NCBI GenBank assembly: GCA_903919035.1
Contig: CAIXGY010000192.1
Span: 1 to 41,824, forward strand
DNA from: an uncultured Planctomycetaceae bacterium
GTDB lineage: Bacteria > Planctomycetota > Planctomycetia > Pirellulales > UBA1268
Reading direction: 5' to 3'
DNA length: 41,824 bases
A program made the translations under genes and the position numbers. This document shows, one piece after another, positions 1-41,824 of the stretch. The notes under the pieces are model-generated. The model made no database searches, had not been told where the DNA came from, and worked only from the letters and a program-made list of their open reading frames with translations. Position 1 is the first letter of the stretch. Each line of letters opens with the position of its first letter.

Positions 1-252
1 GTGGACAGCAAGGTGGACAGCAAGGTGGACAGCAAGGTGGACAGCAAGGTGGACAGCAGGGTGGACAGCAGGGTGGACAGCAGGGTGGACAGCAGGGTGG
101 ACAGCAGGGCGGACAGCAAGGTGGACAGCAGGGTGGACAGCAAGGCGGTCAGCAAGGCGGTCAGCAAGGCGGTCAGCAGGGCGGACAGCAGGGTGGAGAG
201 CAGGGCGGAGAGCAGGGCGGAGAACAAGGTGGTCAGCAGGGCGGACAGCAGG
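1..252 (+). repeat. 21 tandem copies of a 12-bp unit (GGQQ coding)
   Basis: Every 12 bases from position 1 the sequence restarts as GTGGACAGCARG. Early units are almost identical. Later ones vary (GCGGTCAGCAAG, GTGGAGAGCAGG) and the array decays after 252. The unit is a multiple of three, so gain or loss of copies keeps the reading frame. The array probably extends left of the window. Confidence 0.95.
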
Positions 253-791
253 GCCAGGCAGTCGGGAAGGCAGATCAGGACGGCAGGCCGCGGGCCGATG
301 CGGCTGCTGAGGGATCGCGGCCAGGCCCGGGAAGTGAAGTCGGGGCCGGGGGTCGCGGGGGCGGCGACCGGAGCGATTCGCCAGCGATTTCCGCAGCCGC
401 TCCCGCGCCGCGGCGCGATGCCGAGTGGGTCGAGCAAGACACGGCGCACGCTCGCAATGCCGCGGATCTCGCCATCGAACATCTCCGCGACAGCCTGAAT
501 GCCGGCCGCACGGACGTGCTCGATGAGCTCGGCTGGACGCAGGATCAGGCCCGCGCCTTTCTCGAGCGCTGGGAGGCGATGCGGCGGCTGGCCGAAAGCG
601 GCGACCCGCAGAAGCGCGGCGAGTTCGAGCAGGCCGTGCGCAGCCTCGGCCTGCGGCCCGGCGGTGTCCGCACCTCGCGCGGCGCGCCCGCCGACGCGAA
701 GGGTGGGCAGGCCGAGGGCCGGCGTGGCCGGCCGCCGGCGGCCTATCGCGAGCAGGTCGAGGCCTACCTCCGCGGCACGGGGGGCGGATGA
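3..791 (+). CDS. Gly/Gln-repeat protein, C-terminal part (5' end outside window)
   Basis: The reading frame is open from the left edge to a TGA at 789-791, giving the last 262 residues of a larger protein. The first ~84 residues are GGQQ tetrapeptides (later GGEQ), encoded by 21 tandem 12-bp units. A Gly/Ala/Pro-rich linker follows. The final ~100 residues look like a folded helical domain, including LDELGWTQDQARAFLERWE, and then a basic tail. This frame is chosen over the two other open frames because only it continues into that ordered segment and ends in an ATGA overlap with nadB. I recall low-complexity planctomycete proteins with a similar tail, but the function is unknown to me. The N-terminus, and any signal or membrane segment, cannot be seen. 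Confidence 0.7.
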   Translation, partial: GQQGGQQGGQQGGQQGGQQGGQQGGQQGGQQGGQQGGQQGGQQGGQQGGQQGGQQGGQQGGQQGGEQGGEQGGEQGGQQGGQQGQAVGKADQDGRPRADAAAEGSRPGPGSEVGAGGRGGGDRSDSPAISAAAPAPRRDAEWVEQDTAHARNAADLAIEHLRDSLNAGRTDVLDELGWTQDQARAFLERWEAMRRLAESGDPQKRGEFEQAVRSLGLRPGGVRTSRGAPADAKGGQAEGRRGRPPAAYREQVEAYLRGTGGG

Positions 792-2464
792 GCGACGCCT
801 TCGAAGGACCCCGCTACCTCGTGACCTTCGGGCCGAAGCGGGTGCCGCACTGCTTCACCGACGTGCTCATCCTCGGGGGCGGTCTCGCCGGCCTGCGGGC
901 CGCGCTCGGCGTCGATCCGCGGCTGTCGGTCACCGTGGTGACGAAAGATGACCTCCACGGCTCGTCGAGCCAGTGGGCCCAGGGCGGGATCGCCGGCGTC
1001 GTCGATCCGGAGGATCGCTTCGACAACCACGTCGCCGACACGCTGACTGCCGGCGGCGGCCTGTGCCACGAGGAGGTCGTCGATGCCGTCGTCCGCGAGG
1101 CGCCCACGCGGATCGCGGAGCTCATCTCCTGGGGCACGCGGTTCGATGCGGCCAACGGCACGCTCGCGCTCGGCCGCGAGGGAGGTCACAGCCACCACCG
1201 CATCGTCCACGCCCTGGGTGACGCGACGGGTCGCGAGGTCATGCGGGCGGTCATCGAACGCACGCGGACGCTCGAAAACCTGTCGGTCTGGCCCGACACC
1301 TTCACGATCGACCTCGTCACCGACGACTCGGGCTGCCGCGGGGCGATCGTGTGGAACCCCGCCCACGGCAAGACGATCGTTTGGGCGCGGCGCACGATCC
1401 TGGCGACGGGGGGAGCCGGGCAGCTCTATCGTGAGACGACGAACCCGCCGGGTGCCAGCGGCGATGGGATGGCCCTCGCCTGGCGTGCCGGCGCCGCACT
1501 CCGCGACATGGAGTTCATGCAGTTCCATCCCACCGTGCTCTACATCGCCGGCGGTGCGCGGAGCCTGATCACCGAGGCCGTGCGTGGCGCCGGCGCCCGG
1601 CTCGTCGATCGCGAGGGGCACCGCTTCATGCCCGAGTTCGATCCGCGGGCCGAACTCGCGCCGCGCGACATCGTCTCCCGCGCGATCACGGTGGTGATGC
1701 ACCGCACGCACCATGCGAACGTCTACCTCGACCTCTCCCACCTCGACGCCGACACGGTCCGGGCGCGGTTCCCCGGCATGGCCGAAATCTGCGGCAAGTT
1801 CGGCCTCGACCTGGCACGCGACCGGATTCCGGTGCGGCCCGGCGCGCATTACATGATCGGCGGCGTCACGGTGGACGACGCGGGCCGCACGAGCGTGCCG
1901 GGGCTGTTCGCCGCCGGCGAGGTGACCTCCAGCGGCTTGCACGGCGCGAACCGTCTGGCCAGCAACAGCCTGCTCGAGGGGCTCGTGTACGGGGCGCGGG
2001 TGGGAGCGGTCGTATCGGAGGAGGTGCTGGCGGCGGGAGCGGACGACGAGGACTTTCGCGTGCCGGCGCTGGCGAACCCGCGTGCGGCCCGGTCCGACAT
2101 CGGCGCCGGCACGCTCGACCTCGCCGACATCCGCAACTCGCTCCAGTCGCTCATGTGGCGGCAGGTGGGCGTGGAGCGGACGGGCGCGGCCCTCGGCGAG
2201 GCGCTCGGCACGGTCGAGGGCTGGTGCCGCTACGTGCTGCCGCGGCAGTTCGCCGACCCGCAGGGCTGGCAGCTGCAGAACATGCTCGAGGTCGCCCGGC
2301 TCATGATCCGCGCGGCGATCGAGCGCCGAGAAACCCGGGGCGTCCACTTCCGATCCGACCACCCCGGCCCGCACGAGGAATGGCGGGCCCACATCGCGTG
2401 GCGGAGGGGACGCTCCGGCCCGTGGCTGGAGCCGCTGCCGCGACCCACCGCGGCCCGCGACTGA
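788..2464 (+). CDS. nadB: L-aspartate oxidase
   Basis: This 558-residue flavoprotein should oxidise L-aspartate to iminoaspartate in the cytoplasm, the first step of de novo NAD synthesis. The N-terminal FAD-binding motif GGGLAGL is at residues 30-36, followed by SSSQWAQGGIAG (59-70), the substrate-region EGGHSHHRIVHA (131-142), QFHPT, GAHYMIGGV and the C-terminal FAD motif GLFAAGEVTSSGLHGANR. These fit NadB and the related succinate dehydrogenase/fumarate reductase flavoproteins. The length (usual ~530-540) and the lack of neighbouring sdhB/C genes favour NadB. The start overlaps the previous stop (ATGA), which suggests translational coupling. nadA and nadC are not in the window. Confidence 0.93.
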   Translation: MSDAFEGPRYLVTFGPKRVPHCFTDVLILGGGLAGLRAALGVDPRLSVTVVTKDDLHGSSSQWAQGGIAGVVDPEDRFDNHVADTLTAGGGLCHEEVVDAVVREAPTRIAELISWGTRFDAANGTLALGREGGHSHHRIVHALGDATGREVMRAVIERTRTLENLSVWPDTFTIDLVTDDSGCRGAIVWNPAHGKTIVWARRTILATGGAGQLYRETTNPPGASGDGMALAWRAGAALRDMEFMQFHPTVLYIAGGARSLITEAVRGAGARLVDREGHRFMPEFDPRAELAPRDIVSRAITVVMHRTHHANVYLDLSHLDADTVRARFPGMAEICGKFGLDLARDRIPVRPGAHYMIGGVTVDDAGRTSVPGLFAAGEVTSSGLHGANRLASNSLLEGLVYGARVGAVVSEEVLAAGADDEDFRVPALANPRAARSDIGAGTLDLADIRNSLQSLMWRQVGVERTGAALGEALGTVEGWCRYVLPRQFADPQGWQLQNMLEVARLMIRAAIERRETRGVHFRSDHPGPHEEWRAHIAWRRGRSGPWLEPLPRPTAARD

Positions 2465-2539
2465 CGGCCGGGATTGCCCGGATCCACCGGTCTGGAAACA
2501 ATACCTGCGTCACGACGCACCGAGGCGACGGGATCCGCG

Positions 2540-3283
2540 ATGAACCAGAGCACGAAGGCGACCGGCCCGGCAATGATCGAGGCCGACGGTCTGACGAAGT
2601 TCTACGGAGATTTCATCGCCATTCGCGATGTCTCCTTCCAGGTGCCTCGGGGCGAAATCGTGGCCTTCCTGGGCCCCAACGGCGCCGGGAAGAGCACCAC
2701 GATGAAAATCCTCACTGGCTACCTCGCCCCATCGGCGGGAACGGCCCGGATCGCAGGCCATGACATGGCCACCGACCGTCTCGCCGGCGCTGCACGACTG
2801 GGGTACCTGCCCGAAAACGGCCCGCTCTACCCCGACATGACCCCGCGTGGCCTGCTCGAATTCTTCGCCGACGCCCGCGGGCTCTCCGGAGCGCGGCGGC
2901 GGGAGCGGATCGAGGCGGTCGTGAAGCAGTGCGAACTCGGCAGCGTCATCGGCAAGGCGATCGGCAAGCTCTCGAAGGGCTACCGGCAGCGGGTGGGGAT
3001 GGCCCAGGTGCTGCTGCACGAGCCCGACGTGTTGATCCTCGACGAGCCGACCAGCGGCCTCGATCCCAACCAGATTCGCGAGGTTCGCGAGACGATCCGG
3101 CGACTGGGCCAGAGCAAGACGATCCTGCTTTCGACCCACATCCTCCAGGAGGTCGAGGCCCTGGCCGACCGAGTGATCCTCATCTCGGAGGGCCGCCTGC
3201 GGTTCGACGGTACGCCCGCCGAACTGCGGCGCGACGGCCGGCCGCTCGATGAACGGTTCCACGAGCTCACGCGTTCGGCGTGA
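2540..3283 (+). CDS. ABC transporter ATP-binding protein, GldA/CcmA type
   Basis: A 247-residue ABC ATPase. Walker A GPNGAGKST is at 45-53, the signature LSKGY at 144-148, Walker B VLILDEP at 164-170 and the switch His at 200 (LLSTH). It should energise the membrane protein encoded immediately downstream. The ATG at 2540 is preferred. An in-frame TTG at 2474 would add 22 unconserved residues, and an ATG at 2573 is also possible just before the conserved IEADGLTKFYG. Similarity of layout to gliding-motility GldA-GldF-GldG is inferred from the next gene; in non-gliding planctomycetes the substrate is unknown. Confidence 0.88.
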   Translation: MNQSTKATGPAMIEADGLTKFYGDFIAIRDVSFQVPRGEIVAFLGPNGAGKSTTMKILTGYLAPSAGTARIAGHDMATDRLAGAARLGYLPENGPLYPDMTPRGLLEFFADARGLSGARRRERIEAVVKQCELGSVIGKAIGKLSKGYRQRVGMAQVLLHEPDVLILDEPTSGLDPNQIREVRETIRRLGQSKTILLSTHILQEVEALADRVILISEGRLRFDGTPAELRRDGRPLDERFHELTRSA

Positions 3284-3293
3284 ACTCCCGCCA

Positions 3294-3314
3294 CGGCGGC
3301 TCGACCGGCCGCCG
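3294..3314 (+). other. Hairpin between ABC ATPase and permease genes
   Basis: A perfect 7-bp GC stem (CGGCGGC, 7-nt loop, GCCGCCG) lies 10 nt after the ATPase stop and ~56 nt before the permease start. There is no T-run, so a strong terminator is unlikely. It could trim or stabilise the mRNA and set the subunit ratio. This GC content produces many such stems by chance. Confidence 0.25.
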
Positions 3315-3370
3315 CACCCGCCCCTGTCCCGCCCCTATCCCGCCACACTACCGACCGCAGGACCGAGACC

Positions 3371-6163
3371 ATGAAGTGGCACGTGCTCGACGCCGTCTTC
3401 AAGCGGAATTTCACCGCCTACTTTTCCAATCCGACCGGCTACGTCTTCATCTGCGTGTTCGTGCTGCTCGGATCGCTGGCCGCGTTCTGGCCCCCGGAGT
3501 TCTTCAACTCCAATCTCGCCAATCTCGACCAGCTCAATCGGCACCTGCCGTTCATCCTCCTCGTGTTCGTGCCGGCGATCACGATGAGCGTGTGGGCCGA
3601 CGAGCGCCGCCAAGGCACTGACGAGTTGCTGCTGACGATTCCCGCCAGCGACTGGGAGGTGGTGTTCGGCAAGTATCTGGCCGCGGTCGGCATCTTCACG
3701 GTGGCGCTGGTCTTCTCCTGTCTCTGCAACCTGGTGATCCTGCTCTGCTGGGGCACGCCCGACGCCGGCTTGTTTCTCACGAATTACCTCGGCTACTGGT
3801 TCACTGGCCTCGCGATGCTGGCCGTGGGGATGGTGGCCAGCTTCCTGACGAGCAACCTCACGGTGGGCTTCATCCTCGGCGTGCTCTTCAACGCCCCCTT
3901 GGCCCTCGCCGATCGGGCGAGCACCGTGATGGGGCCGCGGCTCGCGGAGCGGGTGCGGGGCTGGAGCCTGGCCGAGCAATTCTCGGATTTCGGCCGCGGC
4001 GTCGTGAGTCTGCCGGCGATCGTCTACTTCCTGGGCATCGTCGCGGCGTGTCTCTACCTGGCGATGGTGCTCATCGGCCGGCGGCATTGGGCCGGCCGCC
4101 GCGATGGGGCGGCCCCGGGGCTGCACTATCTGGCGCGGGCCGGCGGGCTCGCCGCGGCCGCGGCGGGGCTCGTGCTGCTCTGCCAGGCCTTCGACCAACG
4201 GCTCGGGCTGCGGGCCGACCTTTCGGCCGAGCGGATCAGCTCGCTGGCTCCCGACACGAAGCGGCTGCTGGCCAAGCTCGATCCGAAGCGTCCCATCGAG
4301 ATCAAGGCCTACGTCAGTCCGACGGTGCCGGAGGACTACGTCCAGACCCGGCTCAACCTTCTCAACACGCTGCGGCAGTTTCAGCGGCTCGGCGGCGGCA
4401 AGGTGCGTGTGGAGGTGATCCCCACCGAGCCCAAGACCGAGGCCGCGGCGGTGGCCGCCCAACAGTTCGGCATCGAGCCACAGACGGTGCTCGCGCGGGT
4501 CCGTGGCGCCTACCGCGACGAGGAGATCTTCCTCGGCTGCGGATTCACCAGCGGCCTGGAGAAGGTGGTGGTGCCGTTCTTCGACCGTGGCACGCCGGTC
4601 GAATACGAGCTGATCCGTTCCGTCTGCACCGCCGCAGAGCAGAAGCGAAAGCGGCTCGGGGTGCTCTCCACCGACGCCGATCTCTTCGGCGGATTCGACA
4701 TGATGAGCGGCCAGTCGCGGCCCCGGCAGCCGATCCTCGAGGAACTCGAGAAGCAATATGACGTGGTGCAGGTCGATGCCTCGGCGCCGATCACCGAGAC
4801 CTTCGACGTGCTGCTCGCCGTGCAGCCGTCCACGCTGGGGCCGGAGCAGATGGCCAACTTCGTGGCCGCCGTGGAGGCGGGCCAACCGGTGGCCGTGTTC
4901 GAGGATCCGCTGCCGGTGCTGATGACCAACGTGCCGGGCACCGGCCAGCCCCGCCGCAGCCCGATGGGGCCGATGGCCATGTTCGGGCAGCAGGGCCAGC
5001 CCAAGGGCGATCTCGGCCTCCTGTGGAGGGCCCTCGGGGTGAGGCTGTCGGCCAAGGCCGCGGCGCTCGGCGGCATGGGGGCCAGCCCCTTCGTCGTCTC
5101 CCAGGACTACAACCCGCACCTGAAACTCGAGCTGCCTGCCGAGTTCGTGTTCATCGATGCGAGTCTCGAGGCCGAGACAGCCAAGGAATCGCCCCCCGGC
5201 TTCAACCAGCAGGAACGGATCACCTCCGGCCTGCAGGAGGTGCTGTTTCCGTTTCCCGGCGGGATCGTCCGCGAGGACGGCGTCGACGTGACGTTCACGC
5301 CGTTGGTGCGGACGGCCGCCCAGCGGACCGGCACGATCGAGGTGGATCAGGTGATGAACAACCGTGGCGACATGCGGCAGTTGCGGCTCTTCGAGCGGCC
5401 CGCCGACGAGTCGCTCGTGCTGGCCGTGCTCGTGGGGCGGTCGGCGAAGCCGGCCGTGGCGGCGGACGACCAGCCCGCAGATGCGGCGGCCGATGCCGCC
5501 GCAAAGCCCGCGGCCGGGAAGCCGATCCGGGCCGTGGTCGTGGCCGACATCGACCTGCTCGACGGGCGGATCTTCGGCCTGCGGAGCCGGCCCGACGAGG
5601 TCTTCGGGCTCGACTTCGACAACGTGGAGTTCGCCCTCAACGTGCTCGACGGCCTCGCCGGCGACGAGCGGTTCGTCGACATCCGCAAACGGAAGCCCAA
5701 GCACCGCACGCTCGAGCGGATCGAGGATGCCGTGGCCGAGTCACGGAAGCAGGCCGACGGCGAACGCCAGAAGTTCATCGCCCAGTTCGACGAGGCCGAG
5801 CGCGAGGCCAACGCCGCCATGCAGAAGGAAGTGGGTGAGTTCGAGCAGAAGATCCGTGAACTGGAGTCCCAGGGCGATGCCGACCCGCAGGCGGCGATGC
5901 AGGCCGTCCAGCAGTTGGCCAGCCGGCAGCGGCTCGCGCAGCGGAGGCTCGACACCAAGATCGAGGCCCTGAAGCGGAAGCGTGACGTGGAGGTCGACGC
6001 CGTCGAGCGGCGGCTCGAGGCCCAGATTCGCCGCGAGCAGGACTGGCAGAAGTGGCTGGCGGTGCTCCTGCCGCCCATTCCGCCCCTGGTCGTGGCGTTC
6101 TTCGTCTTCTTCCGACGTCGCGCCCAGGAGCGGGAGGGCGTGTCTCGGTCCAGGCTCAGGTGA
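3371..6163 (+). CDS. Fused ABC permease and auxiliary protein (GldF-GldG fusion)
   Basis: A 930-residue membrane protein. Residues 1-235 form an ABC-2-type permease with about six helices, including the conserved region WADERRQGTDELLLTIPAS near residues 77-95. A further helix near 250-268 is followed by a large extracytoplasmic domain (~280-690) of the GldG/ABC_transp_aux type, with phrases such as EIKAYVSPTVPEDY and FDVLLAVQP. A charged coiled coil (~740-880) and a last membrane helix (~893-912) close the protein. GldF and GldG are separate in Bacteroidetes gliders; here they are one polypeptide. The gene follows its ATPase by 87 bp and precedes a DUF4340 gene, a grouping consistent with one envelope complex. 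The substrate is unknown. Confidence 0.85.
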   Translation: MKWHVLDAVFKRNFTAYFSNPTGYVFICVFVLLGSLAAFWPPEFFNSNLANLDQLNRHLPFILLVFVPAITMSVWADERRQGTDELLLTIPASDWEVVFGKYLAAVGIFTVALVFSCLCNLVILLCWGTPDAGLFLTNYLGYWFTGLAMLAVGMVASFLTSNLTVGFILGVLFNAPLALADRASTVMGPRLAERVRGWSLAEQFSDFGRGVVSLPAIVYFLGIVAACLYLAMVLIGRRHWAGRRDGAAPGLHYLARAGGLAAAAAGLVLLCQAFDQRLGLRADLSAERISSLAPDTKRLLAKLDPKRPIEIKAYVSPTVPEDYVQTRLNLLNTLRQFQRLGGGKVRVEVIPTEPKTEAAAVAAQQFGIEPQTVLARVRGAYRDEEIFLGCGFTSGLEKVVVPFFDRGTPVEYELIRSVCTAAEQKRKRLGVLSTDADLFGGFDMMSGQSRPRQPILEELEKQYDVVQVDASAPITETFDVLLAVQPSTLGPEQMANFVAAVEAGQPVAVFEDPLPVLMTNVPGTGQPRRSPMGPMAMFGQQGQPKGDLGLLWRALGVRLSAKAAALGGMGASPFVVSQDYNPHLKLELPAEFVFIDASLEAETAKESPPGFNQQERITSGLQEVLFPFPGGIVREDGVDVTFTPLVRTAAQRTGTIEVDQVMNNRGDMRQLRLFERPADESLVLAVLVGRSAKPAVAADDQPADAAADAAAKPAAGKPIRAVVVADIDLLDGRIFGLRSRPDEVFGLDFDNVEFALNVLDGLAGDERFVDIRKRKPKHRTLERIEDAVAESRKQADGERQKFIAQFDEAEREANAAMQKEVGEFEQKIRELESQGDADPQAAMQAVQQLASRQRLAQRRLDTKIEALKRKRDVEVDAVERRLEAQIRREQDWQKWLAVLLPPIPPLVVAFFVFFRRRAQEREGVSRSRLR

Positions 6164-6176
6164 GAGGGAGGATTGC

Positions 6177-7805
6177 ATGGCGGAGGCGAGGGACGGGTCA
6201 CACGATCGGCACGGTGGAACGGCATCCATGAGGGGCCGCACGCTGGCGTTCGTCGGCACCGGCGCGGCACTGCTCGTGGCGGGCTGGCTCGCGCAGCCGC
6301 GGTTCGCGCCAGCGACGGTCCGACCGGAAGCCGAGCGGGTGTTGTTTCCGGAACTCTCCGACGCCGCGAAGGCCGCGAGCCTGGAGATCCTCTCGTTCGA
6401 CGACGAACTTGCCACCCTGACTCCCTTCAAGGTGGCGCAGGCCGGGGGCGTGTGGGTGCTGCCGGCGCACGAAAACTACCCGGCGGACGCCAAGGATCAA
6501 CTCGCCGCCGCCGCGACGGAACTCGTCGATCTCAAGGCGATCGCGATCGAGAGTAACTCGCCCGGCGACCACGAGATCTTCGGTGTCATCGAGCCCGACG
6601 CCGAGAAGATCAAGGTCGGCATGACCGGCGTGGGCCGGCTCGTGGAGATCCGTGACACAGCGGGCAACCGGCTCGCCCGGCTCGTGATCGGCAAGGAGGC
6701 CAAGCGGTCGGCGACGGCGGCTCCGGAGGGCGGACGGACGCTCCGCTACGTGCGGAAGGCGGGACAGGATCCGGTGTATCTCGTGGAGATCGATACCACG
6801 AAGTTCACGACGAAATTCGACGACTGGATCGAGAAGGACCTGCTCAAGCTCTCTCCCTGGGACGTCCGTCGCGTCGTGATCGACGACTCGGCGTGCACCT
6901 TCGGGATCGACGAGGCGAGCGGCCGACCATCGGTATCACAGGAGCGGCGGGGGCTGTACGAACTGTCGTATGACGACAAGACCGCCGCGTGGTCGGCCGT
7001 CCGGCTCGAGGGCTTCGACAAGGCCAACAAGCCGAAGGACGCGCCGCTGGCCGCCGACGAGGAGCTCGCAAGCGGCAGGCTCAACGATCTCCGCAACGCC
7101 CTCGGGGACCTCAAGATCGTGGACGTGGCCCGCAAGCCGGCGGGCTTGAGCGGTGAATTACGGGCCGAAACGAAGTTCACCGAGGATCGCGAGGCGGTGA
7201 TGTCGCTCGCCCAGCGGGGCTTCTATCCCTTCGCTTCGGGCGACATCCTGTCGAGCAACGGCGAGACCGTGGTGGGCATGAGGGACGGCGTCGAGTATCT
7301 GCTGCGCTTCGGCAACGGCACGACCGTGACCGGCGGCGACGAGCCGGCGACGGACGCCGCGGGCCAAAAGTCGGAGGATGCGCAGCCCGACGCCGAGGTC
7401 AACGGGCGCTATCTCTTCGTGATGGCACGCTTCAACGAATCGCTCTTGGAGAAGCCCACGCTCGAGCCGGTGCCCGAGGCTCCGGCGGAGGAGTCCAAGG
7501 CCGAGAAGCCCACGGCGGGTGACACCAAGGCCACCGATGCCGCGGCGGAACTGGCCAAGGCCGATGCGGCCGAGGCCACGGCGCAGGCCGCCGTCGAGGA
7601 GCGCCGTCGCGTGGAACGGGAGAACCGGCGCAAGCAGGAGGAATACGACGAGAAGGTGAAGGCCGCCCACAAGCGGGTCAGGGAACTCAACGGCCGATTC
7701 GCGGATTGGTATTACGTCGTGTCCGACGCGGAATATGCAAAGATCCATCTGGATCGGACGGGCGTGGTGCAGCGGAAGCAGGCCTCGGACGCGACCCCGA
7801 AATAG
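6177..7805 (+). CDS. DUF4340 domain membrane-anchored protein
   Basis: A 542-residue protein with an N-terminal signal anchor (~residues 18-38, TLAFVGTGAALLVAGWLA) and a long extracytoplasmic region of repeating beta-type segments (for example SLEILSFDDELATLTPFKV), which fits DUF4340. The C-terminal third becomes Ala/Glu/Lys-rich and coiled (~440-510) before a final conserved stretch near FADWYYVVSDAEYAKI. The ATG at 6177 is supported by a strong ribosome site (AGGGAGGA at 6164-6171). It begins 13 bp after the GldF-GldG fusion, so the two are almost certainly cotranscribed. DUF4340 proteins commonly sit beside GldG-like genes; their biochemical role is not established. Confidence 0.8.
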   Translation: MAEARDGSHDRHGGTASMRGRTLAFVGTGAALLVAGWLAQPRFAPATVRPEAERVLFPELSDAAKAASLEILSFDDELATLTPFKVAQAGGVWVLPAHENYPADAKDQLAAAATELVDLKAIAIESNSPGDHEIFGVIEPDAEKIKVGMTGVGRLVEIRDTAGNRLARLVIGKEAKRSATAAPEGGRTLRYVRKAGQDPVYLVEIDTTKFTTKFDDWIEKDLLKLSPWDVRRVVIDDSACTFGIDEASGRPSVSQERRGLYELSYDDKTAAWSAVRLEGFDKANKPKDAPLAADEELASGRLNDLRNALGDLKIVDVARKPAGLSGELRAETKFTEDREAVMSLAQRGFYPFASGDILSSNGETVVGMRDGVEYLLRFGNGTTVTGGDEPATDAAGQKSEDAQPDAEVNGRYLFVMARFNESLLEKPTLEPVPEAPAEESKAEKPTAGDTKATDAAAELAKADAAEATAQAAVEERRRVERENRRKQEEYDEKVKAAHKRVRELNGRFADWYYVVSDAEYAKIHLDRTGVVQRKQASDATPK

Positions 7806-7824
7806 GACGGCGGCTCGCCTGCGC

Positions 7825-8856
7825 ATGTCAGACATCCTCACCTCGCCGCGGCAGTCTCGTTTCGGCCGCGCCGTGGGGTTCCGGCTGGCCGGGATCGGCA
7901 GCCACGTGCCGGCGACGGTCGTCACCAACGCCGACCTTGCCCGGCTGGGCTGCGACCCCGAGTGGATCGTGGCCCGCTCGGGCATCCGCGAGCGGCGGCA
8001 CGCCGCCGCGGGAGTCGCGACGAGCGACCTCGCCGCGGCCGCGGGGACGGCTGCCATCGTCGCGTCGGGTCGCAGGACCGCCGACGTCGATCTGCTCGTG
8101 CTCGGGACGTTCACGCCCGACACCTGCATTCCGTCCACCGCCTGTGTCGTGCAGGAACGGCTCGGCCTCGACGCGCCGGCGATGGACGTGACGGCGGCCT
8201 GCGCCGGCTTCGCCTATGCGCTGGTCACCGCAGCGCAGTTCATCGTCGCCGGCTCGAGCCGGCTGGCACTCGTCGTGGGAGCCGATACCAACTCCCGTGT
8301 CGTCGACCCCGAGGACGTCAAAACGTGGCCGCTGTTCGGTGACGGCGCCGGCGCCGTGCTGCTCGAGGCCGTGGAGGCGGGGGAGCGGACGGAACGGGGG
8401 TTGCTCGCGTTCTCGCTCGGCTCCGACGGCCGGGGCGCGGAACTGCTCGTGTGTCCGATGAGCGGCTCGCGTCGGCCGGTCTCCGTGGAAGGCATCGCCC
8501 GCCGCGAGCAGTTCATGCAGATGGACGGCCGCGCGGTCTTCAAGTGGGCGATCCGTGTCGCGGAGGAGAACATCCGCCGGGTCGTGGAGCGCTCGGGTGT
8601 GCCGCTCGAGCACGTCGATCTGTTCGTGCTGCACCAGGCCAACGCCCGGATCATCGAAGGGGTCCGCGAGGCTCTCGGACTGCCGGCCGACAAGGTGTTC
8701 ATGAATCTCGACCGCTACGGCAACACGTCGTCGGGCTCGATCCCCCTGGCGCTGGACGAGGCCTGGGCGACCGGCCGGATCGGGCCGGAGAGCACGGTCG
8801 TGGTGTGTGGGTTCGGCGGCGGCCTCGCGTGGGGCAGCGCCGTCTGGAGGCTGTGA
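7825..8856 (+). CDS. fabH: 3-oxoacyl-ACP synthase III (FabH-type)
   Basis: A 343-residue thiolase-fold condensing enzyme. The catalytic triad is visible: Cys126 in DVTAACAGFAYAL, His270 in FVLHQANARII and Asn300 in RYGNTSSGSIPLALDEA. The C-terminal glycine-rich loop GFGGGLAWGSAVWRL is typical of FabH. It should condense an acyl-CoA primer with malonyl-ACP to start fatty acid synthesis. The ATG at 7825 is 19 bp after the DUF4340 stop, so it may share that transcript. No other fatty-acid genes adjoin it, so a housekeeping FabH and a specialised KAS III paralogue cannot be separated from sequence alone. Confidence 0.9.
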   Translation: MSDILTSPRQSRFGRAVGFRLAGIGSHVPATVVTNADLARLGCDPEWIVARSGIRERRHAAAGVATSDLAAAAGTAAIVASGRRTADVDLLVLGTFTPDTCIPSTACVVQERLGLDAPAMDVTAACAGFAYALVTAAQFIVAGSSRLALVVGADTNSRVVDPEDVKTWPLFGDGAGAVLLEAVEAGERTERGLLAFSLGSDGRGAELLVCPMSGSRRPVSVEGIARREQFMQMDGRAVFKWAIRVAEENIRRVVERSGVPLEHVDLFVLHQANARIIEGVREALGLPADKVFMNLDRYGNTSSGSIPLALDEAWATGRIGPESTVVVCGFGGGLAWGSAVWRL

Positions 8857-8992
8857 TGTCCGGCCGCGTGCACTCTTCGCCCGAGCCGGCAGGCGGGCGG
8901 CACACGTTTCGTCGTCGAGGGCCGTGGCGGCCCGCGCGGAGGAATTGGCACCGTCCCGGCGCCGGCGGAGGCTCGTTTCAAACGGAGGGCGA

Positions 8993-10801
8993 ATGGCAAT
9001 GACAGGCGTGAAGAATCTTCCGGCGCGGCAGGACGTGCCCGTCGGTGACACGTGGGACCTGTCCACGCTCTGTGTGTCGGATGCGGCCTGGGATGAGGCG
9101 CTCGTGACCTGGGAAGACCGGATTGCGCAGTTCGCTCCCTATGCCGGCACGTTGGGCAGCTCGGCAGAGCGGCTGGCCGAGTGCCTCGAGCACGAGCTCG
9201 CCTTCGATCGGGAGGCGGACCGGATCGGCACCTACGCCAGCCTGCGGTCCAGCGAGGACCTGGGGGCCGCGGAAGCCCAGCGGATGGTGGGTCGCTTCCA
9301 GCACGTTGCCACACGCGCCGCCGAGGCGACGAGTTTCATCCGTCCGGAAATCCTCGCCATCCCGCCCGACAGGCTGGCGGCCTGGATGGAGCTTCCTGTG
9401 CTCGCCCCGTACCGGCTGCTGCTGGAGCGGCTCGTGCGGACGCGGCCCCACGTGCTCTCCGAAGGCGAGGAGAAGCTGCTGGCGATGCAGGGCACCTTCG
9501 CCGGCACGGCCGCGAAGGCCTTCCGGCAGCTCACCGACGCCGATCTGAAGTTCGGGACGGTCACGAACGGCAAGGGGGAGCAGGTCGAACTGTCCAATGC
9601 CACGTTCACGACGCTCCTGCACGACACGGTTCCGACCGTCCGCCGCACGGCGTTCCACCAGTTCTACGCGCAGTACAAGGCCCACGCGAACACGCTCGCT
9701 GCCACGCTCTCGGGCTCCAACGAGCGCGACATCTACGACGCCCGCGTGCGGAAGCATCCCACGGCGGTGGCCGCGGCGCTGTTCGCCGACAACGTGCCGC
9801 TGGCCGTGTACGACCAGCTGATCGCGGCGGTGCGGGCCCACCTGCCGGCGGTTCACCGCTACTACGCGCTGCGGAAGCGGGTGCTGAAACTCGACGAGAT
9901 TCACCACTACGACACCTACGTCCCGCTGGTGCCCGAGCTCGAGCAGCGGCACACCTGGGACGAGGCGGTGGCGGTGATCATGGAGTCGCTCGCGCCGCTC
10001 GGAAAGGACTATTGCACGCGGCTGGAGAAGGGCCTGCGGGGCCGCTGGTGCGACCGCTACCCCAACGTCGGCAAGCGGTCGGGGGCCTTCAGTTCGGGGA
10101 CATACGACTCCGACCCCTACATCCTCATGAACTTTCAGCCCGAGATCATCGAGCATGTGTTCACGCTGGCTCACGAGGCGGGCCACTCGATGCACACGCG
10201 ATACTCGGCGGAGTCCCAGCCCTTCCAGTACGCCGGCTACACGATCTTCGTGGCCGAGGTCGCGAGCACGTTCAACGAGCAGCTCCTCACGCGGTTGCTC
10301 CTCCAGCGGGCGCGGACGAAGCAGGAGCGGGCGGCGATCCTGGCCCGGGAGATCGACTCGATCCGGGCCACGATCGTGCGGCAGACGATGTTCGCGGAGT
10401 TCGAGCGGAAGAGCCATGCGTCGGCCGAGGCGGGCGAACCGCTGACCCTGGATCGCATCCGGGGCCTGTACCGCGAACTGCTCGACGCCTACTTCGGCCC
10501 GGAGTTTTCCCTCGACGACGAGCTCGAACTCGAGTGCCTGCGGATTCCGCACTTCTACAACGCCTTCTACGTCTACAAGTACGCGACGGGCTTGTCTGCG
10601 GCGATCACGCTCGCGAAGCGGGTGGCCGAGGGCGTTCCTGGCGCGCTCGACGCCTACCTCGGCTTCCTCCGGGGAGGCTCGTCGAAGTGGCCGCTCGACC
10701 TCCTCCGCGACGCCGGCGTGGATCTCGAGAAGCCGGAGCCCGTCGCCACCGCGCTCACCCGCTTCGGCGAGCTCGTCGACGAACTGAATGCGCTTCTGTA
10801 G
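8993..10801 (+). CDS. pepF: Oligoendopeptidase F (M3 metallopeptidase)
   Basis: A 602-residue cytoplasmic zinc peptidase of family M3. The zinc site HEAGH is at 394-398, and the third ligand Glu422 lies in EVASTFNEQLL. The N-terminal half has the usual helical domain (VPVGDTWDLSTL, then heptad-like segments), and the C-terminal IPHFYNAFYVYKYATGLSAA motif is typical of PepF. It should degrade short peptides. The start at 8993 has a clear GGAGG at 8984-8988, with a second ATG two codons later. The 136-bp gap after fabH holds a small GC hairpin (8919-8933) but no T-run, so read-through from fabH is possible. Confidence 0.93.
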   Translation: MAMTGVKNLPARQDVPVGDTWDLSTLCVSDAAWDEALVTWEDRIAQFAPYAGTLGSSAERLAECLEHELAFDREADRIGTYASLRSSEDLGAAEAQRMVGRFQHVATRAAEATSFIRPEILAIPPDRLAAWMELPVLAPYRLLLERLVRTRPHVLSEGEEKLLAMQGTFAGTAAKAFRQLTDADLKFGTVTNGKGEQVELSNATFTTLLHDTVPTVRRTAFHQFYAQYKAHANTLAATLSGSNERDIYDARVRKHPTAVAAALFADNVPLAVYDQLIAAVRAHLPAVHRYYALRKRVLKLDEIHHYDTYVPLVPELEQRHTWDEAVAVIMESLAPLGKDYCTRLEKGLRGRWCDRYPNVGKRSGAFSSGTYDSDPYILMNFQPEIIEHVFTLAHEAGHSMHTRYSAESQPFQYAGYTIFVAEVASTFNEQLLTRLLLQRARTKQERAAILAREIDSIRATIVRQTMFAEFERKSHASAEAGEPLTLDRIRGLYRELLDAYFGPEFSLDDELELECLRIPHFYNAFYVYKYATGLSAAITLAKRVAEGVPGALDAYLGFLRGGSSKWPLDLLRDAGVDLEKPEPVATALTRFGELVDELNALL

Positions 10802-10822
10802 CGTGTGGAGAGGCATCGCATT

Positions 10823-10840
10823 GGCAGGCCCGAGCCTGCC
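10823..10840 (+). terminator. Possible intrinsic terminator after pepF
   Basis: A perfect 7-bp stem (GGCAGGC / GCCTGCC, loop CCGA) begins 22 nt after the pepF stop. It is followed by TCGTTCGT, a weak T-rich tail. The position is right for pepF, but the T-tract is poor. Confidence 0.4.
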
Positions 10841-10864
10841 TCGTTCGTATCGGGCAAGGCGTTT

Positions 10865-10980
10865 GGGGATGCCCGTGCCGTCGAGCCGGCGTTGCTGGCC
10901 GAGCGGAGCACGGATTGCGAAGCGCGGGCAGCATCGAGTGAGCGAAGGGCACGACGCCCATCCTGCTCGGCACGAGATGT
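10865..10980 (+). repeat. Dispersed ~130-bp repeat, copy 1 (right end diverged)
   Basis: The left end GGGGATGCCCGTGCCGTC (10865-10882) matches copy 2 at 11936. Identity covers 25 consecutive bases (10870-10894 versus 11941-11965). The internal block CATCGAGTGAGCGAAG (10932-10947) is shared with copy 3. The expected inverted right end is not recognisable, so this copy is decayed or truncated; the right boundary given is approximate. Intergenic, between pepF and the transposase remnant. Confidence 0.6.
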
Positions 10981-11020
10981 GCGCACTGAAAGCCAGGCAA
11001 TCCAGACAAACTGAGCCGAG

Positions 11021-11049
11021 TTGCGCGCTGGTCGATGGGGCGTTATCGT
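11021..11049 (+). promoter_or_regulatory. Candidate promoter of the transposase remnant
   Basis: TTGCGC (11021-11026), 17-bp spacer, TATCGT (11044-11049). The -10 box ends exactly 6 nt before the ATG at 11056, and there is no ribosome site, so the transcript would be leaderless. Confidence 0.35.
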
Positions 11050-11055
11050 GCGCGC

Positions 11056-11861
11056 ATGGCCGGACCGCCGAAGCGTGAGATCCGCGATCAGGACGTGCAG
11101 GGACTGAAGTGCCTGCGGAAGATCCGGCCGCTGCTGTCGCGACTGCGGAAGGTGGGCACGGAACGCGACCGAGCCGGCAATCGCCGGCTGTTCACGGATC
11201 AGTACTGCTCACTGATCCTGCTGTCGCTGTTCAGCCCGGCGATCGAGAGCCTGCGCGACCTCCAGCGTGCCTGCGCGCTCGACACGGTTCGCAAACGGCT
11301 GGGCGTCAGCCGGGTGTCGTTGGGTTCGCTCTCGGAGTCGGTGGCGATCTTCGACCCCGCGCCACTCAAGGAGATCGCGGCGGAACTCGGCCACAGGATC
11401 CGGAGCGTGCGGCCGGCGTGACCAGCGACGAGATCGTCGACATGGGCTGGAAGTCGCGACACCGCACATTCGCCGACCATCCGATGCGGCTCATTCGTAT
11501 TGCCGTCAAGCCACATGCAGGCTGCCGGAATATGCGCGGGCCGACATGTGACGGCGTACTCCGACTGGTTACGAACCGACTCGACCTGCCTGCCGAACTC
11601 ATCGCGGAGATCGATCGGCTGCGGTGGTTGATCGAGATGTTCTTTCGCACGTTCAAGCAGTTGCTCGGTTGCAAGCACCTGTTCTCCGACAAGCACAACG
11701 GCGTGGAGATCCAGGCGTACTGCGGGATGATCGTCTGCATGCTGATCCTGATCGACACGGGAGAGAAGCCGAACCGGGCGATGTACCAGATGGTCTGGTG
11801 CTACCTCATCGGCCGCGCCAGCCTCGAGGAACTCGAGGCCTTCATCAGAACACGAAGGTAG
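11056..11861 (+). pseudogene. IS4-family transposase, internally deleted and frameshifted
   Basis: Frame one encodes the N-terminal part (MAGPPKREIRDQ to ELGHRI) and stops at 11419-11421. A second frame, running from about 11405 to a TAG ending at 11861, encodes the C-terminal part, including RAAGVTSDEIV, the segment GPTCDGVLRLVTNRLDLPAE and the conserved region IEMFFRTFKQLLGCKHLFS, which carries the Glu of the DDE triad. By comparison with the usual IS4 layout, the middle, with both catalytic aspartates, is missing between the two parts. The junction lies near 11393-11405. The protein cannot be an active transposase. Flanking copies of the ~130-bp repeat lie on both sides. Confidence 0.8.
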
Positions 11862-11935
11862 TCCGCGACGGCGACGCCACGGCCTTATCGGCAGGTGGGG
11901 TTCGCTGCTGCGCGGTTGCGGGAGGAACTCAGCGA

Positions 11936-12066
11936 GGGGTTGCCCGTGCCGTCGAGCCGGCGTTGGCAGCCAGCGCAGGCAGGATGCCGGAGTGCAGCTG
12001 CCATCGAGTGAACGGAGCCCAGGACGGGCGCAGTGAACGTCCGGGCGAGACGGCATGGGCAGCCCC
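11936..12066 (+). repeat. Dispersed ~130-bp repeat with inverted ends, copy 2
   Basis: The left end GGGGTTGCCCGTGCCGTC (11936-11953) is matched by its reverse complement at 12049-12066 (16 of 18 positions). Internal blocks GCGTTGGCAGC, CATCGAGTGAACGGAGCCC and GTGAACGTCCGG recur in copy 3. It carries no coding capacity that looks real and sits between the transposase remnant and pepA. Confidence 0.75.
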
Positions 12067-12140
12067 GACGCCGTTTGCCCGCGTTGACGCGCGTGGATCA
12101 CGAGTGAACGGCCTCAGCGGCGTCACGCGGCGGCAGCTCG

Positions 12141-13649
12141 TCACCCGCCGCGGGCGAGCTCGACGAGCGGCCTCACCATGGAGCCCGTCCCGCCGCCGTC
12201 GGTCCACGGCCGCGGCTTCTCGGCGAATGCCGGGCCGGCGATGTCGACGTGGGTCCAGGGGATGCCGCCGACGAACCGCTCCAAAAACTTCGCGGCCGTG
12301 ATGGCTCCGCCCCAGCGGCCGTCGCCCACGTTCTTGATGTCGGCCACGTCGCTGGCGATCTGCTCGTCGTACTCGGGATACATCGGCAATTGCCAGACTG
12401 GCTCGCCCACCGCACGGGCCGCCGCCGCGACCCGGTCGCACCACGGCTGGTCGTTCGAAAACAGGCCCGCCACGTCGTGGCCGAGCGCCACCATGCAGGC
12501 GCCGGTGAGCGTGGCCACGTCCACGATCCGGCCCGGCTTCATGCCCCGGACGACGTCGAGCACGTCGGCGAGCACGATCCGCCCCTCGGCGTCGGTGTTG
12601 TGGACCTCGATCGTCGTGCCACTCCGCGCCGTGATCACGTCGCCGAGCTTGTAGGCGGCCGGGCCGGTCATGTTCTCGACGAGACCGATCGCGGCCACCA
12701 CGTCGACGGGCAGCTTCAGCGCCGCGATCGTGGCGATCGCGCCGAGCACGGCGGCTCCACCGGACATGTCCATCTTCATCGTGAGCATCGAATCCGAGGG
12801 CTTGAGCGAGAGGCCGCCGGAGTCGAAGGTGACGCCCTTGCCGACGAGGGCGAGGGCCGGTAGCGCGTCGGCTGCGCGGCCCGTCGTTCCACGGTGCCGC
12901 AGGATCACGAGCCGCGGCGGGCGGGCACTCCCGCGGCCCACCGCAAGGATCGCGTGGCAGCGTTCCCGGGCGAGCCGGTTCTCGTCCCAGATGTCGATTT
13001 CGAGACCCGTGCGGCCCGCGATGGTGGCGGCCTCGTCGGCGAACGATGCAGGATACAGGTCGTCGGGGGAGGTGTTGACGAGCCGCCGGGCGAGGTTGAC
13101 CCCCGCGGCGATCGCGGCACCGCTGCCGACCGAGCCGGCTGCCACGCCCGTCCATATGGTCGTGCCGAAGGGGGTGCGCTTGGCCTCGGCACGGTAGAGA
13201 TCCTGGCCCACCATGCCGACGGCGGCACCCGCGACGGCCTGCTCGACCTGCGAGGGCGTCCACCAAGTCTCGCCGGCGAACACCACCTGCGCCCGGGGGC
13301 GTCCCGCGAGGAGCCGCGCCGCGGCGGCCGCCGCCCGGTGCACCACGCCGCCGTCCACCGCCTCGCGCTTCCCGAGGCCCGCGATCAGGATCTGTGGCGC
13401 AGCGACACCGGGTGCCGCGAGCACCGAGACGCAGTCATACCGCCTGCCGGTGAGTTCGCCCGCCGCGGCGAGCCGGGCGAGCAGGCCGCCCGTCGCCCGG
13501 TCGACCTCTGCCGCCACGCCGGATCCGACGCCCCCTTCCGTGAGGAACACGACGAGCGCGTCGGCGGGAATGCCGGTGGGCGCGGCGCCGATCTCGGCCC
13601 GGATGCCGGCGGTTTCGGCGCTGCGCTGGCGGGTGAACTCGAGGGGCAT
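12141..13649 (-). CDS. pepA: Leucyl aminopeptidase (M17)
   Basis: A 502-residue M17 peptidase that should remove N-terminal residues from peptides in the cytoplasm. The binuclear metal site and catalytic residues are visible: Lys271 and Asp276 in LVGKGVTFDSGGLSLKP, Asp294 in MKMDMSGGAAV, and Asp353, Glu355 and Arg357 in NTDAEGRIVLAD. The N-terminal ~170 residues form the variable macrodomain-like part. The ATG at 13649 is chosen because GGAGG lies about 10 nt upstream; the open frame extends further upstream, but only as an antisense shadow of the exporter gene. It is 32 bp downstream of the exporter, on the same strand, so cotranscription is likely. Confidence 0.93.
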   Translation of the reverse strand: MPLEFTRQRSAETAGIRAEIGAAPTGIPADALVVFLTEGGVGSGVAAEVDRATGGLLARLAAAGELTGRRYDCVSVLAAPGVAAPQILIAGLGKREAVDGGVVHRAAAAAARLLAGRPRAQVVFAGETWWTPSQVEQAVAGAAVGMVGQDLYRAEAKRTPFGTTIWTGVAAGSVGSGAAIAAGVNLARRLVNTSPDDLYPASFADEAATIAGRTGLEIDIWDENRLARERCHAILAVGRGSARPPRLVILRHRGTTGRAADALPALALVGKGVTFDSGGLSLKPSDSMLTMKMDMSGGAAVLGAIATIAALKLPVDVVAAIGLVENMTGPAAYKLGDVITARSGTTIEVHNTDAEGRIVLADVLDVVRGMKPGRIVDVATLTGACMVALGHDVAGLFSNDQPWCDRVAAAARAVGEPVWQLPMYPEYDEQIASDVADIKNVGDGRWGGAITAAKFLERFVGGIPWTHVDIAGPAFAEKPRPWTDGGGTGSMVRPLVELARGG

Positions 13650-13681
13650 GGATGGGAAGCCTCCGGAGGGGTGATGCTCGG

Positions 13682-16060
13682 TCACCGTTGTAGCGATTCC
13701 GCGTGCGGCCGACAGGCCGGCGCGATCCACGGCGCCGAAACGGTCAGCAGCACCGGCAGGACGACGAGGTTGCCGACGAGCCCACCGGCCATGGTCAGGG
13801 CGGAAAGCCAGCCGAACGACACGGTGGGCATGAAGCCGCTGGTCGTCAGTGCGAGAAAGCCCACGCACAAGGCGAGGGTGGAAAACACCATCGCGCGGCC
13901 CGCGGTCTGGTGGGCGGTGCCCAGGGCGGCGTCGAGCGAGCGGCCCTCCGCGAGCCGGCGGCGGAACGCCACGATGTAGTGGATCGAACTGTCGACCGAC
14001 AGTCCCATCGAGACGGCCGCGATCATCGCCGTCCCCATGTTGACCTGGATGCCGGCCCAGCCGAGCAGGCCGAGCACGACGAAGATCGGCAGGCCGTTGG
14101 GCACCAGCGCGATCGCGGCGACGAGCAGGCTGCGGAAGGCGACCGCGAGCAGGAGGAAGATCCCGACCGCCGCGATGAGGAACGTGAGCCACTGGTCCGC
14201 GAGCAGGCGGTGGACGAGTTGCGCGAGCAGGACGAAGAACCCGGTCACCTCCCCGCCGGCGCGGCCCGCGGCCGCCGGATACTCCGCGGCGACGATCCGC
14301 CGAACCTGACCGATGATCGCATCCTTGGCCGCGGCGGGCTGCCGCTCGCGGGCGCGGAGCATCACCCGCAGCCAGGTCGAGCCGTCCTGCGGATCCCGGC
14401 CGACGAGCCCGCCGGTGATGTGAGGCAGGGCCGCCCGCAGCGACGCGAGCAGGGCGGTCACCCGCCGATCGTCGCCCACCAGCGCGCCGAGCGGCCCGAG
14501 CGGCGGGGCGGCATCGAGCACATCGGCGAGACAGAGCACCTTCGTGAGGCCGGGCGTCTGGCGGCCATCCGCGTCGGTGACCACGACCTCCCGCCGCAGC
14601 CGATCCGCGAGCCGCTCGAGCGCCGCGATCTGGGCCGCGTCGACCGGATCCCGTGCGGGCACGAGCACGTCCCACACGCCCGCGCCCCCGAGCCGCGACT
14701 CGACGAGATCGTAGGCGGCGACCGTCGGACTGCCGGGACGGAAGTTGCGCGTGAAGTCGGTCTCGACCGTGAGCCAGCGCATGCCCGCGGTGGCGATGGC
14801 GGCCGCCGTCGCGGACGCGAGGAGAATCGGAAGCGGGTGTCGGACGATCCGGGCGACGAGCCGGTCGAGCGCCGCCTCGAGCGCGCCTTCGCCCCAGGCC
14901 ATCCGCGGATCGGTGTCGAATCGGCCCGCGAGCGCGAGGCAGGGCAGGGCGAGGCCCGCAGCCACGAGCACCATCACCGCGCCCGTCGCCGTCATGACGC
15001 CGAAGTCGTGCACCGGCCCCACGTCGCTGGCCAGCAGCGAGCCGAAGCCGACGACATCGGTGGCGATCGCGCCGACCACCGGCCAGAAGAGGATCGCGAT
15101 CGATTCGCGGAGCGCGGCGGCGGGTTCGAGGCCCAGCGATCGCTGCCGGCGAAACTCCACGATCACGTGGGTCACGGTGCCGATGCCGACCACCGTGATC
15201 ATCGCGGAGAGCATGGTCGACACCATCGTCAGCTTGAGGCCCGCCAGGGCCAGCGCACCGCGGGTCGACCACAGGGCGAGGAGCACCACGGCCAGCGGCA
15301 CGACGAGCCAGCGGATGCTGCGAAACGAGGCGAGCAGCACGCCACCGGCCAACAGGCCGCTGGCGATGCCCAGCAGGTTGCCGTCCCGCTCCAGCATCGC
15401 GAAGCCGTCGCGGAGCATGGCCGGTTCGCCGGCCAGGGTGCCGGCGGGCAGGTCCGCCATCCGTGTCCGCAGCGCGTCGATCGTGCCGGCGCGGGAGACG
15501 GCGCGCTGGCGCTGGGTGACGACTCCTGCGGGCGGTGGCTCGAGCACGCAGGCGACGCCCGCGGTGCGGTGATCGGCGCCGACGACGTAGCCCTCCAGGA
15601 GGCCCACGAGGGTCCGCGCCCAGTTGCCGGTGGCCGGTGAGTCGAGATCGACGATCGCCGTGCCCAGGGGCGTGCTGGCGAGGCTCGTCGTCGAGGCCAC
15701 GCCCGGCACCTCGGCCAGTTCCGCAGCCAGCGCCCGCAGCCGCATGGCGCCGGCCGGCGTGAACAGGTCGGGATCGTCGTAGGCCGCCAGCACGACCTCG
15801 GTCGACCCGAACAGCCGCGCCATCCGTGCGTAGGGCACCAGGGCCGGATCGGAGCGGTCGAACATCGCGTCGATCGAGCGCGAGAATTCCAGGTGTCGCG
15901 ACCGTTCGACGGAGACCACGGCCAGCCCGATGCCCGCGAGTGCGAGCAGCACGCGGCGGGCCACGAGCCAGCCGGCGACCCGGTCGGCGACGCGGCGCAT
16001 GCGAGGGGTTCCGGACGACGGGGGAAGAGGCGGCGGTGGCGGCGGCCGGCTCCGCGGCAT
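13682..16060 (-). CDS. MMPL/RND-family exporter
   Basis: A 792-residue protein with about 12 membrane helices arranged as two halves, each with one helix, a large extracytoplasmic loop and five helices. The second half contains GLSVDSSIHYIVAFRR, typical of the sterol-sensing/MMPL helix region, and the second loop begins TVETDFTRNF. This fits single-chain RND exporters such as the HpnN-like group that move hydrophobic lipids or hopanoids; the cargo here is unknown. The start at 16060 gives a proline-rich N-terminus (MPRSRPPPPPPLPPSSG). An ATG at 16000 (MRRVADRVAG) is an equally possible start. No clear ribosome site separates them. It is divergent from the LptD-like gene. Confidence 0.82.
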   Translation of the reverse strand: MPRSRPPPPPPLPPSSGTPRMRRVADRVAGWLVARRVLLALAGIGLAVVSVERSRHLEFSRSIDAMFDRSDPALVPYARMARLFGSTEVVLAAYDDPDLFTPAGAMRLRALAAELAEVPGVASTTSLASTPLGTAIVDLDSPATGNWARTLVGLLEGYVVGADHRTAGVACVLEPPPAGVVTQRQRAVSRAGTIDALRTRMADLPAGTLAGEPAMLRDGFAMLERDGNLLGIASGLLAGGVLLASFRSIRWLVVPLAVVLLALWSTRGALALAGLKLTMVSTMLSAMITVVGIGTVTHVIVEFRRQRSLGLEPAAALRESIAILFWPVVGAIATDVVGFGSLLASDVGPVHDFGVMTATGAVMVLVAAGLALPCLALAGRFDTDPRMAWGEGALEAALDRLVARIVRHPLPILLASATAAAIATAGMRWLTVETDFTRNFRPGSPTVAAYDLVESRLGGAGVWDVLVPARDPVDAAQIAALERLADRLRREVVVTDADGRQTPGLTKVLCLADVLDAAPPLGPLGALVGDDRRVTALLASLRAALPHITGGLVGRDPQDGSTWLRVMLRARERQPAAAKDAIIGQVRRIVAAEYPAAAGRAGGEVTGFFVLLAQLVHRLLADQWLTFLIAAVGIFLLLAVAFRSLLVAAIALVPNGLPIFVVLGLLGWAGIQVNMGTAMIAAVSMGLSVDSSIHYIVAFRRRLAEGRSLDAALGTAHQTAGRAMVFSTLALCVGFLALTTSGFMPTVSFGWLSALTMAGGLVGNLVVLPVLLTVSAPWIAPACRPHAESLQR

Positions 16061-16091
16061 GGTGGGCTGGCTGGGCAGCCGGAAGGGACGC

Positions 16092-16097
16092 AGTTTA
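16092..16097 (-). promoter_or_regulatory. Candidate -10 box for the exporter-pepA unit
   Basis: On the minus strand this reads TAAACT, about 32 nt upstream of the 16060 start. No convincing -35 is seen. It lies back to back with the plus-strand promoter at 16132-16161. Confidence 0.3.
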
Positions 16098-16131
16098 CCG
16101 AGCCTGCCGGAAGCGCGGCCACCGCGGAGCC

Positions 16132-16161
16132 TTGATTCGTTTTCGGCCGCATTTCTATAGT
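16132..16161 (+). promoter_or_regulatory. Sigma-70-type promoter of the LptD-like gene
   Basis: TTGATT (16132-16137), 18-bp spacer, TATAGT (16156-16161): five of six matches in the -10. Initiation near 16168 would leave a leader of ~40 nt containing a GAGGAA ribosome site (16194-16199) before the GTG start at 16207. Confidence 0.6.
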
Positions 16162-16206
16162 CCCGCGATTTTTCAGCCCCGCTTCCCGCCCCCGCGAGGA
16201 ACCCGA

Positions 16207-19200
16207 GTGTTCCAGCGCGATCGGACCACTTCCACCGACAAGAGCCGCTGGCGCGCCGCCTCGCCGCCACCGGTCCGCGCCGCGCTCGTGATCGTGTGGT
16301 GTCTCGTTGCCGCCGCGCGCGCCGGGGCGCCGCCGGAATTCGTCGTGCCCGGCGCGAGCGCGGGATCACTCGCTGCGTTGCCGGCGCGCGGTCTCGCCGC
16401 GGCCATCGCCGAGGCCGGCAGGATCGAGGTGCCGGCGGCCGATCCGCGGCAGACGCTCGTCGTCCGTGCCACCCAGGCGTCGCGGTGGACCGAGGGTTCC
16501 TACGACGTCTGGCACCTCACGGGCGGTGTCACGATCCGGCAGGGAGCGACGGAGGCCACGGCGCACGAGGCGGTCGTATGGATCGATCGGGCCGGCGATC
16601 CCGAAGCCGGCGCCGATTCACCCCGGCCGCGAAGCATGCTGGCCCGGCTGGCGGGTGACGTGAAGGTGCGGACGCGCGACGAGACGACCGCGACGGTCCG
16701 TGGCCCGACGTGGGCCGGTCGCTTCTGGGCGCTCGACGAACCGACACTCGACTTCGCCAGCGTCACGGACGGCGCCGGCGCGCCGCCGCGCTACGAGCGG
16801 CCGGTCGACGCCGCCGGCACGAGCCCGGTCGCCGAGCCGCACGGCGTCGACGGCGTCGAGCAGGCGCAGTTCAGTGAGTTCGGTGCGCCGGCCGTGCCTC
16901 AGGTGACGCCTGCCGCGCCGCCCGCCCGTCGGCTTCGCGCGTTCCCGCGGTCGAGCACGCCGCTGGCCGTCCGCTGGTTCCCCAGCCCGTCGGGCACCGA
17001 GTGGATCGCCGTGATCACCTCCGGCGTGAACCTCGTCGTCGACGGCGTCGACCCCGCCGGGCCGCTCGACGTCTCCGCCGACCGGCTCGTCATCTGGACC
17101 CGCGGCCAGGCCCAGCCCGACCTCGGCGGCAGCGCCACGCAGGCCGCTGACGTGCCGCTCGAACTCTACATGGAAGGCAACGTGATCTTCCGGCAGGGGC
17201 AGCGGGTGGTCGAGGCGGCGAACATGTTCTACGACGTGCCGCGATCGAGCGGCGTGATCACCGGGGCCACCGTGCTCACGCCGGTCGACAACTACTCGGG
17301 TGCCGTCCGCCTCCGGGCCGACGTGCTCCGCCAGGTGGACCGCAGCCGTTTCGTCGCCCAGCGCACCGGCCTCACGTCGAGCCGCCTCGGCGTGCCGTCG
17401 TGGGAGTTTCGCTCGCGCGAGCTCCAGTTCACCGACGAGCAGGTGCCGATCCCAGGCTCCGACGGCCGGCCCGTCGTCGATCCTGCCACCGGCGAGCCGC
17501 AGGTCGAACACCAGACGTTCATCACCAGCCGGGGCAACACCGTGACGGTCGGAGGCGTGCCCGTGCTGTGGTGGCCCGTGCTCGCCACCGACGCCCGCAA
17601 GCCCACCTTCTACATCAACAATGCGCAGGTGAAGAACGACCAAATCTTCGGCACGCAGTTGCTGACGAGCTGGGATGCCTTCCAGGTCTTCGGCTGGCGA
17701 CAGCCGCCGGCCGGTGTCGATTGGGATTTCGACGTCGATTACCTGAGCCTCCGCGGACCCGGCGGCGGGACGTCGCTGCTCTACAATCGGCCCGACTTCC
17801 TCTGGCTGGGCACGCCGGCCAGCGGCGACCTCGACGCCTGGTTCGTCGGCGATGTGGGACGCGACAACCTCGGCCTCTATCGCCGGGATTTCACCTACCC
17901 GGGCTTTCCGAGCCGCACGTTCCGCGGGCGGTCGTTCTGGCGACACCGGCAGGATCTCGGAGGCGGCTGGCAGGCCCGCGGCACCGCCGGCTGGATCAGC
18001 GACATGAATTTTCTCGAGGAATACTACGAGGCGGAATGGGAGGAGGGCTACGAGCAGCGGACGTGGCTCGACCTGCGGCGGCCGATCGAGAACCGGGAGT
18101 TGCGGCTGCTGTCGAGCGTCCGCCTCGATCCCTTCTTCACGCAGACCGAGTGGTGGCCGCGGCTCGATCATTATTTCCTCGGTCAACCGCTCCTGGGCGA
18201 CGCCGTCACGTGGTACGAGCATTCGGGGCTCGCCTACGCCCGCCAGAATCTCCCGCAGACTCCCACCGTCGGGCAGGGCCTGAACATCTGGACGACGCTG
18301 CCGTACGAGAACGACGTGATCGGCGAGCGGTTCTCGACCCGCCACGAACTCGACCTGCCCTTCCAGGCCGGGGCCGTGAAGCTGGTGCCCTATGCGCTCG
18401 GCGAACTTGCCCACTGGGGCCAGGACATCACCCAGTCGCCCATCGACCGCGCCTATGGCCAGGTCGGGATCCGCGCCGCGCTGCCGATGTGGACGGTGGA
18501 CAACACCGTCGAGAGCCGCCTGTGGAACGTCCACGGCCTCGCCCACAAGGTCGTCCTCGAGGGCGAGTTCTCCTACACCGAGGCCACGCAGTCGCTCGAC
18601 CAGTTTCCGCTCTACGACCAGATCGACGACGACGCGATCAACCAATACCGTCGCAACATTCCCTACTGGGACTACGGCGCCGTCCCGGGTAGCCCGCTGC
18701 CGCTGCCGGCGGCCATCGTCTTCGGACCCGACCAGAAGTACGACCCGCGAACCTACGCGGTCCGCCGCGGCATGGCCGGCTGGGTGACCGGCCCGACCGA
18801 AATCGCGGACGATCTGACCGCGTTCCGCGTGGCAGCCCGCCAGCGCTGGCAGACCAAGCGCGGCCCGGTCGGGGCCCGGCGGATCATCGACTGGATCACC
18901 TTCGACGTGGACGGTGAGTTCTTTCCGGTCGCGAGCCAGAACTTCGGGCAGATCCTCGGCCTGTGGCAGTACGACTTCCGCTGGCACGTGGGGGACCGCA
19001 CGACCGTGCTCTCCACGGCCGACGTCGATTTCTTCTCCGGCGGGCAGCAGCTCTACACCGTGGGCGCCCTCCTCAACCGCACGCCCCGGGGGAGCTTCTA
19101 CATCGGCTTCAATCAGTTCGGAGGCCCGATCAGCGCGGCCGTGCTCACCGGCTCCTACACCTACCGCATGAGCCCGAAGTGGGCGAGTTCCTTCGGTTCC

Positions 19201-19413
19201 GCGATCGATCTCACGGGCCGCAACATCGGCCAGAATTTCCAGCTCGTGCGAATCGGCGAGTCATTCCTGATGACGTTCGGATTCAACGTCGACTACAGCC
19301 GCAACAACGTGGGTGTGACCTTCAACTTGGAGCCGCGATTCCTCTCACGGACCCAGTTTGCGAGCCGCTCCGGCATCGACATCCCGGTCGCGGGCGCCTA
19401 CGGTCTCGAATGA
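16207..19413 (+). CDS. lptD: LptD-like outer membrane LPS-assembly protein
   Basis: A 1068-residue protein with a signal peptide (hydrophobic core ~24-36, cleavage near AARAGA). Several OstA/LptA-type beta segments follow: WHLTGGVTIRQGATEATAHE near residue 100, VNLVVDGVDPAGPLDVSADR near 280 and LYMEGNVIFRQGQRVVEAA near 320. From about 480 the sequence becomes Trp/Tyr-rich with alternating strands (LRLLSSVRLDPFFTQTEWW, LPYENDVIGERFSTRHELD), as expected for the C-terminal barrel. It should insert LPS into the outer leaflet with LptE and the Lpt bridge. The GTG start is supported by GAGGAA at 16194-16199 and a promoter. It is longer than the usual ~780 residues, mainly because of the extra OstA region. 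Symbol by family resemblance. Confidence 0.75.
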   Translation: MFQRDRTTSTDKSRWRAASPPPVRAALVIVWCLVAAARAGAPPEFVVPGASAGSLAALPARGLAAAIAEAGRIEVPAADPRQTLVVRATQASRWTEGSYDVWHLTGGVTIRQGATEATAHEAVVWIDRAGDPEAGADSPRPRSMLARLAGDVKVRTRDETTATVRGPTWAGRFWALDEPTLDFASVTDGAGAPPRYERPVDAAGTSPVAEPHGVDGVEQAQFSEFGAPAVPQVTPAAPPARRLRAFPRSSTPLAVRWFPSPSGTEWIAVITSGVNLVVDGVDPAGPLDVSADRLVIWTRGQAQPDLGGSATQAADVPLELYMEGNVIFRQGQRVVEAANMFYDVPRSSGVITGATVLTPVDNYSGAVRLRADVLRQVDRSRFVAQRTGLTSSRLGVPSWEFRSRELQFTDEQVPIPGSDGRPVVDPATGEPQVEHQTFITSRGNTVTVGGVPVLWWPVLATDARKPTFYINNAQVKNDQIFGTQLLTSWDAFQVFGWRQPPAGVDWDFDVDYLSLRGPGGGTSLLYNRPDFLWLGTPASGDLDAWFVGDVGRDNLGLYRRDFTYPGFPSRTFRGRSFWRHRQDLGGGWQARGTAGWISDMNFLEEYYEAEWEEGYEQRTWLDLRRPIENRELRLLSSVRLDPFFTQTEWWPRLDHYFLGQPLLGDAVTWYEHSGLAYARQNLPQTPTVGQGLNIWTTLPYENDVIGERFSTRHELDLPFQAGAVKLVPYALGELAHWGQDITQSPIDRAYGQVGIRAALPMWTVDNTVESRLWNVHGLAHKVVLEGEFSYTEATQSLDQFPLYDQIDDDAINQYRRNIPYWDYGAVPGSPLPLPAAIVFGPDQKYDPRTYAVRRGMAGWVTGPTEIADDLTAFRVAARQRWQTKRGPVGARRIIDWITFDVDGEFFPVASQNFGQILGLWQYDFRWHVGDRTTVLSTADVDFFSGGQQLYTVGALLNRTPRGSFYIGFNQFGGPISAAVLTGSYTYRMSPKWASSFGSAIDLTGRNIGQNFQLVRIGESFLMTFGFNVDYSRNNVGVTFNLEPRFLSRTQFASRSGIDIPVAGAYGLE

Positions 19414-19438
19414 GTCCCCGCCCCGTCGGAGCCGTCCC

Positions 19439-20434
19439 GTGAGAGTCGCCGCCTTCTCGATCAAGCCGTATGACCGCGCCTCGTTGGGCGCGGCGGCGGC
19501 CGGCCTGCCGTTGGAGTGGAGCTGGCTCGAGCCGCGACTCGACGCCGGCACCGCGCGGCTGGCCGAGGGAGCGACGGCCGTGAACTGCTTCGTGAACGAC
19601 GATCTCGGCGCGGCGACGCTCGAGCGGCTCGTCGCCGAGGGTGTGCGGCTCGTCACGCTCCGCTGTGCCGGGTTCAACCAGGTGGACCTGGAGGCCGCCG
19701 CCAGGCTCGGCGTGTCCGTGACCCGGGTTCCGGAGTACTCGCCCCACGCCGTGGCCGAGCACACCATCGGCCTGATCCTCACGCTCGATCGTCGGCTCCA
19801 CAAGGCCTACAATCGGGTGCGGGAAGGCAACTTCTCGCTGGACGGGCTTCTGGGATTCGACCTCCACGGCCGCACCGTCGGCATCGTCGGCGTGGGGAGG
19901 ATCGGTCGGCGGGTCGCCGAGATCCTCCTCGGTTTCGGCTGCCGGGTGCTGGCCCACGACATGCGGCCCGCCGCCGACCTCGTGGCCCGTGGTGTCGACT
20001 ACGTCCCGCTCGAAACGCTGTTCGCGGCGTCCGACATCGTCACGCTCCACTGCCCACTCACGCCCGCCAACCACCACCTCATCGACGCCCGGGCGATCGA
20101 CCTCATGCGACCGGGGGTGATGATCGTCAACACCAGTCGCGGCGGTCTCGTCGACACCCCGGCCGTCATCCAGGGCCTCAAGAGCGGCCGCATCGGCCAC
20201 CTCGGCCTCGACGTGTACGAGGAGGAGGCCGACCTGTTCTTCGCCGATCGCAGCGGCTCCGTGATCTCCGACGACACCTTCATGCGGCTGCTGACGTTCC
20301 CGAACGTGGTGGTGACGGCGCACCAGGCCTTCTTCACACGCGACGCCCTCGACGCGATCGCCGCCCAGACCGTCCGGAACCTGATGCACTTTCAGCGGGG
20401 AGAGCCGCTCGAGGCGGTCGTGCCCCGGGCCTGA
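19439..20434 (+). CDS. D-2-hydroxyacid dehydrogenase (LdhA-like)
   Basis: A 331-residue NAD-dependent dehydrogenase. The dinucleotide fold motif GIVGVGRIGRR is near residue 146. The catalytic Arg is in NTSRGGLVD, the Glu in LDVYEEEADLFF and the His in VVTAHQAFFT. The FADRSG and YEEEADLFF features resemble fermentative D-lactate dehydrogenase rather than phosphoglycerate dehydrogenase. It should interconvert pyruvate and D-lactate, or a related 2-oxoacid pair. The GTG start at 19439 lies 25 bp after lptD, so it is probably on that transcript, although no functional link is evident. A terminator hairpin follows immediately. Confidence 0.85.
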   Translation: MRVAAFSIKPYDRASLGAAAAGLPLEWSWLEPRLDAGTARLAEGATAVNCFVNDDLGAATLERLVAEGVRLVTLRCAGFNQVDLEAAARLGVSVTRVPEYSPHAVAEHTIGLILTLDRRLHKAYNRVREGNFSLDGLLGFDLHGRTVGIVGVGRIGRRVAEILLGFGCRVLAHDMRPAADLVARGVDYVPLETLFAASDIVTLHCPLTPANHHLIDARAIDLMRPGVMIVNTSRGGLVDTPAVIQGLKSGRIGHLGLDVYEEEADLFFADRSGSVISDDTFMRLLTFPNVVVTAHQAFFTRDALDAIAAQTVRNLMHFQRGEPLEAVVPRA

Positions 20435-20452
20435 CCGGCGGCCGCCCGCCGG
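20435..20452 (+). terminator. Likely terminator after the dehydrogenase
   Basis: A perfect 7-bp GC stem (CCGGCGG / CCGCCGG, loop CCGC) starts right after the stop codon and is followed by CCCGATTT. The T-tract is short, but the position separates the lptD transcript from the sigma-factor gene. Confidence 0.45.
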
Positions 20453-20466
20453 CCCGATTTCGCGGC

Positions 20467-20472
20467 TATACT
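20467..20472 (+). promoter_or_regulatory. Candidate -10 box upstream of the ECF sigma gene
   Basis: TATACT lies 61 nt before the ATG at 20534. No recognisable -35 (TTGACA-like) lies 16-19 bp upstream, which leaves room for recognition by an alternative sigma factor, possibly its own. This is weak on its own. Confidence 0.3.
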
Positions 20473-20533
20473 CGGCCACGGGGCCGGTTCTCCGGCCGCG
20501 GCGAACCTTTTTCAGGCCGGGGCCGTATCGGAG

Positions 20534-21214
20534 ATGGATGTGCACGACGCTCATACCGGCTCCGGGCAGGGTTCGTCCCGCTCCGGGGGTTCCGTGGCCG
20601 ACAACGGCGGCGGGAGCCCCGCAGCGGCGGTCTGCGACGAAGATCTGCTCCGCCGGTGCCGGTCGGGTGGAGACCCGGCCGCGTTCGAGACGCTCGTGCA
20701 TCGGTACGAACGCGAACTGTTCAGTTATCTCCGCCGCTACCTCGGCAGCGCGGAGATGGCGGAGGACGTGTTCCAGGCGACGTTTCTCCAGGTCCATCTG
20801 AAGAAGGAGCATTTCGAGGATGGACGCCGCTTCCGCCCTTGGCTTTACGCGATCGCCACCAACCAGGCCATCGACGCACAGCGGAGGAATCGCCGCCATC
20901 GCATGGCCAGCCTCGACGCCCGCACGGGCGACGGGGATGACGTGGGTTCGCTCGTGGAGATGCTGCAGGGCGGCGGCGGCACGGCCGTCCAGGAACTCGA
21001 GAACGAAGAGTCCCGAGAGTGGGTGCGCTCCGCGGTCGAGGCCCTGCCCGAAACATTGCGGGGAGCGCTCGTGTTGGTCTACCACCAGGGTCTCAAGTAT
21101 CGCGAGGCGGCCGACGTCCTCGGCGTCCCCGTGGGAACCGTGAAGAGCCGCTTGAACGCGGCACTCGTGAAACTCAACGAAACATGGCAACGATCCCGGG
21201 AGCAGCGAGCGTGA
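20534..21214 (+). CDS. ECF-type RNA polymerase sigma factor
   Basis: A 226-residue sigma-70-family protein. An acidic/Gly-rich N-terminal tail (~1-33) precedes region 2 (~36-122), with MAEDVFQATFLQVH and FRPWLYAIATNQAIDAQRR at 100-118. After a linker, region 4 (~160-218) has the helix-turn-helix KYREAADVLGVPVGTVKSRL (188-207). It should direct RNA polymerase to a specific set of promoters. The stop is 3 bp before the start of the next gene, which looks like its membrane anti-sigma factor, so the pair should be co-translated. The target regulon is unknown. Confidence 0.93.
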   Translation: MDVHDAHTGSGQGSSRSGGSVADNGGGSPAAAVCDEDLLRRCRSGGDPAAFETLVHRYERELFSYLRRYLGSAEMAEDVFQATFLQVHLKKEHFEDGRRFRPWLYAIATNQAIDAQRRNRRHRMASLDARTGDGDDVGSLVEMLQGGGGTAVQELENEESREWVRSAVEALPETLRGALVLVYHQGLKYREAADVLGVPVGTVKSRLNAALVKLNETWQRSREQRA

Positions 21215-21217
21215 ACC

Positions 21218-22198
21218 ATGGGCGACGAGGCGACGATGCGTGAGCAACTCGTGGGCTACGTGCTCGATGCGCTGGACGCCGACGAGCGGCGGGACGTCGA
21301 GGCGGCGCTCGCCGATCCGCTCGAGGGGGCCGGCCTGCGGCGCGATCTCGAGATGGTGCGGTCGGCCGTGGCGCCGCTGGCTTTCGACCGGGATCCGCCG
21401 GCCGTGCCCGCCGGTCTCGCCGGTCGGACGCTCGCGTTCGTGGCCGCACAGGCCACGGCCGAGGGTCGGCCGGTCATCCGCCCGCTGTCACCGTCGAGCG
21501 AGACCGGCAGGCCCCGAAGCCGGGTCTGGATCGACAGGGCGCTGATGGCGGCGACGGCTCTCGCAGCCTGCATTCTCGTGCTGCCGCTGGTACGCCAGGC
21601 GGTGGACGACTCCCGCGCGAGGCGCACGGAGCGGAATCTGCAACTGCTGTCGACCGCCCTCCAGGGCTATGCGGAGTCGCACGGCTTCTATCCCACGCCG
21701 CCCGGCGAGGGGCCGCTCTCCCGCGCCGGTCTCTACGCCCCGACGCTCGTCGCCGACGAGCGGATTCTCGCCACCGACGGCACGCTGCTCGTGCCGGGCT
21801 CCGCGTTGGCGACCCGGGGTCGATTCCGCGTGCCGACGCTCGCCGAGCTCGAGGCGGCGGCGGGCACGCCGCGATTCGACGAACTGGTGCGCGAGATGGG
21901 GGGCGATTACGGCTACACGCTCGGCCACCGCGACGCGGCGGGCGTCCTTCAGCCCAACCGCAACCGCCGGCGGTTCGACCATCCGCTCCTCGCCGACGAT
22001 CCCGACCACACCGATGAGAAGACCGACAATCATCCCGACGGGATTCACCACGTGCTCTACGAGGATGGCCACGTGGCTCGGCTCCGCGCCGATGGGCTCC
22101 ACCGCGGCGACCACCTTTACCGCAACCACGAGGGCAAGGTCGCGGCGGGCGTCGATCAAGACGACGCCGTGATCGGCGACTCGGAAGACCGGCCGTAG
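21218..22198 (+). CDS. Presumed membrane anti-sigma factor with a pseudopilin-like (DUF1559-type) outer domain
   Basis: A 326-residue single-pass protein. Residues 8-31 (LVGYVLDALDADERRDVEAA) resemble the N-terminal anti-sigma domain of RskA-type factors, without the zinc-binding His/Cys motif. A membrane helix spans about 108-126. Directly after it comes a helix (127-151) that reads like the start of planctomycete DUF1559 pseudopilins: RTERNLQLLSTALQGYAESH, then GFYPTPP. Near the C-terminus, NHPDGIHHVLYEDGHV (271-286) resembles the H-x(9)-DG tail motif of that family. No prepilin-peptidase site (GFTLVE) precedes the helix, so it should stay membrane-anchored. Its position 3 bp after the sigma gene supports a sensor/anti-sigma role; this is inference. 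Confidence 0.72.
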   Translation: MGDEATMREQLVGYVLDALDADERRDVEAALADPLEGAGLRRDLEMVRSAVAPLAFDRDPPAVPAGLAGRTLAFVAAQATAEGRPVIRPLSPSSETGRPRSRVWIDRALMAATALAACILVLPLVRQAVDDSRARRTERNLQLLSTALQGYAESHGFYPTPPGEGPLSRAGLYAPTLVADERILATDGTLLVPGSALATRGRFRVPTLAELEAAAGTPRFDELVREMGGDYGYTLGHRDAAGVLQPNRNRRRFDHPLLADDPDHTDEKTDNHPDGIHHVLYEDGHVARLRADGLHRGDHLYRNHEGKVAAGVDQDDAVIGDSEDRP

Positions 22199-22207
22199 TC
22201 GTATCCG

Positions 22208-24265
22208 TCAGCGGGCAGCGAGCGACTCGCGGGCGGCGGCGGCCACCGCGTCGGCCGTGATGCCGAAGTGGGTGTAGAGGGCGGGTGCCGGGGCCGACGC
22301 TCCGAACGACTTCATCCCCACGAAGCGGCCCTGGGGGCCGAGCCACCGCTCCCATCCGAAGCCACAGGCCGCCTCGCAGGCCACGCGGGCCGTCACCGCG
22401 GATGGCAGGACTCGCTCACGGTAGTCGGCACTCTGCTCCTCGAAGAGATCCCAGCTCGGCATGCTCACGACGCGGGCCCGCACGCCGCCGGCCGCGAGTT
22501 TCTCCGCGGCCTCGAGGCAGACCTGAACCTCGCTGCCCGTGCCGATGAGGATGCAGTCGGGTGTTCCGGACGGCGGGTCCTGGAGCACGTAGGCCCCATG
22601 CGCGACGCCGGTCGCCGCCCCGCGGCCGGCACGGTCGAGCGTGGGGATGTTTTGGCGTGAGAGCACGAGCACCGCCGGCCGGTCGCCGCGATTCATCACC
22701 AGCCGCCACGCCTCGGTCACCTCGTTGGCGTCGCCCGGCCGCAGCACCGTCAGGCCGGGCACGGCCCGCGCACTGGCGAGTTGTTCGATGGGCTGATGCG
22801 TGGGGCCGTCCTCGCCGAGGCCGATCGAGTCGTGCGTGAGGACGTAGATCACCCCGAGGTTGCCGAGGGCCGAGAGCCGCAGCGCCGGCTTCAGGTAGTC
22901 GAGAAACACGAAGAACGTCGCGCAGTAGGGCCGCAGGCCGGAGAGTGCCATGCCGTTGCAGGCGGCGGCCATGCCGTGCTCGCGAATGCCGAAGTGCAGG
23001 TTGCGGCCCGCGGGAGTGGCCGCGCCGAAGTCACCGGCTCCTGGCACGAGCGTCATCGTCGACGGGGCGAGATCGGCCGAGCCGCCGAGAAACCAGGGCA
23101 CGGCCGCGCTCACGGCCTGGATCACCTTGCCGCTGGAAACCCGGCTGGCGAGCCCCTTGGCATCGGGGGGAAACGTCGGCAGGGCGGCGTCCCAGCCCAC
23201 GGGCAGGCCCCCGTCGAGGAAGCGGGACAATTCCGCCGCCAGCTCGGGCTGACCCTTCGCATAGTCGGCGGCGGTCTTCTCCCAGGCCTCGTGCGCCAGG
23301 CTGCCGCGGCGGGCGAAGGTGGCCGCCCAGTGGGCCATCACCTCCGGCGGCACGAGGAAGTGCCCGTCGACGGGCCAGCCATAGGCGGCCTTCGCCCCCT
23401 TGATCTCGTCGGGGCCGAGGGGCGCGCCGTGGGCCTCGTGCGAGCCCGCCTTCTTCGGTGCCCCGTAGCCGATCACGCTCTTCACGATCACGAGCGTGGG
23501 TCTTTCCCGCTCACCCTTGAAGGCCTGCAGGGCGGCCCGGATTGCGTCCAGGTCGTTCGCGTCGGCGACGTGTTCCACGCGCCAGCCCAGGCCCTGAAAC
23601 CGCGCGGCGACGTTCTCGCTGAAGGCGAGGTGCGTCTCGCCCTCGATCGTGATGGCGTTGTCGTCGTAGATCCAGCACAGATTCGAGAGCTTGAGGTGGC
23701 CGGCCAGCGACGCCGCCTCGGAGGCCACTCCCTCCATGAGATCGCCGTCGCTGCACAGCACGTAGGTGTCGTAGTCGAAGAGCACCTGGCCGGGACGGTT
23801 GTACCGGGCCGCCAGCCAGCGGGCCGCCAGCGCCATGCCCACGGAATTGCCACACCCCTGGCCGAGCGGCCCGGTCGTGGTCTCGATGCCCGCGGTCATG
23901 TGGTGCTCGGGGTGGCCGGCGCAGACGCTGTCGAGTTGCCGAAACCGCTTGATCTGCTCGAGCGACACCGCCGGCTCGCGGCTCGCCGCGCCAGCCCCGC
24001 CGCGGCGGATGCCCGCCAGGTGGATGAGCGCGTAGAGGAGCATCGACGCATGGCCGCAGGAGAGCACGAAGCGGTCGCGGTTCGGCCAGGCCGGATCCGT
24101 CGGGTCGTAGCGGAGAAATTCCTTCCAGACCGCGAAGGCCACCGGAGCCAACGCCATCGGCGTGCCGGGGTGTCCGCTCTTGGCGGCCTCGACCGCGTCC
24201 ATCGCGAGGGTGCGGATCGTGTCGATCGACAGACGGTCGAGATCGGCGGTGGTGGCTGCGGACAT
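22208..24265 (-). CDS. tkt: Transketolase
   Basis: A 685-residue thiamine-diphosphate enzyme of the pentose phosphate and Calvin-type sugar pathways, moving two-carbon ketol units between sugar phosphates. The motifs are typical: SGHPGTPM at 30-37, the diphosphate-binding GDLMEGVASEAASLAGH, the following DDNAITIEG, and the pyrimidine-domain REHGMAAACNGMALSG. Length is normal. The ATG at 24265 is supported by GCAGGAGAGG just upstream and by a strong promoter. Its 3' end converges with the anti-sigma gene, with only 9 bp between the two stops. Confidence 0.95.
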   Translation of the reverse strand: MSAATTADLDRLSIDTIRTLAMDAVEAAKSGHPGTPMALAPVAFAVWKEFLRYDPTDPAWPNRDRFVLSCGHASMLLYALIHLAGIRRGGAGAASREPAVSLEQIKRFRQLDSVCAGHPEHHMTAGIETTTGPLGQGCGNSVGMALAARWLAARYNRPGQVLFDYDTYVLCSDGDLMEGVASEAASLAGHLKLSNLCWIYDDNAITIEGETHLAFSENVAARFQGLGWRVEHVADANDLDAIRAALQAFKGERERPTLVIVKSVIGYGAPKKAGSHEAHGAPLGPDEIKGAKAAYGWPVDGHFLVPPEVMAHWAATFARRGSLAHEAWEKTAADYAKGQPELAAELSRFLDGGLPVGWDAALPTFPPDAKGLASRVSSGKVIQAVSAAVPWFLGGSADLAPSTMTLVPGAGDFGAATPAGRNLHFGIREHGMAAACNGMALSGLRPYCATFFVFLDYLKPALRLSALGNLGVIYVLTHDSIGLGEDGPTHQPIEQLASARAVPGLTVLRPGDANEVTEAWRLVMNRGDRPAVLVLSRQNIPTLDRAGRGAATGVAHGAYVLQDPPSGTPDCILIGTGSEVQVCLEAAEKLAAGGVRARVVSMPSWDLFEEQSADYRERVLPSAVTARVACEAACGFGWERWLGPQGRFVGMKSFGASAPAPALYTHFGITADAVAAAARESLAAR

Positions 24266-24294
24266 GGCCTCTCCTGCGGGAATGATGCGGCGAG

Positions 24295-24324
24295 AGTGTA
24301 GGAGCCCCATGAAAACGCCGTCAA
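24295..24324 (-). promoter_or_regulatory. Sigma-70-type promoter of tkt
   Basis: On the minus strand: TTGACG (24324-24319), 18-bp spacer, TACACT (24300-24295). Five of six bases match in the -35. The leader to the ATG at 24265 would be about 22-23 nt and includes the AGGAG ribosome site. Confidence 0.6.
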
Positions 24325-24338
24325 ATCTCGGACATGCA

Positions 24339-25775
24339 TCACCGGGAAAGATGGCGGCGGTATTCGGCATCGAGGTCTGCGGAGGTCGTGCCGCACAGGC
24401 GGGCAAGCGTGTCGGGATCGGCCGTGCCGGCATAGACCCGCGCGAGATGTTCCACGAAGGCCTCGCGATACCTCCCGCCCCGGCCGTTCATGAGGAAGTC
24501 GGCGATGCCGGCGATCTCGTCGTACATCCTCGGCAGCCGTTCGTCGGCCTGGAAGGCGGCGCGGCCGAGGCCGCAGAGTTCGGCGATCGGCACATGAAAC
24601 TCCTCCTCGACCAGCAGCCGGCGCGCGGCGGGCATGCGGCCCGCGTCGGGGCCGCCGACCGTCCAGCCAAACCCGGTCGCGCGGGCCGACTCGAGATAGC
24701 AGGCGGCGGCCTCGATCGCCCAGAAGTTGCAGCGTTCACCAGCGAGCGGGCTCGTCGCGGTGGACTCGGCACAGAGCTGGTGGGCCGCCTCGTGCCGCAC
24801 GGTCGTGGGCGGAACGCCGGCCGACGCGGCTCTGGCCGCTCCGGTGGCCGCGCAGAACCAAGCCGTCTGCGTGGGACGCCAGTAGATGGCCGTGGTCCGC
24901 GCGATCGCGGGTTCCACGCGGGTGAGTTCGGTGACGTATTGCTCCCGGTCGACGCAGAGCACGGCCGCGAAGGGCTCGGCGGCGCGCGGCACGCTTCCAC
25001 CCACGGTCACGTGCCGCCACTCGGTGGGCCGAAGGGAGACCGCACCGAATACCTGTCGCCAGATCGCCGCCGTCTCCTCGAGGCCGGCCGCCAGGGCCGC
25101 AGCGTCGGCGTATGGGGCGGCCGAGAGGATCTCCCAATGATCCGACGAGAATCGGCGGCCGTCGGCCACGGTGCGGCGCCGCGCATCGTCTTCGTCGGCT
25201 GGGACCCAGCGGCCGCGGTCCGGCCGCTCGCCAGCCTGAAACCGCGCGAGTCGGCCCCGCGGTTGCCAGCCGAACGCGGGATCCCACGCCTCGCCGCGGT
25301 CGAGCCGCTCGGCGGCCTCGGGCACCACCCAGCGGTCACCGCGTCGCACGTATCCCGCCGCGGCCCGCGCCCGCGCATGATCGGGATCGTCACGCAGCGC
25401 GCGATACAGCAACTCGACGCTCGCGCAGGATCGTGTCTCCGCGCGTGCCAGCGCGAACGTCCCCGCCGCGCGTTCGCGCCTGGCGGCGAGGAACTCCTCC
25501 CAAAGCTTCTCCGCTGTGTCGCCTTCGATGCCTGCTGGCCTCTCCGTTTGCGGCAGGATCGCGAGCACGACCTGCCGGTCGTCGAGCGCCGGCAACGACC
25601 ACCCGCGCACGACCGCCGCGATGTCCTTCACGCCTGCCGCCTCGGCCCGGGTGGCGATCCCCGCAACCCGCTCCCCGAACTCCTCGTCCAACCGCGTGAG
25701 CGATCGTTCCGGCGCGGGCGCAGCGACACAATTCAGTGCTGCGCAGGCACACGCCGCGAAGGACCACAGCACCAT
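24339..25775 (-). CDS. Secreted HEAAH protein, DUF1570-like putative metallopeptidase
   Basis: A 478-residue protein with a signal peptide (MVLWSFAACACAALNCVAA). A zinc-peptidase-like motif HEAAH is at 328-332, and Glu355 in FWAIEAAACYLES is spaced as in gluzincins; both fit the planctomycete DUF1570 family. Before it, GYVRRGDRWVVPEAAERL (~141-158) is a segment often seen in these proteins. Catalysis has not been shown for the family. The start at 25775 is chosen for its signal peptide. The frame stays open upstream to 25916, but that part is translated from the dispersed repeat and should be ignored. It lies just upstream of tkt on the same strand; the two genes probably have separate promoters. 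Confidence 0.68.
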   Translation of the reverse strand: MVLWSFAACACAALNCVAAPAPERSLTRLDEEFGERVAGIATRAEAAGVKDIAAVVRGWSLPALDDRQVVLAILPQTERPAGIEGDTAEKLWEEFLAARRERAAGTFALARAETRSCASVELLYRALRDDPDHARARAAAGYVRRGDRWVVPEAAERLDRGEAWDPAFGWQPRGRLARFQAGERPDRGRWVPADEDDARRRTVADGRRFSSDHWEILSAAPYADAAALAAGLEETAAIWRQVFGAVSLRPTEWRHVTVGGSVPRAAEPFAAVLCVDREQYVTELTRVEPAIARTTAIYWRPTQTAWFCAATGAARAASAGVPPTTVRHEAAHQLCAESTATSPLAGERCNFWAIEAAACYLESARATGFGWTVGGPDAGRMPAARRLLVEEEFHVPIAELCGLGRAAFQADERLPRMYDEIAGIADFLMNGRGGRYREAFVEHLARVYAGTADPDTLARLCGTTSADLDAEYRRHLSR

Positions 25776-25788
25776 GGTGGGCGTGCGA

Positions 25789-25920
25789 GGGGCTGCCCGT
25801 GCCCCGCGAGCCTGCGTTGGCGGCACGTGGTTGCATCGCTGGCGGAGCGTAGCCGGCATCGAGTGAGCGAAGCCCGGGATGCCTGCGGTGAGCGTCCGGC
25901 AATGGGGCATGGGCAACCTC
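25789..25920 (+). repeat. Dispersed ~130-bp repeat with inverted ends, copy 3
   Basis: The left end GGGGCTGCCCGTGCCCC (25789-25805) is matched in inverted form by 25904-25920 (14 of 17). Shared internal blocks: GCGTTGGCGGC, CATCGAGTGAGCGAAGCCC and GTGAGCGTCCGG. It fills the gap between the DUF1570-like gene and the sugar isomerase gene, ending 13 bp upstream of the former's start. That gene's promoter must therefore lie inside the repeat or beyond it. Confidence 0.75.
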
Positions 25921-25939
25921 GAGCGGCGTCACCCCCGGC

Positions 25940-26938
25940 TCACGCCTCGGCGAAGGCCGCGTCGAAGGCGCGACCGCTCGGCGCGAAGTCGAGGTTCTTC
26001 ACGAACCGGGCGGCCTCCGCGGCTCCGTGCTCCCGATCCATGCCGCAGTCCTCCCACTCCACCGACAACGGCCCGGCGTATCCCGCCTGATTGAGCGCGC
26101 GGATGATCTCCTCGAAGTCGATCCCGCCGCGGCCCGGCGAGCGGAAATCCCAGCCGCGCCGCGGGTCGCCGAAGGTGACGTGGCTGCCCAGGATGCCGCT
26201 GCGGCCGTTCAGGGTGACGACCGCGTCCTTCACGTGGACGTGATAGATCCGGTCGGGGAACGCGCGAATGAACTCGACCGGGCTGACGCCCTGCCAGTGG
26301 AGATGGCTGGGGTCGAAGTTGAAGCCGAACTCCTCGCGGCGTCCGAGGGCCGCCAGGGCCCGCTCGGCCGTGACGAGATCGAAGGCGATCTCCGTGGGAT
26401 GCACCTCGAGCGCGAACCGCACGCCGCACTCCGCGAACACGTCGAGGATCGGATTCCAGCGGTCGGCGAACTGGGCGAATCCGGCGTCGATCATCGAATC
26501 GGGCACCGGCGGGAAGGAATAGAGAAGGTGCCAGATGGAGGAGCCGGTGAAGCCGTTGACGACCGAGACACCGAGCTTCTTGGCGGCGCGGGCCGTGTTC
26601 TTCATCTCCTCGGCCGCCCGTCGATTCACCCCGTCGGGCTTGCCGTCACCCCAGACGTGGGGCGGAAGAATGGCCTGGTGACGCTCGTCGATCCGGTCGC
26701 AGACGGCTTGGCCGACGAGGTGGTTGGAGATCGCGAAGACGGCGAGGTCGTACCGCTCGAGCTGGTCGCGCTTCGCCGCGCAGTAGCCGGGGTCCTGCAG
26801 GGCCTGGGTGACGTCGAAATGGTCACCCCAGCAGGCGAGTTCGAGGCCCTGGTAGCCGAACTCCTTCGCCTTGCGGGCGAGGTCATCGAGCGGCAGGTCG
26901 GCCCACTGGCCGGTGAAGAGTGTGACGGGACGGGGCAT
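25940..26938 (-). CDS. Sugar phosphate isomerase/epimerase (xylose isomerase-like TIM barrel)
   Basis: A 332-residue protein of the AP-endonuclease-2/xylose isomerase-like barrel family. Typical strands and metal-site segments are visible: [18 protein letters not shown] near the N-terminus, [36 protein letters not shown] and a C-terminal [15 protein letters not shown]. These carry the Glu/Asp/His residues that hold a divalent metal in the family. The substrate cannot be read from sequence; myo-inositol or hexose-derivative metabolism is common for such planctomycete proteins. The start has a GAGGAG site (26955-26950). A palindrome lies ~40 bp upstream. Confidence 0.82.
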
Positions 26939-26975
26939 GACGAGACTCCTCGCGGGCGCAGGACGCTACAGGACC

Positions 26976-26988
26976 GCCAGATTCTGGC
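26976..26988 (-). promoter_or_regulatory. Palindrome upstream of the sugar isomerase gene (possible operator)
   Basis: GCCAGATTCTGGC is a perfect inverted repeat around one base. Next to it CAGATTC is repeated with a 10-bp period (26979 and 26989). It lies 38-50 bp upstream of the start, just behind a weak -10 (TAGCGT on the minus strand, 26968-26963), where a repressor site would be placed. Confidence 0.3.
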
Positions 26989-27088
26989 AGATTCCAGGCC
27001 GACGGCAACGGGCTCGGGGGCACGGTCGCCGCCCGAGGCGGCATCCACGCCCGGCGCGCCGGGGCGTCGGCCCCGGATCCGCGCTGCG

Positions 27089-28273
27089 TCAGGCCTTCAC
27101 GACCCGTCGCAGCAGCCACCAGCCCCAGGCGACGATCAGGAGGTTTCCGAACCAGACGGCCACCGGCGGCACCGCGCCCCGCTTCGCCTGGTTCACGCCG
27201 AGCATGAAGACCGGATAGTAGACGACGAGGATGGGGAGGAAGCACAGGAAGAAGCTCGTGAGAAAGTCGGCGTTGCGCATGCGGATCGCCATCGGCGCGC
27301 CGACGAGCACGAAGCACAGGCAGCTGAACCCGTTGGCCCACCTCCGCCAGGGCTCCAGCACGATCCGGTTGTAGCGGCCGCGGGCCTCGGCCAGCGCCGC
27401 CTGCTCCGGGGCGACGGCCGCCGGAACCGTGGCCTCCATGGCGCCGGCCAGCATGGCCATGGCCCGTTTGCCGGCGGCCGTCTGGTCGAGTTGCTCGATC
27501 CGATCCACCTGCTCGGCGCGGGCGCGGGCGAAGCCCGCCATCGGGATCTCCGACGGGCTCGTGGCCACGGTGCCCTTGCGGCTCACCGCGGCGAGCGGCA
27601 GCTCGCGGACGATCGTGTCGGGAAACGAGGCTGACACGTCGCCCATGTGGAGCGTGCCGTCCCGGAACGTCACGATGAGCGTCCCGGCGGCCGGGTTGGC
27701 CTGGAGTTCGGCCTCGGCCGCCGACACCGTCGCCGGAGTGCCGCCGGGTCCCTGGGTGAGCGACAGCGTCGGGCGGATCAGCCGCCGACCGTCGACCGCC
27801 TTCACGTTGATCGCGAGGTGGGCCGTGCTGTACGACCGCGCCTGCCGCAGGCGGCCGTAGATGATCTGTTCGACGCTCTCCACGACGACGCGACGCACGC
27901 CGTCACGGCCCCAGGAGACGGCCACGTCGTTGAGCCAGACCGACACGAAGCTGACGACGAGCGCGAGCCCCGCGGCCGGCCAGATCACGGCGAGCGGCGT
28001 GATGCCCGCGGCCCGCAGGGCCGTGATCTCGTTGCTCGCCGACATCCGTCCGAACACACTGGCGGCCGCGAACAGCATGGTGCCCGGCACGGCGAACCGC
28101 ATCGCCTCCGGGAGCACGTAGGGGACGAGCATCAGGATCTGCACGAGCCCCAGCCCCTGCTGCTGGGCCTCGCGGACGAGGCCCACCACGAGCATGAAGA
28201 GGGTCAGGGCGCCGAGCGCCACCGAGAAGACCAGAAGCAACTCGCGCAGCACGTACCGCGAAATGAGCGTCAT
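27089..28273 (-). CDS. LptF/LptG-family permease (YjgP/YjgQ)
   Basis: A 394-residue inner-membrane protein with three N-terminal helices (starting near 13, 55 and 98), a periplasmic beta-rich middle (~130-290) and three C-terminal helices (~300-390). The N-terminus MTLISRYVLRELLLVF and the early segment FGRMSASNEITALRAAGIT are highly typical of LptF/LptG. With LptB and a partner permease it should extract LPS from the inner membrane and pass it to the Lpt bridge, ending at an LptD such as the one at 16207-19413. Only one permease is present here; its partner and LptB must be elsewhere. F and G cannot be told apart from this sequence. Confidence 0.88.
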   Translation of the reverse strand: MTLISRYVLRELLLVFSVALGALTLFMLVVGLVREAQQQGLGLVQILMLVPYVLPEAMRFAVPGTMLFAAASVFGRMSASNEITALRAAGITPLAVIWPAAGLALVVSFVSVWLNDVAVSWGRDGVRRVVVESVEQIIYGRLRQARSYSTAHLAINVKAVDGRRLIRPTLSLTQGPGGTPATVSAAEAELQANPAAGTLIVTFRDGTLHMGDVSASFPDTIVRELPLAAVSRKGTVATSPSEIPMAGFARARAEQVDRIEQLDQTAAGKRAMAMLAGAMEATVPAAVAPEQAALAEARGRYNRIVLEPWRRWANGFSCLCFVLVGAPMAIRMRNADFLTSFFLCFLPILVVYYPVFMLGVNQAKRGAVPPVAVWFGNLLIVAWGWWLLRRVVKA

Positions 28274-28294
28274 GGTGGGCGGAGTCTACCTGTC

Positions 28295-28311
28295 GCCAGG
28301 GAACCCCTGGC
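28295..28311 (-). terminator. Hairpin between PP2C and LptF/G genes
   Basis: A perfect 7-bp stem (GCCAGGG / CCCTGGC) with a 3-nt loop sits in the 66-bp gap between the two minus-strand genes. No T-run follows, so it may only attenuate. Confidence 0.25.
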
Positions 28312-28339
28312 AGGCCATTTCGGCTGCCGAATCCCCGCC

Positions 28340-29707
28340 TCAGCCGCGCGGCGCGTCGACGAACGTCTTATAGGCGGCGAGGGCCGCGGCGAGCGCTGCC
28401 AACGCGGTCGCGAAGTCTCCGGCGGCGGCGGCCGACCGGGCCCTGGAGAGCGGTGCCACGCAGATCTCCCGCACCGCGTCGTCGAGACCGTCGGCGGCCG
28501 CCTCCACGCTCGCAGCCAGTCCCTCGACGAGTGTCGCCGTTGGCGCGCACTCGGCCGAGCGGTAGGGACCCTTGCCGATCGTCTGGCCCGGCTGCAGTTC
28601 GCGGGGGCCGCCGGCCGGCATGAGAAAGCCGAGCACGGCCGCCAGCAGGGAGCCGATGAACGCGAGCGAGAATAGTCCGACGCACGGCCAGCCCACGGCG
28701 GCGGCCCACTCCGCGCCGAACACGGCCTTCATGACGTCGCTCGTGGGGCTCGAGAGCAACGCCCCCAACAGGCTGCCCGCGGCGACTGCGAGCAGTTGCC
28801 ACGGCAGGCCCGCCCGACCGGGGGCATCGGACGCGGGATCCTGCAGCAGCCAGGGGACGTCGCGGGGCGCGATCCGGGATTTCTCCTGCTCGCCCGCCCG
28901 GGCGACGATCACGGTCACGTTGTCGGGCGCGCCCCTGACGAGCGCCACTCCGACGAGCGCCTCCGTCGCGGTCTGCGGCTGCAGGCCGGAGGCCAGCAGG
29001 CCGATCTCCTCGTCCGCCACCTGCCCCGACAGCCCGTCGCTGCAGAGCACGAACACGTCGCCGGGCTCCACGGGGAACGGCCCCTCGAGATCGACATCGA
29101 CGGCGGCATGCGGTCCCATCGAGCGCGTGATGATGTTCTTGGGGATCTGCGCGTGCAGCACGCTCTCGTCACCGCCCGCGCGGGCCTCGAGCTCCCAGAC
29201 CAGGGAGTGATCGCGCGACAGTTGTTCGATCCGCCCGCCACGGACCCGGTAGGCTCGGCTGTCACCGACGTGACCCACGAGCGCCCCGCGGGGGAGCAGG
29301 GCCAGTGCCGTGCAGGTGGTTCCCATGCCCTTGAGATCCGGCGACGTCTCGCCGCGCATGTGGATCTTCGCATTGGCGTCGACGATGCTCGCCCGCAGCG
29401 CGACGGGTGGAGAGCGGGCGGCGATTTTTTCGTACCCGGCGGTCACTTCCTGCACCGCCAGGGCGCTGGCCGTTTCACCCGCCGCATGGGCTCCCATGCC
29501 GTCGGCCACGACGAACAGCCACCCCCGCCGCCGATACTGCTCGCGACTGCCGGGCTCGACGACTCCCCGCGAATCCTGATTATTCGCCCGCCGCAGGCCC
29601 ACGTGCGAGAGGTCGTGGTGCTCGAGGCTGGAACCGGATCCCACGGAACGTGTCTCGACGGGGGCTCTCGGACGGTGAACCAGGCCTGTCGCCACGATCA
29701 TCGTCAT
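28340..29707 (-). CDS. PP2C-type Ser/Thr protein phosphatase with membrane segments
   Basis: A 455-residue protein. The phosphatase domain (~30-285) shows LRRANNQDS (38-46), FVVADGMGAHAAGE (65-78), LVGHVGDSRAYRVRGG, LCSDGLSGQVAD and GAPDNVTVIVARAG, with the metal-binding aspartates in place. Two hydrophobic segments (~318-340 and ~350-375) and an Ala-rich C-terminal tail follow, so the catalytic part should be tethered on the cytoplasmic face. It should dephosphorylate Ser/Thr proteins opposite Hanks-type kinases, which planctomycetes have in number, but no kinase gene lies nearby. The start is the first of two nearby ATGs (29707, 29701); no ribosome site is clear. Divergent from the PEGA lipoprotein gene. 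Confidence 0.87.
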   Translation of the reverse strand: MTMIVATGLVHRPRAPVETRSVGSGSSLEHHDLSHVGLRRANNQDSRGVVEPGSREQYRRRGWLFVVADGMGAHAAGETASALAVQEVTAGYEKIAARSPPVALRASIVDANAKIHMRGETSPDLKGMGTTCTALALLPRGALVGHVGDSRAYRVRGGRIEQLSRDHSLVWELEARAGGDESVLHAQIPKNIITRSMGPHAAVDVDLEGPFPVEPGDVFVLCSDGLSGQVADEEIGLLASGLQPQTATEALVGVALVRGAPDNVTVIVARAGEQEKSRIAPRDVPWLLQDPASDAPGRAGLPWQLLAVAAGSLLGALLSSPTSDVMKAVFGAEWAAAVGWPCVGLFSLAFIGSLLAAVLGFLMPAGGPRELQPGQTIGKGPYRSAECAPTATLVEGLAASVEAAADGLDDAVREICVAPLSRARSAAAAGDFATALAALAAALAAYKTFVDAPRG

Positions 29708-29889
29708 CGGGTCGGGAAACCCTGGGCTGTTCCCGAGAACGACCACGGCCGGGGATGAACCACTCCACGGACAACTGGCGTGCCGCGGCGACCCCGGCAG
29801 TTTAGCCACACTGGGACGCCGGGGCGATACGCGCCGCGACCCGGCGGCCGGCCCCCGATCCGCTCTGGCGGCAGACGTGGCCCGGCGCC

Positions 29890-29895
29890 TACGTT
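29890..29895 (+). promoter_or_regulatory. Candidate -10 box for the PEGA lipoprotein gene
   Basis: TACGTT ends 7 nt before the ATG at 29903, which fits a leaderless or near-leaderless transcript. No -35 match is evident. Confidence 0.25.
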
Positions 29896-29902
29896 TCCCG
29901 GC

Positions 29903-30529
29903 ATGGTACGCCGCCTCGCCATCGTTCTCGTGCTCGCGCTCGTCGCAGGCTGTGTCCAGCGGCGGATGACGATTCGCTCCAATCCGCCTGGCGCACTGGT
30001 CTACGTGGACGACTACCAGATCGGCACCACGCCGGTGTCGCACGACTTCGTCTACTACGGCACGCGCAAGATCCGCCTCGTGAAGGACGGCTACGAGACG
30101 CTCACCGTCCGGCAGCCGATTCCCCTGCCGTGGTACGAGATCTTCCCGCTCGACTTCGTCAGCGAGAACCTGATCCCGTGGGAAGTCCGCGACGAACGGG
30201 TGATCGATCTGGCGATGCAGCCGGCTTCGACCGAGCCCGCAGAGTCGGTGGCGGCTCGCGCCGAGCAGGCACGGCTGGCCGCCGGCAGCCTGCCGCCCGT
30301 CACGCCCGCGGCGGCTGCGGTGGCGGTCCCGCCGCCGGCCGCGCCGCAGCCGATTCCCGCGCCGGCACCGGCCGTGGCGCCGTTCCTGCAGTTCGGGCCG
30401 CAGCCCGCGCCGTCACCGGGACTCGTGCTGCCGCCGCCGTCTCCATACCAGGGACTGCAGCCACCGGTGCAGAACGCGCCCGCGCAAGGCGTCCCGAGCG
30501 TGGGCATCCCGAGCGTGGGCGTGCCATAA
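29903..30529 (+). CDS. PEGA-domain lipoprotein
   Basis: A 208-residue protein with a lipoprotein signal: a hydrophobic stretch ending LALVAGC, with the lipid-modified Cys at 17. A PEGA domain follows (~22-70: MTIRSNPPGALVYVDDYQIG, then GTTPVSHDFVYYGTRKI), a small beta domain thought to mediate surface or wall contacts. The second half is Ala/Pro/Gln-rich and ends with the repeat GVPSVGIPSVGVP, like a flexible envelope-spanning tail. The ATG at 29903 lacks a ribosome site. The next gene starts 8 bp after its stop. Confidence 0.85.
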   Translation: MVRRLAIVLVLALVAGCVQRRMTIRSNPPGALVYVDDYQIGTTPVSHDFVYYGTRKIRLVKDGYETLTVRQPIPLPWYEIFPLDFVSENLIPWEVRDERVIDLAMQPASTEPAESVAARAEQARLAAGSLPPVTPAAAAVAVPPPAAPQPIPAPAPAVAPFLQFGPQPAPSPGLVLPPPSPYQGLQPPVQNAPAQGVPSVGIPSVGVP

Positions 30530-30530
30530 T
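30525..30530 (+). promoter_or_regulatory. -10 box of the PaaK-like gene (leaderless pattern)
   Basis: CATAAT, five of six matches to TATAAT, overlaps the PEGA stop codon and ends exactly 6 nt before the ATG at 30537. There is no ribosome site between them. No -35 is apparent. Confidence 0.45.
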
Positions 30531-30536
30531 CGGCGC

Positions 30537-31844
30537 ATGACGACGTCAGTCTCCGCCGTGGGTCCCGCGTCGCGGGCCGCGCTCGACGCGCTCAAGCTCG
30601 ACCGCCTTCGCGGCCTCGTGCGCGAGATCCTGCCGCACAACGAGTTCTACGCGGCGAAACTCCATCGCCTCGACGACCCCACGGCGCTCGTGTCGCTCGA
30701 CGACCTCGCTGACTGGCCGTTCACCTACAAGGAAGAACTCGTCGCCGCCGGTCACCCCGGCCGACCGGCCAACCAGACGTGGCCCGCCGACCGCTACGTG
30801 CGGTTTCACCAGACCAGCGGCACCCACGGTCGGCCGCTCGCCGTGCTCGACACGGCCGCCGACTGGCGCTGGTGGATGGACTGCTGGCGGGTGATTCTCG
30901 ACCGCGGCGGCGTGGGGCCCGGGGATCGGGTGCTCGTGGCCTCGTCATTCGGGCCGTATGCCGGATTCTGGAGCGCGTTCGAGGCCGTCCTCGACCGCGG
31001 CGCGCTGGCGATGCCGACGGGCGGCATGACGAGCCTGGCACGGCTGGAGGCGGCGCGGACCCTGGCCGCCACGGTGATCGTGGCCACGCCGAGCTACGCG
31101 CTGCATCTGGCCGAGGTCGCCGCGGAGGCGAAGATCGACACGGTTGCCCTGCCGGTGCGGCTCGTGATCGTGGCCGGCGAGCCCGGCGGCTCCGTGCCGG
31201 CGACGCGGGCGCGGCTGGCCGCGGCGTGGGGTGCCGACGTGCTCGACCATGCCGGCGCGACGGAAGTCGGCCCCTGGGGTGTGGGCGACGTGCGCGGCCC
31301 TGGACTCGACGTCATCGAGCCCTGGTTCCACCCCGAGTTTCTCGCGCTCGACAGCGGGCGGCCGGCGCGTCCCGGCGAACTCGCCGAGCTCGTGCTCACC
31401 ACGCTCGGCCGGAGCGGCTGCCCGGTCATCCGCTACCGCACGGGCGACGTGGTGCGGCCGACCTGGGCGACCGCCGCCGACGTGGCCGCGGGCGCCTGCC
31501 CATGGGTGCGGCTCGACGGCGGGATCCTCGGGCGGACCGACGACATGCTCGTGGTTCGCGGCGTGAACATCTTTCCGGGCGCCATCGACGACATCGTGCG
31601 GAGTTTTCCCGAGATCGTCGAGTACCGGCTCACGGTCACGACCCGTCAGAGCCTCGACGTGTTGACGCTGGCCATCGAAGACCGCCTCGACGCACCCGGC
31701 CGCGTGGCCGACGAGCTCAAGCTGCGGCTCGGCCTGCGGGTGGATGTCACGACCGTGCCGATCGGGAGCCTGCCGCGGCACGAGGGCAAGGCTCGCCGCT
31801 TCGTCGACGATCGTGAGCACCCGCGCCGGGAGGTCGACGCATGA
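30537..31844 (+). CDS. Phenylacetate-CoA ligase-like adenylate-forming enzyme
   Basis: A 435-residue acyl-CoA ligase of the PaaK type. The ATP-binding TSGTHGRPL is at 93-101, followed by GATEVGPWG, the ribose/ATP motif YRTGDVVRP, and GRTDDMLVVRGVNIFP, which marks the switch to the C-terminal subdomain. PaaK relatives activate aryl or other carboxylic acids with ATP and CoA. There are no other phenylacetate genes here, so the substrate is unknown. It overlaps the next gene by 4 bp (start 31841), suggesting translational coupling. Confidence 0.85.
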   Translation: MTTSVSAVGPASRAALDALKLDRLRGLVREILPHNEFYAAKLHRLDDPTALVSLDDLADWPFTYKEELVAAGHPGRPANQTWPADRYVRFHQTSGTHGRPLAVLDTAADWRWWMDCWRVILDRGGVGPGDRVLVASSFGPYAGFWSAFEAVLDRGALAMPTGGMTSLARLEAARTLAATVIVATPSYALHLAEVAAEAKIDTVALPVRLVIVAGEPGGSVPATRARLAAAWGADVLDHAGATEVGPWGVGDVRGPGLDVIEPWFHPEFLALDSGRPARPGELAELVLTTLGRSGCPVIRYRTGDVVRPTWATAADVAAGACPWVRLDGGILGRTDDMLVVRGVNIFPGAIDDIVRSFPEIVEYRLTVTTRQSLDVLTLAIEDRLDAPGRVADELKLRLGLRVDVTTVPIGSLPRHEGKARRFVDDREHPRREVDA

Positions 31845-32161
31845 TGCAGCCGGTTCCCGCGAGCATCATGCGCCTGTCCGACCCCGCCGCCGCGGGCGCG
31901 ATCGAGATCGTCTGGAGCGACGGCCAGCGGGGCGTCTACACGCCGCGGCTGCTGCGGGACGCCTGTCCCTGCGCCACCTGCCGCGAGGCCCGGGCCGCGC
32001 CGCCGGCGCCCAACCTGCTCCCCGTGCTCTCGCCAGCCGAGGTCCGGCCGCTGGCGATCTCCGGCATGACGCCCGTCGGGCAATATGCCTACTCGATCGA
32101 ATTCTCGGACGGCCATTCGAGCGGGATCTACACGCTCGACTACCTCCGCGAACTCGCGTGA
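31841..32161 (+). CDS. DUF971 domain protein
   Basis: A 106-residue single-domain protein matching the DUF971 (gamma-butyrobetaine hydroxylase N-terminal-like) fold: IEIVWSDGQRGVYTPRLLRD, then a Cys cluster (C42, C44, C47: ACPCATCREA) and a closing YAYSIEFSDGHSSGIYTLDYL. In the family a Cys/His set binds zinc, and the domain often accompanies Mrp/ApbC-type iron-sulfur proteins. It starts inside the stop of the PaaK-like gene, so the two products probably work in the same process; which one is unknown. Confidence 0.87.
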   Translation: MMQPVPASIMRLSDPAAAGAIEIVWSDGQRGVYTPRLLRDACPCATCREARAAPPAPNLLPVLSPAEVRPLAISGMTPVGQYAYSIEFSDGHSSGIYTLDYLRELA

Positions 32162-32177
32162 GCCGCAGAAGCCGGCA

Positions 32178-32987
32178 TCAGGCCGCTTCGGCCGGCGCGT
32201 CGACCCACGATTCGTCGTGCCGCAGCCAGTAGTCGCGGACCCACGGCACCGGTCCGAAGCCGAACTTCCGTCGCGTGCCCCAGCGATAGTCGCCGAGGGG
32301 CACGACGTCGATCGGGCGCGGCCGGCCGTGGAACACCACGATCTTCGCCCGGGTGGGCTCGGCGACCCGCGGAAACATGGCGCTCAACGGCCAATACCTC
32401 ACGCAGTGCCACTTGAAGCTCACCGTCCAGGCATGCGGCCAATATGTCCGCGGCACCGCGACGTCGGTGAGGAAGTCCTGATCGAGGTGGTACGAGGTGT
32501 AGACGGCCCGCGGGTCGGCCATGAAGCGGTCATAGATGGACCGCTGCTCCCGCGGTATGAAGCCGATGATCGATCCCTGCACGCCCCGGTCCGGCCGCCA
32601 GTCGAGCGGCACGAGCGACCAGATCGTCGGGTTCCATTCCCGGAGGACGTGAAAGCCGCGCTGCCGTTCGATGCGCTCGAAGAAGGCGTCGAGCGATCCA
32701 CGGATGAGCATGTCGAGGTCGAGATAGAGCGTCGGCTCGTCGGGCGGCAGCAGGTCGGGCGCGAAGATCGCGAGTTTCGGCCAGCAGCCCCGCCGGCGGT
32801 ATTCCAGCGGGATGCCCATGTCGGGCATGGCGGCCGTCTCGACCTCGCCCCGGAGCGCGGCCGGGTTGTCGGTCACGCAGATGAAGCGATGGGGCCGCGC
32901 CAGATTGGCCCGGACGGCGTTGCGGAGCAACGTCACGTACGACGCGGGAAAGGCGTCGAGCCAGCGGCAGCAGACCACGGTCGCCAT
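32178..32987 (-). CDS. Putative glycosyltransferase (DxD-type)
   Basis: A 269-residue soluble protein. It shows the order of a small GT-A glycosyltransferase: an N-terminal strand (MATVVCCRWL), HRFICVTDNP at 33-42 and the metal-binding DxD in TLYLDLDMLIRGSLDAFF (DLD at 90-92). Later segments include SYHLDQDFLTD and KIVVFHGRPRP, a late His as in GT8-like enzymes. Sugar donor and acceptor are unknown; modification of surface glycans is a guess. The start at 32987 is chosen by the first strand. A good promoter lies ~28 nt upstream. Its stop converges with the DUF971 stop. Confidence 0.65.
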   Translation of the reverse strand: MATVVCCRWLDAFPASYVTLLRNAVRANLARPHRFICVTDNPAALRGEVETAAMPDMGIPLEYRRRGCWPKLAIFAPDLLPPDEPTLYLDLDMLIRGSLDAFFERIERQRGFHVLREWNPTIWSLVPLDWRPDRGVQGSIIGFIPREQRSIYDRFMADPRAVYTSYHLDQDFLTDVAVPRTYWPHAWTVSFKWHCVRYWPLSAMFPRVAEPTRAKIVVFHGRPRPIDVVPLGDYRWGTRRKFGFGPVPWVRDYWLRHDESWVDAPAEAA

Positions 32988-33014
32988 CAGCCGTTCTCGT
33001 GCGGGGAGTGCGGG

Positions 33015-33043
33015 ACTATGACCGGCCGCCTCCGCCGGGTCAA
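33015..33043 (-). promoter_or_regulatory. Sigma-70-type promoter of the putative glycosyltransferase
   Basis: On the minus strand: TTGACC (33043-33038), 17-bp spacer, CATAGT (33020-33015). Four to five matches in each box, with optimal spacing. The leader to 32987 would be about 20 nt. Confidence 0.5.
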
Positions 33044-33132
33044 CGCCATTGCAGCCCGTCACACGGGCCTGCGGGCCGCGTCGCGGGGCGGGCTCGCCAT
33101 GCCATGCGGGACGGCCGAATCGCTGCCGCTCG

Positions 33133-33162
33133 TTGAAGTCTCGCGGGCCCCCGTGCTACCCT
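33133..33162 (+). promoter_or_regulatory. Candidate promoter of carB
   Basis: TTGAAG (33133-33138), 18-bp spacer, TACCCT (33157-33162). The leader would be ~30 nt and includes the T-rich tract TTTGTTTTTTC (33170-33180). No Shine-Dalgarno sequence precedes the ATG at 33200. The -10 match is modest. Confidence 0.35.
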
Positions 33163-33199
33163 CGGGAAATTTGTTTTTTCGGCCCCCACGCAGCCAGCC

Positions 33200-36470
<3,271 letters not shown>

Positions 36471-36481
<11 letters not shown>

Positions 36482-36932
36482 TCCGGCTTCGGCCCGGGCG
36501 GAAAGTCAGGCTGCGGTCGGCCGACGCGTCGCCGACGCGTTCACGAGCTCGCCAGGCCGCGAGGAGGATCAGGGAGAACGGTACCCACCAGATCACGTCG
36601 TTGGTCGGGAGCGTGACTCCGAAGGCCGGCGGCACGTCGCCCCGCACCAGGCCCATCACGTAGCCCAGCGGACCGAAGATCTTGCCGAGCAGGCCGACGA
36701 GCACGATCGGCCAGTGCCGCAGCGGGTCGGTGGCGGCGGCGAGATACCCGATGCCGTACACGCCCACGATCATCCCCACGCACTGCCAGATGAAGGGGTA
36801 GTTCGGCTGGTCGAGGCCGGTGAGGTCGAAGAGCCAATTCGGCACGGCCACCGTCAGGCCGCCCCAAACCAGGTTGTAGATTCCGGCTGCGGTGAGCACG
36901 CGGCCCATCCAGGCGGGGGCGGAACTCGTCAT
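36471..36932 (-). CDS. Small four-helix membrane protein, unknown function
   Basis: A 153-residue hydrophobic protein with about four membrane helices (near 10-30, 45-65, 72-95, 115-135) and a charged C-terminus. Segments such as [42 protein letters not shown] and [13 protein letters not shown] recall small uncharacterised planctomycete/Bacteroidetes membrane proteins. I do not recognise a function. The start at 36932 has a GAGGAG site upstream. The gene overlaps the carB 3' end by 11 bp in convergent orientation. Confidence 0.65.
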
Positions 36933-37020
36933 GCAGGCACTCCTCGTGTCGGCGGCACCCGCCGGTATGGAGAACCGCAGGGCGGCAGCGGCACCAACAG
37001 GGCCGACGAACGCCACCGCG

Positions 37021-37026
37021 TACACT
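37021..37026 (+). promoter_or_regulatory. -10 box of rlmKL (leaderless pattern)
   Basis: TACACT ends exactly 6 nt before the ATG at 37033. No ribosome site and no clear -35. The same hexamer serves tkt at 24300-24295. Confidence 0.4.
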
Positions 37027-37032
37027 CGGGTG

Positions 37033-39492
37033 ATGAACGTCGCCTTTCCCGCCGTCTCCGTGGTGCCGCGGCCGCTGCCGGCCCCCGTGATCGACGAGCC
37101 TCCGCGGCCGACGGCCAGGACGCTCGAGGGGCTCGAATGGGTGCTGGCGAGGGAACTGGAGGCCCTCGGGGCCGTGGATCTGCGGATCGGCCGGCGAACC
37201 GTCGAGTTTTCGTGCCGGCCCGGAGTCGAGCGGGAAACCCTCTACCGGGCGGTGCTCGAGTGCCGCACGGCGATCCGGATCCTCGAACCGCTCGGGCGGT
37301 TTCGCGTCGATTCCCCCGGCGCCCTCCACCGGGCGCTGCAGGACGTGGACTGGACCGAGCAGCTCCGGGCGTCGGACACGCTCCGCGTCGATGCCGCGAT
37401 CCACGACACGTTCCTCACGCACTCCCTGTATGCCGCGCAGCTCGTGAAGGATGCGGTCGTCGATCAACTGCGAACGCCCAGCGGCAAGCGACCGAGCGTC
37501 CAGTTGCGAGGCGCGACCCTGCGGCTCGCCCTGCACCTCGTGGGCGACGTGGCGACGATCTTCCGCGATGCGGCGGGCCGGTCCCTCCACCAGCGCGGTT
37601 GGCGGATGGGCGACGTCGAAGCGCCACTGTCGGAGGTGCTCGCGGCGGGTATCCTCGCGATCGCAGGCTGGTGGAGGCCGGGTGAGAAGGGGGCCGCGGG
37701 TGACGAGTCGATCCTGGACCCGATGTGCGGGTCGGGCACGCTCGTGATCGAGGCCGCCACGATTGCGGCCGGCATGGCACCCGGGTTGTGGCGGGCGCGG
37801 CGGCAGGCCCATGGCTTCTTCCGGTTCCGCGACTGCGATCGGTCGCTCGCCGATCGGCTGGTCACCGAACTCGATGCCCGCGTTCGTGATCCGTCGAGCC
37901 CGTTCTCCGCGAGTGACCTCGATCCCCGCGCGGTGGAAGCCGCACGAGCCTGTGCCGCGGCGGCCGGCGTCGAGCGGTGCATCGCCATCGAGCAGAAGCA
38001 CTTCGAGGATGTCAGGCCCGGGGGGGCGCCCGGCCTCGTCGTCACGAATCCGCCCTACGGCGAGCGGCTGCCGCTGCCGCGGTCCGGCGCGCTCTTTCGT
38101 CGTCTCGGTGACTGGCTCGTGCATCGCTGCGGCGGCTGGCGAGCCGCGATCCTCGCCGCCGACACGCCCGCCGTGCAGCAACTCGGCCTGCGGCCGGAGC
38201 ACCGCGTGCCGCTCAGGAACGGCCCGATCGCCTGCCGGCTCGTGGAACTCACCATCCGAGACCGACCATCCCCCAACCCACCCCAGGTCGAAGGCCGGGA
38301 CGCGACGATCGACCGGCCGCTCACCTCGGCCGCTGGCGGGAGCCCCATCGGTCCCACCGCCGCCAGCCGGGATCGGGGCGAGGATGCCGAGCGCGGGGCG
38401 ATGGTGCCCCAGCGAGGCGACTCGCACCGCCCCGGCGTCGACGGCGCACCTGACGCGGCGCCTCCCGTCCACGCGGGCGACATCGCGCCCGGCGCACCTC
38501 GCCCCGGACGACCACGCGCGCGGACGACCGCCGACCAGATCGGCGATTTCCGCCGCCGGCTCGCCAAGCGGTTCAAGCATCTCGCCAAGTGGGCGCGGCG
38601 GCAGGGCATCGAGGCCTTCCGCATCTACGACCGGGACATTCCCGAGATCCCGCTGGTCATCGACTGGTACGCCGGCTGGCTCCATCTGGCGGAGTTCGAC
38701 CGGCCGCACGAACGGAGCGTGATCGAACACGACGTGTGGCTCGACCGGATGGTCGAGGCCGCGGCCGCCGAATTCGGCGTGCCGCCGCACCGCGTGTTCC
38801 TCAAGTCGCGGCGGCGGCAGCGGGGTGGCACGCAGTACGGCAAGGTGGACGATCGTGCCGCCACGCTCTGGGTGAAAGAGGGCGGCCTCGAGTTCCAGGT
38901 GAATCTGTCGGACTACCTCGACACGGGCTTGTTCCTCGACCACCGCACCACCCGCGGGTTGGTCCGCGAGGAGGCCGCCGGCAAACGCTTCCTGAACCTG
39001 TTCGGCTACACGGGAAGCTTCTCGGTGTATGCTGCCGCGGGCGGCGCGGTCGAGACGACCAGCGTGGATCTCTCAAACACGTACCTCGACTGGACCCGCT
39101 CGAATCTCGCCCGCAACGGCTTCAAGGACGCCGGCCGTCATCGCACCGTCCGTGACGAGGCCCGCGCCTACCTCGAGCACCGCGCCCGGCGCGGAGAGCC
39201 CCCCTTCGACCTCGTGGTGTGCGACCCGCCGACGCACTCGCGGTCCGCGAAGAGCACGGAGCCGTGGGAGGTGGAACGCGATCACGCCGAGCTTCTCGAC
39301 CTCGTGGCGGCGAACCTCGCGCCCGGCGGCGTCGTCTGGTTTTCGACGAACGTGCGGCGCTTCCATCTCGCGACGGACCGCATCGAGTCGCGGTTCGCGA
39401 TCCGCGACATGACGGCGCGGACGATTCCCGAGGATTTTCGCGACGCGCGACCGCATCGGGCCTGGAGGCTGGCGAAAAAAGACGCGGTTTGA
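37033..39492 (+). CDS. rlmKL: Bifunctional 23S rRNA methyltransferase RlmKL
   Basis: An 819-residue fusion. The N-terminal RlmL part has a THUMP-like region (~25-170), the AdoMet motif DPMCGSGTLVIEAA near 236-249 and the catalytic NPPYGERLPLP near 338, for N2-methylation of 23S G2445 (E. coli numbering). The C-terminal RlmK part has a central domain, FLNLFGYTGSFSVYAAAGGA near 655 and VCDPPTHSRSAKS near 730, for m7G2069. The two are joined by a long Pro/Gly/Asp-rich linker (~410-499), which explains the length against ~700 residues in E. coli. The start at 37033 follows a -10 box directly. Confidence 0.88.
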   Translation: MNVAFPAVSVVPRPLPAPVIDEPPRPTARTLEGLEWVLARELEALGAVDLRIGRRTVEFSCRPGVERETLYRAVLECRTAIRILEPLGRFRVDSPGALHRALQDVDWTEQLRASDTLRVDAAIHDTFLTHSLYAAQLVKDAVVDQLRTPSGKRPSVQLRGATLRLALHLVGDVATIFRDAAGRSLHQRGWRMGDVEAPLSEVLAAGILAIAGWWRPGEKGAAGDESILDPMCGSGTLVIEAATIAAGMAPGLWRARRQAHGFFRFRDCDRSLADRLVTELDARVRDPSSPFSASDLDPRAVEAARACAAAAGVERCIAIEQKHFEDVRPGGAPGLVVTNPPYGERLPLPRSGALFRRLGDWLVHRCGGWRAAILAADTPAVQQLGLRPEHRVPLRNGPIACRLVELTIRDRPSPNPPQVEGRDATIDRPLTSAAGGSPIGPTAASRDRGEDAERGAMVPQRGDSHRPGVDGAPDAAPPVHAGDIAPGAPRPGRPRARTTADQIGDFRRRLAKRFKHLAKWARRQGIEAFRIYDRDIPEIPLVIDWYAGWLHLAEFDRPHERSVIEHDVWLDRMVEAAAAEFGVPPHRVFLKSRRRQRGGTQYGKVDDRAATLWVKEGGLEFQVNLSDYLDTGLFLDHRTTRGLVREEAAGKRFLNLFGYTGSFSVYAAAGGAVETTSVDLSNTYLDWTRSNLARNGFKDAGRHRTVRDEARAYLEHRARRGEPPFDLVVCDPPTHSRSAKSTEPWEVERDHAELLDLVAANLAPGGVVWFSTNVRRFHLATDRIESRFAIRDMTARTIPEDFRDARPHRAWRLAKKDAV

Positions 39493-39518
39493 CCGCGGCG
39501 TCGGGCCTGTTTTACAGT
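39489..39518 (+). promoter_or_regulatory. Promoter of the LivK-like gene (leaderless pattern)
   Basis: TTGACC (39489-39494), 18-bp spacer, TACAGT (39513-39518), then 6 nt to the ATG at 39525. The -35 overlaps the rlmKL stop codon. A start site 7 nt after the -10 would be the A of the ATG. No Shine-Dalgarno sequence is present. Confidence 0.6.
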
Positions 39519-39524
39519 CCGCTC

Positions 39525-40781
39525 ATGCTTGCGGCACCGCGGACGCCGGGGATCGTGCTACTGACGGCCCTCGCCGCCATGGTGGCCGGCTGCGGCCGAC
39601 CGGCCGACCCCACGCTCGTGAAGATCGTGTCGAGCCTGCCGCGGACCGGGTCCGCGAAGCAGCAGTCGGACACGATCGTCCGTGGCATCCGGATGGCGAT
39701 CGAGGAGGCCGGAGGTCGCGCGGGGCCGTTCCGCCTCGAATACCTCGATCTCGACGACTCGACCGCTGCGGCCGGCCAGTGGACCAGCGAGGCCGAGGCG
39801 GCCAATGCCCGCCGTGCCCTCCAGGACCCCGACGTGTGCGCGTACATCGGCACGTTCAATTCTGGGGCGGCGAAGGTCTCGATGCCGATTCTCAACCTGG
39901 GCGACCTGCTCATGGTCTCTCCGGCGAACACGGCGGTGGGGCTGACGAAGCCGGGACTCGGCGCGCCCGGTGAGCCCGACGTGTACCGTCCCACGGGCCG
40001 GCTCAACTACACGCGGGTCGTCCCCGCCGACGACCTGCAGGGGCCGCTGTCGGCCGACTGGGCGAAACAGCGGGGTGTGAAGACCGTCTACATTCTCGAC
40101 GACAACGAGGTCTACGGCAAAGGCATCGCCGACCTGTTCGACGAGCGCTGCCGCGAGATCGGCATCGAGGTGCTCGGCCACGACTCGATCGACTCCAAGG
40201 CGCAGGAATTCAAGTCGCTCATGGCCACGATCAAGGCGCGAACGCCCGACCTCGTCTACTTCGGGGGCACGACGCAGACGAAGGGCGGGCAGCTCGCCAA
40301 GGACATGGCGGGGGCCGGCATCGAGGCAGTGTTGATGGTGCCCGACGGCTGCCGCGAGCAGGTGTTCATCGACGCCGCCGGTGCCGCCAGTCTCGAGGGG
40401 CGGTGCTTCGTGACGTTCGGCGGCCTGCCCCCGGAGAAGCTCGTGGGCAAGGGGCAGGCATTCGTGGATCGCTACCGCGAGAAGTTCGGCGAGGTTCCCG
40501 AGGCCTACGCCGTCTACGGCTACGAGGCGGCCAGTGTGGCCATCCGGGCGATCGCGGCGGCGGGCCGCAAGGATCGCCGCGCGATCGCGGATGCGGCGCT
40601 CGCGATCCGCGAGTTCGACGGCGCCCTCGGGCGGTGGGGTTTCGACGCGAATGGCGACACCACCCTGCGGACCCTCACCGTCAGCGGCGTCCGCGGCGGC
40701 CGTTTCGAGTTCGAGGAGATCCTCGACGCGAACGCGGCGGAGACCGAGTCCACCCCCACGCCCGCCGAACCGTCCTCCTAG
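39525..40781 (+). CDS. Branched-chain amino acid-type ABC transporter substrate-binding lipoprotein (LivK-like)
   Basis: A 418-residue periplasmic-binding protein of the type I fold. The lipobox LAAMVAGC places the modified Cys at 23. Family segments include KIVSSLPRTGSAKQQSDTIV, then YIGTFNSGAAKVSMPILN, NYTRVVPADDLQGPLSADW, VYILDDNEVYGKGIADLF and EAYAVYGYEAASVAIRAIA. It should capture amino acids or other small ligands for the permease encoded 10 bp downstream. The ligand cannot be deduced. Family members in planctomycetes may bind amides or peptides instead. Confidence 0.88.
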   Translation: MLAAPRTPGIVLLTALAAMVAGCGRPADPTLVKIVSSLPRTGSAKQQSDTIVRGIRMAIEEAGGRAGPFRLEYLDLDDSTAAAGQWTSEAEAANARRALQDPDVCAYIGTFNSGAAKVSMPILNLGDLLMVSPANTAVGLTKPGLGAPGEPDVYRPTGRLNYTRVVPADDLQGPLSADWAKQRGVKTVYILDDNEVYGKGIADLFDERCREIGIEVLGHDSIDSKAQEFKSLMATIKARTPDLVYFGGTTQTKGGQLAKDMAGAGIEAVLMVPDGCREQVFIDAAGAASLEGRCFVTFGGLPPEKLVGKGQAFVDRYREKFGEVPEAYAVYGYEAASVAIRAIAAAGRKDRRAIADAALAIREFDGALGRWGFDANGDTTLRTLTVSGVRGGRFEFEEILDANAAETESTPTPAEPSS

Positions 40782-40791
40782 GACCGCTGCC

Positions 40792-41709
40792 GTGTCGCTG
40801 CAGTTCCTCCTCCAGCAGTGCCTGATCGGGCTCACCAACGGAGCCCTCGTCGCGCTCATCGCGCTGGGCTACACGATGGTCTATGGCATCATCCGGCTCA
40901 TCAACTTCGCCCACGGCGACCTGATCATGCTCGGCTGCTGCCTCGCGCTCTCGCTCGTGGGTGCCGCGGGCCTCGCCGGCTCCGGCCCGCTGGCCACCTG
41001 GGTGGGCGTGGTTCTGCTCGTGGCGGCCTGCGGCCTGTTCTGCGGCGGGCTCAACGTGGCCGTCGATCGCGTCGTCTACAGGCCGCTCCGCTCGGCACCC
41101 AAGCTCGCGCCCCTCGTCTCGGCGATCGGCGTCTCCTTCATCTTCATGAACGCGGGACTGTTCTGGCTGGGCCCCGCCGATCGTTCGTTCCCCGACCTGC
41201 TGCCGGCGGCGAACCTCTTTCCCGGCGGCTGGCTGCAGTTCACCACCAAGGATCTGCTCGTGCTGCTCGTGGTCGTGCCGCTGATGGTCGCGGTGACCAC
41301 CTTCGTGAAGACGACGCGGCTCGGCAAGGCGATGCGGGCGGTGTCGCAGGACCCCACGGCCGCCGCGCTCGTCGGCGTGGACGTCGATCGCGTGATCGCG
41401 AGCACGTTCTTCATCGGCGGCTTCCTGGGTGGCGCGGCGAGCGTCATCTACGGGCTCTACATCAACACCATCAGCTTCCAGATGGGGTTCACGAACGGCC
41501 TCTACGCATTCACGGCCGCGGTGCTCGGCGGCATCGGCAGTCTTCCCGGTGCCGTGGTGGGCGGCCTCGTCATCGGGCTCGTGCGGGCGCTCACGAGCGC
41601 CTACGTTGGCGAGAAGTGGACCGGCGCGGTCGTGTTCGCGATCCTGATCGTGATCCTCGTGTTCCGGCCCGAGGGTCTGCTCGGCCGCGGGACGAAGGAG
41701 AAGGTGTGA
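40792..41709 (+). CDS. Branched-chain amino acid-type ABC transporter permease (LivH-like)
   Basis: A 305-residue inner-membrane protein with about eight helices. The conserved N-terminal segment GALVALIALGYTMVYGIIRL, then INFAHGDLIMLG, is a hallmark of LivH. The cytoplasmic loop contacting the ATPase reads KAMRAVSQDPTAAALVGVD, and the C-terminal GGIGSLPGAVVGGLVIGLV is also typical. It pairs with the LivK-like protein; livM and the two ATPase genes would be expected further right. The GTG start at 40792 is 10 bp after the livK stop. Confidence 0.92.
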   Translation: MSLQFLLQQCLIGLTNGALVALIALGYTMVYGIIRLINFAHGDLIMLGCCLALSLVGAAGLAGSGPLATWVGVVLLVAACGLFCGGLNVAVDRVVYRPLRSAPKLAPLVSAIGVSFIFMNAGLFWLGPADRSFPDLLPAANLFPGGWLQFTTKDLLVLLVVVPLMVAVTTFVKTTRLGKAMRAVSQDPTAAALVGVDVDRVIASTFFIGGFLGGAASVIYGLYINTISFQMGFTNGLYAFTAAVLGGIGSLPGAVVGGLVIGLVRALTSAYVGEKWTGAVVFAILIVILVFRPEGLLGRGTKEKV

Positions 41710-41743
41710 TGGGAAGGAGTCGTGGCATGTTCATGGGTTCCGC

Positions 41744-41824
41744 TCGGGGCTGCCCACACCCTCTCGCGGAACGTTCGCCTCGGCCTTCGTGGCCTCGGCT
41801 CTCTGCATGTCCGCTGCGCTTCGA
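41744..41824 (+). repeat. Possible fourth copy of the dispersed repeat (truncated by window end)
   Basis: TCGGGGCTGCCCACACC (41744-41760) matches the inverted end of copy 2 (read as TCGGGGCTGCCCATGCC) at 15 of 17 bases. The following ~60 bases do not resemble the interior of copies 1-3. An ATG at 41709 overlapping the livH stop opens a frame to the window edge, but its product does not look like a permease, so it is not called a gene. Confidence 0.35.

Follow-up and report, generated by a model that had tools for sequence, protein, structure and literature searches.

The DNA analysed here (the window) is a stretch of 41,824 nucleotides from an uncultured Planctomycetaceae bacterium. Near its middle lie a gene for an ECF sigma factor and a gene for a putative membrane-bound anti-sigma factor, with the following features.

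20503 to 20527, forward strand: putative autoregulatory ECF-type promoter, GAACC-N16-CGTA
20534 to 21214, forward strand: ECF sigma factor, 226 aa
21218 to 22198, forward strand: putative anti-sigma factor whose outer domain is of pseudopilin type, annotated length 326 aa, with 21236 as the probable conserved start
21236 to 21457, forward strand: predicted cytoplasmic anti-sigma domain, about residues 7-80, with no zinc motif
21533 to 21535, forward strand: Asp106, aligned by HMM to Glu5 of the prepilin/pseudopilin motif
21536 to 21595, forward strand: single transmembrane helix, about residues 107-126, the membrane half of a pilin-type alpha-1
21596 to 22195, forward strand: predicted extracytoplasmic DUF1559/pseudopilin-type module, residues 127-326
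21626 to 21793, forward strand: T137 and V192, at the DUF1559 cysteine sites (RRxxC, CPS) found in distant homologues, both Cys being absent in the window protein
22031 to 22069, forward strand: H272-x10-D283-G284 tail motif, counterpart of the DUF1559 H-x9-DG

The first gene product has both region 2 and region 4 of ECF sigma factors (Sigma70_r2, 2.7e-17; r4_2, 3.4e-13), and it matches the sigma70-ECF model TIGR02937 with 102 bits against a cut-off of 42.9. The start of its gene, ATGGATxTGCACGA, is kept among close relatives. Both reading frames lie on the forward strand where the first-pass annotation had placed them, with the sigma regions in the first. The same annotation had the second gene beginning 3 bp after the sigma stop, which holds for the reading frame as annotated but not if translation begins at M7 (21236), where the gap is 21 bp. 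In many homologues (e.g. L008, L010, L013, L014, L017, L019-L022) the reading frame extends by no more than a few codons upstream of the Met that corresponds to M7, which makes the latter start the more likely one.

The N-terminal part of the second protein had been likened to an RskA-type anti-sigma domain, and the resemblance is real though sub-threshold. RskA_N aligned with residues 14-33 (E 0.006, below threshold), and the NCBIfam 'anti-sigma factor' model NF052375 aligned with residues 11-139 (4.8e-12, below its cut-off); among diverse homologues, 36 of 38 matched the latter model. Compared with the RskA structure 4nqw, the profile of the homologues gave an E-value of 0.59 only. The single membrane helix proposed earlier coincides with a hydropathy peak at residues 107-126 and is included in the HMM alignment to DUF1559.

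The residues after this helix had been read as the mature start of a planctomycete pseudopilin. They are present as quoted, and the module that they open resembles DUF1559 in profile-profile comparison (hhalign) of 95 homologues with 30 DUF1559 proteins, most of the 30 from the window's own genome. The probability was 98.7% (E 4e-16) with the helix included and 97.1% (E 7e-11) for the post-helix part alone, for which the reversed profile gave 0.2%; all controls, namely reversed profiles and the N-terminal domain, remained below 1%. Most of the alignment score comes from the helix and the first 35 post-helix residues, and the mid-part of the outer domain aligned only loosely to DUF1559. This concentration of the score is what speaks for the similarity being an artefact that a hydrophobic helix and a short motif would produce, a reading we nevertheless regard as extremely improbable. 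The tail alone, with alpha-1 removed, still reached 71% (E 3.6e-5), and the cysteine sites, the CP motif and the spacing all coincide with DUF1559, so that the artefact was rejected on the post-helix-only and tail-only comparisons. The window protein itself had no match to Pfam DUF1559 (PF07596), its score falling short of the gathering score. Because 20 of 38 homologues matched PF07596 individually (best 1.8e-6, E up to 0.01), the resemblance is beyond chance. A search of the phylum with the family profile retrieved DUF1559-like proteins, and its best matches in PDB were type IV pilins, all marginal (geopilin 9egp, 0.0025; PilE1 8pfb, 0.0046; GspG 5wda, 0.047). AlphaFold models of the full length and of the outer part were poor, with a pLDDT of 42 and a long helix at residues 99-155 that was only partly confident. 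Taken at the level of sequence profiles, the outer module is judged homologous to DUF1559 pseudopilins, membrane helix included.

The global HMM alignment was collinear, pairing Asp106 with Glu5, Pro123 with the conserved proline, the RRxxC and CPS cysteine sites with each other, and H-x10-DG with H-x9-DG. All 95 homologues have an acidic residue at position 106 (93 D, 2 E), and the spacing from the acid to Pro123 is 17 residues in 94 of 95, as is the Glu5-Pro spacing in 30 of 30 DUF1559 proteins. That an acid is so strictly retained at a membrane helix speaks for a role within the membrane. The prepilin cleavage motif (G-1, F1) is missing, as the first-pass annotation had noted: neither N_methyl nor GFxxxE matched the window protein, and the residue five before the acid is of Arg or Ser type, not Gly. 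Since the DUF1559 similarity spans the helix with the acid at Glu5, the anti-sigma domain would be positioned as the leader peptide is in a prepilin. The proposed tail motif is likewise present, conserved among the homologues in H (93/95), D and G (86/95 each) and the x10 spacing (84/95). The model for the H-X9-DG tail, TIGR04294, was matched by 8 of 38 homologues (E up to 0.1) and not by the window protein with its x10 spacing. Both cysteines occur in 55 of the 95 homologues, the second only in 15, the first only in none and neither in 25; because the first-site cysteine is never seen without the second, the pair fits a disulfide.

Homologues of the putative anti-sigma factor were found in 67 of 72 genomes of the family and in 129 of 146 sampled genomes of the order, usually as one copy per genome, some of the order-level matches being partial. 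In almost every locus read, the gene immediately upstream encodes the sigma factor. The first-pass annotation had named a lack of linkage to sigma genes as grounds for giving up its reading; for full-length homologues the linkage held across the order and in other classes. The pair is the only part of the neighbourhood conserved order-wide, and no further neighbour is common to the whole order. Viral contigs searched for relatives contained none. A phylum-wide profile search yielded eight loci from other classes (L284-L291) in which an anti-sigma-like domain, a helix and a DUF1559-like part follow an ECF gene; two of these proteins (L289 and L291) reached the DUF1559 cut-off, and L285 carries the curated anti-sigma zinc domain zf-HC2 (7e-7).

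These data bear on whether the second protein is an inhibitor at all. With the N-terminal domain of the window protein below curated cut-offs, it could be a membrane co-activator, or a partner needing the sigma gene in some other way, but this seems quite improbable given the NCBIfam matches of the homologues, the zinc finger of L285 in the same architecture, and the fact that sigma/anti-sigma operons with autoregulation are a standard arrangement.

Some minor features were seen in these loci and elsewhere in the window. Two homologues (L036 in G034:C196, and G018:C4:180658-181706) are split into two frames or carry an in-frame stop, and may be broken copies or products of sequencing errors. 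In the window, a long ORF at 15826-19413 is reminiscent, by eye from sequence, of an outer-membrane LptD/OstA-like protein, and the protein at 24339-25916 has a weak DUF1570 match (E 0.2).

Upstream of the sigma gene, GAACC (20503-20507) and CGTA (20524-20527) are separated by N16, and with 6 nt between the motif and the sigma ATG the transcript would be nearly leaderless. Of 92 homologous loci, 60 carry this motif in almost the same position (49 with N16, 10 with N15 and 1 with N17), counts that are not independent events because the 92 loci are related. The spacer has diverged across loci, and the background of the motif is about 0.02 per kb. GAACC-N16-CGTA occurs at 21 sites in the window's own genome, compared with 8 for the reversed control, and at 85 sites in eight related genomes, compared with 27 for a scrambled motif; the reversed-pattern control was uneven in the eight genomes, being high in two. 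A promoter of this kind could also be recognised by other ECF factors that these genomes encode.

A putative regulon was assembled from motif and orthology only in nine related genomes. Of 92 motif sites read, 58 fall in 14 recurrent groups of homologous downstream genes, while the 27 sites of the scrambled motif gave no recurrent group. Recurrent putative targets include the operon itself, an ABC exporter, a FlgM-like protein, HtrA/DegP, an FKBP-domain protein, a DksA-like protein, a SigA-like sigma factor and a small protein, with Pfam support from Trypsin_2 plus PDZ, FKBP_C, ABC_membrane, zf-dskA_traR and FlgM. An HtrA gene behind an exact-pattern site was seen in relatives only, none being found in the window's own genome. 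No recognised DUF1559 or pilus-assembly gene was among the putative targets of the nine genomes, and 32 DUF1559 loci contained three motif sites, all with a spacer other than N16 and set aside as evidence, and no clear promoter copy. Envelope-stress regulons characteristically contain a protease and an isomerase, and the putative regulon looks like one for envelope stress rather than for pilus building.

Several individual proteins were observed behind GAACC-N16-CGTA. L170 (G000:C204:12483) and its orthologues L187, L189, L205, L217 and L233 encode a protein of about 95 aa, 'AEISESEKNALLSLVC', with no Pfam match, and L173 (G000:C254:2284) and six orthologues encode a FlgM-like anti-sigma-28 protein. 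LExRRxLA-like N-terminal signals were noticed in the proteins of L177, L179, L188, L214 and L243, the first of which combines FG-GAP repeats with an FKBP domain.

The homology, the gene linkage, the promoter conservation and the recurrence of putative targets were computed directly, while sigma binding, inhibition at rest, the release mechanism and the signal are parts of the switch that we infer. The pair is probably an RpoE-like, self-activating ECF switch in which the membrane anti-sigma factor joins a sigma-binding domain to an uncleaved DUF1559-type pseudopilin sensor. The cytoplasmic domain would be fused to a complete pseudopilin, with the acid in alpha-1, a DUF1559-like outer domain and the H-x10-DG tail. 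Because the anti-sigma domain would stand in for the prepilin leader peptide, the protein would stay anchored, and the pilin module would serve as the sensor. At rest the anti-sigma factor would hold the sigma factor; a periplasmic disturbance, most likely of envelope-protein folding, export or assembly, would be sensed by the module and lead to sigma release. The freed sigma factor would transcribe its own operon and the GAACC-N16-CGTA targets, among them HtrA/DegP, the FKBP isomerase and the ABC exporter in relatives. Release may proceed via proteolysis; genes of the site-2 protease family are present in the window's genome, and this family is, to our knowledge, nearly universal. The first-pass annotation had already taken the pseudopilin module for the sensor of a sigma/anti-sigma switch, a reading that the linkage and the DUF1559 homology support, and we favour the view that the protein signals rather than builds a pilus.

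What the module senses could be narrowed further. In a specific form of this best explanation, alpha-1 would pack via its Glu5-like acid on unassembled DUF1559 pseudopilins or on the inner-membrane secretion platform, so that the protein would report how much pseudopilin is supplied or whether assembly is jammed, in the way that PilS reports on PilA (PMC6058289). The invariably acidic position and the proline spacing in the 95 homologues agree with such a sensor, as does the fact that the genome also encodes about 27 DUF1559 proteins along with a prepilin peptidase. Against this, the putative targets include no recognised DUF1559 or assembly gene, and thus pilin assembly as the specific signal is weakened; the Glu5 site in the eight other-class fusions is acidic in three only (E in L289 and L291, D in L290), with Q in L287 and L288, G in L284 and A in L285 and L286. 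We therefore hold this narrower form to be possible but not likely. Slightly less likely still is its extension to the whole phylum, in which an uncleaved-pseudopilin inhibitor would monitor the DUF1559 pool or its assembly via the Glu5-like acid and convert a disturbance into an envelope-stress response.

A different account, to which we give about the same limited credence as to the narrower form, is that the DUF1559-like part is functionally unrelated to pilins and just a convenient folded outer domain that binds a sugar, a lipid or a small molecule. PF07596 has the alias SBP_bac_10, and one publication refers to it as a solute-binding family (PMC2754498); the window family has lost the two cysteines while keeping other positions of its own (D260, N303, D316). 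Yet the solute-binding fold is a supposition, and a plain sensor does not need the strict retention of an acid at the helix start.

Among known systems, the RskA/RseA class I anti-sigma factors (SigK-RskA, RpoE-RseA; PMC7406223) share with the window protein an adjacent sigma gene, an N-terminal cytoplasmic anti-sigma domain, one membrane helix, an outer sensor domain and autoregulation. Conserved adjacency to an ECF sigma gene, a mark of class I, is found here as well, whereas helix and outer domain of the window protein appear derived from DUF1559/pseudopilins. With the DUF1559/SBP_bac_10 H-x9-DG prepilin-like proteins (PMC8567305) the family shares alpha-1, the acid at position 5, the proline at +17 and the H-x-DG tail, as well as the C and CPS motifs in its distant members; it differs in lacking a prepilin cleavage site, in having an anti-sigma part of about 100 residues for the leader, in its H-x10-DG and in its pairing with a sigma gene. 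The sensor PilS of PilA in Pseudomonas aeruginosa (PMC6058289) may be a functional analogue, as a membrane regulator reading pilin-type helices, but it is a histidine kinase with six membrane segments and itself no pilin.

E. coli RpoE is a self-activating ECF sigma factor with periplasmic protease and isomerase targets. The window system parallels it by motif and orthology, through an autoregulated promoter and periplasmic quality-control targets (HtrA and FKBP in relatives), and differs in its GAACC-N16-CGTA promoter, in its sensor and in putative targets that include FlgM-like, DksA-like and planctomycete surface proteins. A literature search for DUF1559 together with anti-sigma returned no paper, an earlier mention in the planctomycete ECF literature being possible, and pilin-type anti-sigma sensing of the cell surface is apparently undescribed. 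Judged by the literature searched, an anti-sigma factor whose membrane helix and sensor are of pilin type would be without precedent, and the pair may regulate the envelope-stress response throughout an order of planctomycetes. DUF1559 is among the most expanded planctomycete families, with no function assigned. A single-copy relative that forms part of a transcription switch whose promoter is readable and whose targets are predicted would offer a genetic handle on both DUF1559 and the envelope.

DUF1559-type modules without a prepilin motif were also observed behind other N-terminal parts (L102-L105, L108), and in L108 (740-1729, G184) a zinc-ribbon-like N-terminus and a membrane helix precede the module. 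The occurrence of uncleaved DUF1559 fusions suggests a wider theme.
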